A DNA stretch of 64,000 bases from a bacterium (GTDB lineage: Bacteria > Joyebacterota > Joyebacteria > Joyebacterales > Joyebacteraceae). Both the position numbers and the translations under genes were made by a program. Positions 1-64,000 of the stretch are shown here, one piece after another. The stretch spans positions 1 to 64,000 of the forward strand of contig JALGZK010000004.1 in assembly GCA_025774935.1 (NCBI GenBank), in the 5' to 3' direction. Numbering within the stretch: the first letter of the stretch is position 1; each line of letters opens with the position of its first letter. The notes below the pieces were generated by a model, which ran no database searches, had not been told where the DNA came from, and worked only from the letters and a program-made list of their open reading frames with translations.

Positions 1-66
1 TCGCATCGAGTACACTCTCCCTGTTGCAGTTCCTCGGTCTGCCACGCCGTCCGCGGCCCGGTCCCG

Positions 67-1518
67 TCAGCCCTCGATCGGGATCTCGCGCGGAGGCTCC
101 GTGAGAAGGCTCACCACCACGACCGCTACGACCGCGAAGACGAACGCGGGAACGAGCTCGTAGACGAACCCCTTGAGCACGTCCACGTGGTACCAGACGA
201 CGGCGGTCGCTGAGCCCACGAGCATGCCGGCGAAGATGCCCCACTTGGTCGTCCGTTTCCACCAGAGCGAGAGCACGATGGCCGGGCCGAACGCGGCTCC
301 GAGCCCCGCCCACGCGTAGAGCACGAAATCATAGACCGTCTCCTCGGCGTTCCGTGCGAGGACGAACGCGATCACCCCTATCAGAACCGTGCCGATCCGG
401 CTGATCGCGACGAGCCGCTTCTCCGGCGCGTCCTTGTTGATGAGCTGATGGTAGATGTCCTCCGAGAGGGCCGACGTCGCGACGAGGAGCTGCGAGTCCG
501 CGGTCGACATCATCGCCGCGATTGCGGCGGAGATGACGATGCCAGCGATCCCCGCCGGCAGGAAGAGCGTCGCGACCTGCGGCATCACGTGCTCCGGGTC
601 GGTGAGCCCGTCGGCGCCGAAGTACGCGAGTTACGCGAGTCCGGCGATCCCGACGAGCACCGCGCCCCAGAACGCGACGACGACCCATGACATCGCGATG
701 AGCGTGCCTTTCCGGAGCTCCCTGGGATCCCTGATCGCCATGAATCGCGTGAGGAGATGCGGCTGACCGACGTAGCCGAGCCCGATGCCGCAGCTGCCGA
801 CGATGAGGCCCATGACGAGCGCGTGGCCTGACTTCCCGCCCGTCACCAGGAGGAGGTTGGGATCGATGTCGCCTACTCGCTCGGCGACGCCGGCGACCCC
901 TCCGAGCTCGATCCACGCGGCCAGCGGCAGGAGGATCATGGCTCCCGCCATGAGGATGCCCTGCACGAGGTCGGTCCAGGCGACCGCGAAGAACCCGCCC
1001 ATGATCGTGTAGAAGAGGATGATGACCGCGCCGATGATCATCCCGTGGATCGGCGTGATCCCGAACGTCGTGTTCAGCACCTTGCCGGCCGCGAGGAACT
1101 GGGCCGATACGTAGAACGTGAAGAAGAAGACGATCACCGCCATCGACACGATGCGGAGGAGGTGCGTCGTGTCCTGGTAGCGCGCCTCGAAGTAGTCCGG
1201 GAGCGTGAGCGCCCCGAGCTTCTCGGTCTGGACGCGGAGGCGCTTCGCGACGAGCGTCCACGAGGCGAAGATGCCGGCGGCGCACCCGATCGCCGACCAT
1301 ATCGCCGAGAAACCCGTTGCGAGGGCGAGGCCGGGCAGCCCGATCAGAAGCCAGGCGCTCTCGCCGCTGGCGCGCTCGCTGAACGCAACGACCCACGCGC
1401 CCAGCCGGCGCCCGGCGAGCAGGAAGTCGGCTAGGGTCTTCGTGAACCTGAACGCGACCAGTCCGACGACGACCACGACGATGAGGTAGCCGATGAACCC
1501 CAGGAGGACCGGATCCAT
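67..1518 (-). pseudogene. putP: PutP-like sodium/solute symporter split by an in-frame TAA
   Basis: Reads as one frame of 482 sense codons, near the usual length (about 490-500) of sodium:solute symporter (SSF) family members, but a TAA at 631-633 divides it into a 295-codon amino part and a 187-codon carboxyl part. Resemblance to sodium/proline symporter PutP is clear: LAGRRLGAWV, SAWLLIGLPG and LTLPDYFEARYQD in the first half, GYVGQPHLLTRFMA near residue 250, and AAIAAMMSTADSQLL just after the break. It would import proline or a similar substrate with Na+ through the inner membrane. The ATG at 1518 follows a GAGGAG ribosome site. The stop lies in an imperfect 9-base tandem duplication (CTCGCGTAA CTCGCGTAC on the coding strand); removing one copy restores GLAYFGA. 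Either a recent nonsense change or an assembly error; TAA argues against selenocysteine or pyrrolysine recoding. Confidence 0.8.
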
Positions 1519-1521
1519 GGA

Positions 1522-1617
1522 TCAGCTCCTCTCTCTTGTCGCGAAGAAGAATATCAAAGCGAGACCAACGAAGACGATGGGAGGGACGACGACCCAGAAG
1601 ACGGTTGAGGCCGGCAT
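1522..1617 (-). CDS. 31-residue single-pass membrane peptide, symporter small subunit
   Basis: A 31-codon gene from ATG at 1617 to TGA at 1522, preceded by GGAGAGGAG and ending only three bases before the ATG of the PutP-like symporter, so the two are very likely translated together. The product is one hydrophobic helix (FWVVVPPIVFVGLALIFFFA, residues 7-26) followed by the charged tail TRERS, with a short polar amino end. Known precedent: small accessory peptides of about 30-60 residues are encoded directly beside some sodium symporters (for example the MetS partner of MetP, and peptides annotated symporter small accessory protein). I infer it helps assemble or stabilise the symporter. The good ribosome site and the tight coupling make chance unlikely. 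Confidence 0.65.
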   Translation of the reverse strand: MPASTVFWVVVPPIVFVGLALIFFFATRERS

Positions 1618-1689
1618 GGAACACTCCTCTCCGCTGGCCGGCCGGCCTTCCGCCGCGGCTGTCGCGGGGACCCGATGACCGGTCGGCGA

Positions 1690-4425
1690 CTACTTCGTGA
1701 CGACCATCTTCTTTGTGATCGATTCCTCGCCTGCATCGAGGCGATAGAAGTAGACCCCAGACGCGACCGTGCCCCCGGCGGCGTCGGTTAGGTCCCACGG
1801 CACGGCGTGTTCCCCAGCGTCGGTCGGCCCGTCGACGAGTGTCGTGACGCTGCGTCCCGCCAGGTCGTAGACCTCCAGGGTCACCTCCGCGGGGAATGCT
1901 AGCACAAACTCTATGGTCGTGCCAGCACGCGCGGGGTTCGGGCTGCTCTGCCTGAGGAGTGCGAGTTGCCCGTTCGGGAGCTCGGGTACTCCCGTCGTCG
2001 GACGGATCGTGACGTAGGTGTAGTTCGCCGCTGCGATCGGGACCTCCACGTAGCAGGTCGCGACGTCCCCGTCGACGATGGTCTGCACGAGCTCGCCGTT
2101 GTCCACGCCGTAGGGAATCGAGTCCGCCGTTACGTAGAACCTGAGCATGCCGTGCTCGAAGCTCTCGGTGTGGAAGTTCGTGACGGTCGCGGCGACGCTC
2201 GCGGACGTGCCGTCGTTCGGAACGTCGTAGCTGACGGTGAGCTTATGCCCGGCTCCTCCGCCGGCGCGGATGGGGGCCGTGGGCATGACGGAGTTCCCGG
2301 AGACCCTGACGAGCCGCATCGTTCGCTCGCCACTCGTCACCGAGTCGGTCGACAGGTTGAACGGCGGGTTGACTATCTGCCCGAATGTGCTGTGCGTGTG
2401 CCCGAAGAGGATGCAGTCGACGCCCAGGACGGCGGGGTTGAGCTCCTCGTCGAAGTCGTAGTGGTGAAAGAGGATGTTCGCAGCGTCGGGGTCGGCGAGC
2501 GCGAGGTCCTCCGCGAGCCAGTTCATCTGCCTGGAGGTGAAGCTCACGTCGCCGTAGATGGGCATGCGCCAGTCCTCGTAGTTGATGTAGGACTCCATGC
2601 CGATGATGTGGGCGCCCGCGTAGTCGAACGAGTAGTTCTGGGTGTAGAGATCCTCCGCGGGAGGAGGGGAGTCCAGGTACCGCCATCCGAAGAAGCGCCA
2701 CCAGGTCCGACGGGACGTCCCCGGGGGCGGGGGCGTCGACCACCACCCGCCTACGTCGTGGTTTCCGGTGCTGAGGAACACGGGGACGTCGAACTCCTTC
2801 ATGATCCTCTGTGCCTTCGTGAACACGCGCCTGCCGAGGAAGTCCTCGAGCTCGCCCTCGTTCACGACATCTCCCGTCACGACGACGAACGCGGGGTTGA
2901 TGATGTTGACGTCGTCGATCACAGCGCGAAGGTCGACCATCGACGTCGAGTCCGTCTCGGAGCCCTGGTCGTCCCAGTAGAGGCGCGTCGGGAGATGCGT
3001 GTCGGTGATCTGGATGAAGTAGAAGTCGTCCTCGATCGACTGCCTGACCATCACGGAGTGGGCAACCGTGTCGGCCACGCCGCCCGAGGCCTCGACGTAG
3101 AGGTCGTACATCTCTGCGGGGAGCTCGTCCGGCACCGTCGCGTTCATGAACCACCTGCCGTACTCCGGCCGGTAGGTCTCGTTCGCTATAGCGAGTTCGT
3201 GGACGTCGCTGCCCCGCCGGAGTTCTGCCGACCAGTTCGTGGTCGTTGACGGCGCCATGGCCTCCATCTCGAATCCACTGCCGGGTGTCACGATCGCCGG
3301 CACCGACAGGATGGGACGCATCACTACCGTGAGCGTGTCTCCCTGATGAGCCGTCTGGATCTCCGACCAGAGCTCGATGTCGAGCTCCGTCGTCTGCGAG
3401 GCCGTGATGTCGGCGTCCGAGGAGCCCGGGAAGTAGCCAGGCGCCGTTACTTCGAGTTCGTATCCCACAGGCGGGAGCGTCGCCGAGTAACCTCCTTCCT
3501 CGCCCGAGCGGATCTGCGTGTACGGCGCGATCCCGTTGATGAGGCAGTCGAGCGTGGCCCCGAAGATCGGCGCGCTCGTGCCTCCTTCAGCGACGGTTCC
3601 CTCGAGCGTCCCTGTCGCCATTCCCCGGATCTCGTGGAGTATGTCGCTCGCGGACGAGAGGCCGAATCCCCCGACCGCCAGGTAGCGCGTGTAGGAGACA
3701 GTCTCATCGGTGTCGATGTCGATCGTGCGGACGGTCGTGTTCGACCAGCTCTCTCCGTGCTCGGCCCTCACGTTCCCGGAGCTCTTCGTATACCCGTAGC
3801 TCGAGGCCTCCCCGGCGCTCGCCAGCCACTCGGCGTTCGTGGCGGTCCCGCTGAGATCGAACCCGATTCCGGGTGAGAAGTGGTCCGTCTCGCCCCAGTC
3901 GACGACGTCTCCGGCCTTGTAGCCCTCGACGGGTGAGCCCGAGTTCGTGAGAGAGGTCTCGATCCTGATGTGGTTGTCGCCCTCGGCCAGGAAGTACCTG
4001 GTGGTGACCTCGATCGCGGGGTCCCCGGAGTCTTGGCCTCTCGCGAGGACTACGGCCTCGCCGCCCGCCCCGTCGTTCTCGACGCGCACGGTGTCGTACA
4101 CCGCCTGGCGTGGGTATCCGACCAGAAGGACGTAGCAGTGGTCCAGCTCGTCGAACCAGAGCGGCGCACTCGCCGCGTCGATAACGTGTCCGCCCGTCGT
4201 GGCGTCGCCGTTCGCGTGGTCGACGCTTTCGATGATGGCGGTGATGTCGCCGTTCGAGAGGAGAAGATCGCCGACCTGTCCGTCCGCGGACGGTCCGTCG
4301 AGAAGGTCGGAGGGGTCGGTGATCTCCCTTGCGACCGGAAGGTCCGCGTGAGCTGGAATCGCTGAGCAGATGAGGAGCACGGTCAAGATGAGACCGGTGT
4401 GGTGTCCTCGTCGGGGTCTGAGCAC
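1690..4425 (-). CDS. secreted metallophosphoesterase with C-terminal sorting domain
   Basis: A 911-residue secreted calcineurin-like phosphoesterase. I chose GTG at 4425: it gives a clean signal peptide (LILTVLLICSAIPAHA then DLP), follows a GGGGGG stretch, and lies downstream of a promoter whose -10 box overlaps the only alternative ATG (4503). Order: an amino region resembling secreted beta-sandwich domains (about 30-265), a carboxypeptidase-regulatory-like beta fold (about 270-350), then the metal-dependent phosphoesterase with ITDTH (Asp475, His477), TGDVVNE (Asp519), STGNHD (Asn555, His556), FHHYD and FGHTHS, a full metal-ligand set. The carboxyl end is a FlgD/T9SS-like sorting domain (QSSPNPARAGT, SGVYFYRLDAGEES, KKMVVTK). 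The substrate (nucleotide, phosphodiester or lipid) cannot be read from sequence. It is monocistronic, separated by 72 bases from the small peptide gene. Confidence 0.85.
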   Translation of the reverse strand: MLRPRRGHHTGLILTVLLICSAIPAHADLPVAREITDPSDLLDGPSADGQVGDLLLSNGDITAIIESVDHANGDATTGGHVIDAASAPLWFDELDHCYVLLVGYPRQAVYDTVRVENDGAGGEAVVLARGQDSGDPAIEVTTRYFLAEGDNHIRIETSLTNSGSPVEGYKAGDVVDWGETDHFSPGIGFDLSGTATNAEWLASAGEASSYGYTKSSGNVRAEHGESWSNTTVRTIDIDTDETVSYTRYLAVGGFGLSSASDILHEIRGMATGTLEGTVAEGGTSAPIFGATLDCLINGIAPYTQIRSGEEGGYSATLPPVGYELEVTAPGYFPGSSDADITASQTTELDIELWSEIQTAHQGDTLTVVMRPILSVPAIVTPGSGFEMEAMAPSTTTNWSAELRRGSDVHELAIANETYRPEYGRWFMNATVPDELPAEMYDLYVEASGGVADTVAHSVMVRQSIEDDFYFIQITDTHLPTRLYWDDQGSETDSTSMVDLRAVIDDVNIINPAFVVVTGDVVNEGELEDFLGRRVFTKAQRIMKEFDVPVFLSTGNHDVGGWWSTPPPPGTSRRTWWRFFGWRYLDSPPPAEDLYTQNYSFDYAGAHIIGMESYINYEDWRMPIYGDVSFTSRQMNWLAEDLALADPDAANILFHHYDFDEELNPAVLGVDCILFGHTHSTFGQIVNPPFNLSTDSVTSGERTMRLVRVSGNSVMPTAPIRAGGGAGHKLTVSYDVPNDGTSASVAATVTNFHTESFEHGMLRFYVTADSIPYGVDNGELVQTIVDGDVATCYVEVPIAAANYTYVTIRPTTGVPELPNGQLALLRQSSPNPARAGTTIEFVLAFPAEVTLEVYDLAGRSVTTLVDGPTDAGEHAVPWDLTDAAGGTVASGVYFYRLDAGEESITKKMVVTK

Positions 4426-4461
4426 TGCTGTCCCCCCGTCGTCGCGGAAGCTGAAGGCAAC

Positions 4462-4492
4462 GCGGCTCCCGGCGGATTCCCCCGGGAGCCGC
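4462..4492 (-). promoter_or_regulatory. leader hairpin of the metallophosphoesterase gene
   Basis: A perfect 11-bp inverted repeat, GCGGCTCCCGG / CCGGGAGCCGC, with a 9-base loop. It begins within about 3 bases of the start site predicted from the promoter at 4502-4530 and ends 36 bases before the GTG. It may be a 5' stabilising hairpin or a control element; no U tract follows, so it is not a standard terminator. Confidence 0.5.
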
Positions 4493-4501
4493 TCGTTCAC
4501 C

Positions 4502-4530
4502 ATTATAGCTCCAAGTTGTGCTGGAGCCAA
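4502..4530 (-). promoter_or_regulatory. sigma70-like promoter for the metallophosphoesterase
   Basis: Reading on the minus strand: TTGGCT (4530-4525), 17 bases, TATAAT (4507-4502), a perfect -10 box. Predicted start near 4495. It faces the gene starting at 4425 and excludes the in-frame ATG at 4503 as the true start. Confidence 0.6.
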
Positions 4531-4580
4531 GGGATGCGGCTTCCGTCAGCTAATGATAGCGCACGAATTCTGGAAAGCGC

Positions 4581-4610
4581 TTGACTGCTGCGCGGGTCAG
4601 CCCGTAGAAC
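4581..4610 (+). promoter_or_regulatory. possible promoter for the DUF4386 gene
   Basis: TTGACT, 18 bases, TAGAAC (5/6 and 4/6 matches to consensus), about 80 bases before the ATG at 4689 and divergent from the metallophosphoesterase promoter. Confidence 0.4.
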
Positions 4611-4688
4611 AAGACTCGTGATGCTGGACAAACGCACCGGGCCGGGCGCTGCCGTCTGAGTCCGTGTTGCGGGAAGAGAGGACGCGTC

Positions 4689-5489
4689 ATGGAGTCGATC
4701 GACTACGCAAGGCAGTACCGCGGCGCTGCCGTCTCGATCTTCCTCCACGTCATCGCGCTCGTCGTGGGCTTCTCGGTCCTTGCGGCCGTCTTCCGCTTCC
4801 CCGAGGTGCTCAGGGTGACGTCGTTCGACCGCCTCTCCCTCTACGCGGCGCGCCAGTCGATCGTCCAGCCCACCTACTGGGTCCTCGCGATGACGGGGTT
4901 CACCCAGATCGCGATCGCCGTCTTCATCCACCGGTCCTTCCGCGACCGCGATGCATCCGTGCTCAAGTTCGCCCTCATCTTCGGAATCCTCGCCGGCATA
5001 CTCCAGACTCTCGGGTTCATCCGCTGGGCGATTCTGATTCCGTATCTCGCGGAGCGGATGAGCGCTCCCGGGATCACGCAGACGACGCGGGAGACGATCG
5101 CGCTCATCGAGGGCGCGTTCAACAGGTACGCCGGCATGGCCATCGGCGAACACACCGCGAACATCTGCGTCGGTCTCTGGACTCTCCTTCTCGGCGTCGG
5201 GATGCTCCGGCGTCCTCTCTTCGACCGGCGGCTCGGCTGGGCCGGGATCGTCATCGGCGCTCTCGCCGTGACGCTCGCCCTGGAACAGCTCGGCGTCGCT
5301 CCCGCCTTGTTCGGATTCGTCATCGACTTCGGGTTCCCCCTCTGGGCCGTGTGGCTAGTGGTCCTTGGGGTGTCGCTGTTATGCACGCGGCACCAACAAG
5401 GTCAAGGGCCATCACTGACCTGGAGGACATTGGTCTGGTCGGCGGCGCTCTACGTGGTGCTGGTGCTGCCGAGCCTGACGGGGGCGTGA
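4689..5489 (+). CDS. DUF4386 family membrane protein
   Basis: A 266-residue inner-membrane protein with about six hydrophobic helices (for example VSIFLHVIALVVGFSVLAAV at 15-34, ILAGILQTLGF, ANICVGLWTLLLGVGML, LWAVWLVVLGVSLL). The pattern RQ-x-x-x-G-x-x-x-x-x-x-H near the amino end, the LxRPLFDRRLGWAGIVIGA loop and the length match DUF4386 proteins, whose function is unknown. The ATG at 4689 follows GAAGAGAGGACG. After the last expected helix there is an unusual 35-residue tail beginning CTRHQQGQG and ending VLVLPSLTGA that I do not recognise; a late frameshift could explain it. Probably transcribed alone. Confidence 0.7.
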   Translation: MESIDYARQYRGAAVSIFLHVIALVVGFSVLAAVFRFPEVLRVTSFDRLSLYAARQSIVQPTYWVLAMTGFTQIAIAVFIHRSFRDRDASVLKFALIFGILAGILQTLGFIRWAILIPYLAERMSAPGITQTTRETIALIEGAFNRYAGMAIGEHTANICVGLWTLLLGVGMLRRPLFDRRLGWAGIVIGALAVTLALEQLGVAPALFGFVIDFGFPLWAVWLVVLGVSLLCTRHQQGQGPSLTWRTLVWSAALYVVLVLPSLTGA

Positions 5490-5622
5490 TCCCGAAGTCA
5501 CCCGACGTCCAACCGCAACAGAGGTGATCGGATTCCGCCCTCTCGGCGAGGCCGCGTCCGTTCCCTGTCGGCAATCCGGCCGACGGGCGGTCGCCGACCA
5601 ACGGCAGGAGGGAGGAACCGTC

Positions 5623-6411
5623 GTGAGGGACGACTCGCTGCGCCGGCACTTCGCTGCCATGGGCGCCAGGGTCAAGTTCCGTCCGATGGACGAGGAGGCG
5701 TGGTGGACGACGCCCGCTCCCGATGCGTACACGATCGGGATCGGGACCGACGCGCGGGGTCGGTACTTCGACATCGCCCGCGGAGAGGAGACTCCGGAGC
5801 TGGAGCTCCTTCAGGTCGTGCCGAAGGAGCGGCACCTTCTGCTTCTCGCGCGCGACGGCCAGCGTTTCCTCTGCGGGCACGACGAGCGCGACTGGTTCGT
5901 GGCCGCGGTCCCGGAGCGTGTGAGCTCGGTTCGCGACGCGAAGCGGTCGCTCATGCCCAAGGACGTCTGGGAGCGCGCGAGGCGGTTGCCGCCTCGCCGC
6001 GTCGACAACAGGAAGAACCCCGCATTCGTGAGGCAGGGTGAGTGGTTCTTCGTGCCGACCGACCAGGAGTTTCCCGAGGAGGCGATCCACCGGAACGAGC
6101 CGCTCCAGAGGACCGCGGGGAGCAAGCCCCACATCTGCGAGGAGCTCTACCGGGAGGGCGGGGATCTCGTCTACATCGTCACGGGGCGCGTCTACACCGA
6201 GGCGGAGTACGCGGAGCGCGCCCGGAAGGACCCCGAGCGCTTCGGCCGGCTCCGCCGCCACACGCGCGTCAGGGACCCCGAGGTCTACGTCCGCGGCACC
6301 GTGCGGCACGAGGACCACGCGACGATCCGGCTCAATGGCTGGCACCGCGTCTACATCAACGCGGAGCTCTCCGTCGAACTCTCGACGGTGTCGGTGGGGT
6401 TCCTGGACTAG
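5623..6411 (+). CDS. hypothetical soluble protein, unrecognised
   Basis: A 262-residue protein from a GTG at 5623 behind an excellent ribosome site (GGAGGGAGGA); an open frame continues about 100 bases upstream but lacks a comparable site. There is no signal peptide or membrane helix. It is rich in charged and aromatic residues, with VKFRPMDEEAWWTTPAPDAY near the start, ERHLLLLARDGQRFLCGHDE near residue 75, QGEWFFVPTDQEFPEEAI near 140 and a repeated-looking GDLVYIVTGRVYTEAEY / YVRGTVRHEDHATIRLNGWH pattern later. The carboxyl third looks beta-rich. I know no family for it and assign no function. It is convergent with the large surface-protein gene, with a shared terminator between them. Confidence 0.6.
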   Translation: MRDDSLRRHFAAMGARVKFRPMDEEAWWTTPAPDAYTIGIGTDARGRYFDIARGEETPELELLQVVPKERHLLLLARDGQRFLCGHDERDWFVAAVPERVSSVRDAKRSLMPKDVWERARRLPPRRVDNRKNPAFVRQGEWFFVPTDQEFPEEAIHRNEPLQRTAGSKPHICEELYREGGDLVYIVTGRVYTEAEYAERARKDPERFGRLRRHTRVRDPEVYVRGTVRHEDHATIRLNGWHRVYINAELSVELSTVSVGFLD

Positions 6412-6451
6412 GCCGGGCCGGAGCTGGCGCTGCTCCGGCTTGCACGCAAAT

Positions 6452-6479
6452 GGGGGAGGACCCGCCCGGGTCCTCCCCC
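6452..6479. terminator. bidirectional hairpin between convergent genes
   Basis: Perfect 13-bp inverted repeat GGGGGAGGACCCG / CGGGTCCTCCCCC with a 2-base centre, 40 bases after the stop of the plus-strand gene and 44 bases after the stop of the minus-strand gene. U runs are weak on both sides. Confidence 0.7.
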
Positions 6480-6523
6480 TGGATTCTGTTCCTACACGCT
6501 GGCGGTCGGCGTCGTCGCCCCGG

Positions 6524-8842
6524 CTACTTCCGGCGGCCCCCGCCTCCGCCGCCCGAACGTCCACCGCCGCCGCTCGACCGGCTCGATGACGACCGGCTGC
6601 TCGATGAGCGGCTGGACGAGCGGTTCGACTGATAGCTGCTCGACTTCTGATTCCCGCGGCTCCTGGCCTGAGCGTCCCGGTTCAGGTTCTGCTGCGAGCG
6701 CTGAGACGGCTGGCTCGACGACCACCCGGACCTGTCGTTCTTCTGCCAGGAGTTCCCCTGCTGGCGGTAGACGTTCCCGCTCCTGTCGGTGTAGACGTTG
6801 TTCGGCTGTTTCGAGGTCTGCGGTGTCTTGCGATCGGCGGTCGCGGGCCTCGTCGACGGCTGGGTCGCTGGCCGCGTGCTCGGTTGGGTTGCCGGCCGAG
6901 TGCTCGGCTGCGTGCTCGGCCGCGTGCTCGGTCGCGACTGCCCCGTCCGCTTCACGCCGTTGTGACGCGTCTGATACATGTTGCCGTAGTGCGTCGGTCT
7001 GCCGCTCCCGGCGCGGTAGCCCGCTCGGAAGCCCGCACGAGCTCCCCTGTGGTAGCCGTGGTGGTAGCCGTGGCGGTACCCTCGGTGATAGCCGTGGCGA
7101 TACCCGTAGCGGTAGCCGGCGGGGCCCCACCAGCCACCCCAGCAGCACGGCCGGCCCCACCCGATGTGCAGCCACCCGAAGCTGACTCCGAACGAGAAGC
7201 CCCAGCCCGTGTACGGGTTCCAGTGGACACCGTACCCGTAGGTGACGGGCCGCGGGTAGTAGTAGTGCCGGTACCACGGTCTGTACCAGTACCCGGATCC
7301 ATAGACGACGCATCCGCCGTAGACGTACGAGTACGTGTACCCCGGCGTGTAGCCGACGTATACGACCTCGGGAGTCGACTCATAGATGTAGACGTACTTG
7401 ACGTTGTAGACCGGGCAGTCGGCCGGCAGGTCCTGGACCTCTTCGGGAACGTAGTCCGCGACGACCCAGGGTCCCTCGGGACCGTTCGACACGAACCAGA
7501 CCGCCTCGTCGCAGCACCAGTACTGCCCGTCGATGAGGAGCACCGACTTGTCGGTGTTCTTCGCGTACGCCACTCCGTCCGCGCACTGCTCGAAGATCGG
7601 GTCGCCGTCGTACGTGACCTCGACCGTCGCCGTCGCGCGGTCGACCTCTGCCGTCTGCGGGATCGAGTTCTCGAGGACGGCCTCCTTCGCCTCCTGGGTA
7701 CCCGCGACGCTCGAGCGGACGTTCCCCATGTCCGATTCGGCCGGGATCGACGCGAACTCGTCCGGGAGTTCCTCCTGCGAGATGTAGTCCCAGTCGCTGG
7801 AGGGCACCGCCTTCGACGCGTACCATCGGCCGGCGATGAGGACGTAGTACGTCTGCGTCTCGATGTCCATGACGATGTCGTTCTCGGAGTTCTCGACGTA
7901 GAGGAGGTTCGTGCCCTCGATGGACGCGAACTCCGGCTCTCCGCTGACCGAGATGAGCTCGGCCGGTTTCGTTCTGACGATGATCTCGGGGATGCCCGCC
8001 TTCTCGAGCTCCGCCTGCTCTTCGTCGGTGAGGGTGACCTCAGGGTTCTCCTCGGTCTGCTGCTTCTCCTCCTCGGCGATCGCGTCCGCGATCTCCTGGA
8101 CCGACGGCGGTAGCTTGAGGGCCACCTGCCACTCACCCGTGACGTCCTTCGACGTGTACCAGTGCGGCCCGCCCTTCAGGTAGTACTCCTTCGAGTCGGG
8201 AACCTGGAGGATGTAGAAGGCGGAGTTCGCGACGTACTTGAGGTCCGAGCCCTCGAGGTCGGCGAGGATCGGGTCTCCGTCGATCAGGACGAGAACGGCC
8301 GGTTCCGTCACATAGATGATCTCCGGCGGCGAGTTGTTGAGCCCACCCGTGCCCCAGGCCTCCTGCTCGATCACCCCGAGCGCAGCGATGAGCCTGTCGA
8401 TCGAGAACTCCATGTGCCACTGCGGGATCTCGGCTTCGAGGAAGGCAGTGAGATCGTCGATGTCCCTCTGCTCCGCGTCCGGGAACTTCACGGCGGTGAT
8501 CTCGAGCCCCTCGAGCGTCGCCATTCGCGTGTCCATGTCGGTCGAGAGGCGGGCCTCGAACCAGACCGCTCCGAAGATCGGCACGGTCGTCCCCTTCTCG
8601 GTCACGGACACGGCCGCCCGGGCTTCGAGTGTGTTGCCCTCGTAGGCCTCGAGCTGTGGCTGGTAGATGACGACTGTCGCCCTTTCACCCTCGAGCTCAC
8701 GCGGCCACGCAGGAGCTTCCTCGTCGCCGGCCACCTCCAGATCCTCGGTCTCTTGGGCGAAGAGCGACGGCGACAGCGAGGCGATGAAGAAGATCAGCGT
8801 GGCGATGACGCACCAGCGTTGGAAAACCCATCGCTGTGTCAA
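6524..8842 (-). CDS. secreted protein of the carbohydrate-binding family V/XII type
   Basis: About 772 residues from a TTG at 8842, chosen because it follows AAGGGAG by six bases and gives a compact signal peptide (VIATLIFFIASLSPSLFA then QETED). The middle carries repeated units in which a Tyr/Trp-rich strand is followed by LLIDG-x-Y/W (EIIYVTEPAVLVLIDGDP, AELISVSGEPEF, VEVTYDGDPIF), then a segment with EVVYVGYTPGY, GVHWNPYTGWGFSFGVSFGW and many YGY/GYR/HG repeats typical of proteins that databases label carbohydrate-binding family V/XII. The tail is low complexity: RPST/QPST repeats, then Ser/Arg and a Gly-rich end (GGGGRSGGGGGG). Probably surface exposed; the carbohydrate-binding label is weak and no ligand can be inferred. 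It has its own promoter and a leader with a hairpin. Confidence 0.75.
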   Translation of the reverse strand: MTQRWVFQRWCVIATLIFFIASLSPSLFAQETEDLEVAGDEEAPAWPRELEGERATVVIYQPQLEAYEGNTLEARAAVSVTEKGTTVPIFGAVWFEARLSTDMDTRMATLEGLEITAVKFPDAEQRDIDDLTAFLEAEIPQWHMEFSIDRLIAALGVIEQEAWGTGGLNNSPPEIIYVTEPAVLVLIDGDPILADLEGSDLKYVANSAFYILQVPDSKEYYLKGGPHWYTSKDVTGEWQVALKLPPSVQEIADAIAEEEKQQTEENPEVTLTDEEQAELEKAGIPEIIVRTKPAELISVSGEPEFASIEGTNLLYVENSENDIVMDIETQTYYVLIAGRWYASKAVPSSDWDYISQEELPDEFASIPAESDMGNVRSSVAGTQEAKEAVLENSIPQTAEVDRATATVEVTYDGDPIFEQCADGVAYAKNTDKSVLLIDGQYWCCDEAVWFVSNGPEGPWVVADYVPEEVQDLPADCPVYNVKYVYIYESTPEVVYVGYTPGYTYSYVYGGCVVYGSGYWYRPWYRHYYYPRPVTYGYGVHWNPYTGWGFSFGVSFGWLHIGWGRPCCWGGWWGPAGYRYGYRHGYHRGYRHGYHHGYHRGARAGFRAGYRAGSGRPTHYGNMYQTRHNGVKRTGQSRPSTRPSTQPSTRPATQPSTRPATQPSTRPATADRKTPQTSKQPNNVYTDRSGNVYRQQGNSWQKNDRSGWSSSQPSQRSQQNLNRDAQARSRGNQKSSSYQSNRSSSRSSSSRSSSSRSSGGGGRSGGGGGGRRK
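6842..6937 (-). repeat. in-gene tandem repeat encoding RPATQPST units
   Basis: About four imperfect 24-base units within the surface-protein gene encode Arg-Pro-Ser/Ala-Thr-Gln-Pro-Ser-Thr repeats, a flexible, possibly glycosylated linker between the aromatic-rich domain and the Ser/Gly-rich end. Such arrays can change copy number. Confidence 0.7.
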
Positions 8843-8866
8843 TGTGAACTCCCTTCTCTTCCGTCC

Positions 8867-8896
8867 GGCCCGCCGCGATACCCGGGCGGTCGGGCC
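8867..8896 (-). promoter_or_regulatory. leader hairpin of the V/XII-type gene
   Basis: On the minus strand GGCCCG-A-CCGC pairs with GCGG-CGGGCC: 10 bp with one bulged A and a 9-base loop, ending 24 bases before the TTG start and just before the GGGAG ribosome site. Confidence 0.45.
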
Positions 8897-8963
8897 CTCG
8901 ACGTGCGTTCGCGTGTGACGACGGGCATCGATGGTTGAGACGCATTCGTGCCCGCCGAGCTTC

Positions 8964-8993
8964 ACTATACGGGCCGGCATGTACCGGGGTCAA
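8964..8993 (-). promoter_or_regulatory. sigma70-like promoter for the V/XII-type gene
   Basis: Minus strand: TTGACC (8993-8988), 18 bases, TATAGT (8969-8964), both 5/6 matches. Predicted start near 8957 leaves a leader of about 115 bases. Confidence 0.6.
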
Positions 8994-9156
8994 CGCGGTT
9001 CACGAATGTCGGGAGGTCCCGGGCTGCCGAGCCGTCCGTCAGGCCGGGCGCGGCGGCGCTCTCTTCGCTGCGGAGCGGGTGAGGGGCTGCTCACCGGGCG
9101 GACGGCAGCTCCGGTGCGCCCCTCCGGTCTGCCCACCATCGTAACCGCAGGCCCCC

Positions 9157-9179
9157 CCCGTCCGGCTGCGGCGGGTTTT
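9157..9179 (+). terminator. terminator-like hairpin without an assigned gene
   Basis: CCCGTC, 7-base loop, GGCGGG, then TTTT on the plus strand. No plus-strand gene is visible upstream, so it may end an unannotated transcript or be chance in GC-rich DNA. Confidence 0.35.
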
Positions 9180-9183
9180 CGCT

Positions 9184-9212
9184 AGACACTGCCCCATCCG
9201 TGTGGTTTACTC
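9184..9212 (+). promoter_or_regulatory. possible promoter for the radical SAM gene
   Basis: TAGACA (5/6), 17 bases, TTTACT (4/6) with an upstream TGG that fits an extended -10. It directly follows the hairpin at 9157-9179 and predicts a leader of about 130 bases. Confidence 0.45.
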
Positions 9213-9296
9213 GTAGACGATTCGGATCTAGTCCTCACAGGCGGCGCTGGCGGACTCCATGAGCGATTCCGTCAGTAACCGTGTTGGTGTACCTAT

Positions 9297-9326
9297 GCCA
9301 CTCCCGATGGGGTGCGGGGGAGTGGC
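9297..9326 (+). promoter_or_regulatory. leader hairpin before the radical SAM gene
   Basis: Perfect 9-bp repeat GCCACTCCC / GGGAGTGGC with a 12-base loop, 24 bases before the ATG at 9351. A smaller GGCT / AGCC pair just after it could cover the GGAGAG ribosome site. Confidence 0.45.
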
Positions 9327-9350
9327 TGGTGGCTGTCCGGAGAGCCGCGC

Positions 9351-10391
9351 ATGGCCGAGACGATCAGACCCCGCAGACTCAGGCTGGAGGCCTCGAGCGA
9401 CTGCCAGCTCAGGTGTTCGCTCTGTCCTCAGACGACCGGGGCGATCGCGGGGGCCGTCGGCCGCGGGTACCTGAAGGTCGCCGACTTCGACGCGCTCGCT
9501 GCCACGAACCCGTGGGTCCGCGAGATCGAGCTGTCGAACCTGGGGGAGATATTCCTGAACCCGGAGCTTCCGGAGATCATGGAGGCCGCCCACCGGAGAG
9601 GAGTAGCGCTGTCCGCAGACACGGGCGCCAACATGAACAGAGTCGACGACGACGCGCTCGACGCTCTCGTCCGGTATCGGTTCCGGAGGATCACCGTCTC
9701 GCTGGATGGTGCGAGCGACGAGACCTACGCCATGTATCGGAAGGGGGGGTCCTTCGAGGCCGCCGTCGAGAACGTGCGGAAGCTCAACGGAATAAAGCGA
9801 AGGGGCGACTCCCGATACCCCGCCCTGACCTGGCAGTTCGTGGTCTTCGGCCACAACGAGCACGAGATCCCGAAGGCGAGGGCGATGGCGCGCGAGCTCG
9901 GAATGGACTTCAGGCTGAAGCCCTCGTGGGACCCGGACTTCTCCCCGCTGCAGGACGGGGAGTTCGTGCTGGAGCAACACCGCCTGAGCGCCTCCCGCCA
10001 GGGGGGAGAGCAGCGCGAGCCCTCGGCTTACTCCGCCCGTACCTTCTGCCACCAGATGTGGGAGGAACCCCAGATCAACTGGGACGGCAGGGTCTTCGGC
10101 TGCTGCTGCAACTACTGGGGCGACTTCGGGGCGAACGCCTTCGAGGACGGCCTCCTCGAGAGCCTCAACTGCGAGAAGATGGTCTACGCACGATCGATGC
10201 TCCTCGGACGGGAAGTCGCTCGCGGCGATCTGCCTTGCGCCGCGTGCGAGACCTACCTTATCATGCGCAAGGACGGTGCGTGGCTCAGGCGTGGCTCCGG
10301 CCGTGCTCTCTACCGCGCAGCGCGATTCGGCTACAGGACTCTGAAGGTCCGGCGCCTCCAGCAGAAGCTGCGGCAGGGGCGGGACCGCTGA
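9351..10391 (+). CDS. radical SAM/SPASM protein
   Basis: A 346-residue radical S-adenosylmethionine enzyme. The cluster motif is CQLRCSLC (Cys18, Cys22, Cys25); later LSNLGEIFLNPEL, ITVSLDGASDETYAMYRKGG and WQFVVFGHNEHEI fit the TIM-barrel core. A carboxyl SPASM-like region holds Cys233, three consecutive Cys (251-253, in FGCCCNYWGDFG) and LPCAACETY, able to bind extra iron-sulfur clusters. Such proteins modify peptides or proteins, or accompany glycosyltransferase and cell-envelope loci; no precursor peptide is visible beside this one. The ATG at 9351 follows GGAGAG; an in-frame ATG 39 bases upstream has no site. The next gene, 65 bases on, encodes a small beta-barrel protein. Confidence 0.85.
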   Translation: MAETIRPRRLRLEASSDCQLRCSLCPQTTGAIAGAVGRGYLKVADFDALAATNPWVREIELSNLGEIFLNPELPEIMEAAHRRGVALSADTGANMNRVDDDALDALVRYRFRRITVSLDGASDETYAMYRKGGSFEAAVENVRKLNGIKRRGDSRYPALTWQFVVFGHNEHEIPKARAMARELGMDFRLKPSWDPDFSPLQDGEFVLEQHRLSASRQGGEQREPSAYSARTFCHQMWEEPQINWDGRVFGCCCNYWGDFGANAFEDGLLESLNCEKMVYARSMLLGREVARGDLPCAACETYLIMRKDGAWLRRGSGRALYRAARFGYRTLKVRRLQQKLRQGRDR

Positions 10392-10455
10392 CCGGACGGA
10401 CGGAACCGCTCACGCAAGGTCGAGGCGGTGCCGCCCCGAAGACACGGAGGTAGCG

Positions 10456-10908
10456 ATGCGAGTGCTCGTGCTCCTGATCGCTCTGACGTTTCTGTTCGGC
10501 GCCTCGGACGCCCTGGCCCAGGGGCTCGGCATCGGCGTGATCGCAGGCGAGCCGACCGGCCTCTCGTTCAAGGCCTGGATGAGCAGCGACAGGGCGGTCG
10601 ATGCCGCGTTCGGCTGGTCGCTCTCTTCGGACGGGTGGTTCTACATGCACACCGACTACCTGTTCCACAGCCAGAGCTTCAAGGAGAGCGTCGAGGGGGG
10701 GCTGCCGGTCTACTACGGGTTCGGAGCCCGCGTGCTCCTCCACTCGGGAGACTCCTCGAGGTTCGGACTCCGCACCCCGCTCGGGCTGGACTTCTTCGTT
10801 GCCGGCGGGAACATCGACATCTTCGTCGAGATCGCCCCCGTGCTCGACTTCGTGCCGGAGACGAAGTTCGACCTCGCGGGCGGGATCGGCGCGAGGTTCT
10901 ATTTCTAG
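10456..10908 (+). CDS. small outer-membrane beta-barrel protein, DUF3996-like
   Basis: A 150-residue protein with a signal peptide (LVLLIALTFLFGASDALA then QGLG) and a mature part made of short alternating strands (LGIGVIAGEPTGLSFKAW, AAFGWSL, WFYMHTDYLFH, YYGFGARVLLH, GLDFFVAGGNIDIFVEIAPVLDF). It ends in an aromatic residue (ARFYF), as outer-membrane barrels do. The GEPTG-x-S-x-K-x-W opening followed by DYLFH matches DUF3996-type (BAPKO_0422-like) eight-strand barrels. Function unknown. The ATG follows ACGGAGGTAGCG. It shares the transcript direction of the radical SAM gene. Confidence 0.75.
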   Translation: MRVLVLLIALTFLFGASDALAQGLGIGVIAGEPTGLSFKAWMSSDRAVDAAFGWSLSSDGWFYMHTDYLFHSQSFKESVEGGLPVYYGFGARVLLHSGDSSRFGLRTPLGLDFFVAGGNIDIFVEIAPVLDFVPETKFDLAGGIGARFYF

Positions 10909-11002
10909 TCCCTGACGTGACGCGCCCCACCGCTGCGCTCCGGCGCCCTCGGCGGCGCTCCGTCAGCCACAGATCTCCCACCCCCAGTGCTTACGTACAT
11001 AC

Positions 11003-11031
11003 TTGCTCGGATTCCGGATTAGTGGTACTAT
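11003..11031 (+). promoter_or_regulatory. possible promoter for the beta-helix protein
   Basis: TTGCTC, 17 bases, TACTAT with TGG immediately upstream (extended -10), about 48 bases before the ATG at 11079. The -35 match is poor (3/6). Confidence 0.4.
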
Positions 11032-11078
11032 CGGAGTGGTTCATCCATTCCCGATACCACCCAGTGAGGGAGGCAGCG

Positions 11079-13778
11079 ATGCCGCGCATCCTGCTCGTCC
11101 TCCTCCTCGTGGCCGTTCTCTCGCCGGCGGACGCTACGATCATCCGAGTGGACTGGGCCGGCACGACGGACTACCCCACCATCCAGCAGGGCATCGGAGC
11201 GGCGTCTGAAGGCGACACGGTCCTCGTCGCCGAGGGGACGTACGCCGGTCCGCTCAACAGAGACCTCGACTTCGGCGGAACGGACCTCTTCCTCACATCC
11301 GAGGCGGGACCCGATGCCACGATCATCGACTGCGAGGGGATCGGCCGGGGGTTCTACTTCCGCGGATTCGAGACGCCGGCTGCAGTCGTCCAGGGCTTCA
11401 CCATTGTGAACGGCAACGACGAGGACGGCGGTGCAGGTTTCTACCTCCTGAGCTCGTCGCCGACCATCGCGGACTGCACGATCGCCGACTGCTACACGGT
11501 CGATCATGGAGGAGGCATCTACCTCGAATCCTCCTCGCCGACGATCATGGACGTCCGGTTCGTGGGAAACTTCGCGAGCACCGCCGGCTATGGCCACGGA
11601 GGAGGCGGTCTCCACTGCTCTGACTCGAACCCGGTGGTGAGCGGCTGCGAGTTCATCGGCAACAGCGCGAGCAGCGGCGGCGGCCTCTACGCGATCGGCA
11701 CGTCCGCTCCGATGGTGAGCGACTGCGTCTTCGACGGGAACTGGGCCACCAACTACCACGGCGGGGGTGCGTTCTGTCACATCCAGACGGCGCCCACGTT
11801 CACGCGCTGTACGTTCGCCAACAATACGGCGCCGCGGAAGGGTGGTGGGCTGGTTCTTGAGGGCTCGTCGGCGGACGTCGCGGACTGCGTGTTCTACGGC
11901 AACAGGGCGATCAACAACGGCTCCGACCACGGGGGCGGCGCCATCTTCTGCTGGGCGGGAGGAGCAACGTCTATCACCAACGTCGTGCTCTCCGGCAACG
12001 AAGCCAACCACGGGGGTGCGATCAAGCTCAACAACTCCTCTCCACTGATCCACGGCTGTACGCTCTACGGCAACACCGGCGGTCACGGCTCCGGGATCAA
12101 CTCCTACAACTCCTCCGCGACGATCGAGAACACGATCGTCGCCTTCGGTCTGGGCGGGCACGCGATGGAGTGCGGGGGCACCGCGACGCCGACCACGACG
12201 CGCTCCTGCTTCTTCGGCACCGTCGTCAGCGACATCCCCTGCGGGAGCCACTACGACGTCCTCTACGAGGACCCCCTGTTCTGCAACCCCGAGGGAAGGG
12301 ACCTCTTCCTGCACCGGAACTCGCCGTGCCTGCCCGACAACAACCCGTGGGGCGAGCTGATCGGGGCGAAGGGGCCCGGTTGCGGAGTCCTCTGGAGCAT
12401 ACTCCCGGACGGTTCCGGCGACGCGCCGACCATCCAGGCGGCGATCGACTCGTGCATCGCGGCGGATCTCGTCGAGGTTGCGCCGGGGACGTACGCCGGC
12501 CCCGGGAACCGGGACCTGGATTTCGCGGGGAAAGCCATCCACGTGTACTCCACCGAGGGGCCGTCCGAGACCATCATCGACTGCGAGTACCAGGCGCGCG
12601 GGGTCTCGTTCTCGAGCGGCGAGGACACGACGTCCGTCTTCGAGGGGTTCACGATCGTGCACGGACTTGCCGACACCGGGGCCGGGATCCTGTGCGACGG
12701 GAGCTCGCCCGTGCTTCGCGACTGCGTCGTCAACTCCTGCTACGGTCAGCAGGGCGGAGGTCTCACGTGCCTCCGCGGGGCCGCCCCCGTGGTCGACGGC
12801 GTGACCTTCGCCGAGGGCATCGCGACGAACGGAGGCGGAATCTACGCGGCATCCGGGGCGGCTCCGCTCATCACGGGCGCGTTTGTCTCCGCCAACTACG
12901 CGACGGCTCTCGGGGGCGGTGTCTACGCCGCCGCGTCGAGCCCCACGATCTCGGCAACGACGCTGGCGTACAACGTCGCCGACGTCGGGGGGGGAGCGGT
13001 CGCCTGCGCGGACGGCGCCGGGCTCAACCTCAAGAACTCCACCGCGAGGAACAACGAGAGCGGCGGGAACGGAGGAGGGCTCTTCGCCGTGGGAGCGGAG
13101 CCTTGGGTCGCGAACACGACGTTCTTCGCGAACGCGGCCGGTGAACACGGGGGGGCGGTCTACGCGGACGACTCGCCGATCACTCTGGACGGTGTGATCC
13201 TGTCGTTCAGCGTGGAGGGCGAGGCGATGTTCTGCATGGGGACCGAAGAGCCCACCGTCGCCTATTGCGACCTCTACGGCAACGCAGGCGGCGACGCGCT
13301 CTGCGGCACCGACGCCGGCGGGAACATCTACGAGGACCCCCTCTTCTGCGACATCTGGAAGGACGAATTCTCGCTCTGCGAGAACTCGCCGTGCCTCGTT
13401 CCCGCCTCACCTGGCGGACACATCGGGCGGTTCGGGACCGGGTGCGGGTCGTGCGGCGCGACCGGAGTCGACGGGCCGGACGGCGCGAGCGCGGCGCCCG
13501 CCGTCCTCTCGGTCGAGAACGCTCCCAACCCCTTCGGTCCGACCACGACGCTGCACTACGATCTCCCCGAGAACACGATCGCCCTCGAGCTCTCGGTCTA
13601 CAACCTCAAGGGCCAGAAGGTCCGGACGCTCGCGAGCGGACCCTCCGCGGCCGGCAGGTACAGGTCGGTCTGGGACGGGAAGGACGATCGCGGCGCGGCG
13701 GTCGCCTCCGGCGTTTACTTCTACGTCCTCACGGCGGACGGGCAGCGGGTTCGCGGGAGGACCGTCCTTCTTCGCTGA
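11079..13778 (+). CDS. secreted double beta-helix protein with sorting domain
   Basis: An 899-residue secreted protein from ATG 11079 (GAGGGAGGCAGCG ribosome site) with signal peptide ILLVLLLVAVLSPADA. It consists of two tandem right-handed parallel beta-helix domains, each opening with a PTIQ motif and E-G-T-Y-A-G-P (DYPTIQQGIG near residue 30; DAPTIQAAID near 445), continuing through rungs such as GGGLYAIG, GGGAFCH, NGGGIYAASG and GGGVYAA, and closing with YEDPLFC and a NSPCL motif. The carboxyl end is a FlgD/T9SS-like sorting domain (ENAPNPFGPTTTLHYDL, VYNLKGQKVRTL, SGVYFYVL). Such helices bind or cleave polysaccharides, but no catalytic residues can be assigned. A longer upstream frame is only the neighbouring barrel gene read out of frame. 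Confidence 0.85.
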   Translation: MPRILLVLLLVAVLSPADATIIRVDWAGTTDYPTIQQGIGAASEGDTVLVAEGTYAGPLNRDLDFGGTDLFLTSEAGPDATIIDCEGIGRGFYFRGFETPAAVVQGFTIVNGNDEDGGAGFYLLSSSPTIADCTIADCYTVDHGGGIYLESSSPTIMDVRFVGNFASTAGYGHGGGGLHCSDSNPVVSGCEFIGNSASSGGGLYAIGTSAPMVSDCVFDGNWATNYHGGGAFCHIQTAPTFTRCTFANNTAPRKGGGLVLEGSSADVADCVFYGNRAINNGSDHGGGAIFCWAGGATSITNVVLSGNEANHGGAIKLNNSSPLIHGCTLYGNTGGHGSGINSYNSSATIENTIVAFGLGGHAMECGGTATPTTTRSCFFGTVVSDIPCGSHYDVLYEDPLFCNPEGRDLFLHRNSPCLPDNNPWGELIGAKGPGCGVLWSILPDGSGDAPTIQAAIDSCIAADLVEVAPGTYAGPGNRDLDFAGKAIHVYSTEGPSETIIDCEYQARGVSFSSGEDTTSVFEGFTIVHGLADTGAGILCDGSSPVLRDCVVNSCYGQQGGGLTCLRGAAPVVDGVTFAEGIATNGGGIYAASGAAPLITGAFVSANYATALGGGVYAAASSPTISATTLAYNVADVGGGAVACADGAGLNLKNSTARNNESGGNGGGLFAVGAEPWVANTTFFANAAGEHGGAVYADDSPITLDGVILSFSVEGEAMFCMGTEEPTVAYCDLYGNAGGDALCGTDAGGNIYEDPLFCDIWKDEFSLCENSPCLVPASPGGHIGRFGTGCGSCGATGVDGPDGASAAPAVLSVENAPNPFGPTTTLHYDLPENTIALELSVYNLKGQKVRTLASGPSAAGRYRSVWDGKDDRGAAVASGVYFYVLTADGQRVRGRTVLLR

Positions 13779-13779
13779 C

Positions 13780-13846
13780 GCGGTCCGCGGGGACCGCAAG
13801 CCCGGTGCACGACTCACAGCACGGCCCCGGCATCCCGATGCCGGGG
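13780..13846 (+). terminator. two hairpins after the beta-helix gene
   Basis: GCGGTCC / GGACCGC (13780-13797) starts 2 bases after the stop, and CCCCGGCATC / GATGCCGGGG (13825-13846) is a perfect 10-bp stem with a 2-base centre. Neither has a U run; together they probably end transcription. Confidence 0.5.
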
Positions 13847-13946
13847 TCGCGCCACATCGGCCTTGCGGCGCCCCGTCCTCTCTGTCATCGTGGAGTGGTC
13901 CGGCGCCGGGAGGCGTGCGGCGGCGGGCGGAGAGGAGGTTCTGCCC

Positions 13947-14810
13947 GTGGATCTCTACGATCTGATGATGAAGCGACGTTCCGTTCGGTCGTTCGAGGAC
14001 CGGCCGGTGCCGGAGGACGTGCTCGACGAGCTCCTTGACGCCGCGGTGAACGCCCCGTCCGGCGGCAACATCCAGCCCCTCTCGATCATCGTGGTCGAGG
14101 AGCCCGCAGCGAGGGCCGAGCTCGCGGAGATGGTCGGTCGCCAGCCGTGGGTCGCGAACGCGCCGACCTCCCTCGTCTTCTGCATCGACTTCCACCGCGT
14201 GATGCGATGGGCCGCGGCGTTCGACGTCGAGTTCAGGGGACAGGAGTCCCTGCTCTCGTTCCTCATCGCCTACGCCGACATCATGTGCGCCGCGCAGAAC
14301 GTCGTGGTCCTCGCCGAATCCCGCGGGCTCGGCTCTGTCTACGTCGGCACGATCCTGTCCAGCATCGAGCACGCTCGCGAGTACTTCGCGATGCCCGCGC
14401 ACGTTCTCCCGGTGATGGTCCTCTCACTCGGGTTCCCGAAGTCGGTGCCCCGCAACATCCCGAAGCTTGACCGCCACGCGGTCGTCCACTCCGAGAAGTA
14501 CGCGGCCCGTTCCGACGACGAGGTCCGAGACGACTTCGAGCGGAAGTACGGCAGCATCGACGAGGACGTCGACAGGTACCTCGAGCGGGCCTACGTCGAG
14601 GCCGTCGAGCGGGACAAGCAGGCGCCGCGGGACGACGGGAGCTGGGTCGGGGACGTGAAGAGGCGGATGCAGAAGCTCGAGGTCAAGAGCAACGCGGAGT
14701 TCTTGTTCAGGGTGAGGTACCCCCAGGATCTCATGGTCCGGTTCAATAGGGATCTCGTTAGGGCCTTGGAGGGAGCGGGCTTCGACTTCCCGCTGGTGAA
14801 GGACAGATGA
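13947..14810 (+). CDS. nitroreductase family flavoprotein with C-terminal extension
   Basis: A 287-residue protein from GTG 13947 behind a perfect AGGAGGT site. The first 180 residues are an FMN nitroreductase fold: DLMMKRRSVRSFEDRPV, AAVNAPSGGNIQPLSIIVVE, AAQNVVVLAESRGLGSVYVG and PVMVLSLGFP. They would reduce nitro compounds, quinones or enones with NAD(P)H in the cytoplasm. The last 100 residues (from about ARSDDEVRDDFERKYGSI) are a charged helical extension not found in the basic family; it may be a dimer arm or a separate small domain. It starts a run of co-directional genes; a second nitroreductase-like gene lies 8 kb on (22545). Confidence 0.8.
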   Translation: MDLYDLMMKRRSVRSFEDRPVPEDVLDELLDAAVNAPSGGNIQPLSIIVVEEPAARAELAEMVGRQPWVANAPTSLVFCIDFHRVMRWAAAFDVEFRGQESLLSFLIAYADIMCAAQNVVVLAESRGLGSVYVGTILSSIEHAREYFAMPAHVLPVMVLSLGFPKSVPRNIPKLDRHAVVHSEKYAARSDDEVRDDFERKYGSIDEDVDRYLERAYVEAVERDKQAPRDDGSWVGDVKRRMQKLEVKSNAEFLFRVRYPQDLMVRFNRDLVRALEGAGFDFPLVKDR

Positions 14811-14865
14811 TCCCGCGGCTCCAGACCGCGACGAACCCATGAACGGACGCACGGAGGGAGACGAT

Positions 14866-15066
14866 ATGCCGACGATAATGATCGACGGCCCCGTGATGAC
14901 GAGCGTGGAGCAGAAGCGGCGCATGGTCGAGAAGCTGACGGATGCGGCGGCCGAGGTCTACGGATACGACAGGAAGATCATCACCGTCGTCATCAGAGAG
15001 AACTCCCCGGAGAACGTGGGCAGCGGCGGGCGACTGATCGCCGACATCCACGCAGAGATGTCCTGA
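14866..15066 (+). CDS. 4-oxalocrotonate tautomerase family protein
   Basis: A 66-residue protein beginning Met-Pro, so Pro becomes the amino-terminal catalytic base after Met removal (PTIMIDGP). The pattern SVEQKRRMVEKLTDAAAEVYG then ITVVIREN-x-P-E-N-V-G matches 4-oxalocrotonate tautomerase/MIF-type subunits, which form hexamers and tautomerise keto acids. I chose ATG 14866 over an in-frame ATG 27 bases upstream because only it exposes Pro1 and it follows GGAGGGAG. The physiological substrate is unknown. Confidence 0.85.
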   Translation: MPTIMIDGPVMTSVEQKRRMVEKLTDAAAEVYGYDRKIITVVIRENSPENVGSGGRLIADIHAEMS

Positions 15067-15103
15067 TCCCGGGGAGCTCCCCGGGCGACAAGGGAGGTGT
15101 GCC

Positions 15104-15535
15104 GTGTTCATCGTGCTTCTCCTCGTGACGTTCGTCGTGTCCGTCGCTTCCTGCTACTTCGTCGTCCGGCTCTTCGACCGGTCGATCTCGGCCATCCTGA
15201 CCCGGATCGTCCACGAAGACCTGTCGAAGGCATGGCACAGGTACCTCACGTTCGCGATCTACGTCGTCGGCGTCTCCGGCGGCGTCCGCATCTGGGAGCT
15301 CGAGAAATACGTCACGCCGCGCGCAGCCGATGCGGAGGCCGTCGTGCTGAACGCGGGGCGGTGGACGCTCGAGGTCTACCGGACGATCATCGAGACGCTC
15401 CAGAGCGTCGCCTGGATGCTCCTGATCTTCTTCCTCTTCGCGCTCATCGCCTACGTGGTCGTGCGGAACCGGGAACTCAGGTACGGGGCGCAGAAGGCCG
15501 TGGAGGCCGGAGGCGCCGAGACTCCCGCACCGTGA
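15104..15535 (+). CDS. small three-helix membrane protein, unknown
   Basis: A 143-residue protein from GTG 15104 (AAGGGAGGTGTGCC site). Helices: FIVLLLVTFVVSVASCYFVV (2-21), YLTFAIYVVGVSGGVRIW (about 47-64) and SVAWMLLIFFLFALIAYVVV (about 101-120). A central amphipathic stretch (EVYRTIIETLQ) precedes the last helix, and the tail is Ala/Gly rich. I recognise no family. It lies between the tautomerase and a PEBP lipoprotein and is probably co-transcribed. Confidence 0.6.
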   Translation: MFIVLLLVTFVVSVASCYFVVRLFDRSISAILTRIVHEDLSKAWHRYLTFAIYVVGVSGGVRIWELEKYVTPRAADAEAVVLNAGRWTLEVYRTIIETLQSVAWMLLIFFLFALIAYVVVRNRELRYGAQKAVEAGGAETPAP

Positions 15536-15572
15536 CCGGAGCCGTCCGGCGTGCGAGGGAAGGGAGGACACA

Positions 15573-16184
15573 ATGAAGGTAACTTGCCTGCTCCTGGCCG
15601 CCGTGGTCGCCACCGTCGCGGTCCTGGCCGGCTGCGGAGGCGACGCGCCGGAGACGGTGCCGGCCGAGACGACCACGGCAGACGTGGCAGAGGAGACGCC
15701 GTCGACGGAGGTCGGAGTCATCGAGCTCACGAGCGCGGCGTTCGAGCCGGGGGCCGCCATTCCGGTGGTGCACACCTGCGACGGGAAGGACGAGTCGCCG
15801 CCCCTGAGCTGGGGAGAGCCGCCGCGCGGAACGACGAGCTTCGCCCTCATCATGGACGATCCCGACGCGCTCGAGGTCGCAGGGCGGGTCTGGGTGCACT
15901 GGCTGATCTACAACGTGCCCGCCCGCGCCCGGTCGCTCGCCGAGGGGATCCCGAGGCAGGTCGGACTCCCCGCCGGGGCGCGCCAGGGCGACGGCGACTC
16001 CGGTACGGGGTACCACGGACCGTGCCCGCCGCCAGGGCGGACCCACACGTACTCGTTCAGGCTCTACGCGCTCGACGCGTTCGTGCCTCTCGACGCCGGG
16101 CTCACGAAGGAGGGGCTCCTCGAGGCGATGCAGGGTCACATCCTCGCGACGGGCGAACTTCAGGGAACCTACTCGCGACGCTGA
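15573..16184 (+). CDS. YbhB/YbcL-type PEBP family lipoprotein
   Basis: A 203-residue lipoprotein with signal VATVAVLAGC (lipidated Cys about residue 21), an acidic/Thr linker, then a phosphatidylethanolamine-binding-protein/Raf-kinase-inhibitor-like fold: IPVVHTCDGKDESPPLSW, FALIMDDPDA, WVHWLIYNVPA, GYHGPCPPPGRTHTYSFRLYALD and MQGHILATGELQGTYSR. The DPD-A, GPCPP and H-x-Y-x-F-x-L-Y-A-L-D signatures are intact, so the anion pocket should be functional. The bacterial role is unknown. Site GGAAGGGAGG before ATG 15573. Confidence 0.85.
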   Translation: MKVTCLLLAAVVATVAVLAGCGGDAPETVPAETTTADVAEETPSTEVGVIELTSAAFEPGAAIPVVHTCDGKDESPPLSWGEPPRGTTSFALIMDDPDALEVAGRVWVHWLIYNVPARARSLAEGIPRQVGLPAGARQGDGDSGTGYHGPCPPPGRTHTYSFRLYALDAFVPLDAGLTKEGLLEAMQGHILATGELQGTYSRR

Positions 16185-16279
16185 CGGGAGGCCTGTTCGC
16201 GGGCGACCACATCGCTCGCGGCGAGATCACATCGAGCAGATCACCTCGGGGGCCAACGACCGCTGATTCGAGCGTCCGT

Positions 16280-16306
16280 GGAGGCAGCTCTCTGCCGCCG
16301 CTTCCA
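16280..16306 (+). terminator. weak hairpin after the PEBP gene
   Basis: Stem GGCAG / CTGCC (4-base loop) inside an outer GTGGA / TCCAC pairing, followed by CGCTTTCTGC and then the next promoter. Modest U content; a tentative call. Confidence 0.3.
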
Positions 16307-16317
16307 CGGGCGCTTTC

Positions 16318-16326
16318 TGCTATAAT
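16318..16326 (+). promoter_or_regulatory. extended -10 promoter for a lipoprotein gene
   Basis: TGC-TATAAT, a perfect extended -10 box; no good -35 is visible. The predicted start near 16333 is about 50 bases before the ATG at 16382. Confidence 0.45.
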
Positions 16327-16381
16327 GGCCCCGTCGAGCGATGGGTGTTGACGGTCGAGCAGGCCGGGGAGGGCGGACACC

Positions 16382-16897
16382 ATGGGGAGACGAACAGCGA
16401 GGCTATTCGGAGTCCGGAAGGACACGATGAGCCTGGCGGTCCTGTCGATTTCGCTCGCCGTAGCGGGATGCGGCGGTGGCGTGGAGTACTGCGAGACGAA
16501 CTCGATCACGGAGGACTACGCGCCCGGCGTCGTCTTCGTCGACGACCCGGTGGTAGACTTGCCGGCGGATCCCGCGACGATCGAATCGGCCGCGGTGCGC
16601 GGAGACCGGCTGGTCCTGGCTCTGGCGTACGAGGGAGGGGATGGTCCTCACGCGTTCGCCCTCTCGACCACGGGAGTGTTCCGCGACGCTGACCCCCCCG
16701 AGGCCGACGTCTACCTCCAGCACGACAGGCAGGGCGACGAGGGCAGGGAGGTCGTCCGGGAGGACCGCGCGTTCGACATCTGGGGGCTGAAGGCTGCGTA
16801 CCTCCGCGCCTATCCCGACGGCACGCGCCTCCTCCTGCGCCTCTACGCGCCCGGCGCGTCGCAGCCGTCGAAGACCGTGTCGGTGTACAAGTTCTGA
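16382..16897 (+). CDS. small lipoprotein, unknown function
   Basis: A 171-residue lipoprotein: basic amino end, hydrophobic SLAVLSISLAVAGC with lipidated Cys near residue 31, then a mature part reading as a beta sandwich (PATIESAAVRGDRLVLALAYEGGDGPHAFALS, EADVYLQHDRQGDE, TRLLLRLYAPGASQPSKTVSVYKF). The alternation of short strands and the FALS/RLLLRLYAP pattern suggest a small periplasmic or outer-membrane-anchored beta domain. I recognise no named family. ATG 16382 follows GGGGAGGGCGG. Confidence 0.6.
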   Translation: MGRRTARLFGVRKDTMSLAVLSISLAVAGCGGGVEYCETNSITEDYAPGVVFVDDPVVDLPADPATIESAAVRGDRLVLALAYEGGDGPHAFALSTTGVFRDADPPEADVYLQHDRQGDEGREVVREDRAFDIWGLKAAYLRAYPDGTRLLLRLYAPGASQPSKTVSVYKF

Positions 16898-16983
16898 ACG
16901 CGGGGCCCGGTACTGACCGCGGCCTCGCGCCCAATCTCACGCGGAATCCGCCCCGCGGACTGCAGCACAGACAGGAGGCACAG

Positions 16984-17970
16984 GTGGCAGACCTCTCCAC
17001 GAAGTACATGGGCCTCGAGCTCGGCAACCCCGTCATCGTTGGGAGCTCCGGCCTCACGAACTCCGCCGACAAGTTGAAGAAGTGCGAGGAAGCAGGCGCC
17101 GGGGCCGTTGTGCTCAAGTCGATCTTCGAGGAGCAGATCACGGGAGAGGTCTCGAACCTCGTCGTGGCGAGCGGCCCGTCGTACTGGCACTCCGAAGGCG
17201 TCAGGTACGTCGAGAGCTACGGCCGCGAGAACGCGGTCGAGGGGTATCTCAACCTGATCCGGGAGGCGAAGAACACGGTCTCCATCCCGGTGATCGCGAG
17301 CATCCACTGCGTGAGCGCCGGCGCGTGGACCGAGTTCGCCGAGCGGGTCGAGCAGGCGGGCGCCGACGCGCTTGAGCTCAACATCTTCGTCCTGCCGTCC
17401 GATCCGAAGCGCGACGGACGGTCACACGAGCAGGTCTACCTTGACGTCGCCGAGGCAGTGAAGAAGGACATCTCGATCCCGGTCGCGCTCAAGATCGGTT
17501 TCCTCTTCTCGGGACTCGCTCACCTCGCGCGGGAGCTCTGCCGCCGAGACATCGACGCGCTAGTCCTCTTCAACAGGTTCGCCAGGTTCGACTTCGACCT
17601 GGACGAAGAGAGGCTCGTCCCCGCCCCGTTCACGAGCAGTCCTGACGAGCTTCTCGTTCCGCTCAGGTGGATCTCGATCCTCTCCGGCCAGGTCGACTGC
17701 GATCTCGCGGCGACAACCGGCGTGCACGACGGGGCGGGAGTCGTGAAGCAGATCCTGGCGGGCGCCTCCGCTGTGCAGATGTGCTCCGCCCTCTACCAGC
17801 GCGGCGTCGGGTATGTCGGTGAGGTGCTCGAGGAGGTCGCCGCCTGGATGGACGGCCACGGGCACGCGTCGATCTCCGGGATGAAAGGCCGCATGAGCCA
17901 GGAGGAGAGCGAGAACCCCGCCGCGTACGAGCGAGTGCAGTTCATGAAGGCCACGGGAACGAGTTCGTAG
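16984..17970 (+). CDS. dihydroorotate dehydrogenase-like flavoprotein
   Basis: A 328-residue TIM-barrel protein of the kind annotated dihydroorotate dehydrogenase-like: MADLSTKYMGLELGNPVIVGSS, GAGAVVLKSIFEEQI, IPVIASIHCVS, IPVALKIG, TTGVHDGAGVVKQILAGASAVQMC. FMN and phosphate contacts look present. In true class 1A enzymes the base sits in ELNISCPN; here the segment reads ELNIFVLPSDP, so the catalytic Cys/Ser is missing and oxidation of dihydroorotate is doubtful. No other pyrimidine genes are nearby. GTG 16984 follows AGGAGGCACAG. It may act on a different substrate or oxidant. Confidence 0.8.
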   Translation: MADLSTKYMGLELGNPVIVGSSGLTNSADKLKKCEEAGAGAVVLKSIFEEQITGEVSNLVVASGPSYWHSEGVRYVESYGRENAVEGYLNLIREAKNTVSIPVIASIHCVSAGAWTEFAERVEQAGADALELNIFVLPSDPKRDGRSHEQVYLDVAEAVKKDISIPVALKIGFLFSGLAHLARELCRRDIDALVLFNRFARFDFDLDEERLVPAPFTSSPDELLVPLRWISILSGQVDCDLAATTGVHDGAGVVKQILAGASAVQMCSALYQRGVGYVGEVLEEVAAWMDGHGHASISGMKGRMSQEESENPAAYERVQFMKATGTSS

Positions 17971-18011
17971 GGCCGCCGTAGATCCCGTTGCGACGGGAGG
18001 ACGGAGACCGC

Positions 18012-18713
18012 TTGACGACCATCCTCAGCACGACCGACCTCACGAAGACCTACTACAAGGGGAGCATAGACATCCCTGTGCTCCGCGGCGTCAGTCTCGA
18101 CGTCGCCGAGGGCGAGTTCGTCTCCGTCGCGGGGCGCTCCGGCTCCGGGAAGTCGACTTTCCTGAACCTGGTCGGTGGACTCGACACGGCGACGGGCGGA
18201 CGCATCGTCATCCACGGCGCCGAGCTCTCCGCGATGGACCGCCGCGAGCTCGCGAGGCACCGGCGGGACACCGTCGGCATGGTGTTCCAGTCGTTCAACC
18301 TCATCCAGTCGAGGACGGCGCTCGAGAACGTCACGCTCGCGCTCGCGTTCGGCGACCATCCCCGGAGGGACAGGAGACGGCGCGCGTCCGAGATCCTCAC
18401 GCGCGTTGGACTCGGCGACAGGCTCGATCACACCCCCGGGGAGCTCTCAGGCGGAGAGGCGCAGAGAGTGGCGATAGCGAGGGCGCTAGCGAACGCCCCC
18501 GACGTACTCCTCGCCGATGAGCCGACCGGCAACCTCGACAGCCGAACGTCCGACGAGATCGTGTCTCTCCTCCGGAGGCTCAGGGACGACGGCGACCTCA
18601 CCGTGATCATGGTGACGCACGACGAGCCGATGGCGGCCTCCGTGTCCGACCGCGTGCTCCGTCTGCTCGACGGTAGGCTGGTGGAAGAGACCAGGGCTGG
18701 GGAGGCACCGTGA
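18012..18713 (+). CDS. MacB/LolD-type ABC transporter ATPase
   Basis: A 233-residue ATPase from a TTG at 18012 behind GGAG (another TTG at 17988 is possible). It carries Walker A GRSGSGKST, Q-loop MVFQSFNLIQ, signature LSGGEAQRVAIARAL, Walker [13 protein letters not shown] and switch His VTHDEP, all intact. The [11 protein letters not shown] signature is typical of the LolD/MacB/FtsE group, which powers FtsX-type permeases rather than classic importers. Its stop overlaps the GTG of the following permease by 4 bases, so the pair is translationally coupled. Confidence 0.9.
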   Translation: MTTILSTTDLTKTYYKGSIDIPVLRGVSLDVAEGEFVSVAGRSGSGKSTFLNLVGGLDTATGGRIVIHGAELSAMDRRELARHRRDTVGMVFQSFNLIQSRTALENVTLALAFGDHPRRDRRRRASEILTRVGLGDRLDHTPGELSGGEAQRVAIARALANAPDVLLADEPTGNLDSRTSDEIVSLLRRLRDDGDLTVIMVTHDEPMAASVSDRVLRLLDGRLVEETRAGEAP

Positions 18714-20158
18714 GATTCGGCGACCTCTTCCAGCTCTCCCTCGAGAACCTGTGGCGCACGAGGCTCAGGAGCTCCCTCACCACGCTCGGCGTCGTCATCG
18801 GGATCGGAGTGCTCGTCTCGATGGTGTCGTTCGGGACCGGCATCCAGAAGAACGTCACGGAGGGATTCCGCGAGAGCGATCTCTTCACGAGCATGGAGGT
18901 TCTCCCGACCGAGATCGACCTTGAGGACGTGATGTCCGGGAACATCGAGATTCCCGAAGGCGAGATCCGCCCCCTCGGCGATGAGGCCGTGGAGGCGATC
19001 CGCGCGATCCCGGGCGTGGAGGTTGCCTTCCCCGAAGTGCGCTTCCCGGTTCGGATTGAGTTCGGCGAACGAGAGGCACGTACGCACCTCCGGGCGATCC
19101 CCTCGCTGATGGCGGACTACCGGCCGTTCACGGACCTTCCCCACGGGCGGTTCTTCGAGAACGACGACGAGCCGTCGATCATCCTGAGCCAGAGGTTCCT
19201 GCGAAACGTCGGCATCGTCGTCGCTGAGGGCCTCGAAGGGTCCGGCGGGGACGGAGGAGCCGCGGAGGGGGGCGAGGCGAGCGCGGGCGAAGGCGAGGAT
19301 GAGGACGAACTTGTCGCGGTTCCGGTCGACTCGATCCTCGGCCGCGAGGTCGAGGTCGTGACGTCCGTATTGGATGCCTCCGGGCTTCTCCAGGCCCTCA
19401 CGCAGGGGATGTCGCGGGCGACTGACATGCCGCTCCGGGAGGAGACCGTTACCCTCACCGTCATCGGCATCCAGCCGCAGCTCACCGGCTTCGGGGGCAG
19501 CAGGTTCCTTGGTGGGGTGCTCGTCCCGACCGGAACGGCGGAGGGGATTCCGAGGCTCGGCTTCACGAGCATCTGGGAGGCCCTCGGTCCATCGGACGAT
19601 GCCGGCGGATACCCGTCGGTCTACGTTCGCGTGAAGACCATGCGGGATCTCGAGACAGTGCGCGAGGCGGTCGAGGAGATGGGCTACGGTGTGGTCGCGA
19701 TTGCGGACCAGCTCGAGGAGTTCAAGAGGAACTTCCTCATCATGGACGCGCTCCTCGGCGCGGTCGGAACGGTCGCGCTCATCATCGCGTCGCTGGGGAT
19801 CATCAACACGATGGTCACCTCGATCCTCGAACGCACCCGGGAGATCGGGATCATGAAGGCGATCGGCGGGAGCGAGGGCGACATAAGGAAGATCTTCTTC
19901 GTCGAGGCCGCGACGATCGGCGTCCTGGGCGGCGTCTTCGGCCTGGTACTGGGGTGGGTAGTGACGCGCATCGCGAACGTCTTTGCGAATCACTACCTGC
20001 GGCCCGAGGGCTTCGCCGCCGTCGACTTCTTCTTCATCCCTCTCTGGCTGATCATGGGGGCGATCGCGTTCGCCGTCGCGGTGAGCCTCCTGGCGGGGGT
20101 CTATCCGGCGGTCCGCGCCGCGCGGGTCGACCCCGTCCAGGCGTTGCGACACGACTAG
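18710..20158 (+). CDS. MacB-like FtsX-family ABC permease
   Basis: A 482-residue permease: an amino helix (SSLTTLGVVIGIGVLVSMVSF), a large periplasmic MacB_PCD-type domain, then three helices in FtsX arrangement (TVALIIASLGIINTMVTS, GVLGGVFGLVLGWVV, IMGAIAFAVAVSLLAGVYPA) with the conserved ERTREIGIMKAIGGS loop and closing AARVDPVQALRHD. It would work as a homodimer with the upstream ATPase to move lipoproteins, peptides or drugs, or to transmit force. Unusual: a low-complexity acidic Gly/Glu insert (SGGDGGAAEGGEASAGEGED, about residues 182-201) within the periplasmic domain. No adaptor or outer-membrane factor is adjacent. Confidence 0.85.
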   Translation: MRFGDLFQLSLENLWRTRLRSSLTTLGVVIGIGVLVSMVSFGTGIQKNVTEGFRESDLFTSMEVLPTEIDLEDVMSGNIEIPEGEIRPLGDEAVEAIRAIPGVEVAFPEVRFPVRIEFGEREARTHLRAIPSLMADYRPFTDLPHGRFFENDDEPSIILSQRFLRNVGIVVAEGLEGSGGDGGAAEGGEASAGEGEDEDELVAVPVDSILGREVEVVTSVLDASGLLQALTQGMSRATDMPLREETVTLTVIGIQPQLTGFGGSRFLGGVLVPTGTAEGIPRLGFTSIWEALGPSDDAGGYPSVYVRVKTMRDLETVREAVEEMGYGVVAIADQLEEFKRNFLIMDALLGAVGTVALIIASLGIINTMVTSILERTREIGIMKAIGGSEGDIRKIFFVEAATIGVLGGVFGLVLGWVVTRIANVFANHYLRPEGFAAVDFFFIPLWLIMGAIAFAVAVSLLAGVYPAVRAARVDPVQALRHD

Positions 20159-20186
20159 TTAGACACGTTCGCGGTGGGAGCCGCTC

Positions 20187-20798
20187 ATGGCGAGACCGAA
20201 GAAGAGACGCTCAACGACGACGACACGCGGAGAGGCTCCGAAGCGCCGCTGCAAGTGGCCCGGTGACGAGCTGATGGTGGACTACCACGACAACGAGTGG
20301 GGCGTGCCCGTTCACGACGACCGCGTGCTCTTCGAGCATCTCATCCTCGGCGGGGCCCAGGCGGGGCTCTCCTGGGACACGATCCTCAAGAGGCGCGAGA
20401 ACTACAGACGCGCGTTCGACCGCTTCGACCCTCGGAAGGTCGCGCGGTACGACGAGCGGAAAGTGAGGGCGCTTCTCGATGACCCGGGCATCATCCGGAA
20501 CCGTCTCAAGGTGCGCGCGGCCGTCCGGAACGCGAAGGCGTTCCTCGAAGTCCGGAAGGAGTTCGGGAGCTTCGACGCGTACGTCTGGAGGTTCGTCGGC
20601 GGCCGACCGAAGAAGAACAGGCGCCGCCGCCTCTCCGACATCCCGGCGGTGACGCGGGAGGCGAAAGCGCTGAGCAAGGACCTCAAGAGCCGGGGGTTCA
20701 CGTTCGTCGGTCCGACGATCTGCTACGCCTTCATGCAGGCCGTGGGCATGGTGAACGACCACACCATCGACTGCTTTCGATACGACGAGGTCAGCTAG
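20187..20798 (+). CDS. tag: DNA-3-methyladenine glycosylase I
   Basis: A 203-residue protein that removes 3-methyladenine from alkylated DNA. Tag signatures: RCKWPG (Cys22), MVDYHDNEWGVP (His34), LFEHLILGGAQAGLSWDTIL, KRRENYRRAFDRFDP, IIRNRLKVRAAVRNAKAF, FVGPTICYAFMQAVGMVNDH and His192-x3-Cys196; Cys22, His34, His192 and Cys196 form the structural zinc site of the family. The first 20 residues are a Lys/Arg/Thr-rich extension. One small substitution: EGAQ in the E. coli enzyme is GGAQ here. It sits alone after the ABC pair. Confidence 0.92.
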   Translation: MARPKKRRSTTTTRGEAPKRRCKWPGDELMVDYHDNEWGVPVHDDRVLFEHLILGGAQAGLSWDTILKRRENYRRAFDRFDPRKVARYDERKVRALLDDPGIIRNRLKVRAAVRNAKAFLEVRKEFGSFDAYVWRFVGGRPKKNRRRRLSDIPAVTREAKALSKDLKSRGFTFVGPTICYAFMQAVGMVNDHTIDCFRYDEVS

Positions 20799-20835
20799 CA
20801 TAGAGGCCCTGTGTCCCCGCCGGCCGGAGCTTCAG

Positions 20836-21456
20836 ATGGTGAACCGTCGACAGCTGCCGCGGGACTATCTCCTGGAGCTGAGAGAACTCGAGGAGTCGTA
20901 CCTGACGAGCAACGACCCCATCCGACAGTCGGGCTTCGGCGGAGGTCCCGAGCGGTGGCGCGGGGAGAGAGAGCCGATCCTCGACGCCGTCGAGTCGGAC
21001 GGCGATCTTCTGGACGCGTGCTGCGCGAACGGCTTCCTGCTCGAGTGCCTCGTGAAGTGGGGACGTGAACGAGGCCGCGAGATCAGGCCGCACGGGCTCG
21101 ACGCGGGAGAGCGCCTCGTCGAGCTCGCTCGACAGAGACTCGCCAGGCACAGCGCGAATATGCACGTGGGAAACGTCTGGGACTGGAGGGCGCCCCGCAC
21201 GTACGACTACGTGTACGTCATCGACGACTGCGTGCCGAGCGACTTCCTCCCGGAGCTCGTTCTTGGCTTGAGGACGCGGATGGTGGCCCCGGGCGGTCGT
21301 CTCATCGTCGGGTCCTACGGAAGCCGCTCGCGCGACCTGGCTCCGCTCGACGTCGCCGAGTTCCTCTCCGGTCTCGGCCTCGACGTCGTCGGGACGGCCA
21401 GCGGAGGCGAACCGCCGGTCACCGCGTTCGCGTGGATCGACAACGAACGGAAGTGA
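20836..21456 (+). CDS. class I SAM-dependent methyltransferase
   Basis: A 206-residue soluble protein. LLDACCANGFLLECLVKWG is the glycine-poor SAM-binding motif I, GLDAGERLVELARQRLA carries the acidic residue for the ribose, HVGNVWDWRAPRTYDYVYVIDD is motif II and VAPGGRLIVGSYGS the post-core strand. The amino end (LPRDYLLELRELEESYL) resembles small-molecule or antibiotic-resistance-type methyltransferases, but the substrate is not predictable. Located between tag and a YeaQ/YmgE-type membrane gene. Confidence 0.75.
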   Translation: MVNRRQLPRDYLLELRELEESYLTSNDPIRQSGFGGGPERWRGEREPILDAVESDGDLLDACCANGFLLECLVKWGRERGREIRPHGLDAGERLVELARQRLARHSANMHVGNVWDWRAPRTYDYVYVIDDCVPSDFLPELVLGLRTRMVAPGGRLIVGSYGSRSRDLAPLDVAEFLSGLGLDVVGTASGGEPPVTAFAWIDNERK

Positions 21457-21531
21457 CGTGGGGTCGCCGGGATACCGAGGCTCCGCTCCTGACATCGGCA
21501 CAGGTGGGAACGCACCACAGGTGGGAACGCA

Positions 21532-21786
21532 ATGGGACTCTTGTCCTGGATCATCTTCGGAGCGCTCGCCGGCTGGGCGGCGAGTGCCATCACCGGCAGG
21601 GGGCACGGCTGCTGCTTGAACGTGATCGTGGGGATCGTCGGGGCCTTCATCGGCGGTTTCCTGATGGAGATCCTGACCGGCCACGGCGTGAGCATCGGCT
21701 GGGACCTGCGGAGCTTCGCTCTCGCGGTGGTCGGCGCCGTCCTGCTCCTCGCGATCACGGGCATGATCGGCCGGCTTTCGCGCTGA
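21532..21786 (+). CDS. GlsB/YeaQ/YmgE family membrane protein
   Basis: An 84-residue protein with three glycine-rich helices: LLSWIIFGALAGWAASAITG, VIVGIVGAFIGGFLME and FALAVVGAVLLLAITGMIGR. The G-A-L-A-G-W-A opening and GIVGAFIGGF repeat are diagnostic for the transglycosylase-associated/YeaQ/YmgE family, small stress-linked inner-membrane proteins of unknown mechanism. Variant: the loop GRGHGCCLNV has a Cys pair. ATG 21532 follows a direct repeat of GGTGGGAACGCA, an atypical ribosome region. Confidence 0.85.
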   Translation: MGLLSWIIFGALAGWAASAITGRGHGCCLNVIVGIVGAFIGGFLMEILTGHGVSIGWDLRSFALAVVGAVLLLAITGMIGRLSR

Positions 21787-21816
21787 TCCGAACGGACTTC
21801 GGAGAGGGGACCTCCG

Positions 21817-22500
21817 GTGGAGAGACGGAAGCTCGTGGGCGAGCTCGCCCGGGCGGTCGCCGCGATCGAGCTCGGGCACCCCGTCAGGGTCGCCGTGGAC
21901 GGCGTGAGCGTCGCCGGGAAGACCGTGCTCGCCGACGAGCTGGCCGGGCCGGTCTCGGACCTCGGCAGGCCGGTGATCAGGGGGTCGGTCGACGGCTTCC
22001 ACAACCCCCGGGAGATCCGGCACCGTCGCGGCGCCGGGTCGCCGGAGGGATACTACAGAGACTCGTTCGACTACGAGGCGATGCGCTCGGCGTTTCTCGG
22101 GCCGCTCGGTCCCGGCGGAGACCTCAGGTACCGGACTGCGCTCTTCGACTTCAGAACCAATTCCACCGTCGAGTCCCCGGTCCTCGCCGCCGATCCCTCG
22201 TCCGTCGTGATCGTCGACGGCATCTTCCTCCTGCGGGAGGAACTGAAGGGTCACTGGGACTTCTCGATCTTCGTCGAGGCAGGTTTCGACACCACGCTCG
22301 CAAGGGCCGAGACCCGGGACGTCGAGCTCTTCGGGAGCTCCGAGGCCGTACGCGAACGGTATCTCGCGAGGTATATCCCTGGTGAGAGGATGTACCTCGA
22401 CCTCGACCGGCCGAGAGAGCGTGCGGACGTGGTGGTGGTGAACGATGACCCCACAGACGCACGGCTCGAGTGGCGCGTCTCCGCTCGCACTCCGGGATAG
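21817..22500 (+). CDS. uridine kinase-like P-loop protein
   Basis: A 227-residue P-loop kinase from GTG 21817 (GGAGAGGGG site). Features: VRVAVDGVSVAGKTVLADEL (P-loop GVSVAGKT about residues 28-35), GSVDGFHNPREIRHRRG (phosphate-acceptor region as in uridine kinases), YYRDSFDY, SSVVIVDGIFLLREEL (Walker B) and a lid-like RERYLARYIPGERMYL. The family phosphorylates nucleosides or related sugars; the long gap from the canonical Udk sequence means the substrate is uncertain. Ala replaces the usual Gly/Ser in the P-loop, as in several uridine kinase-like proteins. Confidence 0.75.
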   Translation: MERRKLVGELARAVAAIELGHPVRVAVDGVSVAGKTVLADELAGPVSDLGRPVIRGSVDGFHNPREIRHRRGAGSPEGYYRDSFDYEAMRSAFLGPLGPGGDLRYRTALFDFRTNSTVESPVLAADPSSVVIVDGIFLLREELKGHWDFSIFVEAGFDTTLARAETRDVELFGSSEAVRERYLARYIPGERMYLDLDRPRERADVVVVNDDPTDARLEWRVSARTPG

Positions 22501-22544
22501 GGCGGAACCGCGGCCCGCGGGTCTACGCAGGACGGAGGGACTGA

Positions 22545-23345
22545 ATGACCAACCCCGTACTCGAAGCGATGCTCAATCGGAAATCGATCCGGCAGTACAC
22601 CGCAGAGATGCCGGGCGACGACGTCATCGAGGCGATCGTCCGTGCGGGACAGCAGGCGCCGTTCGCGGCCCAGCTCGGGAGCGTGCTGATGAAGCGCGCC
22701 GGGGAGGGGGAGAAGCTCCCGTTCGAGGCGCCGCTCCTCTTCACGATCTGCGTCGACTCCCACAGGCTCGAGCTCGTCATGAAGCGCCGCGGGTGGACGA
22801 TGGTGACGAGCGATCTCTCGATCCTGCTCTTCGGGATGCAGGACGCCGCGTACATGGCCGAGAACATGGTGGTCGCCGCCGAGAGCCTCGGCCTCGGGAG
22901 CTGCTTCCTCGGGGGCGCTCCGTACTACGCGGAGAAGATCATCGCGGAGTACGCCCTTCCGCCGCGCGTCTTCCCGCTGGTTCAGCTCACGATGGGCTAC
23001 CCGGCCGAGGACCCACCGACGCGGCCCCGGTACCCGATCGACCTCCACCTCTTCGAGAACGAGTACCGCGAGTTCTCCGAGGACGACATCACGCGGGCCG
23101 TGGAGGTGATGGACGCCGGCTACCTCGACCAGGACTACTACCGGCGCGCGGGCTACATGATCCCTCTCCAGGGCGACCGGGAGGAGACCTTCACGTACGA
23201 CGACTACGGCTGGACGGAGCACATCTCCCGGAAGTGGGGGCAGTGGCTCGGTTCGGCGAGCAAGCTCCTCGGCCCGCTCGCGAAATGCGGGTTCCCGATG
23301 GAGCAGGGCGACGTCGGCGACGACGTCGACCCGTTCGACGACTGA
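22545..23345 (+). CDS. nitroreductase family flavoprotein
   Basis: A 266-residue nitroreductase-fold protein: MLNRKSIRQYTAEMPGDDVI, RAGQQAPFAAQLGSVL, YMAENMVVAAESLGLGSCFLG and FPLVQLTMGYPAEDPP. An FMN site and NAD(P)H-dependent reduction in the cytoplasm are expected. The carboxyl 85 residues are acidic and end DVGDDVDPFDD; like the gene at 13947 this extension goes beyond the basic fold but shows no clear similarity to it. ATG 22545 lies in a compact run between the P-loop kinase and the M55 peptidase. Confidence 0.75.
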   Translation: MTNPVLEAMLNRKSIRQYTAEMPGDDVIEAIVRAGQQAPFAAQLGSVLMKRAGEGEKLPFEAPLLFTICVDSHRLELVMKRRGWTMVTSDLSILLFGMQDAAYMAENMVVAAESLGLGSCFLGGAPYYAEKIIAEYALPPRVFPLVQLTMGYPAEDPPTRPRYPIDLHLFENEYREFSEDDITRAVEVMDAGYLDQDYYRRAGYMIPLQGDREETFTYDDYGWTEHISRKWGQWLGSASKLLGPLAKCGFPMEQGDVGDDVDPFDD

Positions 23346-23369
23346 CGGAACGGGAGGGGAGACCGCCGG

Positions 23370-24167
23370 ATGAAGATCTACCTTAGCGCCGACATCGAGG
23401 GCGTCACGGGGACGACCCACTGGAACGAGACCGACAGGAAGAAGGCCGAGTACGGCGTGGCGCGCGAACAGATGACGGCCGAGGTGGCCGCCGCGTGCCG
23501 GGGCGCGCTGACCGCCGGGGCGGAGGACATCCTGGTGCTCGACGCCCACGACACGGGCATGAACCTCATAGCGTCGAAGCTCCCGCGCGAGGTCAAGCTC
23601 GGTCGCGGGTGGAGCAGGCACCCGTTCTGCATGGTCGACTTCCTCGACGAGTCGTTCGACGCGCTCCTCCTCGTCGGGTACCACTCCCGCGCCGGATCCG
23701 GCGCAAACCCGCTCTCTCACACGCTCACCGGCAAGCCCGCGCACATCAGGATCAACGACCGGTACGCGTCCGAGTTCCTTCTCTCCGCGTACGCCGCGTC
23801 GACGGTGGGGGTCCCGGTGGCCTTCGTGTCGGGCGACGAGGGTCTCTGCGACGAGGTGAAGGAGGTCAACCCGTCGATCGGGACCGTCGACGTCAAGCGC
23901 GGTGTCGGAGGAGCGACGGTGAGCATCCACCCGGAAGTCGCGACGGAGCTGATCGAGGAGGGAGTGCGGAAGGCGCTCGGGCGGGACCTCGGCTCGTGCG
24001 TCGTGCAGCTTCCGGGGCGCTTCTTGACCGAGATCCGGTACAAGAGGCACGAGTGGGCGTACTCGTACAGCTTTTTCCCGGGGGCCGAGTTGGTCGACGA
24101 CCACACGATCCGGTTCGAGACCGACGACTTCTTCGAGGTGCTGAGGCTCCTGAAGTTCGTCGTGTAG
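23370..24167 (+). CDS. dppA: M55 family D-aminopeptidase
   Basis: A 265-residue zinc peptidase of the DppA family, which removes D-amino acids from peptides such as wall fragments. KIYLSADIEGVTG gives Asp8 and Glu10, LVLDAHDTGMN gives His60, LVGYHSRAG gives His105, and SGDEGLC carries a further Glu; these match the zinc ligands of Bacillus DppA. The length (about 265-275) is normal. No dipeptide transporter genes adjoin it, unlike the Bacillus dpp operon, so the function may be peptidoglycan recycling or peptide scavenging. ATG 23370 follows GGGAGGGGAG. Confidence 0.88.
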   Translation: MKIYLSADIEGVTGTTHWNETDRKKAEYGVAREQMTAEVAAACRGALTAGAEDILVLDAHDTGMNLIASKLPREVKLGRGWSRHPFCMVDFLDESFDALLLVGYHSRAGSGANPLSHTLTGKPAHIRINDRYASEFLLSAYAASTVGVPVAFVSGDEGLCDEVKEVNPSIGTVDVKRGVGGATVSIHPEVATELIEEGVRKALGRDLGSCVVQLPGRFLTEIRYKRHEWAYSYSFFPGAELVDDHTIRFETDDFFEVLRLLKFVV

Positions 24168-24220
24168 TCTGGTAGGATGTTGGTCCTGAGACCGCAACAC
24201 CCTCACGCGGAGGTTCACCG

Positions 24221-25021
24221 ATGAGCACACGCGCCCTTGCCCTCGCGCTCGCGGGCCTTCTTCTGCTTGCCGCCTGCTCCACCGTGCCGATCACCGGCAG
24301 GAGCCAGCTCTCGATGGTTCCCCAGGCGGACATCGTGGTCTCGGCCGCGCAGGGCTACGACGAACTCATCGCCGAGTCCGAGCTGTCGTCGGACAGCGAG
24401 ATGACGCGGATGGTCGTCGACGTCGGTACCGACGTGGCGCGGTCCGCCGAGGCGTTCCTGCGAGACGTGGGGATGGAGGACGAGCTCCGCTACTACGAGT
24501 GGGAGTTCAACCTCATCCAGGACGACGAGATGCCGAACGCGTTCTGCCTTCCAGGTGGGAAGATCGGGGTCTACACCGGGATCATGCCGGTCGCGGGGGG
24601 GCCGGACGGGCTCGCCGTCGTCATATCGCACGAGGTCGCGCACGCCATCGCGAACCACGGCGGCGAGCGCATGAGCCAGCTCCTCCTCGCCGAGCTCGGC
24701 GGTATGGCGCTCGCGACGGCGATGGAGTCGAAGCCCGACGAGACGAGAGAGCTCGCCATGCTCGCGTACGGTCTCGGCGCGCAGCTCGGCGTGCTCCTCC
24801 CGTACAGCCGTCAGCACGAGTCCGAGGCTGACCGCATCGGACTCATCCTCATGGCGCGCGCGGGCTACGACCCCCACGAGGCAGTCCCGTTCTGGCAGCG
24901 CATGAACCAGCTCGGCGGCGGTCGGCCGCCGGAGTTCCTCTCGACCCACCCGGCGCCTGAGACGAGGATCGAGCAGATTCAGGAGTACCTCCCGGAGGCT
25001 CTCGAGTACTACGATGGCTAG
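24221..25021 (+). CDS. M48 family metallopeptidase lipoprotein
   Basis: A 266-residue lipoprotein protease: signal ALALAGLLLLAAC (lipid Cys19), then STVPITGRSQLSMVP, typical of periplasmic M48 proteins such as LoiP and related envelope quality-control proteases. Zinc site HEVAH (137-141) with the third ligand in ESEADRIG (Glu200); NAFCLPGGKIGVYTG and STHPAPETRIEQI complete the family pattern. It probably degrades misfolded outer-membrane proteins. ATG 24221 is preceded by CGGAGG. It is likely co-transcribed with the next small membrane gene. Confidence 0.9.
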   Translation: MSTRALALALAGLLLLAACSTVPITGRSQLSMVPQADIVVSAAQGYDELIAESELSSDSEMTRMVVDVGTDVARSAEAFLRDVGMEDELRYYEWEFNLIQDDEMPNAFCLPGGKIGVYTGIMPVAGGPDGLAVVISHEVAHAIANHGGERMSQLLLAELGGMALATAMESKPDETRELAMLAYGLGAQLGVLLPYSRQHESEADRIGLILMARAGYDPHEAVPFWQRMNQLGGGRPPEFLSTHPAPETRIEQIQEYLPEALEYYDG

Positions 25022-25074
25022 AAGGACGTGGACAGCCGGCCGGATGGTCGGCCGGGCAAGACGAGGAGGTTCGC

Positions 25075-25614
25075 GTGAGTCCTGAAGCGAAGCCGTTCGA
25101 TGCGAAGCGAGGCCGCACGGTCGCGGCCATCTTCCTGATCGCGGCGGGCGTCGTGCTGTTCTTCCTGCAGTCACGGATCGGGCTCGGGCAGTCCGGGTTC
25201 TTCTTCATCGCCGGCGTCGTCTTCGTGGCGGCCTATCTCTACAGCGGGTCGTACGGATACCTCATCCCCGGCTGTCTTCTCGCAGGGCTCGGGATCGACA
25301 ACCTGGTCGAGGTTCCGTACGGGCTGCAGTTTCACGAGTGGAGCCCCGCGGGACTCGGCCTCGGGTTCGTCCTCATCTTCGTGGTCGACTATCTCTACGG
25401 CCGGCAGTCGCGCTGGTGGCCGCTCATCCCCGGCGGGGTACTGATCATCATGGGTATGTCCGCGGCGGGCTTCGGGCTCTCGTGGGCCCTCTCGCTGGTC
25501 GGGCCCGCGGCGCTCATCCTCATCGGCCTCGGCGTCCTCTTCGGCTGGATCGGGCGCCGCCGCGAGGAAGATGCGCCCTCAGGGCCCGACGAGACGGGGC
25601 CGTCACAACCCTAG
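25075..25614 (+). CDS. small multi-helix membrane protein, unknown
   Basis: A 179-residue protein from GTG 25075 behind GAGGAGGT. Six short hydrophobic segments in pairs (AIFLIAAGVVLFFLQ, GFFFIAGVVFVAAYL, IPGCLLAGLGI, LGFVLIFVVDYLYG, IPGGVLIIMGMSAAGF, LVGPAALILIGLGVLFG) with a repeated Ile-Pro-Gly start resemble small proteins sometimes placed beside LiaF/DUF5668-type membrane repeats. The tail is acidic (EEDAPSGPDETGPSQP). No function can be given. It ends 18 bases before the likely start of the MATE gene. Confidence 0.6.
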   Translation: MSPEAKPFDAKRGRTVAAIFLIAAGVVLFFLQSRIGLGQSGFFFIAGVVFVAAYLYSGSYGYLIPGCLLAGLGIDNLVEVPYGLQFHEWSPAGLGLGFVLIFVVDYLYGRQSRWWPLIPGGVLIIMGMSAAGFGLSWALSLVGPAALILIGLGVLFGWIGRRREEDAPSGPDETGPSQP

Positions 25615-25632
25615 GGTGAGAGGAGAGCGCAG

Positions 25633-27003
25633 CTGGGGAACTCGCAGAGGGCCCGCCTCGTAGAGGGTCCGGTCGGACCGACGCTCGCGAGGCTGAGTGC
25701 GCCGATGATCCTGGGGATCCTCGGCATCCACGCCTTCAACCTCATCGACACGTTCTTCGTGGGACAGCTCGGAACGCGGGAGCTCGCCGCGATGAGCTTC
25801 ACGTTCCCGGTCGTCTTCACGATCGCGGGCATGGCCCTCGGTCTCGGGCTCGGGGCGTCGGCGGTTATCTCGCGCGCCATCGGGGAGGGGGACTGGCACA
25901 AGGTCAGACGCCTGACGACTGACAGCCTCACGCTCTCGTGGCTCATCGTCGCGTTCCTCGTTGTCGTGGGGCTCCTCACGATCGACCCCGTCTTCCGACT
26001 CCTCGGGGCAACCGATGAATTCCTCCCGCTCATACGGCAGTACATGCGCATCTGGTACCCCGGAGCCGCGTTCGTCGTCATCCCGATGGTCGGCAACAAC
26101 GCGATCCGAGCCACCGGCGACACGAAGACCCCGAGCCTCATCATGCTCGTGGCCGTCTGCGCCAACGGATTGATCGACCCCTTCCTGATCTTCGGGTGGG
26201 GACCTTTCCCGAGGCTCGAGCTGGCCGGCGCCGCACTCGCTACGATCATCGGGCGCTCTATCACGTTCACTGTCGCGCTCTGGGTTCTCGGCAGGCGCGA
26301 GAAGATGCTGACCCGGCGGTTCCCCGGCGTCCGGGCGGTGTGGGAATCCTGGAAGAGCATACTCTACATCGGCGTCCCGAGCGGACTCGTGAACGTCGCG
26401 ATCCCCGTGGGGCTCGGGATCATCACGCGGCTCGTATCCGGCTACGGAGCGGCGGCCGTGGCCGGGTTCGGCGTCGCGTCGCGCGTCGAAACGTTCGCCC
26501 TGACGCCGATCGGCGCGGTGCGGAGCGTGGTCGCGCCCTTCGTCGGCCAGAACTGGGGCGCCTGCAGGCACGACCGCGTGCGCCGGGGGGTAGCTCTCAG
26601 TCAGCGGTTCGCCCTCGCGTGGGGCGTACTCCTGCTCGTCGTGTTCGCCATCGTGGGTTCCCGGCTCGCGACACTCTTCAACGACGACCCGGCGGTCGTC
26701 CGGAACGTCGCGCTCTACCTGTGGATCGTCCCTCTGAGCTACGGTCTCAAGGGCGTGTTCCAGCTCTCGACGGCGGGCCTCGCGGTTCTCAGGAGGCCCC
26801 TCGACGCGGCCCTTCTGACCGCCCTGCAGATCTTCGGGCTCTACGTGCCCCTCGGCATCCTCGGGTCGCACATCCTGGGGCTCACCGGCGTGTTCGGGGC
26901 CGCCGCGGTCGCGAACCTCGTCACAGGCTTCGCCGCATACTTCTGGCTCAAGAGGGTAATGGCAATAAGGGAGCGGTGCGACGAGGCCGGGCTCACGGAG
27001 TGA
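25633..27003 (+). CDS. MATE family efflux protein, possible CTG start
   Basis: A 12-helix MATE antiporter that would export drugs or metabolites using Na+ or H+. The first ATG (25705) would begin in the middle of helix 1 and lose the family motif G-P-x-x-x-x-L-x-x-x-x-x-P; that motif is encoded upstream as VEGPVGPTLARLSAPMILG. Between the preceding in-frame stop (25612) and 25705 no ATG, GTG or TTG exists, but CTG 25633 lies seven bases after GAGAGGAG, giving a normal 456-residue protein. Family features: NLIDTFFVGQLGTRELAAMS, GLGLGASAVISRAIGEGD, NNAIRATGDTKTPSL, and a repeat in the second half (GFGVASRVETFALTPIG, PFVGQNWGA). The CTG start is inferred. Confidence 0.8.
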   Translation: MGNSQRARLVEGPVGPTLARLSAPMILGILGIHAFNLIDTFFVGQLGTRELAAMSFTFPVVFTIAGMALGLGLGASAVISRAIGEGDWHKVRRLTTDSLTLSWLIVAFLVVVGLLTIDPVFRLLGATDEFLPLIRQYMRIWYPGAAFVVIPMVGNNAIRATGDTKTPSLIMLVAVCANGLIDPFLIFGWGPFPRLELAGAALATIIGRSITFTVALWVLGRREKMLTRRFPGVRAVWESWKSILYIGVPSGLVNVAIPVGLGIITRLVSGYGAAAVAGFGVASRVETFALTPIGAVRSVVAPFVGQNWGACRHDRVRRGVALSQRFALAWGVLLLVVFAIVGSRLATLFNDDPAVVRNVALYLWIVPLSYGLKGVFQLSTAGLAVLRRPLDAALLTALQIFGLYVPLGILGSHILGLTGVFGAAAVANLVTGFAAYFWLKRVMAIRERCDEAGLTE

Positions 27004-27058
27004 GAGAGCCCAGGTCCCTCGGCGCGTTGCCGTGAGGCATCGGTTTGAAGGGGGAATC

Positions 27059-28090
27059 TTGAACGTCGAGACGCTCGTTCGCGAGGCGGCGGAGAGGATC
27101 CGCGGACACGTCCGCGAGACGCCGCTCGAGCGGTCGTTCGCGCTGAGCGAGCGGTCGGGAAGGAACGTCCACCTCAAGCTAGAGAACGTACAGATCGGCG
27201 GCTCGTTCAAGGTCCGCGGCGTCCTGAACTTCCTGTTCTCCCTGAGTCCTGCAGAGCTCGAGCGCGGGGTCATCACGGCGTCGACGGGGAACCACGGGCT
27301 CGGCCTCGCCTACGGTGCGGGGCTCGTCGGGACCTCGTGCGTAGTGTGCCTTCCCGAGGGGACTCCCGCGCACCGCGTGGAGGCGCTCCGCCGGCTCGGC
27401 CCGGAGCTTCTCGTGGCGGGGAGCGAGTGCGCCGAGACCGAGGCGTTCGCGCGCGAGGAGGCTGCGGCACGCGGCCTCGTCTACGTCCCCCCGTACAACG
27501 ACACGAGGATCGTCGGTGGCCACGGGACGATTGGTCTCGAGCTCCTAGAGGAGCTCGGACGCGTCGACCGCGTGTTCGTCGCCGTCGGGGGCGGGGGGCT
27601 CATCTCGGGGATCGGTGGGTTCCTGAAGGACGCTGCGGGAGCGACGACCGTCGTCGGTTGCCTTCCGAAGAACTCCCCTGTGATGTACGATTCGGTCCTC
27701 GCCGGACGAATCGTCGACTCGACAGTGATGCCCACGCTCTCCGACGCGACGGCCGGCGGGATCGAACCCGGCGCCATCACGTTCGCTCTCTGCCGGGAAT
27801 ACGTCGACGACTGGATCCTCGTCGAGGAGGACGAGATCGCAGCGGCAATGAGGTTCGTCTTCGACGAGCATCGAATCGTCATCGAGGGAGCGGCCGGGGT
27901 GGCGGTCGCCGGATTCCTGCAGCAGGTCGAGCCGGTAACCGAAGCCCGTTCCGGAATCGCGGCAGGAGCCGGCCGGGCCTCGAACGACGTCGTGCTCCTC
28001 TGCGGGGGCAACGTCGACCCCACGCTCTTCAGGGAGATCGTGTGCGGGGATCGCGGAGGCACGGCACGCAGCGGAGGTGACGGGCGATGA
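27059..28090 (+). CDS. PLP-dependent threonine/serine dehydratase-like protein
   Basis: A 343-residue fold-type II PLP enzyme. HLKLENVQIGGSFKVRG contains the Schiff-base Lys51, ITASTGNHGLGLAYGA the substrate/phosphate loop, VAVGGGGLISGIGGFL the glycine-rich PLP phosphate site, and VVLLCGGNVDP the carboxyl wall of the pocket. It lacks the ACT regulatory domain of biosynthetic IlvA, so it resembles catabolic dehydratases or serine racemases that form keto acids from threonine or serine. TTG 27059 is chosen (AAGGGGG site); GTG 27032 is an alternative. It overlaps the next gene by ATGA, and the two may act in sequence: dehydratase makes a 2-keto acid, dehydrogenase reduces it. Confidence 0.82.
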   Translation: MNVETLVREAAERIRGHVRETPLERSFALSERSGRNVHLKLENVQIGGSFKVRGVLNFLFSLSPAELERGVITASTGNHGLGLAYGAGLVGTSCVVCLPEGTPAHRVEALRRLGPELLVAGSECAETEAFAREEAAARGLVYVPPYNDTRIVGGHGTIGLELLEELGRVDRVFVAVGGGGLISGIGGFLKDAAGATTVVGCLPKNSPVMYDSVLAGRIVDSTVMPTLSDATAGGIEPGAITFALCREYVDDWILVEEDEIAAAMRFVFDEHRIVIEGAAGVAVAGFLQQVEPVTEARSGIAAGAGRASNDVVLLCGGNVDPTLFREIVCGDRGGTARSGGDGR

Positions 28091-29070
28091 CGCGCGAGCT
28101 CCGGGTTCACATCGTCCATCCGCCGGACGACCCGTCGACGCTGACGGGACTCCTCGATCCCGGCGTCCGGCTCACGTACGGTCCGGAGCTCCCGCAGGAC
28201 CCGGACTACGAAGTCCTCGTCACGGGGCTTCCGAAGCGCGAGGAGATCGAGGCGAGTCCCCGGACGCGAGTCGTCATAATCCCCTGGGCGGGTCTCTCGA
28301 GGAAGACCCGGGACGTCCTTTTGGAGTTTCCCCGCGTCGCGACACACAACCTCCACCACAACGCGAGCGCCGCTGCCGAGCTCTCGATCGCGCTCCTCCT
28401 CGCGGCCGCCAAGTTCGTGGTCCCTATGGACAGGTCACTCAGGGGCGGCGACTGGACTCCGCGCTACGGTCCGAGCCCGGCCGTTCTCCTCGAAGGGAAG
28501 ACGGCGCTCGTCCTGGGGTACGGCACGATCGGCCGGCGCGTGGCGCGCGCCTGCCGCGGGCTCGGGATGAACGTTGTGGGCGTCAGGCGCTCCGCCGGGT
28601 CGGACGCGGAGTCCACCGATGAGGTGCACGGTTCCGACGAGCTCGAGGCGCTCCTGCCCGGGGCGGATGCGCTCCTGATCTCGCTGCCCCTCACGCCCGA
28701 AACCGACGGCCTGATCGGGGCGAAGGAACTTGCGCTGCTCCCATCGGGGGCCGTCCTCGTGAACGTGGCGAGGGGACCGATCGTCGACGAGAAGGCCCTC
28801 TACGAAGCGCTCGCGACGGGGAGGCTCCACGCCGCGGGGCTCGACGTCTGGTACTGCTACCCGAAGGACGAGGCCGAGCGGCCGTCGACCCCGCCCTCGT
28901 CGTTTCCGTTCGAGGAGCTCGAGAACGTCGTCTTGAGCCCGCACAGGGGCGGCGCCGCGCGGGAGAACGAGGTCGAGGCCCTCCGCATGAGGGCGCTCGC
29001 GGAGCTTCTGAACGCGGCCGCCCGCGGCGAGGAGGTTCCGAACAGGGTCGACGTGAAGCGCGGGTACTAG
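28087..29070 (+). CDS. D-isomer specific 2-hydroxyacid dehydrogenase
   Basis: A 327-residue NAD(P)-dependent dehydrogenase. The Rossmann motif is GYGTIGRR (Gly144, Gly146, Gly149), followed by LLISLPLTPETDGLIG, LLPSGAVLVNVARGPIVDE (active-site Arg) and VVLSPHRGG (active-site His); the Glu lies before it in GLDVWYCYPKDE. It interconverts 2-keto and D-2-hydroxy acids. Translationally coupled (4-base overlap) to the PLP dehydratase upstream. The amino substrate domain is divergent, so substrate (glycerate, phosphoglycerate, hydroxybutyrate) is open. Confidence 0.87.
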   Translation: MTRELRVHIVHPPDDPSTLTGLLDPGVRLTYGPELPQDPDYEVLVTGLPKREEIEASPRTRVVIIPWAGLSRKTRDVLLEFPRVATHNLHHNASAAAELSIALLLAAAKFVVPMDRSLRGGDWTPRYGPSPAVLLEGKTALVLGYGTIGRRVARACRGLGMNVVGVRRSAGSDAESTDEVHGSDELEALLPGADALLISLPLTPETDGLIGAKELALLPSGAVLVNVARGPIVDEKALYEALATGRLHAAGLDVWYCYPKDEAERPSTPPSSFPFEELENVVLSPHRGGAARENEVEALRMRALAELLNAAARGEEVPNRVDVKRGY

Positions 29071-29132
29071 GCGGGAAGCGTGGCCGGGTGCCGCGGAAAA
29101 AGCGACCCGAGCGCCGTAACCGGAGGGGTATC

Positions 29133-29420
29133 ATGGTTGTCAAAAGAGTAGGTGTCTGGTCGTTCGCCAGGATGGCGGGCCTGATCTACGCGATCATCGG
29201 GTTCATCGCCGGAGTGATCATCGCGTTCGTCTCGTTCCTGGGAGCGTTGAGCGCCGCGGCAAGCGAGCTTCCGTTCGTCGGCGCGCTCCTCGGGGTCGGC
29301 GCGATCTTCCTCCTGCCGATCTTCTACGGACTCATCGGGCTCGTCGTCGGCGGACTCGTTGGTCTCGTCTACAACGCGCTCGCGAGCGTCGTTGGCGGGA
29401 TCGAGCTCGAACTGGAGTAG
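29133..29420 (+). CDS. small membrane protein, DUF3566-like
   Basis: A 95-residue protein from ATG 29133 (CCGGAGGGG site). After VKRVGVWSFARMAGLIYAIIG come two long hydrophobic segments (IGFIAGVIIAFVSFLGALSA; LLPIFYGLIGLVVGGLVGLV) and an acidic end (GGIELELE). The opening valine-lysine-x-valine-x-x-W-S pattern and double helix are reminiscent of the DUF3566-type transmembrane family; function unknown. It directly precedes two GIN-domain genes in the same operon. Confidence 0.6.
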   Translation: MVVKRVGVWSFARMAGLIYAIIGFIAGVIIAFVSFLGALSAAASELPFVGALLGVGAIFLLPIFYGLIGLVVGGLVGLVYNALASVVGGIELELE

Positions 29421-29440
29421 CGCGGGAAGAGGAGTTCACC

Positions 29441-30115
29441 ATGGGAGCCGTCATGGAGAAGCAGACAGAAGAGCGGGCAGTCAGCGGGTTCGACCGCGTG
29501 GCCTTCGCGGCACACGGCAGCCTCTCGATCACTCAGGGGGACCGTGAGTCGCTCACCGTTACGGCGGAAGGCGACGTCCTTCCCGAGATCAAGACAGAGG
29601 TCCGGGACGGGACACTCTGGCTCGAGTACAAGTCCGAGCACTGGTGGCGGACGCTCACGCGGAGAGACGTGAAGATCGAGTACGCGCTGACCGTTCGCGA
29701 GCTGTCCGGGCTCTCGCTCTCGGGCGCGGGAAAGGTGACCGCTCCGGGGATCCGGACGGACTCGCTCGCGCTCAACGTGAGCGGCGCCGGGAAGCTGGAC
29801 TTCGGGGCACTCGAGACCGGGGAGCTCACGCTCAACCTGAGCGGCGCGGGCAAGTGCGTCGTCAGCGGGAGCACGCGGACCCAGACGATCACGATCAGCG
29901 GCGCGGGGAAGTACAAGGCAGCCGATCTCGACAGCGGCGAAGCGACCGTCCTCGTGAGCGGAACCGGGAGCGTGAAGCTCTCGGTCCGCGATGCCCTGAC
30001 CGTCCGGATCAGCGGCGCCGGCAAGGTCGGGTACTACGGCACACCGAAGGTCACGGAGAAGATCACCGGCATCGGCTCGGTGCGGAACCTCGGAGACGAA
30101 CGACCCCAGTCGTGA
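29441..30115 (+). CDS. GIN domain (DUF2807) protein without signal peptide
   Basis: A 224-residue beta-solenoid of the putative auto-transporter adhesin head GIN (DUF2807) family. It opens with FDRVAFAAHGSLSITQGDRE (the family's first strand) and then repeats a core motif about every 20 residues: LSLSGAGKVTAPG, LNVSGAGKLDFG, LNLSGAGKCVVSG, ITISGAGKYKAAD, VLVSGTGSVKL, VRISGAGKVGYYG. Most GIN proteins are exported, but this one begins MGAVMEKQTEERAVSG with no signal peptide or lipobox, suggesting a cytoplasmic form or a lost leader. ATG 29441 follows GAGGAG. Followed by an exported paralogue. Confidence 0.85.
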   Translation: MGAVMEKQTEERAVSGFDRVAFAAHGSLSITQGDRESLTVTAEGDVLPEIKTEVRDGTLWLEYKSEHWWRTLTRRDVKIEYALTVRELSGLSLSGAGKVTAPGIRTDSLALNVSGAGKLDFGALETGELTLNLSGAGKCVVSGSTRTQTITISGAGKYKAADLDSGEATVLVSGTGSVKLSVRDALTVRISGAGKVGYYGTPKVTEKITGIGSVRNLGDERPQS

Positions 30116-30198
30116 CGCGAAGCCCGTCAGCGTGCGGAGCCGGTCCGGCGCGGATGCTCACGTGACACCGAACACCCGGTAGCGGGAGGACGAACCCC

Positions 30199-30945
30199 AT
30201 GAGAGCGTGTGGCCTGCTGTGGCTCGTGCCGCTGGCGTTCCTGCTCGGCGCGTGCAGCTGCACTATCAAGACGATCGAGGGCTCCGGCGTGGTCGTGACT
30301 GAGACCCGCGCCGTGAGCGGCGTGAGGGCGGTGTCGCTCTCGGGCATTGGCGAGGTCCTTCTCGAGCAGACGGGGGAGGAGTCCCTGACCGTCGAGGCAG
30401 ACGATAACCTGATGCGGTATCTTCGGACCGAGATGAGGGGTGGGAAGCTCCATCTCGGACTTCACGCGGATTTCAAGGGCGCGAATTTCCGCCCGAGCCG
30501 GCCCGTGAGGATGTATCTGACTGTCGCTGACATCGAGGGCATCTCCATCTCCGGCTCCGGGATTCTCAGGGCCGACCAGCTCGACGCCGAGAGGTTCGAC
30601 ATCAGCGTCAGCGGGTCCGGGACCGTGACCGTGACGTCGCTCAAGACGAGACAGCTCGGGGCCGGAATCAGCGGGTCGGGCCAGATCCAGCTCGGAGGAG
30701 CGGTCGGCAAGCAGTCGGTCGCCATCTCGGGTTCTGGCAGCTTCCGTGGGATGAACCTCGCGAGCGACAGCGCCACGGCCGACGTGTCGGGTTCCGGGGT
30801 CGCCGTAGTGTGGGTCGAGCGCGAGCTCTCCGCGAGCATCTCCGGGAGCGGCTCCGTCGCCTACTACGGCGATCCGAACGTCCGCGAGTCGATCTCGGGC
30901 TCCGGGAAGCTCACGCCGCTGGGACCGCGCGAGGAGGGCCTCTAG
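30199..30945 (+). CDS. GIN domain (DUF2807) lipoprotein
   Basis: A 248-residue lipoprotein: signal LLWLVPLAFLLGAC with lipid Cys near residue 19, then a GIN beta-solenoid with repeats ISISGSGILRADQ, ISVSGSGTVTVTS, AGISGSGQIQLGG, VAISGSGSFRGMN, ADVSGSGVAVVWV and ASISGSGSVAYYG, ending ESISGSGKLTPLG. Its repeat residue is SGSG where the upstream paralogue has SGAGK. Family members are surface or periplasmic proteins with unproven adhesin-like roles. ATG 30199 follows CGGGAGGACG. Confidence 0.87.
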   Translation: MRACGLLWLVPLAFLLGACSCTIKTIEGSGVVVTETRAVSGVRAVSLSGIGEVLLEQTGEESLTVEADDNLMRYLRTEMRGGKLHLGLHADFKGANFRPSRPVRMYLTVADIEGISISGSGILRADQLDAERFDISVSGSGTVTVTSLKTRQLGAGISGSGQIQLGGAVGKQSVAISGSGSFRGMNLASDSATADVSGSGVAVVWVERELSASISGSGSVAYYGDPNVRESISGSGKLTPLGPREEGL

Positions 30946-31830
30946 ATGTCCCACGGCAGCGGGCAGGTCCCGCCCGAGCCGGCCCTCGAGAAGCTCCTCG
31001 AGACCGTGGAACGCTCGTCTACTCCCGCTCCGTGGGAGGAGGCCGACAACATCCCCTGGAACGACCCCGAGTTCAGCAGGAGGATGCTCCGCGAGCACCT
31101 CACGCAGGAGCACGACGCGGCGAGCAGGCGTTCATCCAAGATCGACGGCCACGTCGCCTGGATTCACGGTGAGCTCCTCGCGGAGTCGCCCACCCGGATC
31201 CTCGATCTCGGGTGCGGTCCCGGGCTCTACGCCACCCGGTTCGCGTCCCTCGGACACAAGTGCGTCGGCGTCGACTACTCGCCGGCGTCGATCGACCACG
31301 CCCGCGGACTCGCCAGTGAAGGCCGGCTCCGCTGCACCTTCACACACGGCGACATCCGCGAGGCGGATCTCGGCTCGGGGTACGGTCTCGCCATGCTCAT
31401 CTACGGCGAGTTCAACGTCTTCCGTCCCGACGACGCCGCGCGCATCCTCGATCGGGTGAAGCGCAGTCTCGACGACGGCGGGCTCCTGCTCCTCGAGCCG
31501 CACACGTACGCCGCCGTGAAGGGGATCGGCCGCGCGCCCGTCTCATGGTACTCGGCAGAGTCGGGCGTCTTCTCCGACGACCCGCACGTCTGCGTGCACG
31601 AGCACTTCTGGGACGCCGACGCGAGAGCAGCCACCCGGAGGTTCTACGTGGCCGACGAATCCGGAGGTCGTGTCTCGCTGTACACGCAGAGCTTCCAGGC
31701 GTACACGAGGAAGGAGTACGGCGGCCTTCTCAGGGAGCACGGGTTCCGCGGAGTGAAGTTCCACCCGTCGCTCACGGGCGACCCCGACCCTGACGAGACC
31801 GCGCTCATGGCCATCGTGGCGCGCGCCTGA
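30946..31830 (+). CDS. class I SAM-dependent methyltransferase
   Basis: A 294-residue protein whose ATG immediately follows the TAG of the GIN lipoprotein (coupled). RILDLGCGPGLYATRFASLG is motif I (about residues 85-104), CVGVDYSPASIDHAR carries the acidic ribose ligand, HGDIREADLGSGYGLAMLIYGEFNVF is motif II/III and LDDGGLLLLEPHTYA the post-core strand. Added beta-strands at the end (RRFYVADESGGRVSLYTQSFQAY) resemble small-molecule methyltransferases acting on metabolites. Substrate unknown. Confidence 0.82.
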   Translation: MSHGSGQVPPEPALEKLLETVERSSTPAPWEEADNIPWNDPEFSRRMLREHLTQEHDAASRRSSKIDGHVAWIHGELLAESPTRILDLGCGPGLYATRFASLGHKCVGVDYSPASIDHARGLASEGRLRCTFTHGDIREADLGSGYGLAMLIYGEFNVFRPDDAARILDRVKRSLDDGGLLLLEPHTYAAVKGIGRAPVSWYSAESGVFSDDPHVCVHEHFWDADARAATRRFYVADESGGRVSLYTQSFQAYTRKEYGGLLREHGFRGVKFHPSLTGDPDPDETALMAIVARA

Positions 31831-31891
31831 GGACGACTGGCGGGCTTCGGACGTCCTCCCTTCCGTGGTATCATTGTCGACTCAGCTGACC

Positions 31892-31923
31892 GCGGCCGCC
31901 CGGACGGCTCGTCCGGGGGCCGC
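31892..31923 (+). promoter_or_regulatory. strong hairpin before the phosphatase gene
   Basis: GCGGCC(G)CCCGGAC pairs with GTCCGGG(G)GGCCGC around a 5-base loop, 46 bases before the ATG at 31970 and 17 bases after a TATCAT box at 31869-31874 (TGG upstream). Leader hairpin or attenuator; no U tract. Confidence 0.4.
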
Positions 31924-31969
31924 AACGGACTGTCCCCGAGCAACGGGGCATAGGGTTCGAGCGCAAGCG

Positions 31970-34042
31970 ATGGAAGAACTCCTTCTGAAGGTGGCCAGGA
32001 GGCTCAGGCCGGGCGTCGACGATCTCCAGGGACGCGATCGCGCAGGCACGGTCGGCAACATCTTCGGGGTGCTCTACCTGACCCCGCTGGCTGCCGCCGG
32101 CGTCATCTGGCTCGTAGCGGTCACGGACCTGTCGATCTTCGTGACAGGCTGGCCCGTTCTCGCGGGTGCATTCGTCCTCATCTACGTCTTTGGCCGCATG
32201 GACTTCTTCTTCACGATCGAGGTGAAGAAGAACGTCGAGGCTCACGCCACGGGGTCGCCTGCTGACGTGATCGCGTGGGGAGCGGCCCTGCTCCTGGGAC
32301 CGACCGCGCTCTGGCCGGCCCTCTTCTGGATTGTCGTGCTCGACCTCAGGAGCTGGCGCAGGGAAGACCCCGTGGATCTCCGGTGGACGCAGGTCCGCAC
32401 GCTCGTGGAGGACGTGGCCGAGCTCATACCAACGGCGCTGATCGCCCTCGCGCTCTACCAGCGGTGGGGAGGCGTCTTCCCGCTGCCCGAGCTGGGAGTG
32501 CTGGCGCTCCCAGCGTTCTACGCGACCTTCGTGCGCTTCGCCCTTTCTGTGCTCTTCACGCTCCCGTTCCTCACGTACCTGCTCTTCTCGCCGTCGCTCG
32601 ATCTCGCTGGGCAGTCGCGGACCGTGGCCCTGAAGTTCGCGGCCGTCTCGATCGGCTGGCCGCTTCTCATCACGCCTTTCGGCATCCTGTTCGCCGGGCT
32701 CCTTGCTGAAGGTAGGTACGTCGCGACGGGCTTCGTCCTCGCGGGAACGCTCTTCGCGGGAGTCCTCGCGCACCACCTGAGCAAGGCAGTCGACAGGGGC
32801 CGTCAGCGCACGCGAGAGGTGGAGAGGCTCGAAGCGCTCGGCCGCGCGTTCCTGAACGCGCCTGCCGACGGGTCGATGCTCGAGGAGATACTCGAAGATC
32901 ACGTGGGCGACATGTTCTCGTACGCATCTATCGAGATCAGGCTCTTCCCGGAGCGCCCGCTCATCCTGTCGCCGGCTCACGCGGCGCCCGCAGACGAGGC
33001 GGCCTGGGACTGGCTCCACATCCTCCCGGAGGCGACCTTCTTCCCTCGCGGGGCGGAGCTCCCGTGGGGGGGCCACCTTGCGGGCGGATCGCTCATCTCG
33101 GCCCCGATCCTGGACGTCGACACGAAGGAGCCGCTGGGAGGCGTGGTGGTGATGCAGCGACTGACAGGATCCGATCCGGAGAGGCAGCTCCCCGCCGTGC
33201 AGTCCCTCGCGGCGCAAATTGCGTCGGCCCTCCACCGGACGAGGGAGTACGAGCGCGCGCTCGAGCACCAGCGGATCGAGCAGGACCTCCAGGTCGCCGC
33301 CGAGATCCAGGCGAGCTTCATGCCCCGCTCCGCCCCAGACGTGCCCGGCTGGGAGATGCGCGCGACGATCGATTCCGCCCGCGAGGCGTCCGGGGACTTC
33401 CTCGATCTCATCCCGCTGTCCGGCGGGCGCTGGGGGATACTCGTGGCCGACGTCTCGGGCAAGGGCATCGCGGCCGCCCTCTACATGGCACTCGCGAGGA
33501 CGATCATCAGGACGTATGCCGTCGAGCACGAAGGAGACCCCGAGCTCGCGGTCGCCGCGGCGAACCGGAGGATTCTCTCCGATACCGACGACGAGCTCTT
33601 CGTGACTGCGTTCTACGGCGTGCTCGACCCGGCGACGGGGGAGCTCTCGTACACGAACGCAGGGCACAACCCGCCGTACCTGTTCCGCGCGACGGACGGC
33701 TGGCCGGTCGAGGAGCTTCCGGGGACCGGCATCCCGCTCGGTCTCATGGAGGGCGCCGAGTGGACGTGCGGGAAGGTCCGGTTCGCTCCCGGCGACACGC
33801 TCGTCGTCTACACCGACGGACTGCCCGACGCCGAGAACGAGAAGGGCGAGCCGTTCGGCGAGGAGCGGGTGGTCGCAACCGCAAGGACGCGTCTGGGCGA
33901 GCCTGCAGCCGATCTCCGGGACGCGCTCTTCGAGGACGTGCGCGGGTTCATCGGCGACGCGACGCGAGTCGACGACATCACGGCGACGGTCGTGCGGCGC
34001 CAGCCGGGCGATGATCAGAAGCCGGATACGACTTCGAGGTGA
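31970..34042 (+). CDS. membrane RsbU/SpoIIE-type serine phosphatase
   Basis: A 690-residue sensor phosphatase from ATG 31970. About eight hydrophobic segments fill residues 25-290 (for example TPLAAAGVIWLVAVTDLSIF and VSIGWPLLITPFGILFAGLL), followed by a GAF-like segment (about 315-445), a coiled linker (REYERALEHQRIEQDLQVAA) and a PP2C-type SpoIIE domain: ASGDFLDLIPL, GILVADVSGKGIAAALYMA, LVVYTDGLPDAEN and VDDITATVV, with the metal-binding aspartates present. Such proteins dephosphorylate anti-anti-sigma factors of the RsbV type; no partner anti-sigma gene lies in the window, so the output is unknown. Confidence 0.87.
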   Translation: MEELLLKVARRLRPGVDDLQGRDRAGTVGNIFGVLYLTPLAAAGVIWLVAVTDLSIFVTGWPVLAGAFVLIYVFGRMDFFFTIEVKKNVEAHATGSPADVIAWGAALLLGPTALWPALFWIVVLDLRSWRREDPVDLRWTQVRTLVEDVAELIPTALIALALYQRWGGVFPLPELGVLALPAFYATFVRFALSVLFTLPFLTYLLFSPSLDLAGQSRTVALKFAAVSIGWPLLITPFGILFAGLLAEGRYVATGFVLAGTLFAGVLAHHLSKAVDRGRQRTREVERLEALGRAFLNAPADGSMLEEILEDHVGDMFSYASIEIRLFPERPLILSPAHAAPADEAAWDWLHILPEATFFPRGAELPWGGHLAGGSLISAPILDVDTKEPLGGVVVMQRLTGSDPERQLPAVQSLAAQIASALHRTREYERALEHQRIEQDLQVAAEIQASFMPRSAPDVPGWEMRATIDSAREASGDFLDLIPLSGGRWGILVADVSGKGIAAALYMALARTIIRTYAVEHEGDPELAVAAANRRILSDTDDELFVTAFYGVLDPATGELSYTNAGHNPPYLFRATDGWPVEELPGTGIPLGLMEGAEWTCGKVRFAPGDTLVVYTDGLPDAENEKGEPFGEERVVATARTRLGEPAADLRDALFEDVRGFIGDATRVDDITATVVRRQPGDDQKPDTTSR

Positions 34043-34046
34043 CGAT

Positions 34047-35087
34047 GTGCGGGCGTTCGCGAACCTGACGTACAGGGGACAGGTAGGACGGCTCAGGCGC
34101 ATGGCTGAGGCTGCCCTCGCGGCCTACGGCGCCGAGGGCACCGCGCTCAGGCACATCTGTCACGCGGAGAACACGACCTTCCGCGTGGACGGTCGCATCC
34201 CGGGTCTCCCGGAGGCCGACGCGCCGTACATGGCCGACCGGTACCTCCTGCGGCTCCACCGCCCCGGCTACCAGACCGCCGTGACGATCGCCTCCGAGCT
34301 GGAGTGGCTCGCCGCGCTGAGACGCGACCGCGGCCTCGCCGTGCCCGAGCCCGTACCGAACCTCGAGGGGAGACTCCTGACCACCGTGGAGGTCACCGGT
34401 GTCCCGGAGCCGAGGGTCTGCTCGCTTCTCAGATGGCTCGACGGCCGGTTCAACGAGCGGAGGCCGCGCGCATCCCACATGGAGGCTCTCGGCGACCTCA
34501 TGGCGGAGCTTCACGACCACGCCGACGGCTGGAAGCCGCCGCCGTCGTTCGAGAGATCGCAGTGGGACTGGGACGGGCTCTTCATGCGACCCGGCCCGAC
34601 GAAGGAGGATTACCGTCCCGTCTGGGACGGTCTGCCGGACAGCGTCCGCGACCTCTACGGCGAAGTCTCCGAGAGCCTGCGGCACGCGATGGACGCCCTG
34701 GGGGACGGGCCGGACGTCTTCGGTCTGGTTCACGCCGACATGCATCTCGGGAACGTCCTCTTCAAGAACGGGACGGCGCGCGCGATCGACTTCGACGACT
34801 GCGGGCGGGCCCACCGCGTCTACGACATCTCCGTGGCCCTTCAGGACTACCGGCGCCGCGACAACTGGCAGGCGCTCAAGGACGCGCTCCTCGTGAGCTA
34901 CACGACGAGGCGACCGCTGTCGGACCCCGAGATCGAACACCTGGAGACGTTCATGAACGGGCGCTGCGTCTCCGTCATGCTCTGGGCGGCGTCGCAGGCG
35001 GAGCACAACCCGCGTTTCGGCGAGAACATCGACCGCTGGTTCGAGTGGTCGCGAGGATACCTGACGGAGTTCCACACCTCCGGCTGA
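34047..35087 (+). CDS. APH/homoserine kinase II-like phosphotransferase
   Basis: A 346-residue kinase of the aminoglycoside phosphotransferase fold (COG2334-like). ENTTFRVDG and YLLRLHRPGYQ form the nucleotide lobe; the catalytic loop is VHADMHLGNVLF (Asp and Asn in place) and AIDFDDCGRAHRVYDIS is the metal-binding DFD. I choose GTG 34047, with GAGGTGA before it and five bases after the phosphatase stop; an ATG at 34011 would overlap that gene. The substrate could be homoserine, a sugar, choline or a protein Ser as in SrkA. Likely in the same transcript as the phosphatase. Confidence 0.82.
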   Translation: MRAFANLTYRGQVGRLRRMAEAALAAYGAEGTALRHICHAENTTFRVDGRIPGLPEADAPYMADRYLLRLHRPGYQTAVTIASELEWLAALRRDRGLAVPEPVPNLEGRLLTTVEVTGVPEPRVCSLLRWLDGRFNERRPRASHMEALGDLMAELHDHADGWKPPPSFERSQWDWDGLFMRPGPTKEDYRPVWDGLPDSVRDLYGEVSESLRHAMDALGDGPDVFGLVHADMHLGNVLFKNGTARAIDFDDCGRAHRVYDISVALQDYRRRDNWQALKDALLVSYTTRRPLSDPEIEHLETFMNGRCVSVMLWAASQAEHNPRFGENIDRWFEWSRGYLTEFHTSG

Positions 35088-35138
35088 CGCGTTCGCGCCC
35101 GGCGCGAGCACGTCGAAACGACGCGAAGGAATACACAC

Positions 35139-37043
35139 ATGGCACGCATCGAATCGCTTCTCTCCGCGCGGCTGTTCCTCGTCCCTCAGGTGGTCGGGAA
35201 CAGGATCTTCTTCATGAGCAACATCTCGGGCCGCATCTCGCTCTACGCCATGGACGAGGGCGGAAGCGTCCCCGAGCCGCTCCTGCCCCCGCACATCGCG
35301 CTTCAGAATCCCCACCTGATGGAAGGGGACTCGTTCGTGGTCTTCCCGCGCCTGGGGAGGATCCTGGTCATGGTCGACCGCGACGGAGACGAGATCTACC
35401 AGCCCGCGTTCGTCCCCGTGGACGGCGGGTTTCCGGAGTCCGTCTTCCCGGGCAGGTTCGAAGGGCAGCCGGTGCACTGCATCCTCACCGACCTCGATCG
35501 GAACATCGCGTACCTCCACGTGGAGTCGCGGACCGAGCAGGTGATGTGGGGCTACCGCGCTGACCTCGTGAGCGGCGAACTGACGAAGCTCGCCGAGAGC
35601 AGGTACGCCGCGGTCCCGGCCGCGACGAACGAGTCCCACACGAAGACGATCAGTCTCGACGGCTACAGCGCCGGCGACCACGTGATCTACCTTCAGGAGG
35701 GCGACGGCGAGCGCCGGCTCCTCTACGGGACGCCCATCGAGGACAGGAAGCCCGGCGACGAGATTCCTTTGAACAGCATCTCCGACTGCCACTTCGTCGA
35801 TGGGGATCGTTCGCTGCTCTTCACTACGTCGCTCTGGAGCGACAGCTACGGTCTGGGCATGATGGAGCTTGCCGACCCGTCGTCCGCGAGGGAGGTCGCC
35901 GTCGAGGGCGCCGTCCACGAGGGCGCCGGGGAGCTGGTCGGTCTCGAGCACTCGACGGGAGACCGGTACGTCGTCGGCTACAACATCGACGGGTGCTCGT
36001 GGCGTTACGAGGCGGCGTTCGACGCAGCGGCGGGCGTGATGCGGCTCGAGCACGTGCTCTGCGGCGCGGGCGAGCTTGCGGACGGCGTGCTGGAGTCGTG
36101 CCGCTACGACCGCGAGGGCGACCGCTACGCGCTGTCGTTCTCGACGGCGACGTCGCCCACGCAGATCCACACCGTCGCCGGCCCCGCGCGCGACCGGGTC
36201 GTGCGTCACACGCGCGAGCGCGTCCTCGGTATCGCCGACGGCGTCCTGTCGCCCGGCGAGGACGCGTCGTTCACGTCGTTCGACGGTCTCCGCGTCTCCG
36301 CGCGGCTGTACCTTCCCGCGGCGTCGCTCGGGTTCGAAGGGCCACGGCCCCTCGTCTACTACGTGCACGGGGGCCCTCAGAGCCAGGAGAGGCCCGATTT
36401 CGCGTGGTTCTCCATGCCGCTCATCCAGTTCCTAACCGTGAACGGGTTCGCGGTCTTCGTACCGAACGCGCGGGGCAGCACGGGGTACGGTCTCGAGTAC
36501 ACGAAGAGGGTCGACCGCGACTGGGGAGGTCAGGACCGTCTCGACCACGTCCACGCGATGACCGAGGTTCTCCCGAGCGACTCCCGAGTCGACACCAAGC
36601 GCGCCGGCGTCGTCGGCCGCTCCTACGGCGGGTACATGACGCTCACCCAGGCGGCCAGGCATCCAGAGCTCTGGGCGGCCGCCGTCGACATGTTCGGCCC
36701 GTACGACCTCATCGGGTTCGGGCAGCGAATCCCCGAGACCTGGAAGCCGTACTTCGACATCGCGCTCGGGAACCCGGAGACCGACAGGGACTTCCTGGTC
36801 GAGCGCTCGCCCAGGACCTACATCGAGAACGTGGCCTGCCCGCTCCTCGTGATCCAGGGGAAGAACGACCCGCGCGTCCTCGAGGTCGAGTCGGCGCAGA
36901 TCGTCGAGGAGCTCAAGAGCATGGGGAAGGACGTCGAGTACCTCATGTTCGAGGACGAGGGACACGACGTCCTCAAGTTCGAGAACAGGGTCACCTGCTA
37001 CGACGCTATCACCGAGTTCTTCAGGAAGCACCTCCGGCCGTGA
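35139..37043 (+). CDS. S9 family prolyl oligopeptidase-like peptidase
   Basis: A 634-residue cytoplasmic serine peptidase (no signal peptide). The amino 350 residues are a beta-propeller (repeats such as GNRIFFMSNISGRISLYAMD, DRNIAYLHVES, GDHVIYLQEGDGERRLLYG) covering an alpha/beta-hydrolase with YVHGGPQSQ (oxyanion hole), GRSYGG (Ser495), GKNDPRV (Asp577) and EDEGHDV (His609), a complete triad. It cleaves short peptides, as acylaminoacyl-peptidases and related enzymes do. ATG 35139 follows GAAGGAATA. Confidence 0.92.
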   Translation: MARIESLLSARLFLVPQVVGNRIFFMSNISGRISLYAMDEGGSVPEPLLPPHIALQNPHLMEGDSFVVFPRLGRILVMVDRDGDEIYQPAFVPVDGGFPESVFPGRFEGQPVHCILTDLDRNIAYLHVESRTEQVMWGYRADLVSGELTKLAESRYAAVPAATNESHTKTISLDGYSAGDHVIYLQEGDGERRLLYGTPIEDRKPGDEIPLNSISDCHFVDGDRSLLFTTSLWSDSYGLGMMELADPSSAREVAVEGAVHEGAGELVGLEHSTGDRYVVGYNIDGCSWRYEAAFDAAAGVMRLEHVLCGAGELADGVLESCRYDREGDRYALSFSTATSPTQIHTVAGPARDRVVRHTRERVLGIADGVLSPGEDASFTSFDGLRVSARLYLPAASLGFEGPRPLVYYVHGGPQSQERPDFAWFSMPLIQFLTVNGFAVFVPNARGSTGYGLEYTKRVDRDWGGQDRLDHVHAMTEVLPSDSRVDTKRAGVVGRSYGGYMTLTQAARHPELWAAAVDMFGPYDLIGFGQRIPETWKPYFDIALGNPETDRDFLVERSPRTYIENVACPLLVIQGKNDPRVLEVESAQIVEELKSMGKDVEYLMFEDEGHDVLKFENRVTCYDAITEFFRKHLRP

Positions 37044-37083
37044 CGGCCGCGGGCTCCGACGGTTCAGACGGACAGGAGGCACC

Positions 37084-38904
37084 ATGCAGAAGCGGAAGGC
37101 CCTGCTAGCACTGGCGCTCACGCTCTCACTCGCGCTCGCCGTGCCCTCGTGCGCCCCGACGGAGGTCGACGAGAGCATCGTCGCAGGGGAGATCGGCGCG
37201 CGCGTCGACGAGTACCTGACACGGATCACGCCATACGGCTTCTCGGGCGCGGTCCTCATCTCGGACGGCGGTGAGATCGTGCTCAACAAGGGGTACGGGC
37301 TCGCGATCCGCGAGGGGAGCGTGCCGAACACGGCGAACACCGTGTTCACCACGGGATCGATCACGAAGCAGTTCACGGCCGCCGCGATCATGACGCTCGA
37401 GATGGCGGGGCTTCTCGACACCTCCGACCCGCTCTCCGAGCACGTCGACGGCGTCCCCGAGGAGAAGCGGGCCGTCACGCTCCACCACCTGCTCACTCAC
37501 ACCTCGGGAGTGATCGGGGGCACGGGGCCGGACTTCGTCGAGGCCGGGCGGGACGAGACCGTGCGCGCAATCCTCGAGGCCCCTCTCGAGTTCGAGCCCG
37601 GAACGGAGATGAACTACTCGAACGCCGGCTACAGCCTCCTCGCGGCCGTGGTCGAGGAGGTCTCCGACCGGTCCTATGAGGAGTACGTGAGGGAGCACCT
37701 CTTCGCTCCGGCAGGGATGGAGCGTACCGGATACAGGCTCCCCCGCTGGGACCGAAGCACCGTCGCACACTGGTACGTCGGGGAGACCGACAACGGCACG
37801 CCCCTCGAGAAGCCGTATCCCCAGTGGAACCTCCTGGGGAACGGGGGGATACTCTCGACGACCGGCGACATGCACCGCTGGTACCTCGCGCTCCAGGGGA
37901 CCGACGTCATATCGGTCGAGGCGAAGGGCAAGCTCTGGACGCCCGCGCTCAACGACTACGCCTACGGGTGGGACGTCATCCAGGGCGACCGGGGGATGCT
38001 CGTCCAGCACGACGGCGGGAGCACGCTCGGCGCGAGCGCGGAGTTCCGGTGGTTCATGGGGGAGGACGTCCTGATCGTCCTCTTCTGCAACCAGACGTAC
38101 GCCGGGAGGCCGCTCATGTCGGCCGTGCGTGACAAGATCGAGGCGCTCGTCTTCGGGGGCGATGTCGACGTGCCGCCGCCCACTGCGGCGTTCGACGCGG
38201 AGGTGCTCGCTGAGTTCGCGGGCAAGTACCGGTTCGAGAACGGGGGCAACCTCGGAGTCGTCTTCGAGTCGGGCGGCCTTCTCGCGAGGACGTACGACCA
38301 GGAGGTCGTGAACGCGTTCCTGTTCGAGGGCGAGGCCGGCCCTGCTGACTACAACGACCTGAACCTGCGGGCGAACGCTCTCATCGCGGCGGCCGTCAGG
38401 CGAGACCCGGCGCCGTTCGCGAGGGAGTTCCCGGAAGGAGTGGCCGCGCGCGTCCAGTCGATGTTCGAGGGCGAGCTGGCGAGCTTCGAGGCGAGGACGG
38501 GCGAGCCGGCCCTCATGGCCGTAGCGCTCGGTACGGTGCCCGGGTTCGAGGAAGGGCTCCTGATGACCGGCGTGCGCATCAGGAACAGGTCCGGGGACAC
38601 TCACGAGATGAGCTTCGTCTGGCACGAGGGGAGGGTCGTCGGGTTCGACCAGCTCGCCTACGAGGTCGAGATCCCGCTCGGGCCCGCCGCCGGAGACGAG
38701 TTCGCTGGTTACCACCTCGTTTTCGGACGACCCGTCAAGGTGACGTTCACGAGAGGAGACGACGGCGCCGTGAACGGGCTCGCGGTCGGCGAGGGTGACC
38801 TCGCCCGGGGCGCGTTCAGGCTGCACGAGCACAGTGACGGTTGCGGACACGAAGACGAGAGCGAGCACGAGAAAGAGGGCGAACGCGACGATGACGGGTC
38901 GTAA
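37084..38904 (+). CDS. beta-lactamase family serine hydrolase lipoprotein
   Basis: A 606-residue exported protein with signal ALTLSLALAVPSC (lipid Cys about 23). Residues 40-340 form a class C beta-lactamase/D-Ala-D-Ala-peptidase-like domain: GSITKQFT (Ser92, Lys95), NYSNAGYSLL (Tyr178) and QHDGGSTLG in the KTG position. A carboxyl domain (about 370-590) of beta strands (FAGKYRFENGG, AGYHLVFGRPVKVTFTRGD) resembles the DUF3471/lipocalin-like tail often found on these esterases. The end is His/Glu/Asp rich (HSDGCGHEDESEHEKEGERD), a possible metal-binding or disordered tail. It overlaps the start of the CYTH-GNAT gene by 14 bases. Confidence 0.87.
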   Translation: MQKRKALLALALTLSLALAVPSCAPTEVDESIVAGEIGARVDEYLTRITPYGFSGAVLISDGGEIVLNKGYGLAIREGSVPNTANTVFTTGSITKQFTAAAIMTLEMAGLLDTSDPLSEHVDGVPEEKRAVTLHHLLTHTSGVIGGTGPDFVEAGRDETVRAILEAPLEFEPGTEMNYSNAGYSLLAAVVEEVSDRSYEEYVREHLFAPAGMERTGYRLPRWDRSTVAHWYVGETDNGTPLEKPYPQWNLLGNGGILSTTGDMHRWYLALQGTDVISVEAKGKLWTPALNDYAYGWDVIQGDRGMLVQHDGGSTLGASAEFRWFMGEDVLIVLFCNQTYAGRPLMSAVRDKIEALVFGGDVDVPPPTAAFDAEVLAEFAGKYRFENGGNLGVVFESGGLLARTYDQEVVNAFLFEGEAGPADYNDLNLRANALIAAAVRRDPAPFAREFPEGVAARVQSMFEGELASFEARTGEPALMAVALGTVPGFEEGLLMTGVRIRNRSGDTHEMSFVWHEGRVVGFDQLAYEVEIPLGPAAGDEFAGYHLVFGRPVKVTFTRGDDGAVNGLAVGEGDLARGAFRLHEHSDGCGHEDESEHEKEGERDDDGS

Positions 38905-40246
38905 CGTGGAGATCAAGGCGAGGGCGTCCGACTTCGAGCGCCAGCTCTCGAAGGCGGCGGAGCTCTCGGACGGGAGACCCGAGCGCCTCCTCCAGCAGGA
39001 CACGTTCTTCGGCTGCCGCGAGGGGAGGCTCAAGCTCCGGCGGTTCTCCGAGAGCGAGGGCGAGCTCATCTTCTACGAGCGACCCGACGACACCGGTCCT
39101 TCGGAGAGCAGGTACATGAGGAGCCCGACCGGCGATCCCGCGTCCCTGAAGGAACTCCTGTCGCGCTCCCTCGGGATCGTCGGTACCGTCGTGAAGACGA
39201 GGACGGTCTTCCTCGCGGGGAGGAGCCGGCTCCACTTCGACGAGGTCGAGGGCCTGGGACGATTCATCGAGATCGAGGTGGTGCTCCAGCCAGGCGAGGG
39301 CCTCGACGCGGGCGTGGCGGTGGCGCGACGGCTCATGGACGGTCTCGGGATCTCCGAGGACGATCTCGTCGACCGCGCGTACATCGATCTCCTGCCGCGC
39401 GCGTCGGAGCCGGAGCCGAACGGTCCGGAGCCCGACGCCGCTCCAGGCCCGGAAGGAGGAGCCATGCCGTCCATCGTGGTCCGGGACATGGACCCGAAGA
39501 CCGAGTACTACGTCTCGGCCTGCACGCACGTCGACGAGAGCGCCGAGACCGACGCGGCCGCAGCGGGACGCCTCTCGTTCCTGAAGGAGAACTACGATGG
39601 AGGCGTGCGGGCAAAGGTCGCCCTGGAGGACGGTAGGCCCCTCGGCTTCCTGTTCGTGATGCCCATCGAGCTCTGCCCGTGGGGGCCTCTCGGCGCAGAT
39701 CTGGCGTGCGTTCCGTGTCTGTTCGTGACGCCGGACGAGACCGGGAAGGGAGCAGGCGCCGCTCTCCTCGAGGCCGCCGAGGAGGAGGCGAGGCAGCAGG
39801 GGATGAAGGGCATGGTCCTCCAGGCGTACTACTGGGACTTCTGGTTCATGCCTGCCTCGTACTTCGAGAAGCACGGCTACCAGGAGGCGGCCAGGAAGGG
39901 CGACTACGGGATCCTGTGGAAGGCGTTCGACACGTCGGCGGAACCGCCCAGGTTCCTCGAGCCTTCATACGAGTTCCGCCCGATCGAGGCGAAGGTCGTC
40001 GTCGATCTCTTCTGGAACGAGTTCTGTCTCACGAGCGGCGTCGAGGCGGCGAGGGTCCGCGACGTCGCGTCCGAGTTCGGCGACGCCGTCGTCCTGAACG
40101 AGTACAAGGCCGAGGATCGGGAGACGTTCGTCGAGCACCAGATCTCCCGCGCGATCTACGTGAACGGGAAGGAGATCGGCTGGGGATACGAGGCGCCGAA
40201 GGAAGGAGTCCGGGAGGCGATCCAGGCGGCGCTCGATGAGGCGTAG
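38891..40246 (+). CDS. CYTH (CyaB-like) - GNAT/YoaP-like fusion protein
   Basis: A 451-residue two-domain protein. Residues 1-175 are a CYTH/class IV adenylate cyclase-like tunnel fold: NVEIKARASDF (E-x-K-x-R form of the CYTH signature), LLQQDTFFGCREGRLKLR, ELIFYERPD and HFDEVEGLGRFIEIEVVL. After a Pro/Glu linker (SEPEPNGPEPDAAPGPEGG) residues 192-451 are a GNAT acetyltransferase (VPCLFVTPDETGKGAGAALLE acetyl-CoA loop) with a YoaP-like end (VVLNEYKAEDRETFVEHQ). An internal ATG (39464) follows a strong GGAAGGAGGAGCC site exactly at the domain border, so the GNAT part may also be made alone. Roles unknown: CYTH enzymes act on triphosphates. Confidence 0.82.
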   Translation: MTGRNVEIKARASDFERQLSKAAELSDGRPERLLQQDTFFGCREGRLKLRRFSESEGELIFYERPDDTGPSESRYMRSPTGDPASLKELLSRSLGIVGTVVKTRTVFLAGRSRLHFDEVEGLGRFIEIEVVLQPGEGLDAGVAVARRLMDGLGISEDDLVDRAYIDLLPRASEPEPNGPEPDAAPGPEGGAMPSIVVRDMDPKTEYYVSACTHVDESAETDAAAAGRLSFLKENYDGGVRAKVALEDGRPLGFLFVMPIELCPWGPLGADLACVPCLFVTPDETGKGAGAALLEAAEEEARQQGMKGMVLQAYYWDFWFMPASYFEKHGYQEAARKGDYGILWKAFDTSAEPPRFLEPSYEFRPIEAKVVVDLFWNEFCLTSGVEAARVRDVASEFGDAVVLNEYKAEDRETFVEHQISRAIYVNGKEIGWGYEAPKEGVREAIQAALDEA

Positions 40247-40301
40247 TTGTTCCGGCGGAGTCCGCGAAGCGTCCCCGCGGTCCCGCCCAAGCAGTTCATT
40301 C

Positions 40302-40330
40302 TTGCCTTCCCCGTCCACGCCCGGTAGACT
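40302..40330 (+). promoter_or_regulatory. possible promoter for the double GNAT gene
   Basis: TTGCCT, 17 bases, TAGACT (4/6 each); predicted start near 40337, leaving a leader of about 100 bases before GTG 40435. Confidence 0.4.
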
Positions 40331-40370
40331 CACAAGCGTCTACTCAGTCAATAGAACGGTATTCCGCATT

Positions 40371-40400
40371 CCGGACACGGCGTCCGGCGTCTTTCTCTTT
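40371..40400 (+). terminator. terminator-like hairpin upstream of the double GNAT gene
   Basis: CCGGAC, ACGGC loop, GTCCGG, then CGTCTTTCTCTTT. Either the intrinsic terminator of the CYTH-GNAT gene, 125 bases past its stop, or, if the promoter at 40302 is real, an attenuator in the next gene's leader. Confidence 0.5.
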
Positions 40401-40434
40401 CCCGCGCCGAGGCGCCTCCTGAAGGGCAGCTGCC

Positions 40435-41427
40435 GTGGCCGGCATCGAGTTCTCCGTGCGCCACATGCTCGAAGAGGATCTCCCCGGCGTCGCCGAGGTG
40501 GAAGCCGGCGTCTTCACCGACTGGTACCGCGTCTACCGCAAGGACCCTGAACCCCTTCCCGAGCGAACCATCGAGGAACTCAGATACGCGAGCTCCCGCG
40601 ATCCCGAGGGGAACTTCGTCGCCATCGCGCGTGACGGCGCTCTCGTCGGGTTCATGTTCTCGCGGACGTGGGGGAGGGTCGGGTGGATGGGGACCTTCGG
40701 CGTCCCGACGCAGCTCCAGGGTCTCGGGATCGGCAAGGCCCTCTTCCTGAGGACGCTCGAGCATCTCCGCAAGAAGGCCACGATCATCGGGCTCGAGACG
40801 ATGCCCGAGAGCGGCGCGAACCTCGGGCTCTACATAAAGAACGGGTTCGTGGCAACCTACCCGACCGTGGTCCTCGAGCTCTCGCTCGTCAAGGAGGCCG
40901 ACCGCCTCAAGAACGTCGACACCGATGGGGTCGCGACCTGGGGCGCCCAGGACAGGCGGACGCGGAGGCGCCTCATCCGGCAGATCCAGGAGATCAGCGC
41001 CGCGCACCTCCCCGGGCTCGACTACTCGATCGAGGTCGAGGGCATCCACGAGCACGAGTTCGGCGAGACCCTCTTCTCGACCGACGAGGAGGGGAGGATC
41101 GAGGGGTTCGCAGTGCTCCGGACCGCCCCGTTCCGGGGCGAGGACACCTCGGGGCGCGCGTACCTGCACGTGCTCGCTGTCGGTCCGGGCGCCGACGCGG
41201 ACCACGCCGTGACGCGCCTCCTCGGAGGGATCTGGTCGCGGGCGTCGAGGCTCGGCCTCACGAAAGTCGTGACCGGCGTGAGCTCGCGGCACGCTCACGC
41301 GCTCGAGCTTCTTCTCGGGAGCGGGTTCATCGCGATCCGTGCGGCGATCCGCATGGTGGAGAGACACGCGCCGCCGGAGCTCTTCACTCCGTCGAACGGC
41401 GTCAACGTCGCGCGGTGGGCGGGGTAG
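40435..41427 (+). CDS. tandem GNAT acetyltransferase
   Basis: A 330-residue protein with two GNAT-like halves. The first (about 5-155) is canonical: FSVRHMLEEDLPGVAEVEAGVF, GFMFSRTWGRVGWMGTFGVPT, QLQGLGIGKALFLRTLEHL (acetyl-CoA pyrophosphate loop Q-x-x-G-x-G) and LGLYIKNGFVATYPT. The second (about 190-320: FAVLRTAPFRGEDTSGRAYLHVLAVG, LTKVVTGVSSRHAHALELLLGSGF) has lost the clear pyrophosphate loop and may be structural. GTG 40435 follows GAAGGGC. The substrate is unknown. It ends the long plus-strand run. Confidence 0.78.
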   Translation: MAGIEFSVRHMLEEDLPGVAEVEAGVFTDWYRVYRKDPEPLPERTIEELRYASSRDPEGNFVAIARDGALVGFMFSRTWGRVGWMGTFGVPTQLQGLGIGKALFLRTLEHLRKKATIIGLETMPESGANLGLYIKNGFVATYPTVVLELSLVKEADRLKNVDTDGVATWGAQDRRTRRRLIRQIQEISAAHLPGLDYSIEVEGIHEHEFGETLFSTDEEGRIEGFAVLRTAPFRGEDTSGRAYLHVLAVGPGADADHAVTRLLGGIWSRASRLGLTKVVTGVSSRHAHALELLLGSGFIAIRAAIRMVERHAPPELFTPSNGVNVARWAG

Positions 41428-41458
41428 GGCGTCTCCGACGACCGAGGCACAGACAGAG

Positions 41459-41489
41459 GCGGCGGGCCTTCCGGGCCGCCGCTTTCGTT
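41459..41489 (+). terminator. terminator after the double GNAT gene
   Basis: GCGGC(G)GGCC pairs with GGCC-GCCGC around TTCCG, followed by TTTCGTT, 31 bases after the stop. It faces the terminator of the convergent operon. Confidence 0.65.
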
Positions 41490-41494
41490 CGCCC

Positions 41495-41510
41495 GGCGGC
41501 TTCCGCCGCC
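41495..41510 (-). terminator. hairpin at the end of the DUF6754 operon
   Basis: GGCGGC-TTCC-GCCGCC perfect repeat 18 bases beyond the stop of the last minus-strand gene; no U tract. Confidence 0.4.
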
Positions 41511-41527
41511 CGGCCCCGTCGAGTGGC

Positions 41528-42163
41528 CTAGTCGATCACGCGCAGGAGATCCGACAGGAGGAAGTAGAGCCTTCCGATGAGGAGCGAGATACGCGCCATC
41601 AGCGTGTAGCCAAACGACGCGCCGAAGCTGACCATGATGAAGACGATTCCGATCTTCGCGGTAACTCCGAGGACGCCCTTGTGGGCCTTCGAGAAGTAGA
41701 AGTAGAGGATCGTCGTCACGACGCCGACCACGAGTATCAGGTTGTTCAGGCTCACGAGGTTGAACCCGGTCATCGGGAGGAGCGTCGCCTGGACCTGCGG
41801 CACGACGTAGCCCTGGAGGTTCGCCGTGATGCCCAGGCCGGCACCCACGCCGACCGTGAATGCGATCGGCCAGCGGGAGAGCCACGCGGTCTTCGGGAAC
41901 CACCGCGAGAGCATGATCACGCCGAGAGCGGCTGGGACGATCAGGATCCACTTCTCGACACCGGTCTCTTCCATGAAAGGGGTGACGAGCATCGGCTCGA
42001 CGTCGAAGAACGCCACGTAGATGAGCCAGTAGCCGGCCGACACGCCGACGTAGAGGTGCTCGGCAAGCTTGTAGAACGGGTTGTCCTTGTAGAGGAACGA
42101 CAGGATCGCGAGGGTCAGGAACCCCGCGAGCCACGTTCCGATGATCATGCCGAGCGAACCCAT
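41528..42163 (-). CDS. six-helix membrane protein of the DUF6754 module (D)
   Basis: A 211-residue polytopic membrane protein, last gene of the four-gene module. About six helices: IIGTWLAGFLTLAILSFLY, LYVGVSAGYWLIYVAFFD, ILIVPAALGVIMLSRW, IAFTVGVGAGLGITANLQGY, LNNLILVVGVVTTILYFYF and IGIVFIMVSFGASFGYTLMA. Notable is the polar loop FYKLAEHLYVGVSAGYW after helix 1, which suggests a conserved core motif. I recognise it only from its association with DUF6754-type neighbours. ATG 42163 follows GGGAGACGG, 50 bases after the previous stop. Confidence 0.65.
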   Translation of the reverse strand: MGSLGMIIGTWLAGFLTLAILSFLYKDNPFYKLAEHLYVGVSAGYWLIYVAFFDVEPMLVTPFMEETGVEKWILIVPAALGVIMLSRWFPKTAWLSRWPIAFTVGVGAGLGITANLQGYVVPQVQATLLPMTGFNLVSLNNLILVVGVVTTILYFYFSKAHKGVLGVTAKIGIVFIMVSFGASFGYTLMARISLLIGRLYFLLSDLLRVID

Positions 42164-42213
42164 TCCGTCTCCCTGCCCGCGCGCCGCCGCACCCGCTCAC
42201 CGGGGCGCGCCAA

Positions 42214-43071
42214 CTACGCGGTCTCGCCGCTTCTCTTGCGCTTGCCCTTCGTGAAGTAGTAGCCGAGGTTCCCGAGGACGATGAACCCGATCACGAGCAG
42301 GTGTCCCCACTGCTGCGCGGGCATGCCCCGCGTGCCGAGGCCAGGCTGCCCGATGAGTGTCTCGTATTCCGCGGCGCCCTTGAGTCCGCCGATGAGGCCC
42401 TCGATCTGCCCGGACTGAAGATACGGATACGCGTCGGGAGCCATGACGGCCGTCGTCCCGAACGTCATCTTCTGATTGAAGCGGGCCTGCGCGTAGCGGA
42501 CCCAGTAGTCGATCACCGCGCCGTGCTCGAACCCGAAGAGGAGGTCGATGTCCGCGTACGAGTGGATGTCCCGCGTGACCTCCATGTCCCGGATCGGGGT
42601 GCCCTGGTAGTCGGTTCCGAAGATGTCCTCGATCTCGCGCCCCATGGCGATCATGACCGCGATGTAACCGGGCCGGTACCCCAGGTTGACGTAGTCGACC
42701 CCGTACTCGGCGTCGTACTCGGCTGCGACCTGCTCGAGCGCGGTGTGGCCGAGGGGGAGGCCGATCGCGATGTGCCCGAGCATGATGACCTTGACGTCCT
42801 TGGCGAACGCCTGCCTCAGGACCGACCGGAGCATCGGCATGAGCTCGGGCGCCGACGTGGCGTCGAAGTCGATCGAGACCATGAGATAGTCGCCGGCCTC
42901 GAGGGCCTCAACGGACTCGTGCGCGCTGATGACGGGCGCGGTCGGCGGGATCTCGCCGCCCACGGAGATGATGAGGGGGAGGGTCACCACGACGAGGAGG
43001 ATCAGGAAGATGATCCTCCTGTCCATGTCGTCCATGACCTCCCAGAAGCTTCTCCGGGCACCCTTGTCCAC
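42214..43071 (-). CDS. membrane-anchored alpha/beta protein of the DUF6754 module (C)
   Basis: A 285-residue protein with an amino helix (RIIFLILLVVVTLPLIISVGG, about 19-39), a soluble middle domain and a carboxyl helix (HLLVIGFIVLGNLGYYFTKG). The middle has the alternation of a Rossmann-like fold (DYLMVSIDFDATSAPELMPM, VKVIMLGHIAIGLPLGH, YGVDYVNLGYRPGYIAVMIAMG, IDLLFGFEHGAVIDYWVRYA, LQSGQIEGLIGGLKGAAEYE). No catalytic motif of a known family is visible. GTG 43071 follows GAGGGAG. Both ends anchored in the inner membrane suggest the domain faces the periplasm, like that of its DUF6754 neighbour. Confidence 0.65.
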   Translation of the reverse strand: MDKGARRSFWEVMDDMDRRIIFLILLVVVTLPLIISVGGEIPPTAPVISAHESVEALEAGDYLMVSIDFDATSAPELMPMLRSVLRQAFAKDVKVIMLGHIAIGLPLGHTALEQVAAEYDAEYGVDYVNLGYRPGYIAVMIAMGREIEDIFGTDYQGTPIRDMEVTRDIHSYADIDLLFGFEHGAVIDYWVRYAQARFNQKMTFGTTAVMAPDAYPYLQSGQIEGLIGGLKGAAEYETLIGQPGLGTRGMPAQQWGHLLVIGFIVLGNLGYYFTKGKRKRSGETA

Positions 43072-43113
43072 CGGTTCTCCCTCGGGGGCGGCGTCCGCAC
43101 CGCCCGTGCGCTG

Positions 43114-43746
43114 CTACGAGAGGTAGCTCCTCTCGATCCCCAGGATGATTCGGAGCGACATCGAGACGGCTCCGAGCGCGGCCCCGATCTGGATCCCTCG
43201 CTTCGCCGCGAGCTGCGGCACGTCCATGATCCACTCCTGCGCGACCGGGAAGAACTGCGAGATGGCGGCCCCGATCGGGATCCTCCCGAGCATGACTATG
43301 ACGGCCGAGACGAGGAGCAGGGTCGCGACCCAGTTCCTCGCGCGGAACGCGCGGTACGAGGCCGAGGCGATGAAGAACGCGAGGAGCGCGAACATCGTCG
43401 CCTGGAGCGGGACGATCGCGTACGTGTAGATGAACATGAACGGCGACTGGATGTGGAAGGGGCTCCCGTACTGGACGCGGCCGATGACGCCGACGACGAC
43501 CGTCGCGACGAGGCCGGCCAGGAGCGCGAGGCTGAACGCCCAGCCCTCACGCGTCCGCGCGACCCGGCGTGCGTGTGCCCTGATGAGGCTGTCGACGCCG
43601 AGAAGCATGGTGAACCCGGCCACGATCGCGTACCACACGAGGAGCCGCTGCTCGAGTTCGCCGAACGGAGCGTGGGGGACGAAGAACGATATGACGAGGA
43701 ACGTCCCCGTGAGGAATGTGATGACGAGCGGCACCGTTCGCTTCAT
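43114..43746 (-). CDS. six-helix membrane protein of the DUF6754 module (B)
   Basis: A 210-residue membrane protein: VPLVITFLTGTFLVISFFVP, VWYAIVAGFTMLLGVDSLI, WAFSLALLAGLVATVVVGVIG, MFIYTYAIVPLQATMFALLA, VATLLLVSAVIVMLGRIPIG and a last weak helix LGAVSMSLRIILGIERSYL. Positively charged loop RAHARRVARTREG after helix 2 predicts a cytoplasmic side. I know no family name. ATG 43746 follows AGAAGGACG, 16 bases after the DUF6754 gene stop, so it is certainly in the same operon. Confidence 0.65.
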   Translation of the reverse strand: MKRTVPLVITFLTGTFLVISFFVPHAPFGELEQRLLVWYAIVAGFTMLLGVDSLIRAHARRVARTREGWAFSLALLAGLVATVVVGVIGRVQYGSPFHIQSPFMFIYTYAIVPLQATMFALLAFFIASASYRAFRARNWVATLLLVSAVIVMLGRIPIGAAISQFFPVAQEWIMDVPQLAAKRGIQIGAALGAVSMSLRIILGIERSYLS

Positions 43747-43762
43747 GGTTCGTCCTTCTGGC

Positions 43763-45046
43763 CTACCCGAACCAGGAGTGCATGACGTCGAACACCTTCG
43801 TCAGGAGCGAGCTTCCGTCCGGCCGAGCGATGTAGCCGATGGTCCCGACGACGAACGCGAGGAGGATGAAGTAGACGATCCACAGCTTCGCGAGGTCCTG
43901 TCCCTTCAGGCTCCCGAGCATCACCGGCTCCCGTGACAGGTAGCTCGAGGCCGCGAAGAGCTCCTCGCCGATGAGCGTGTAGTCGCACGCGGCGACGAAG
44001 AACGGGAGCTGCGACGTCTCCTTCGTTCCCGCGATCTGGATGGCGCCGATCGAGTGGCCCGTTTCTGCTAGGATGAGCGACTCCGCGTAGAACGTCCCGA
44101 CGAGGAAGACCGCCTCCGGGCGGTCCCGCAGCATCATGCCGTCGACGCCGGCCGTGTAACCGAACTGGTCGTACGTGAGATAGGCGACGCGCGCCGGGTC
44201 GTAGTCGTCCGGCCGGCCTATCTCGGTGTACGCCTGCTTGACGATCTCCTGCGCCGTCGTCATGACGATCGGGTCGGCGCATGGAACGTCGAGCGGCGTG
44301 CCGTGCCGGGCAACCCGCTTCGCCACGTGCCCGAGAATCGTGAGCGCGGCGAGCGTGCCGACCTCGCTCACGGTCTCGATGCCCGGCACGAACAGAACAG
44401 GCCGTCCCATCTCCGTGGCGCGTCCGACGGCGTCGTCGACCGCCTCAAGCCCGGGGATCTTCCTGACGAAGAGCTCGTCTCCGACTCTCGCCCTGCGGAT
44501 GTAGTACAGGACGGCGCCGCAGAAGAGCACCGCCATGATGAGGATGCTCAGGCGGCCCATCGCGACCCACTGCGCTGTGGCGACGGCCGCCTCGCTCGGT
44601 TCGGAGTCGGTGCTGCCGAGGGGGGTCTTCGTACGGACGACGTATTGGTACGGAACGCCATCCTCTGCCTCGGTGTCGGTGTACCCGGTGTCGGTGGGGG
44701 GGACCTCGCCGAGAGACGAGGGTTCTTCGCCCGGCGCGTAGCGCAGGATCTCGTACGCCAGGATCCCGATGTCGGTACCGCGTGCCTCGAGAGGCTCCCA
44801 AGTGACCTGAATCGAGCCACCCCCGTCGTCCGGCAGGTCCTCGGCCGTCACGTTGCAGGCCGTCGGGAGGAGCGTCTCGTCGAACTCGCCGAGCCCGACT
44901 GCCTCCGGGGCCCCGCCGATCTCTCCGGACCCGGTCTCCAGGGGGTCTTCCTGCGCGAAGGCGTCCCCGCCGAAGATGGCGAGGACGCCCGTCGCTAGCA
45001 CTGCCGCGAGCGCGACCGCCCGCATGTCACATTTGGGAAAGCTCAC
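43763..45046 (-). CDS. fibronectin-III plus DUF6754 membrane protein (A)
   Basis: A 427-residue protein heading the four-gene module. Signal-like start (ALAAVLATGVLAIFGGDAFA), a fibronectin type III domain (about 65-160: IQVTWEPLEARGTDIGILAY, VPYQYVVRTKTPLGSTDSEP), a helix (LSILIMAVLFCGAVLYYI), then the DUF6754 domain (about 190-390) with VLFVPGIETVSEVGTLAALT, DPIVMTTAQEIVKQAY, MMLRDRPEAVFLVGTFYAES, GSIGAIQIAGT-like and FVAACDYTLIGEELFAASSY segments, and a final helix (IVYFILLAFVVGTIGYIA). The function of DUF6754 is unknown. Start GTG 45046 has only a close AGAGG; ATG 45025 is an alternative. It lies 42 bases after the lysine transaminase gene and is probably co-transcribed. Confidence 0.75.
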   Translation of the reverse strand: MSFPKCDMRAVALAAVLATGVLAIFGGDAFAQEDPLETGSGEIGGAPEAVGLGEFDETLLPTACNVTAEDLPDDGGGSIQVTWEPLEARGTDIGILAYEILRYAPGEEPSSLGEVPPTDTGYTDTEAEDGVPYQYVVRTKTPLGSTDSEPSEAAVATAQWVAMGRLSILIMAVLFCGAVLYYIRRARVGDELFVRKIPGLEAVDDAVGRATEMGRPVLFVPGIETVSEVGTLAALTILGHVAKRVARHGTPLDVPCADPIVMTTAQEIVKQAYTEIGRPDDYDPARVAYLTYDQFGYTAGVDGMMLRDRPEAVFLVGTFYAESLILAETGHSIGAIQIAGTKETSQLPFFVAACDYTLIGEELFAASSYLSREPVMLGSLKGQDLAKLWIVYFILLAFVVGTIGYIARPDGSSLLTKVFDVMHSWFG

Positions 45047-45088
45047 GCCTCTGCGCTTCCCTTTGTTCGGTCCACTGGTGCCGCGATT

Positions 45089-46453
45089 CTAGAGCGCGGC
45101 GATCGCCTTCTCGAGAGCGCTCAAACCCTCGTCGATCTCGTCGCCGGACACGTTGAGCGGCGGCCTGAACCGCACCGTGACCGCGCCGCACGGGAGCGCC
45201 ATCGTTCCGTTCTCGCGCAGCTTCGCGAGCGCGTCCCCGCGCATCTCGGACGTCGGGAGGTCGAACGCGCACATGAGGCCTCTGCCGCGGACGTTCGATA
45301 CCTTTTCGCCCGTCGCCTCGGCGACCGTCTCGAGTCCGTCACGGAGCCGGCCGCCCATTGCGGCCGCGTTCGCGACGAGCTTCTCGTCGTCGATGATCTC
45401 GAGGTACCGCTGGCACCTGACCATGTCGACGAGGTTCCCGCCCCACGTGGAGTTGATCCTGGATGATAGCTCGAAGACGTTCCCCTCGACCTCCTTCACG
45501 CGGTCGCTGACCATGATGCCGCAGACCTGGGTCTTCTTGCCGAACGCGGCGATGTCCGGGACGACGTCGAGCTGCTGGAACGCCCACATCGTTCCGGTGA
45601 GGCCCATTCCGGTCTGAACCTCGTCGAACACGAGCATGATCTCGTTCTTGTCGGCGATCCGCCGGAGTTCCTTGAGGAAGTCGGAGCGGAAGTGGTTGTC
45701 GCCGCCCTCGCCCTGGATCGGCTCGATGATGATCGCAGCGATGTCGTCGGGATTTTTCTCTATCGCGCTCTCGATCTGCGCGAGCGAGTCCGCCTCGGAC
45801 GCGATCACCTCATCGAGGCTCTTTCCCTCCATGGGGAAGATCATCTTCGGGTTCAGAACGCGCGGCCAGTCGAACTTCGGGAAGTACTGGGTCTTCCTCG
45901 GGTCGAACGTGTTCGTCAGCGCGAGCGTGTAGCCGGTCCTCCCGTGGAACGCCTGCTCGAAGTGGATGACCTTCGTCCCCTTGAGCGCGTACTCGGGCGT
46001 GTCCGGCTTATTGACGCCCCTGGTCAGGTTCTTCCGGACCTTCCAGTCGAACGCGGTCTTGAGCGCGTTCTCCACCGCCAGCGCTCCGCCGCTGATGAAG
46101 AACAGGTTCTTGAGCTCGCTCGTCGCGGCCAGGCGACCGAAGGTGTCGACGAACTCCGCCATCTCCGTCGTGTACAGATCGGAGTTGGACGGCTTGTTCA
46201 CGGCCACCCTGCCAAGCTTCGCGACGAACTCCGGCTCCGTGACTCTGGGGTGGTTGAACCCCACGGGCGACGATGCGAAGCACGTGAAGAAGTCGAGGTA
46301 CCTCTTCCCTGCGCGGGAATCGTAGAGGTAGCTCCCCTTGCTCTTCTCGAGATCGAAGACGATGTCGAATCCGTCCGCGAGCATGTGCGCCGCGATCGTC
46401 TCGTGCACCTTCGCTGGAGCGACACTCCTGGTGTTGGTGCGGGTCTCAGTCAA
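45089..46453 (-). CDS. lat: L-lysine 6-transaminase
   Basis: A 454-residue class III PLP aminotransferase that moves the epsilon-amino group of lysine to 2-oxoglutarate, giving the semialdehyde that cyclises to piperideine-6-carboxylate. Lat-type features: YLYDSRAGKRYLDFFTCFAS, PVGFNHPR, NKPSNSDLYT, EQAFHGRTGYTLALTNT, IIIEPIQGEGGDNHF, MLVFDEVQTGMGLTG and AAFGKKTQVCGI, the motif holding the PLP lysine. The TTG at 46453 behind CAGGAGGAAGCG is the start; longer frames upstream are untranslated leader. It has its own promoter and a hairpin leader. Lysine catabolism or osmolyte/antibiotic precursor supply is likely. Confidence 0.88.
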   Translation of the reverse strand: MTETRTNTRSVAPAKVHETIAAHMLADGFDIVFDLEKSKGSYLYDSRAGKRYLDFFTCFASSPVGFNHPRVTEPEFVAKLGRVAVNKPSNSDLYTTEMAEFVDTFGRLAATSELKNLFFISGGALAVENALKTAFDWKVRKNLTRGVNKPDTPEYALKGTKVIHFEQAFHGRTGYTLALTNTFDPRKTQYFPKFDWPRVLNPKMIFPMEGKSLDEVIASEADSLAQIESAIEKNPDDIAAIIIEPIQGEGGDNHFRSDFLKELRRIADKNEIMLVFDEVQTGMGLTGTMWAFQQLDVVPDIAAFGKKTQVCGIMVSDRVKEVEGNVFELSSRINSTWGGNLVDMVRCQRYLEIIDDEKLVANAAAMGGRLRDGLETVAEATGEKVSNVRGRGLMCAFDLPTSEMRGDALAKLRENGTMALPCGAVTVRFRPPLNVSGDEIDEGLSALEKAIAAL

Positions 46454-46481
46454 CGCTTCCTCCTGTTGCCTGAGAAGGAAA

Positions 46482-46529
46482 CGCCCCGAGCTGTTGTTGC
46501 CGTCGCCCCCGTGGCGCGTACTCGGGGCG
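46482..46529 (-). promoter_or_regulatory. hairpin leader of lat, possible attenuator
   Basis: On the minus strand CGCCCCGAG pairs perfectly (9 bp) with CTCGGGGCG across a 30-base loop that holds an inner CGCC / GGCG pair; TTTCCTTCTC follows, 28 bases before the TTG start. An additional GGCCCG-GA-CGGGCC hairpin lies closer to the promoter. It does not match the lysine riboswitch. Confidence 0.45.
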
Positions 46530-46574
46530 CGCACGCCTCCGGGGGATAGGGCCCGTCCGGGCCGCAAAGACCCA

Positions 46575-46604
46575 AATATAGCCCCTCGGGAGGGCCCGTG
46601 TCCA
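46575..46604 (-). promoter_or_regulatory. lat: sigma70-like promoter for lat
   Basis: Minus strand: TGGACA (46604-46599), 18 bases, TATATT (46580-46575), 5/6 matches each. Predicted start near 46568, leader of about 115 bases. Confidence 0.6.
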
Positions 46605-46657
46605 CCCGAAACTTGCCGTGTCAGGGGCGCGCGGGACTCGGGCCTTCTGGTAGTCGG

Positions 46658-46675
46658 GGCCTCGCCGGCGAGGCC
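46658..46675 (-). terminator. palindromic hairpin after the eIF2B-like gene
   Basis: Perfect palindrome GGCCTCGCC-GGCGAGGCC three bases after the stop codon; no U tract. Together with the next promoter it separates the eIF2B-like gene from lat. Confidence 0.4.
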
Positions 46676-46677
46676 GG

Positions 46678-47628
46678 TCAGGGGACGTCCGGGGACGTCG
46701 CGGGAGCCTTGCGGCGCGGGAAGAGAAGCTCGAGGAGGGCGGGCGCTATCGGGTGGGCGGTGAGCTTTTCGCCGACCCGCGACGGCTCGAGGACGCCGTC
46801 CTCGGTAACGATGCTCGTGACGAGCGACGTCGGCACGGACTCGAAGTACCGGTTCTCGACGGCGACGCCGCCAGGCCGGTCGTCGAGGATCTCGTGCTCG
46901 TCCATGAGCCTGCCGGGGTCGCCCCGGAGTGCTACGGGTATGAACTTGTCGAGGAGGGCCGCCACGTGGAACGGGACGTCCGCCTCCCTCGCCGCGAGCG
47001 CGAGGGCGTACGTGCCGGTCTTGTTGACGAAGCTCTCCTCGGAGACGCTGTCCGCCCCGACGAGCACGAGGTCGCACCCCTCTACGAGCGAGGGGAGCGC
47101 CGCGTCCGTCACGACGGTCACGGGAATGTTCCAGGCGGGGAGGCTCGTCGCGAACTCGACGCCCTCCCGCGCGGGGCGCGACTCGGAGACGAACACGCGG
47201 ACCTCCTTTCCTCCGCCCGCGCACTGGGTCAGGACGGCCCTCACGCTCTCGCTCGCGCTCAGGGTCGCCACCGTCCCGCCCTCGGGCAGGAGGGCCGCCC
47301 CCTCCTTGCCCAGACACTCGAGAGACGCCTCCGCGAGCTCCCACGCACGGTGGCACTGCATGAAGACCGCGCCGCGCGCGACGTCGGGTGACAGCCCGGA
47401 GAGGACCGTGCGCTCGGTGGCCGCGAGAACGCGACCGACGAGGTTCACGATCGACGCCATCTCGCGCTTGGCTTCGATGAGCTCACGGCACGCATCCAGG
47501 AGCTCGTCCCAGAATGAGCCGGGGTCCTCGGCCGTCGATGCCTCCGCGAACTGCGCGAGCCTGCGGGCGGCCATGCCGGTCAGGAGCGAAGCGCTCGATC
47601 GTGTGTCCTCCGCTATCTCCTCGAACAT
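46678..47628 (-). CDS. eIF2B alpha/beta/delta-like sugar-phosphate isomerase
   Basis: A 316-residue member of the initiation-factor-2B-related family that includes methylthioribose-1-phosphate isomerase and ribose-1,5-bisphosphate isomerase. Signatures: VRVFVSESRPAREGVEFA, IPVTVVTDAALPSLVEGCDL, VLVGADSVSEESFVNKTGTY and VPFHVAALLDKFIP, with the Asp in VGAD and the NK-x-GT loop conserved. The helical amino end (RSSASLLTGMAARRLAQFAE) is more like the ribose-1,5-bisphosphate type than MtnA, which usually carries a longer amino region with GC-x-TG. No RuBisCO, AMP phosphorylase or other methionine-salvage gene is present. ATG 47628 follows GGAAAGG. Confidence 0.75.
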   Translation of the reverse strand: MFEEIAEDTRSSASLLTGMAARRLAQFAEASTAEDPGSFWDELLDACRELIEAKREMASIVNLVGRVLAATERTVLSGLSPDVARGAVFMQCHRAWELAEASLECLGKEGAALLPEGGTVATLSASESVRAVLTQCAGGGKEVRVFVSESRPAREGVEFATSLPAWNIPVTVVTDAALPSLVEGCDLVLVGADSVSEESFVNKTGTYALALAAREADVPFHVAALLDKFIPVALRGDPGRLMDEHEILDDRPGGVAVENRYFESVPTSLVTSIVTEDGVLEPSRVGEKLTAHPIAPALLELLFPRRKAPATSPDVP

Positions 47629-47680
47629 CGATGTACCTTTCCGTTCCTCGCGACCGTCCCGCGGAGTGCGAGCTCCCGGA

Positions 47681-48934
47681 CTACGCGTATCTGGATATCG
47701 CCTCGATCGGGTCCAGCTTCGAGGCCTTGATGGCGGGGTAGAGGCCGAACAGGATTCCGACGCCGATGGCGAACGACAGACCCAGCAGGATGCCTCCGCC
47801 GGAGACTGGGATGAAGATGTCCTGGCCCATCTGCTGCGCGCCGAACGTCATGAGCTTCGTGAGACCGACGCCAAGCCCTATGCCGACGAGGCCGCCGAAG
47901 GCGCTGATTGTCACGGACTCGATCAGGAACTGCTGGAAGATGGCGCGGTCCTCCGCGCCCACGGCTTTCCTGATGCCGATTTCGCGGAGCCGCTCGTTCA
48001 CGGAGATGATGAGTACCGAGAGGAGACCGATGCCTCCCACGAGGAGCGAGACCGTCGCGATCGTCGAGAGGATGCCGTTCCAGACGCTCACGATCTGCCC
48101 GACCTGCTGCCTTGCCCGGAGGATCTCCTCGGCGACGTTCTCGATCTGGAAGTCCTCGACCTGGCGGTGTTCCCTGAGGAGCGTCTTGTGGATCTTGTCG
48201 TAGCCGGTGGCGAGGTCCGCGTCGCTCTTGAGTCTGACCGCGAAGTACGCGATTCGCTTCGTTCCGGAGATGTAGTACATGCCCGCCGTGATGGGAATGT
48301 AGACGCGCTGGTGCTCCTCCTCCTGCCCCGAGGCCCCGAACATCTCACTGAAATCCTTCTGCCGGAGGACGCCGACCACCTTGAAGTGCTCGTCGCCGAT
48401 CAGGATGTCCTCGCCGACCGCGTTCGCCTCGCCGAAGAGGTCTTCCTTCACGATCTCGCCCAGGACGGCCACGCGCGCGTTGCGCTCGACGTCCATGTCC
48501 GAGAGGAACCGTCCCTGGCCGAGCATGAACTTGAGGAGGTAGAACCCGTCGGGGGTCGCGGCGAAGATCTCGGCGCGGCGCGCCTCGCTCCCGGCGCGCA
48601 CGACCTTGTAGTCGGCGACGACCGGCGTGATGCCGAGGATCTCGTCGACTTCGGCGCGGAGTATCTCGGTGTCCTCGAACGACAGCCCCTTCGAGGCCTT
48701 GAGGTAAGCGTAGCCCTCCGGGTTCACCGGCCGCATGTTGCCGACGAAGAGCACGTTGTCGAGGCCGAGCTTGTCGAAGTCCTCCCAGATCCGCCCGGCG
48801 ATGCCACCGACGAACGAGGTCATCGCGACGACGGCGGCCACGCCGACGACGATGCCGAAGAGCGTGAGGCTCGAACGGAGTTTGTGGGACCTGATGGACG
48901 CGAGTCCGCTCGCGATGCTCTCGAGTACGTTCAA
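47681..48934 (-). CDS. FtsX/MacB-type ABC permease, second subunit
   Basis: A 417-residue permease: amino helix (SSLTLFGIVVGVAAVVAMTS), periplasmic MacB_PCD-like domain, then helices ATVSLLVGGIGLLSVLIISV, FGGLVGIGLGVGLTKL and GLSFAIGVGILFGLYPA with the ERLREIGIRKAVGA loop and the closing KASKLDPIEAISRY. TTG 48934 follows GGAG. It is distinct in sequence from the permease encoded just upstream (49001-50233), so the exporter probably uses a heterodimeric pair in place of the MacB homodimer. Confidence 0.85.
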   Translation of the reverse strand: MNVLESIASGLASIRSHKLRSSLTLFGIVVGVAAVVAMTSFVGGIAGRIWEDFDKLGLDNVLFVGNMRPVNPEGYAYLKASKGLSFEDTEILRAEVDEILGITPVVADYKVVRAGSEARRAEIFAATPDGFYLLKFMLGQGRFLSDMDVERNARVAVLGEIVKEDLFGEANAVGEDILIGDEHFKVVGVLRQKDFSEMFGASGQEEEHQRVYIPITAGMYYISGTKRIAYFAVRLKSDADLATGYDKIHKTLLREHRQVEDFQIENVAEEILRARQQVGQIVSVWNGILSTIATVSLLVGGIGLLSVLIISVNERLREIGIRKAVGAEDRAIFQQFLIESVTISAFGGLVGIGLGVGLTKLMTFGAQQMGQDIFIPVSGGGILLGLSFAIGVGILFGLYPAIKASKLDPIEAISRYA

Positions 48935-49000
48935 TGCCTGACTCCAGTGATTTCGGTCTAACGTGTCCGCGTTCGGAACCGGCTCAGGAGGCGACGTCCG

Positions 49001-50233
49001 CTACTGGTACCTGAGTGCCTCGACGGGGTCGAGCCTCGCCGCCCGTATGGCGGGGAATAGCCCGAAGATGACGCCGACTGCCACCGAGCACCCGAACGCG
49101 ATCACCAGGATGGCGGGCGTGACTTCGGTCGGCATGTTCAGGACCCTGTCGGTGATGGTCACGAGGCCCAGGCCGAGCAGGAGGCCGAACGCCCCGCCGG
49201 ACGCCGTGACCACCAGCGCCTCGACGACGAACTGAACGAAGACGTCGCGGCCGCTCGCTCCGATGGCCTTCCTCACGCCGATCTCGCGGATCCTCTCGGT
49301 GATCGACGCGAGCATGATGTTCGCGATCACGACGCCGCCCACGAAGAGCGACACGAACGCGACGGCCCAGAAGATGATGTTGAAGAAGGCCTCCTGGTCG
49401 TTCCGCTGCTGGATCTGCTCCGACTTCGACTCGACGTTGAAGTCCTCGACGCCGTGTCGCCGGAGGAGGACCCTGTTCGCCTCCTCGATCAGGGCGGGGA
49501 CGGCCTCGACGCTCACCGCGCTGATCTCGAGTCCGTCGAGGCGGTCGTTCACCGTGAACCGTCTGATCATCGTCGTGATCGGGATGTAGTGGCTCCGGTT
49601 GAACCACTCGAGGACGTTTCGCTCGCTCCCGCCACTGCCCTCGAAATAGAACTCCTTCTTCGTCATGATGCCGACCACCTCGAAGGGGATGCCCTCGAGC
49701 GTGATCGTCTTCCCGATGGCCTCCTCGTCGCCGAAGAGGTCCTCCTTGTAGGTTGGGCCCATCATGATGACGTTCGCGTAGTTCTCGCAGTCCTTGTCCG
49801 AGATGAAGCGGCCCTCCGCGACCGGCATGTTGTCGGCGTGGGGGTAGTCGCGGTTCGTGCCGAGCACCTTCATCCGGAAGGTCTTGTCTCCGTACGAGAC
49901 GGTGAGGTACCGCGTGATCTCGGGATCGACGGTGAGGACCGAAGGGCACGCCCTCCGGATCGCTTGGGCGTCACGGTAGGTGAGCCGCTCCGACGCGCGC
50001 TCAGCCGCGGTCTGGAAGAGAGTGTGGCTGTGCGTGTTGGTGATGCGGAGCTCGCGGAGGCCGCCCATCTCGTCGAAGAAGTCCTCGGTCTGCTTCTCTC
50101 CGCCGCGCATGAGGGAGAGGACGGCGACGACCGACGCCGTGCCGAGCACGATCCCGATGATCGTGATCACAGCACGGCCCTTGTGGCTCGCCATGTCCCT
50201 GGCGCCGGCTCCAACGCTCTCGAGCAGGTTCAC
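49001..50233 (-). CDS. FtsX/MacB-type ABC permease, first subunit
   Basis: A 410-residue permease from GTG 50233, which overlaps the ATPase stop by 4 bases and follows GGGAGGG. Architecture as in MacB permease halves: helix ([20 protein letters not shown]), periplasmic domain, then [35 protein letters not shown] and [35 protein letters not shown] loop and end [12 protein letters not shown]. Longer open frames upstream are out of register with the real ATPase gene and are not coding. Confidence 0.86.
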
Positions 50234-50910
50234 GCCCGTCCCTCCCGCGCGATCGTGCCGTCCTCGATCTCGACGGTCCGTCTCGCGTGAGCGGCGACGT
50301 TCGAGTCGTGCGTGACGAGGATGACCGTCTTGCCGGCCTTGGAGAGCTCGTCGAGGATCCCCATTATCTCGCGGCCGGTCTTCTGGTCGAGGTTCCCCGT
50401 GGGCTCGTCGGCGAGCAGGATCGACGGCTCGGTCACGAGAGCCCTCGCGATCGACGCCCGCTGGCGTTCGCCGCCGGAGAGCTCGTTCGGTCTGTGCTTG
50501 AGCCGGTGCCCGAGGCCGACCGACTCGAGCGCGCGCACCGCCTGCTTCCTGCGCTCGGCACGGTTCATGCCGCCATGGTAGACCAGTGGGAGGGCGACGT
50601 TGGCGACGAGGTCGACTCGCGGCAGGAGGTTGAAGTTCTGGAAGACGAACCCGATCTCCTTGTTCCTGACGCGGGCCAGCTCTCGTCCGTGCAGCTCGCT
50701 CACCTCGGTCCCGTTCAGGAAGTACCGACCGGTGCTCGGGGTGTCGAGACACCCGAGGATGTGCATGAGCGTCGATTTGCCGGAGCCCGACGGACCCATG
50801 ATGGCGACGTACTCGCCTTCCTCGATCCCGAACGTCACGCCTCGGAGGGCGCGCACCTCGGCGGCACCGAGGTCGTAGCTCTTCGTCAGTTCCTCAGTCC
50901 GGATCAGCAT
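50230..50910 (-). CDS. MacB-type ABC exporter ATPase
   Basis: A 226-residue ATPase with GPSGSGKST (Walker A), [11 protein letters not shown] (Q-loop), [16 protein letters not shown] (signature), [16 protein letters not shown] (Walker B) and VTHDSN. I choose ATG 50910, one base after the adaptor gene stop (TAGCATG) with GGGAG ahead; GTG 50925 is also open. It energises the two permeases that follow; with the HlyD-type adaptor upstream the set resembles the MacAB tripartite exporter, lacking only an outer-membrane channel, which must be elsewhere. Confidence 0.9.
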
Positions 50911-50911
50911 G

Positions 50912-52120
50912 CTAGTGTCTCCCACCCGCCCGCTGGCTCATTCGCTGCCGCCGCTGCTCGTCCTCGGTCATCTCGTCGCCCTCGATCTCCGGGTTGTAGA
51001 GCGCGACGACCTCGCCCTCCTCAAGTCCCGAGACGATCTCGAGCGAACCGATGTTGCTGATGCCCGTCTCCACCACGCGCTCGACCGGCTCGTTCTCGCT
51101 CCCGTCGAAGACGTACACGACGTAGTCGCCGTTCTGCTTGAAGGCGGCCTCGATGGGAACCGTCAGGATGTCTTCCTTGTGGTCTCCCTGAATCTCGATG
51201 TTCGCGGTCATCCCAGGCATCAGGCGCTCGTCGGAGTCGGTGACGTCGACCTCGACGTCGAAGATCTTCACCCCCTCGACGTTCCTGGCTGCCGGGGCGA
51301 CGTGAGAGATGATCCCGTGGAACTTGACGTTCGGGTAGGCGTCGACGTCGATGGTGACGTCCTGGCCCTCGCGGATCTTGCCGACGTCGACCTCGTTCAC
51401 ACCCGCTTTGATCTGCATCACGGAGAGGTCGGCGATCGTCATGAGCGTCGTCCCGCTCGTGTAGGAGAGGGCGCCCGAGGTCGCGATCTCGCCTTCCTCG
51501 ATCTCGATAAGGATGACGGTGCCGGACGCGGGGGCGAGCACGTGGAGGATCTCGACCGTCTCTGCCTCGAGGTCCATCGAGACCCCGTCCTCCTCCGCGA
51601 GCCGCATCTCCTCGAGGGCCGACTGGTACTCGATCTTCGCGATGTCGTAGTCGTCCTTCGAGAGCCGGATCTCCTCGTCGGAGATGAGTTCTGCCTTGTG
51701 GAGCTCGAGGTCCCGCTCGTAGTCCTGGCGGGCCCGCTCGTGGTTGACCTTTGCCCTGCCGTAGCCGCTCTTCAGGTTCGCCACCGTGCGGGCCTGCGCC
51801 ATGTCGGGCTCGACGCTCGCGAGGAGAGCGCCCTTCCGGACGTACTCCCCTTCGGCGATGTGGAGGGCGGTCACCTTCCCGCTGACCTTGGACTTGACGA
51901 GGACCATCGTCTCGGGCTGGATTTCGCCGACCTCGTTGAGCTTGACGTCGATCTCGCCGATCTCGCAGGCCGCCGACCGGTCGGGCAGGCTGGCCTCCGC
52001 CTCGCCGTTCCCCTCGGGACTGGCCTCCGCGTCGTTCGACTGGCCTCGCTGTCCGAGGAAGACCGCGAGCACGATGACGACGGCGATCGCGGGGATGATC
52101 CACTTGAGGTGCTTCTTCAT
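50912..52120 (-). CDS. HlyD/MacA-family periplasmic adaptor
   Basis: A 402-residue membrane fusion protein: ATG 52120 after CCGGAGGCAGTG, amino helix [17 protein letters not shown], then [27 protein letters not shown] (first lipoyl half), a helical hairpin (about 95-165: [20 protein letters not shown]), [20 protein letters not shown] (second lipoyl half), and beta-barrel strands ([20 protein letters not shown]). It links the inner-membrane ABC exporter to an outer-membrane channel. First gene of the efflux operon; the end is His/Arg-rich ([13 protein letters not shown]). Confidence 0.88.
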
Positions 52121-52477
52121 CACTGCCTCCGGGTAGAGCTGCCCTGATTGATAGGCTGGCATCTTCAGTCTAACCAGTAGCTTTGACCCCCTCAAGCCGT
52201 CTCGGGTTTGGTGCGTCGGTGGCCTCCGTCGGCCCTCCGTGGGCTCGCCGGGGGTCTCCGGGGGAACCGGAGGAGGGGGCCGGTGTGCCTCCGGCGGAGG
52301 CCCCGGGCGCCCCCGGGGGGTTCCCTTGTGGCCCCGCGCGGCGCCGGTGGCGGAGACCCCCTCCGTCATTGTATACTCTTTCGTGAGGAGCCCATTCGGG
52401 GTCCTCGAGCGGTTTTCTGGCGTCCGACCCGGTCCAGGGGCGGGCGCCGCGTGTGGTCCGGAACGGAGCGAGCGGCC
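52121..52477. other. 357-base divergent intergenic region
   Basis: Separates the efflux operon (minus) from the ABC-F gene (plus). Contains the minus-strand promoter at 52167-52195, several GC-rich inverted repeats (for example GCCTCCG / CGGAGGC at 52287-52301), and a TATACT -10-like box on the plus strand at 52372-52377 without a good -35. No gene is visible. Confidence 0.45.
52167..52195 (-). promoter_or_regulatory. possible promoter of the efflux operon
   Basis: Minus strand: TTGAGG (52195-52190), 17 bases, TAGACT (52172-52167), 4/6 each; predicted start about 40 bases before ATG 52120. Confidence 0.42.
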
Positions 52478-54442
52478 GTGGTGCGTCTCGAGAACATCAC
52501 TGTCTCCTTCGGCGGGAAGCCCATTCTGAGGGAGGTCAACTGGCGGGTCGGCGACACCGACCGCGTCGGGCTCGTGGGCCCGAACGGCTCCGGGAAGACG
52601 ACGCTCCTCCGGCTCATCAAGGGCGACATCGACGCGGACACCGGCGAGATCACGTGCTCCAAGGGGACGACGTTCGGGTACCTGCCCCAGGAGGAACTCA
52701 CCCTCGCCGGCCGGACGCTCTTCGACGAGGTCATGACCGTCTTCGAGGCGTTGGCCGAGATCGAGGACCGCATGAGAGAGCTCGAACACGAGATGTCGGA
52801 GGTGCCGAGTGAGGGGCCGGAGCACGACCGCGTCCTCAAGGAGTACGCGCGACTCCAGCACGAGTTCGACACGAACGACGGATTCACCATCGAGGCCAGG
52901 ATCGCTGAGGTGCTGGCCGGGCTCGGGTTCAGGGAGGAGGACCGCGCGCGGATGACCGAGGAGTTCAGTGGAGGTTGGCAGATGCGCATCGCCCTCGCCA
53001 AGCTCCTCCTCAGTCAACCGGCGGTGCTGCTCCTCGACGAGCCCACGAACCACCTCGACCTGGAGTCGATCGTCTGGCTCGAGGCCTACCTGAGGGACTA
53101 CCCGGGCGCGGTCGTGCTCGTGTCGCACGACCGGGAGTTCCTCGACAGGCTCGTGTCCCGTATCAGCGAGGTCGGGATCGAGGGCATGGACGACTACACG
53201 GGCGGCTACTCGTCGTACACCGAGCAGCGCGAGAAGCGCAGGCTGGTGCTCCTCGCGACGCGCGAGCAGCAGGAGAAGAAGATCGCTCACCTTCAAAGCT
53301 TCGTGGACAGGTTCCGCGCCGACAAGGCGCGAGCCGCGATGGCTCGGAGTCGTCAGAAGATGATCGACCGGATGGAGCTGGTCGAGGTGCCGAAGGAGAG
53401 AAGGGGCATCCGGTTCGAGTTCCCCGAGCCGGCCAGAGGCGGCACGATCACTCTCGCGCTCAGGGGGGTGAAGCAGGCCTACGGCGAGAACGTCGTCTTC
53501 GACGGCGTCGATCTCGAGGTGATGCGGGGTGCCCGGGTCGCGATCGTCGGGGTGAACGGCGCTGGCAAGTCGACGCTTCTCCGGGTCATGGCCGGGCGCG
53601 TTCCGATCCAGGCCGGCGAGAGGAAGCTCGGACACAACGTGACGATGCAGTACTTCGGTCAGGAGCCGGGGAGGACGCTGAGTCCGTCGAACACCGTCAT
53701 CGGCGAGCTCGAGTCCGTCGCCCCGAATCACATGCGCCCGAGGCTCCGGTCGCTTCTCGGGGCGTTTCTCTTCACGGGCGACGACATCGAGAAGAGGGTC
53801 TCAGTGCTGTCGGGGGGGGAGAAGAGCAGGCTCGCGATCGCGAAGATGCTCCTCCGTCCCGCGAACTTCCTGCTTCTGGACGAGCCGACGAACCACCTCG
53901 ACGTCGCGTCCCGCGAGGTGCTCGAGGACGCTCTCTCGAGGTACAAGGGGACCATCTGCCTCGTCTCTCACGACCGGGCGTTCATGGACAACCTGGCGAA
54001 CATGGTCCTCCTGGTCGAGGACGGCGAACTCCGTTTCTTCCACGGGAACTACAGCGACTACCTGTGGGCGATCGAGCACGAGGGCGAGACAGGGGACGGG
54101 CGCCGTGGGGGAGCGAGGCGTGCCTCGGAGGCCTGCCGCGCCGACGGCTCCCGCGAGACGCCGGGACGCCGCGGGGGGCCGAAGTCCAGGGAGCAGAAGA
54201 GGGCCGAGGCCGAGGCCCGCAAGAACATGTCGAAGGCGAAGAGGGCGGCGCGGGACGAGCGTCGCCGCATCTGCGAAGAAATAGCGACGGCCGAGGCGCG
54301 CCTCGAGGAGCTCGAGATTGCGCTTGCCGATCCGTCCGTCTACACCGACGGCGAGAAGACCAGGGCGCTCGTGAACGAGCAGCGCACCCTCAGAACCGGC
54401 GTCGACGAGCTGTACGAGCGCTGGGCCGCGCTCGAGGACTGA
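52478..54442 (+). CDS. ABC-F family ATPase (Uup/YheS-like)
   Basis: A 654-residue soluble protein with two ABC domains and no membrane part. Domain 1: GPNGSGKTT, FSGGWQMRIALAKLL, LLLDEPTNHLD; domain 2: GVNGAGKST, LSGGEKSRLAIAKML, LLLDEPTNHLD, both complete. Between them lies the ABC-F linker (FVDRFRADKARAAMARSRQK). The end has a charged coiled coil (SREQKRAEAEARKNMSKAKR, LEELEIALADPSVYTDGEKT) as in YheS/Uup-like proteins, which act on the ribosome or DNA. GTG 52478 is chosen (CGGAGCGAG site), with a second GTG directly after it. Confidence 0.92.
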   Translation: MVRLENITVSFGGKPILREVNWRVGDTDRVGLVGPNGSGKTTLLRLIKGDIDADTGEITCSKGTTFGYLPQEELTLAGRTLFDEVMTVFEALAEIEDRMRELEHEMSEVPSEGPEHDRVLKEYARLQHEFDTNDGFTIEARIAEVLAGLGFREEDRARMTEEFSGGWQMRIALAKLLLSQPAVLLLDEPTNHLDLESIVWLEAYLRDYPGAVVLVSHDREFLDRLVSRISEVGIEGMDDYTGGYSSYTEQREKRRLVLLATREQQEKKIAHLQSFVDRFRADKARAAMARSRQKMIDRMELVEVPKERRGIRFEFPEPARGGTITLALRGVKQAYGENVVFDGVDLEVMRGARVAIVGVNGAGKSTLLRVMAGRVPIQAGERKLGHNVTMQYFGQEPGRTLSPSNTVIGELESVAPNHMRPRLRSLLGAFLFTGDDIEKRVSVLSGGEKSRLAIAKMLLRPANFLLLDEPTNHLDVASREVLEDALSRYKGTICLVSHDRAFMDNLANMVLLVEDGELRFFHGNYSDYLWAIEHEGETGDGRRGGARRASEACRADGSRETPGRRGGPKSREQKRAEAEARKNMSKAKRAARDERRRICEEIATAEARLEELEIALADPSVYTDGEKTRALVNEQRTLRTGVDELYERWAALED

Positions 54443-54505
54443 GCGATCGGGCGGCTACGCGCCGTCCGCGGCGACCGCTCCCTCCGAAAGCGAACCGAAC
54501 GAAAG

Positions 54506-54531
54506 AAGCCGGGCCCCGAGGGGCCCGGCTT
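54506..54531. terminator. bidirectional terminator between ABC-F and C25 protease genes
   Basis: Perfect 12-bp stem AAGCCGGGCCCC / GGGGCCCGGCTT with a 2-base centre between convergent genes; the minus-strand side is followed by CTTTCGTTCGG. Confidence 0.75.
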
Positions 54532-54556
54532 CGCTTGTCACACAGTCGTGGCGCGG

Positions 54557-57500
54557 CTACTTCAGGAGGACCATCTTCCGGGACTCCGTCACCGTACCGG
54601 CGGAGAGCCTCACGAAGTAGATACCGGAGGCCACCCTCTCGCCGCGCTCGTTCCGTCCGTCCCAGACCGCGACGTGCCGGCCGGGCTCGCACGCTCCGGA
54701 GGCGAGCGTCCGGACGAGCCTCCCCGAGACGTTGTAGACGCCGAGCTCAAGCGTCGCGATGTCCGCGGGCACCGAGTACCCGATCGACGTCACCGGGTTG
54801 AACGGGTTCGGGTGGTTCTGCTCGAGCGCGGCGACGCGCACGAACGCCCCGTCGCCCTCGTCGATGCCGACGGGGAACTGGAAGTCGTAGTTGCCCGTCC
54901 GCTTGCTGTTGTGGCGGAAGGTCGCCCAGTCGACGCCCTCACCATCGGCGTAGATGCCATCGCAGTCCCAGATGTAGACGCCGACGTCCATGCCTCCGAC
55001 CGCCACCTCGATGTCGCCGTCCAGGTCCATGTCGCCAAGGGTCGGCGTGCCGTAAACCTCGGCGTCGGTCTGGATCGGCCATCCGTTGAGGACGTCCCCG
55101 AAACCAGAGAAGGCGAACAGCTGCCCGGTGTTGCTGCCGACAACGATGTCGGCGTGGGTGTCGCCGTTGACGTCGCCGATCGACACGCTCGAGCTCGTGA
55201 TCGACGTGCTCGGTACCACGTTGAACGGCTGAGGCCACCCCGGCAGCTCCTGCCCGCCGATGTCGAGGACGTGGATAAAACCGTCCTCGTCGGGCTGGAC
55301 GATGTCGGGGATCTCGTCGCCGTTTACGTCGCCGATGGCCGGCGAGGGCGGGAAGTCACCGCCGATGTCGATGGCGATCGGCCATCCGGGCAACGTCTCG
55401 CCCGTCGCGGAGAAGACGAACATCCCGCTGTCGTTCGCCGTGACGATGATCTCCGGGCTCCCGTCGCCGTCGAGATCTGCGACCGCCGGGGAAGCGATGA
55501 GGGGCTCGCCGCAGTGGGCGGGCCACCCGGGAACTCTCGTGCCGTCCGCGTTGAAGACGAACAGGCTCTCGCACCTCGACGGGACGATGATCTCCAGGTC
55601 GAGGTCTTCGTCGATGTTCGCGAGCGCCGGCGAGCCGTACTGGTAGCCGTACGGCCAGGAGAGGTAGGTGAAGATGCCGTCGGTCTCGGGGTTGCCGTCG
55701 CCGTCGATCAGCTCCTCGCCGTTCGACTTCCACGCGTACAGGTAGCCGTCCGCGCTCGAGATGACCACGTCATCCATGCCGTCGCCGGACAGGTCGCCGA
55801 GAGCGGGCGTGGCCCAGCAGAACTTGCCCGTTCTCGCGGGCCAGCCTTCGAGCACCGTGCCGTCGTCGGCGTTCCAGACGAAGATCCTGTCGTCGGGGAT
55901 CTCGGCTTCGCCCCAGCACGCTCCGACGATCTCAGGCGTCGGGTCACCGTCGAACTCGCCAACTGCGAGCGACGACCGGTATCCGCCCTGGCCGTGCGTC
56001 GCGAAGATCCCGTTCGTTCTCGGATCACCGTCGCCGTCCATGTATTCGATGCCTGTGTGGTGCCAGCAGTAGACATCGAGCGAGCCGACGAGGATCTCGA
56101 GATCGCCGTCGAGGTCCAGATCGGCCATGACCGGCGTGTTGTAGATCTGTTCGCCGCCCAGGAGCGGCCAGCCCTCCAGCGACGGCGGGTTCGTGCTGAT
56201 CTCGAGTACGGCCGACGGCTGTCCTTCGTTGCCGGACGAGTCGACGGCGGTCACGCGGTAGTAGTACCTCGTGTTGTCGAGCAGTCCGGCGTCCTGGAAG
56301 TACGACGTCCTCTCGACGACGCCGTCATTCGCTAGCTCATACGTGCCGGCCGGATGGTCCGTTCGGTACACGTTGTAGCCCCAGAGGTCGAGCTCCTCTG
56401 AGCGTACCCACGTGAGCGAGATGGTCGATCCCTTCGTGGTGCCGGCGAGGTCCGACAGGGCGCCGGGGCGAACCAGGTCGAACCAGTGCGACCACTGCTT
56501 GCCGTCCCCGTCTGTGAGGACGAGCTGGAACGGACCCGTGATCGGTGCGTCGACGTCGAACTCGAAGCCGCTCTGACCGCTCACGATCTCGCCCGCGCCG
56601 ATGTCTCCCCAGACGTCCGTGCTGTCGTGGATCGTCACGGCAGCCCCCGGGTATCTGAGGACGCCCGTGATCTGGTCGGCGACGCCATTCCCGTCATTCA
56701 GGACGTCGACCGTCAGGATGATCGTCTCGCCCACGCCGGGAATCCCGTTGCCGCCGATGCCGTCGTCGACGTCGTTCGAGGCCTGCACCAGCTCGGGACG
56801 GTAGATCGTCAGCGTGAACTCGTCATACCAGAAGGTACGCGCGCCGTCGGACATCTCGAGCGTGATTGGCACTTCGTACTCGTTCGGGCAGTCGTCCGAG
56901 ATCATGACCAGGAAAGCGTCCTGGTACGAGACCTCTGTCAGAGGGGGAAGCGTGTTCAGGTAGTGCGAACCATCGACGATCGTCACGTACGCGTCGCCGT
57001 CAACCAGCGTCGCGGTGACGTTCGCGGCTCCCGATTGCCCGCCGTTTCCGACGGTGACGTCGAGCTCGATGGCCTCGCCGGCCTCCGCCCTCCCGTTGCC
57101 GTTCCCGTCGCTCCACCCGCTCGCATCGTCGTCGACAGAGACAGACCGCAGCGTGAGGTGAGGTCCGGCGCTCGAGGCAACGCCGATCACGTCCTCGTAC
57201 GCGTAGTGGTCCTCGGCCGTCACGGTGATCGTCATCGTGCCGGTCGTCTTCGGTGTGAACGAGAGGGTTGCCTGTCCGCCCGCGTCCGTCACGCCCGTGG
57301 CGTAGACCTCGTCCTCCTTGATCACGGCCACGATCGCACCCTCGACCGCAGCCGGGTCGGACACCGAGATCGCGAAGTCGGTGGGCCCGAGCGTTATCGA
57401 AGCGTCGTGGACGACCGTGAGGTCAGTCGGCCGGTCCACCCACAGATCGAGCTCGGGGTCGCCGAGGTAGACGAACGAGAGCTGGGTCCAGCGGTCCGTG

Positions 57501-59290
57501 TTGTCGTAGAACGAACCCGGGATGTGCGGGAGCTTGCTCTCCGCGCAGAGCACTCCCGCCTTCCTCTCGCCGGACACGTAGAGGCGCTCGAACCACTCGA
57601 AGAAGTAGTCCTCGACCGTCGTCGGGAAGGCGAACCGGGTCGGTCCGTAAAGCGACGAGGCGCCTCCGCCAGGGTTATTCAGGAAGTGTTCCGCGATGCA
57701 GTCGACCTCGATCTTGGTCGACGAGCAGTTCAGCATCCACATGAACCCGCACTTGTCGATCCCGTTGCTGAAGCCGTCCACGTCCTGGATCGAGATGTAG
57801 TTGCCAAGGCTCGTCCTGAGGACGTCCTTGTTGCCATGCCCGACGTGCGACACGATGTTGTAGCCGTGATTCAGCGAATCGATCGCCGACTGCTTCGTGA
57901 GCGGGTACGATCCTGGGAACGCCATGTAGTTCTGGTACAGCCTGAGGCAGTGGACCTCCGGCGGGACCAGGGATATCACATCCTCGACGATGTGCCCGGC
58001 GCCGTCCGTGCTGATGAACTGACCGGGCTCCCAGTCGTAGGGGAAGAGCACCTCGGCCATGAACAGTATGCGGTTCGCGAAGAGGTCGTTCGCCGTCTTC
58101 TCGTAGGCGAGCGTCTTGTCGATGAAAGTCTCGACCTCGAGCACAGTGGCGACCGGCGCGCGTCCGACGATCACGTCCGGGTAGAGATCGGTGCTGTCTC
58201 CCGGCGATGCGATGCTGACGTAGGCCTCTCCGAACTGGTCGTCGCCGTCGCCGTTCCAGTTCCCGTCGAGGTCGCTGTAGTAGAGGTCGGTCGAGATGTC
58301 CCAGCCGCCGTAGTAGCCCGACCAGGCGTAGCGGACCGGGACCACTCCTGTGTCGCCGCCGAGGAGAACGTACGTCGTGCCCCACGATGCGAACGCGTCC
58401 TTCAGGAAGAACCGGATCCTCTCGGCGGTGTCACAGCCTCCCGGGTAGTTCTCCTCGATCCAGTCGACCGTCTTCACTACCGCCGGAACGCCCTTCTTGG
58501 TCTTCCAGTCCGCAAGCTCCTGGAACTGAGGGGCGAACTCGTCGCTCGTCACGATAACGTACTCGACGGGGCTGCCGTCGAGCGAAGGCGAGTAGCGGGG
58601 AAGGAACCCCTCGTCCGTGCCGACGTCGTGCACGACCTCGACCCCTCTGAGCTTGCCGGCAACGTCGCCCTTGTTGACCACTATGCTCTCGACGAGGCTT
58701 CTGTAGAGCTCATCGGAGCGGGCCGTCATTCTGTGCCTTGGCTGAGAGCGGTCCGGGGACGGAGTGAGCTCGAGAGCGATCGAGACGTCCCGCGCCAGCG
58801 TCAACTTGCCCGTGGCGGGAGCGTACGCGAGCGGATAGATGGCCACGGTCGCGATTCGGTAGCCGCCCAGATACCCGTCGCCGAGGTAGACGACGCGCTC
58901 GGTCGGATAGACCGATTCGCTCCCATAGATGGAGGGGTCGGGATCGACCCACTCCGCCGACTCACCCGTCGGAACCTCGCGCTGCGCGGGAATCACACGG
59001 TGTGTCCCCGGCAGCTCCTCCTCCTCGAGCCAAGATGCGACCACGTCCTCGACCCGCATATCCGCGGGGATCACGAACGAGAGGTACTCGACCGGGAGCG
59101 CGGGTGCGCCTGGCGTCTTCACTGTCCGCGTTCCTTCGATCGCCACCTTCGAGTAGACACCGTCCTCACCGATCTCCACCTGTGACACGTCGTACGCCGT
59201 CTCGACGGTCGGACCGGCCGCCGCGGCCAGAGCCGCGCCGCACATCAGGGCAAAGATCACGAGCGGGTGGGCAAGTCGTCTCACAGCCAT
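54557..59290 (-). CDS. gingipain-like C25 protease with FG-GAP repeats
   Basis: A 1577-residue secreted protease. Signal PLVIFALMCGAALAAAA, an amino propeptide-like domain (about 30-220), then a C25 (gingipain) catalytic domain: YVIVTSDEFAPQFQELADWK, TTYVLLGGDTGVVPVRYA, VSHVGHGN (His485) and MWMLNCSST (Cys522), a complete His/Cys dyad 37 apart as in gingipains. There follow an Ig-like domain (about 620-700), CARDB-like strands, a fibronectin III segment near 955-1040, eight FG-GAP/VCBS-type calcium repeats (for example PAVADLDGDGSPEIIV) forming a beta-propeller (about 1045-1445), and a FlgD/T9SS-like sorting domain (NHPNPFNPVTSIGY, SGIYFVRLSAGT, SRKMVLLK). ATG 59290 follows GGGAGAG. Its leader carries an intrinsic-terminator hairpin. 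Confidence 0.9.
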   Translation of the reverse strand: MAVRRLAHPLVIFALMCGAALAAAAGPTVETAYDVSQVEIGEDGVYSKVAIEGTRTVKTPGAPALPVEYLSFVIPADMRVEDVVASWLEEEELPGTHRVIPAQREVPTGESAEWVDPDPSIYGSESVYPTERVVYLGDGYLGGYRIATVAIYPLAYAPATGKLTLARDVSIALELTPSPDRSQPRHRMTARSDELYRSLVESIVVNKGDVAGKLRGVEVVHDVGTDEGFLPRYSPSLDGSPVEYVIVTSDEFAPQFQELADWKTKKGVPAVVKTVDWIEENYPGGCDTAERIRFFLKDAFASWGTTYVLLGGDTGVVPVRYAWSGYYGGWDISTDLYYSDLDGNWNGDGDDQFGEAYVSIASPGDSTDLYPDVIVGRAPVATVLEVETFIDKTLAYEKTANDLFANRILFMAEVLFPYDWEPGQFISTDGAGHIVEDVISLVPPEVHCLRLYQNYMAFPGSYPLTKQSAIDSLNHGYNIVSHVGHGNKDVLRTSLGNYISIQDVDGFSNGIDKCGFMWMLNCSSTKIEVDCIAEHFLNNPGGGASSLYGPTRFAFPTTVEDYFFEWFERLYVSGERKAGVLCAESKLPHIPGSFYDNTDRWTQLSFVYLGDPELDLWVDRPTDLTVVHDASITLGPTDFAISVSDPAAVEGAIVAVIKEDEVYATGVTDAGGQATLSFTPKTTGTMTITVTAEDHYAYEDVIGVASSAGPHLTLRSVSVDDDASGWSDGNGNGRAEAGEAIELDVTVGNGGQSGAANVTATLVDGDAYVTIVDGSHYLNTLPPLTEVSYQDAFLVMISDDCPNEYEVPITLEMSDGARTFWYDEFTLTIYRPELVQASNDVDDGIGGNGIPGVGETIILTVDVLNDGNGVADQITGVLRYPGAAVTIHDSTDVWGDIGAGEIVSGQSGFEFDVDAPITGPFQLVLTDGDGKQWSHWFDLVRPGALSDLAGTTKGSTISLTWVRSEELDLWGYNVYRTDHPAGTYELANDGVVERTSYFQDAGLLDNTRYYYRVTAVDSSGNEGQPSAVLEISTNPPSLEGWPLLGGEQIYNTPVMADLDLDGDLEILVGSLDVYCWHHTGIEYMDGDGDPRTNGIFATHGQGGYRSSLAVGEFDGDPTPEIVGACWGEAEIPDDRIFVWNADDGTVLEGWPARTGKFCWATPALGDLSGDGMDDVVISSADGYLYAWKSNGEELIDGDGNPETDGIFTYLSWPYGYQYGSPALANIDEDLDLEIIVPSRCESLFVFNADGTRVPGWPAHCGEPLIASPAVADLDGDGSPEIIVTANDSGMFVFSATGETLPGWPIAIDIGGDFPPSPAIGDVNGDEIPDIVQPDEDGFIHVLDIGGQELPGWPQPFNVVPSTSITSSSVSIGDVNGDTHADIVVGSNTGQLFAFSGFGDVLNGWPIQTDAEVYGTPTLGDMDLDGDIEVAVGGMDVGVYIWDCDGIYADGEGVDWATFRHNSKRTGNYDFQFPVGIDEGDGAFVRVAALEQNHPNPFNPVTSIGYSVPADIATLELGVYNVSGRLVRTLASGACEPGRHVAVWDGRNERGERVASGIYFVRLSAGTVTESRKMVLLK

Positions 59291-59340
59291 CGTTCTCTCC
59301 CTTTCTGGTTCCGTCTACTTCTTGACTCGGGTATGCAGAA

Positions 59341-59385
59341 CGCAAAACAGGACCGAGGCACGTCCTCAGAGACGGCACTCGGTCC
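59341..59385 (-). terminator. intrinsic terminator inside the C25 protease leader
   Basis: Minus strand: GGACCGAG-T-GCCGTC pairs with GACG-T-GC-CTCGGTCC (14 bp, one bulged T per arm) around TCTGAG, followed by TGTTTTGCG. It sits 51 bases before the ATG and no further promoter follows, so expression of the protease needs read-through. Confidence 0.7.
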
Positions 59386-59581
59386 CGCTGTGGCACTGCC
59401 ACTCAAGGAGTCCGACGCCATACCGAGCCGTAGAAACGCGGCACCCCGCAGGCCATCCGCGTGCTTCCTCGATTCATCGGCTCATTGCTCTGGAACAGCC
59501 CGTAGCAGTGTCGGCTCTGGTGTCGCTCCCCGGGTCTGTAGGTCCTGGAAGGCTGACTTCAGGTTTTCAGCGTACCTCGTT

Positions 59582-59610
59582 ATTATAGCATAAGGCTCCG
59601 CGGGCGTCAA
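59582..59610 (-). promoter_or_regulatory. strong extended -10 promoter
   Basis: Minus strand: TTGACG (59610-59605), 17 bases, TATAAT (59587-59582) preceded by TGC (extended -10). The best promoter match in the window; predicted start near 59575. Confidence 0.7.
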
Positions 59611-59637
59611 GGAGGTTTAGCCTCCCGGACGCCCGCG
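59599..59637. terminator. two-tier hairpin after the second C25 protease gene
   Basis: CGCGGGCGTC / GACGCCCGCG outer stem with an inner GGAGG / CCTCC stem, 46 bases past the stop at 59684 (minus). It overlaps the -35 box of the next promoter; no U tract. Confidence 0.5.
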
Positions 59638-59683
59638 ACTGGCTCCGGTATGTCCCGGGTCGCGCCCGGTCCGGGTCTCCCCT

Positions 59684-62600
59684 CTACTTCAGGAGGACCA
59701 TCTTGCGGGAGTCGGTCCACCCATCCACGGACAGGCGGTAGAAGTAGATTCCCGAGGAGACGGGCCTTCCTGAGGAGCTTCGACCGTCCCAGCGGGCCAG
59801 ATGCTCGCCCGCGGGGGTCGGCTCGTTCACGAGCTCCCTGACCAGTCGCCCGGTCACATCGTAGATCGCGAGCGTGACGTGAGCGCCCTGGTGGGCGACC
59901 GAGAAGCGGATCGAGGTCGCCGGGTTGAAAGGGTTCGGAGCGTTCTGTCCGAGCCAGTTCGCGCGTCCGGCGTAGTCGCCCTCGACACCGCTCGTCCCGA
60001 TGAGCTCGGTCTCGTCGAGGAGTCTCGTCACGTACTCGAGTCTCGTCGACGGGTGTCCGGCGTCCGAGACGCCGCCGAGAAGGATGGGCACCATGTAGAG
60101 GCGTCCGCCGCTAACGGGGTCGACGTACACGCAGCCCCGGTCATTCAAATCCTGGTCCTTCCAGAGGAGGGATGAACCGGGTTCACCGTCGGGAGCAACG
60201 ATTCCCACGAACTGGTCCGGGAGGTTCTGGTGGTCGTAGACGAACGACATTCCGTCCGACGTCGTGCCGCTCTGGCCGGCGACCGAGGCCACGTTCCCTG
60301 TGGAGAAGTTGCACCCGACCTCGAAGGACGCGTGGAATCTGTTCCAGAGCTCGATCGTGGCGGGCGTGCCTCCCGCGGAGTAGGCGCTTCCGAAGTTCGG
60401 TTCCTCCACGTAGAGGCTGCCGCCCCCGTCCACGTACGCCGTGAGCGCAGTCGCCTCGTCGTCCGTCATGCGGGCGTTCGCCTCGGGATCGCCGAAGTTG
60501 ACGACTCCTCCGAGGTAGATGACCAGCTCGAACGGGGAGAGGTCCGCGGGCAGCGTTTCCTTGATCGTGTAGAGCTCGCCGATCGAGTCGAGCGCCTCGA
60601 CCCACGCTCTCTCGGTTCCGTCGTTCGGCGTGTAATCGTCGCCGATGCCGTCGAAGGGCGTGTCCCCGTCGTCGGCATCCCACAGGAGGATGCGCGAGTT
60701 GACCGTGCCGGCGATCGGCCCTTCCGAATCCACGGCCGAGTCCTCGCCGCCCGTGAGATCGGTCGCCGTCACCGCGTAGTGGTATGACTGCCCGGGCTCC
60801 GCCGTCGTGTCGTCCCACTCCTTGACGTCGGCCATGAGCAGCCCGCTCTCGATCGGCGTCATTCCGCTCACGTCTGTGAACGCCTCCGTCGAGCGGTAGA
60901 CGCTGTAGAAAGCGAAGTCCGCCGGCGGGTCGTACGGTGTCCAGTCGAGCGCGACGATGCCGCCGAGATCGAAAGGATCGGCAAGCGTCAGCTCGTCGAC
61001 CGCCGCGGGCGGCGTCAGGACGGGCGGGTCGTTGACGGCAACCACGGTCGTCGTGTAGGGAAGGACGCCCTGCCCGGTCACCGTCAGCGTCAGGTCCCCC
61101 TCGACAGCGGGGTCGGGGAGGAGCGTCGCGATCCCGAACTCGTCGGTCGTCGCCAGGACGTTCACGTCGCCGCCGGTCAGGAAGACCGTGGCCTCAGGCA
61201 CGGGCTCGCCCTCGCGCGAGACGATCACGAGGAACGTGTGCTCGCCGAGCGGCACCGTGTCCGGGTGGTTGGCGACCGCGGGGAGCGGCTCGTCCGTCCA
61301 GACTCGCATCTCCGGGTCACCGAGGAGGTTCAGCTCGTACAGGCAGTACCGCGTGTAGCCGCTGTTGTGGGCCTCGACGACGTACGCGTCCTTGTGGGCC
61401 GCGTTCGCCATCCCGATGCGGTGGAGGCCCTCGTTGAAGAGCTGGTGGAAGAACTCGCGGTCGAACCGGTCGGACGTCCCGTACCCCGGGTTGCCCGGAG
61501 AGCCCCACCCGAAGCGGCTGTTGCCGACGAACGCCACACCGCCGCCGCCGGGGGAGTTCATCCAGCCCTCGGCGATACAGTTGTAGTCGATCGCGGCAGG
61601 CCAGCAGCCGATCGAGTACCAGATGCCGTATCTGGGAGCGTTCGACAGCGCGTTCATGTCCGACGTGTAGAGCGCGGAGCTGCCGATGCTCATCACGTTG
61701 TAGTACGCGTGACCCACGTGGTTCACGATGTTCTGGCCGGCGTTGAGGTTGCCCATCGTCTGGGAGCGGGTCAGCTGGCCGTTCGTCTGATAGAGCTTCG
61801 TGATGGGATCGAACTGCGCGGGCACCGAATCGTCGTCGATCATGTCCTTGCAGATCCCGCCGTCCGTCCAGGGCTCGCTCCACAGGACCTCGGCGAGGAA
61901 CAGCATGTCGAGCTGATAGTCTGAGTGGAGGGTGCTGCCGCCTGGGGCGCCCTCGTAGGTCAGGACCTTGGTCACGAACCGCGTGGCCTCCGTGCTGGTG
62001 TCGACGGGGGCCCGGCCCACGAAGACGTCGGCGTACATGTCGACCTCGTCCTGGTTGACCTCGCCCCACTTCCCGTCGCCGTCGGCGTTCCACGTGCCGT
62101 CGAGGTCGGCGTAGTAGAGGTCGCAGCGGATCTCGTCGTTCCCGGCGTCCGTGTTGATCGCGAAGACCGTCCTCGCCGGGACGCGGTTCGTGTCGCCGCC
62201 AAGAAGAACCCACGTCGTTCCGTAGTTCTCGTAGTAATCGATGATGCAGTTCCTGACCTTCTCCTGGTTGTCGACGCCGCTGTAGTTGGCGTAGATCCAG
62301 TCCGTGGTCACGATCTCGGTTGTGAGTCCCTTCTGTTCCTTCCAGTCCGCGAGTACCTGGAAGCTCGAAACATAGCTCGGGTACGTGATGATGAGGTACT
62401 CGGCCTCGGCGGTCCGCGGACCGCGCAGAGCCGCCGTCGGAACGTCTTCGTCGTTCACCACGAGCGACGAAAGGCGCCGATCGAGGGCCCGTTGCGCCGA
62501 CTCCGACCGCGAGGACGGAACGCGCGCCCTACCTGGCGCGACCTCGAGCGCGAGCGTGATCTCGATCGTCTCGTTCACGATGAGCTTCCGCGCGGCGGGG

Positions 62601-63085
62601 ACGTATTGGACCGGATGGACCGCCACCGTCGCGATCGGGCGGCCCGAGATGTTCCCGGTGCCGAGCAGCACGCACGGGGTCGCCGGATAGGGCGTCTCGG
62701 ACGAATAGACCGCCGCGTCGGGATCCACCCACCGTGCGAGCTCGGGACGGGAGAGGGGAACCTGCGGCTGCGTGGGCCGGACATCGTACAGGCCGTCGAG
62801 CTCGGTCGAGGAGCGGACGAACGCCTCGGCGCCGACCGCGACCGTCCCTTCGGGCAGGACGAACCGAACGTACTCGACGGGAAGCTCGGGGCTGCCTTCC
62901 TCGACCGTCGAGGAAGCGCCAGCGAGCCTCACTGTGACGTAGCCGCCGATCTCGTCGGTCTCGACGTCGGCGGCGCTCGTGTGCACGGTGTGCGAGAGTG
63001 GGGGAGTCGCGGCGAAGACGGGCGCTGCCAGAACCAGGAACGCACCGACCGCGCACAAACATGTCCGGAGCCCGAACAGGCGCAT
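59684..63085 (-). CDS. gingipain-like C25 cysteine protease
   Basis: An 1133-residue secreted protease, a paralogue of the downstream gene. Signal LCAVGAFLVLAAPVFA, propeptide-like domain (PELPVEYVRFVLPEG, ATPCVLLGTGNISGRPIATV), then the C25 domain: EYLIITYPSYVSSFQVLADW, TTWVLLGGDTNRVPAR, VNHVGHAYYN (His459) and YSIGCWPAAID (Cys494), dyad intact. Next an Ig-like region, a fibronectin III-like segment (about 700-790), a second Rossmann/GATase-like fold (ILLWDADDGDTPFDGIGDDY, LVIYLGGVVNFGD), and a FlgD/T9SS-like sorting domain (NAPNPFNPATSIRFSV, SGIYFYRLSVDG, SRKMVLLK). ATG 63085 follows AAGGAGGATTCAA and a strong promoter with a short leader. Confidence 0.9.
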   Translation of the reverse strand: MRLFGLRTCLCAVGAFLVLAAPVFAATPPLSHTVHTSAADVETDEIGGYVTVRLAGASSTVEEGSPELPVEYVRFVLPEGTVAVGAEAFVRSSTELDGLYDVRPTQPQVPLSRPELARWVDPDAAVYSSETPYPATPCVLLGTGNISGRPIATVAVHPVQYVPAARKLIVNETIEITLALEVAPGRARVPSSRSESAQRALDRRLSSLVVNDEDVPTAALRGPRTAEAEYLIITYPSYVSSFQVLADWKEQKGLTTEIVTTDWIYANYSGVDNQEKVRNCIIDYYENYGTTWVLLGGDTNRVPARTVFAINTDAGNDEIRCDLYYADLDGTWNADGDGKWGEVNQDEVDMYADVFVGRAPVDTSTEATRFVTKVLTYEGAPGGSTLHSDYQLDMLFLAEVLWSEPWTDGGICKDMIDDDSVPAQFDPITKLYQTNGQLTRSQTMGNLNAGQNIVNHVGHAYYNVMSIGSSALYTSDMNALSNAPRYGIWYSIGCWPAAIDYNCIAEGWMNSPGGGGVAFVGNSRFGWGSPGNPGYGTSDRFDREFFHQLFNEGLHRIGMANAAHKDAYVVEAHNSGYTRYCLYELNLLGDPEMRVWTDEPLPAVANHPDTVPLGEHTFLVIVSREGEPVPEATVFLTGGDVNVLATTDEFGIATLLPDPAVEGDLTLTVTGQGVLPYTTTVVAVNDPPVLTPPAAVDELTLADPFDLGGIVALDWTPYDPPADFAFYSVYRSTEAFTDVSGMTPIESGLLMADVKEWDDTTAEPGQSYHYAVTATDLTGGEDSAVDSEGPIAGTVNSRILLWDADDGDTPFDGIGDDYTPNDGTERAWVEALDSIGELYTIKETLPADLSPFELVIYLGGVVNFGDPEANARMTDDEATALTAYVDGGGSLYVEEPNFGSAYSAGGTPATIELWNRFHASFEVGCNFSTGNVASVAGQSGTTSDGMSFVYDHQNLPDQFVGIVAPDGEPGSSLLWKDQDLNDRGCVYVDPVSGGRLYMVPILLGGVSDAGHPSTRLEYVTRLLDETELIGTSGVEGDYAGRANWLGQNAPNPFNPATSIRFSVAHQGAHVTLAIYDVTGRLVRELVNEPTPAGEHLARWDGRSSSGRPVSSGIYFYRLSVDGWTDSRKMVLLK

Positions 63086-63393
63086 TTGAATCCTCCTTAC
63101 TCCGGGTTCACTACGGTGTAATTCGCTTTATGGCTACATTTTAACGCAAATGGACGTCTTGGTCAAGAAGCGACTGAGCGGCTGCTCAGGAGAACCGCCG
63201 GAAGCCCCTTGGGGCGGGGCTCCCGGACCGCGCCCGACGGAGCACCAGGAGGCGGAAGCACGAGCCCGACGCCGCAAACGCGGACGCGGCGCGCCACGCA
63301 GTGCCCTCGCTCGAGGTCCGCGCGGGCGCGCCGCGCCCGTGTCCACATCGCTGTCGGTCCGGCAGCCGGGCGGCCTGCCCGGGACCCGAACCG
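63086..63393. other. 308-base intergenic region
   Basis: Holds the promoter and short leader of the second C25 protease (63086-63166), then GC-rich sequence with hairpins (for example GGAAGCCCC-like / GGGGCTCC at 63194-63217 and CGGGCG / CGCCCG near 63323-63339) that may terminate the gene ending at 63394. No gene is seen. Confidence 0.45.
63138..63166 (-). promoter_or_regulatory. sigma70-like promoter for the second C25 protease
   Basis: Minus strand: TTGACC (63166-63161), 17 bases, TAAAAT (63143-63138), 5/6 matches each. Start near 63131, 46 bases before ATG 63085; the surrounding sequence is unusually AT-rich for this window. Confidence 0.68.
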
Positions 63394-64000
63394 CTATCTA
63401 TAGAAGGACTTGATCCGGCCCCACGACGCCTCGTCGACCGCGCTCTCATCAACGCCTTCGAACCACGTGTCGTCGAGGTTGATGCCGGCTCCTCCCGCCG
63501 AACCGGGTCCGCAGCCGTTCTCGGTGGTGAAGAACGTGAGCTTGTACTGGACCTCGATCTGCCTCGCATCGGGCAAGAGCTCGGTGAGGTCCTCACCGTC
63601 GAAGCCTGACGTGCCCCACCCGTCGCAGCCGCCGAAGTCGCCCCACCAGGAGCCCAGAGAGAGCCAGTCGCCGCCGTTGAAGCGTACCGCGTTGTGCCAG
63701 TAGTCGTTGTCGACCGTGGGCACCTCGGCGTGGATGGCCATCCTGAGGGTGCAAGTGACCGCCCCGGTGATGTTAGCGGGGGGCGTGATCACGGAGTTGT
63801 TGAGATTCGGAGGGATCAGCGACGTGTCGGCGTCGTCCCCGCACCACCAGCTGTGGGGCGGGCTGTAGGACGAGCAGTTGTCGACCACGACGTGCCACCA
63901 GTCGCCCCACTGCACGCTGGGCACCGACGGCACGCAGAGCCCTCCTGACTCCACGTCGTCGAAGAAGTAGTTCTGGGACGTGTAGAAGTCGAAGATCCTG
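63394..64000 (-). CDS. carboxyl end of a large secreted protein (partial)
   Basis: The frame is open through the window edge; the visible 201 codons begin IFDFYTSQNYFFDDVESGG and end GRIKSFYR, with the stop at 63394. The segment is rich in Trp, Gly, Asp and Cys (VQWGDWWHVVVDNCSS, GDWLSLGSWWGDFGGCDGWG, YKLTFFTTENGCGPG), suggesting a secreted, disulfide-bearing beta-sandwich that may bind ligand through aromatic residues. Unlike its neighbours it lacks the FlgD/T9SS-like domain and instead finishes DEASWGRIKSFYR. Function not assignable; the 5' end lies outside the window. Confidence 0.7.
   Translation of the reverse strand, partial: RIFDFYTSQNYFFDDVESGGLCVPSVPSVQWGDWWHVVVDNCSSYSPPHSWWCGDDADTSLIPPNLNNSVITPPANITGAVTCTLRMAIHAEVPTVDNDYWHNAVRFNGGDWLSLGSWWGDFGGCDGWGTSGFDGEDLTELLPDARQIEVQYKLTFFTTENGCGPGSAGGAGINLDDTWFEGVDESAVDEASWGRIKSFYR

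Follow-up and report, generated by a model that had tools for sequence, protein, structure and literature searches.

Two described protein families come close to the genes analysed here. The Pfam family PF20539 (DUF6754), which has no described function, covers gene A alone and has no members among the products of genes B, C, D, BSH, E and F. The GlmL/MutL family (PF13941, NF040745, NF040744) has its MutL domain in common with a soluble partner of the module, but this partner is about 600 aa long, as opposed to about 460 aa in the GlmL/MutL family, and scores far below the GlmL and Or-4 cut-offs (226 vs 475 bits for NF040745, and 166 vs 204 bits for TIGR01319, respectively). In the literature searched (subscription papers and preprints excluded) there was no mention of DUF6754 or of the module and no function was described for either, in keeping with an earlier reading made from the DNA letters only (hereafter, the sequence-only reading), which knew of none. 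The results presented here show that the four-gene cluster is real and part of a widespread membrane system that is apparently undescribed, and a widespread membrane system without a described function represents a real gap in bacterial physiology.

The four-gene cassette and its relatives in the same genome

The window, that is, the whole stretch of 64,000 nucleotides that was analysed, carries genes A, B, C and D on the minus strand from 45046 to 41528, separated by gaps of 16, 42 and 50 bp, and the coordinates given for these four adjacent genes by the sequence-only reading proved exact to the base. Gene A (43763..45046, 427 aa) codes for a signal peptide, a fibronectin III (fn3) domain, a membrane helix, the DUF6754 alpha/beta domain, predicted to be cytoplasmic, and another membrane helix. 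Its product matched the PF20539 profile over residues 157-404 with 381 bits (cut-off 27), which represents a full-length match over the 257-position domain, and, although the Pfam match of fn3 was sub-threshold, the AlphaFold model and Foldseek backed a real fn3 domain. The description of A as a fibronectin III/DUF6754 protein is thus upheld. Genes B (43114..43746, 210 aa) and D (41528..42163, 211 aa) each code for about six membrane helices; six hydrophobic helices fit the alignments of both, as the sequence-only reading had proposed, and a simple hydropathy scan agrees roughly. Gene C (42214..43071, 285 aa) codes for a membrane helix, an alpha/beta domain predicted to lie outside the inner membrane and a second membrane helix. 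None of B, C and D belongs to a named family: they had zero families above cut-off in Pfam or NCBIfam (the sole Pfam match of D was to 10 residues of DUF3704, below cut-off) and no sequence relatives in the PDB. Directly upstream of A is lat, encoding L-lysine 6-transaminase (TIGR03251, 652 bits, cut-off 521; minus strand, conserved part at 45089..46417, with the match of the whole-genome scan at 45101-46417), which ends at 45089 and therefore leaves 42 bp ahead of gene A, the spacing noted by the sequence-only reading. Promoter and terminator scans gave results near chance level.

The genome to which the window belongs (3.24 Mb) contains three complete A-B-C-D cassettes with identities among them of about 37-59%, gene by gene. 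Cassettes two and three lie in tandem on a different contig (L004), preceded by a MutL-family gene and a barrel-sandwich/KOW (BSH) gene and followed by genes resembling a lipoate ligase and a TonB receptor. These two cassettes, as well as MutL, BSH/KOW, E and F, had been missed by the sequence-only reading. DUF6754 was present in all 20 genomes sampled from the window's phylum, where both the lat-ABCD and the MutL-BSH-ABCD-ABCD arrangements are kept as far as contigs reach.

Spread and co-inheritance of the cassette and its wider core

The sequence-only reading had mentioned DUF6754 genes with similar membrane partners in distant phyla, and a neighbourhood check bore this out. Of the A genes followed by 2.6 kb or more of sequence (n = 175, a few of these loci being the same contig twice), 166 had B, C and D after them on the same strand and in this order, most departures involving broken frames or A genes that were doubled or stood alone. 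The 498 gaps within cassettes were short (median 3 bp; 97% no longer than 100 bp). The A-B-C-D order is therefore kept far beyond chance. Likewise, among 386 relatives, mostly from other phyla, A was found in 113 genomes and C in 113, both together in 110 and each alone in 3, so that their presence or absence was concordant in 380; Fisher p-values for co-occurrence assume independent genomes, an assumption that does not hold here. Outside the window's phylum, the module was present in about a quarter of the sampled genomes (93 of 366). A scan with the C profile yielded at least 571 loci, and the 80 matches listed included, under the lineage names of the records, Eisenbacteria, WOR-3/Stahlbacteria, TA06, Latescibacterota, Edwardsbacteria, Zixibacteria, GN15, Calditrichota and Deltaproteobacteria. 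That the system has gone unnoticed is probably due to its occurring for the most part in lineages that have not been cultured (WOR-3, Zixibacteria, Eisenbacteria, Latescibacterota and others).

Co-inheritance was also seen within loci. When partners were exchanged between cassettes of the same locus in 23 multi-cassette loci (partly non-independent, since a good share are related loci of the window's phylum), the observed distance correlation was never reached in 999 shuffles (p ≤ 0.001) for any of the six gene pairs. These results show that the cassettes within multi-cassette loci each evolved as a unit. The module is kept even in a 0.9-Mb genome. C was not found in the viral contigs searched, nor were A and BSH in the plasmids searched, and thus nothing suggests that the module is of mobile or viral origin. 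A role in anti-phage defence found no support, as PADLOC models gave a single marginal match (E 0.05).

The core is larger than four genes, and MutL, BSH/KOW, E and F belong to the system. The MutL partner, whose MutL domain makes it a member of the PF13941 family, gave a strong match in 106 of the 113 genomes carrying A, and the BSH profile was found in 108 genomes, nearly the same set as those with A and MutL; in one of them (G227), which has neither A nor C, the BSH match was marginal (E 4e-4). MutL and BSH co-occur with A-D, often in one operon, and the small families E and F are often located ahead of MutL or A (22 and 17 of 53 family-level lineages, respectively). Genomes with four or five C genes (e.g. 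G153, G148, G120 and G315) carry one MutL and one BSH, from which the soluble pair looks shared, and one MutL/BSH unit appears to serve several cassettes. In several genomes, including that of the window, a second MutL is fused in one frame (900-1000 aa) to a BSH-like part with a weak NqrA_N match (E 0.008).

Topology, folds and conservation

We assigned the topology by the positive-inside rule, using Lys+Arg counts flanking the helices averaged across families. In A, the mean count rose from 0.9 before the first helix to 4.8 after it, a pattern that places DUF6754 in the cytoplasm and fn3 outside. In C, it was 3.4 before the first helix, 1.7 after it and 3.5 after the second one, which places the alpha/beta domain outside. 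The soluble domains of A and C are predicted, from these charges, to lie on opposite sides of the membrane; the sequence-only reading had rightly set each of them between two helices but had missed that they face opposite sides. In the AlphaFold models, which are confident (pLDDT of 86 for A and 94.7 for C), both proteins have six strand-helix units in the same order, then the second membrane helix. Since the profile comparison of A with C was not significant, the models give just a hint that the two domains might be one domain duplicated to face both sides. No homology between B and D was detected by profile comparison.

C had zero PDB fold matches at E ≤ 0.001 and showed generic Rossmann-like folds only, whereas Foldseek with A returned fn3 domains and, poorly, Nir2; the comparison of both folds with known binding and transport proteins, suggested by the sequence-only reading, gave no match. 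The segments that this reading had quoted are indeed present, and the A motif AGT....QLPFF and the C motif YPYLQxGQLxGLLGGLKGAAEYE are kept across phyla, although the E within the former, which had been included in the quoted segment, is not. A conserved pocket at the C-terminal strand edges was looked for and not found (p=0.83 for A and p=0.16 for C). The conservation of DUF6754 is spread over the whole domain and not along one edge, a pattern more in line with extensive protein contacts than with a simple pocket. The view of the sequence-only reading that these segments look too conserved for mere scaffolds is therefore held only tentatively. The fn3 domain is usual in A, and some A proteins have large extra outer regions.

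A putative energised machine and its comparison with known systems

On the basis of the presence of B, C and D beside DUF6754 in other phyla, it is likely that the products of the four genes assemble into a single inner-membrane complex, and we consider it quite probable that this complex works with the shared MutL/BSH unit. B and D would be the membrane core, with C presenting its alpha/beta domain outside the inner membrane and A presenting DUF6754 in the cytoplasm and, usually, fn3 outside. The soluble unit, made up of the long MutL-family ASKHA protein and BSH/KOW, often with E and F, would act on the DUF6754 face, and the several ABCD cassettes of a genome would use one common MutL/BSH unit. 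ASKHA proteins have the actin/hexokinase fold and are of the ATPase type; judging from its family and from what is generally known of ASKHA-fold proteins, the MutL partner may use ATP, and the complex could move or gate, in an ATP-dependent manner, a small solute connected with amino-acid metabolism. The operon structure, the joint inheritance, the charge-based topology, the single soluble unit alongside many cassettes and the fusions of MutL to BSH-like parts are shown by the results above; the physical A-D complex, the position of MutL, BSH and E on the DUF6754 face, ATP use, transport and the class of substrate are what we infer from these data. For the reading as a whole (an A-D complex, a shared MutL/BSH unit and solute movement tied to amino-acid metabolism) we estimate a probability of roughly 0.4.

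The neighbouring genes weakly point to solute transport linked to amino-acid metabolism as the leading function, which LAT, glycine-cleavage and TonB-ExbBD neighbours led us to rank first. Glycine-cleavage genes are found upstream of F-E-MutL-BSH-ABCD in four lineages, and the ABCD genes of WOR-3/Stahlbacteria open a run whose last members are ExbB, ExbD, ExbD, TonB and a TonB receptor. LplA, found beside cassettes in several lineages, was discarded as a partner since it is probably associated with the glycine-cleavage genes encoded in that operon. However, these metabolic neighbours vary by lineage and most cassettes do not have them, and the failure of the A and C folds to match a transporter or a binding protein, together with the absence of a conserved pocket, speaks against transport, a function that we hold tentatively and at clearly less than even odds.

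A serious alternative, which we nevertheless regard as less likely and which fares best among the rivals considered, is a machine for assembling the envelope or transmitting force, in which MutL/BSH would drive conformational changes via DUF6754 and B/D to the outside domains and so move or build envelope components instead of small solutes. The conservation of DUF6754 over its whole length is what many-sided protein contacts would produce, and the large outer regions of some A proteins and the cassettes heading runs with ExbB, ExbD, TonB and a TonB receptor are also in its favour; but this TonB linkage is limited to a few lineages, and searches of Pfam, NCBIfam and PDB sequences showed no relationship of A-D to assembly machines already described. 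The distribution of Omp85 bears on both sides: it is present in 77 of 80 carriers, yet the module exists, in a divergent form, in three genomes without Omp85, which hold the most divergent copies. In one of these (G350), a very divergent one, E-A-B-C-D-MutL are still contiguous. Sensing across the membrane, also a serious rival, is slightly less likely still: C would sense an outside ligand and A relay the signal to MutL/BSH as the responding switch, with no solute being moved. Soluble domains on both sides of the membrane, paralogous cassettes served by a single cytoplasmic unit (comparable to numerous receptors that feed one output), and DUF4388 and further uncharacterised soluble genes after ABCD in WOR-3 would suit such a complex, but the multi-helix B and D exceed the needs of a sensor and no recurrent kinase, cyclase or regulator domain adjoins the core.

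The lat gene raises the question of whether the window cassette is a lysine module, acting in the movement or sensing of lysine or of the L-lysine 6-transaminase product. The association is kept throughout the window's lineage and, in an unrelated genome of 0.9 Mb, D is followed by lat with a 3-bp spacing, but these two are the only lineages in which it adjoins a cassette: LAT was present in 24 of 80 module genomes, and 22 of these 24 had no LAT beside a listed cassette and mostly carried it on another contig, and the remaining cassettes of the window's genome have none. We thus find this explanation improbable. That MutL, like GlmL, reactivates B12-dependent mutases, with the membrane genes being no more than its operon companions, is very hard to sustain in spite of its PF13941 membership, and a glutamate-mutase role was rejected on the low GlmL scores and on the scan for glutamate mutase E, which was above cut-off in one of 43 module genomes (with a separate short MutL beside it) and not in that of the window, as compared with short-GlmL genomes, where it was beside glmL in four of seven tested, while the link between MutL and A-D across genomes is much tighter than transcription in common could by itself produce.

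Returning to the A-D complex with a shared MutL/BSH unit, the arrangement F-E-MutL-BSH-A-B-C-D may represent an undescribed class of energised inner-membrane machine, in which two alpha/beta domains, alike in the order of their strands and helices, would flank a membrane core of two proteins on opposite sides and one ASKHA/barrel-sandwich unit would drive up to six parallel cassettes, a proposal that we put at slightly below an even chance. With similar reserve, the machine could be both widespread in candidate phyla and old, as suggested by a lineage lacking Omp85 in which E, A, B, C, D and MutL still adjoin one another. If true, an ASKHA/barrel-sandwich unit serving many cassettes would be a new way to drive or control membrane proteins, and, with the core genes, the topology and the shared MutL/BSH unit now defined, the question is directly testable.

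With respect to known systems, B, C and D have no match in Pfam, NCBIfam or PDB sequences to ABC-type or other known transporters. The module differs from Nqr/Rnf in that it has neither a flavin or iron-sulfur subunit nor a family match, the alignments of B and D contain no invariant or nearly invariant Cys, and no redox subunit was found among the recurrent neighbours of the cassettes; it resembles them, however, in having two membrane proteins of about 210 aa with some six helices each plus a barrel-sandwich protein. Similarly, whereas A-D are unrelated in sequence to TonB-ExbB-ExbD and most cassettes are not beside such genes, in WOR-3/Stahlbacteria the TonB-ExbB-ExbD system is encoded downstream of ABCD.

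Gene runs around the cassette

In four lineages, a run made up of two small families (F and E), the soluble pair MutL (a long MutL-family ASKHA protein) and BSH (a barrel-sandwich/KOW protein), and the four-gene membrane cassette ABCD is directly preceded by complete glycine-cleavage genes (as at L039:1136-5673 and L230:1112-5452) and has a lipoate-ligase-like gene downstream. In WOR-3/Stahlbacteria, a conserved gene run begins with ABCD and comprises DUF4388, several small unnamed proteins, ExbB, two ExbD and TonB, often together with a TonB receptor (L120, L132, L136, L139, L140, L142, L154, L164 and L187).

Variants of the components

Several lineages have a second version of the MutL/BSH pair, in which a MutL domain is fused to a BSH-like one within a single open frame of about 900-1000 aa, not adjoined by ABCD (L190:7943-10651, on contig C16 of the window's genome, L191-L196 and L202). 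Those cassette-bearing genomes that lack Omp85 encode a C protein whose very long cytoplasmic N-terminal part carries dozens of PxWL(R/Q) repeats (L200:2232-6758, which also has a zinc ribbon, and L198:10079-12199). Beside one cassette we found a tandem array of three additional C genes (L095:3263-8237), and C can therefore multiply by itself. In some lineages large insertions separate the membrane helices of D, amounting to several hundred residues at L218:10642-12768 and L220:7357-9564 and to an additional membrane pair in D1, a D gene of the window's genome (L004:10692-11531).

The lysine aminotransferase link

Upstream of lat, the L-lysine 6-transaminase gene, the window carries an eIF2B-type isomerase relative (46678-47628, minus strand), whose top match was the ribose 1,5-bisphosphate isomerase family, with a score under the family cut-off. 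An L-lysine 6-transaminase gene also lies 3 bp downstream of D in a 0.9-Mb genome of a different family (L216:4485-5834), and this arrangement is a second, independent link between lat and the cassette.
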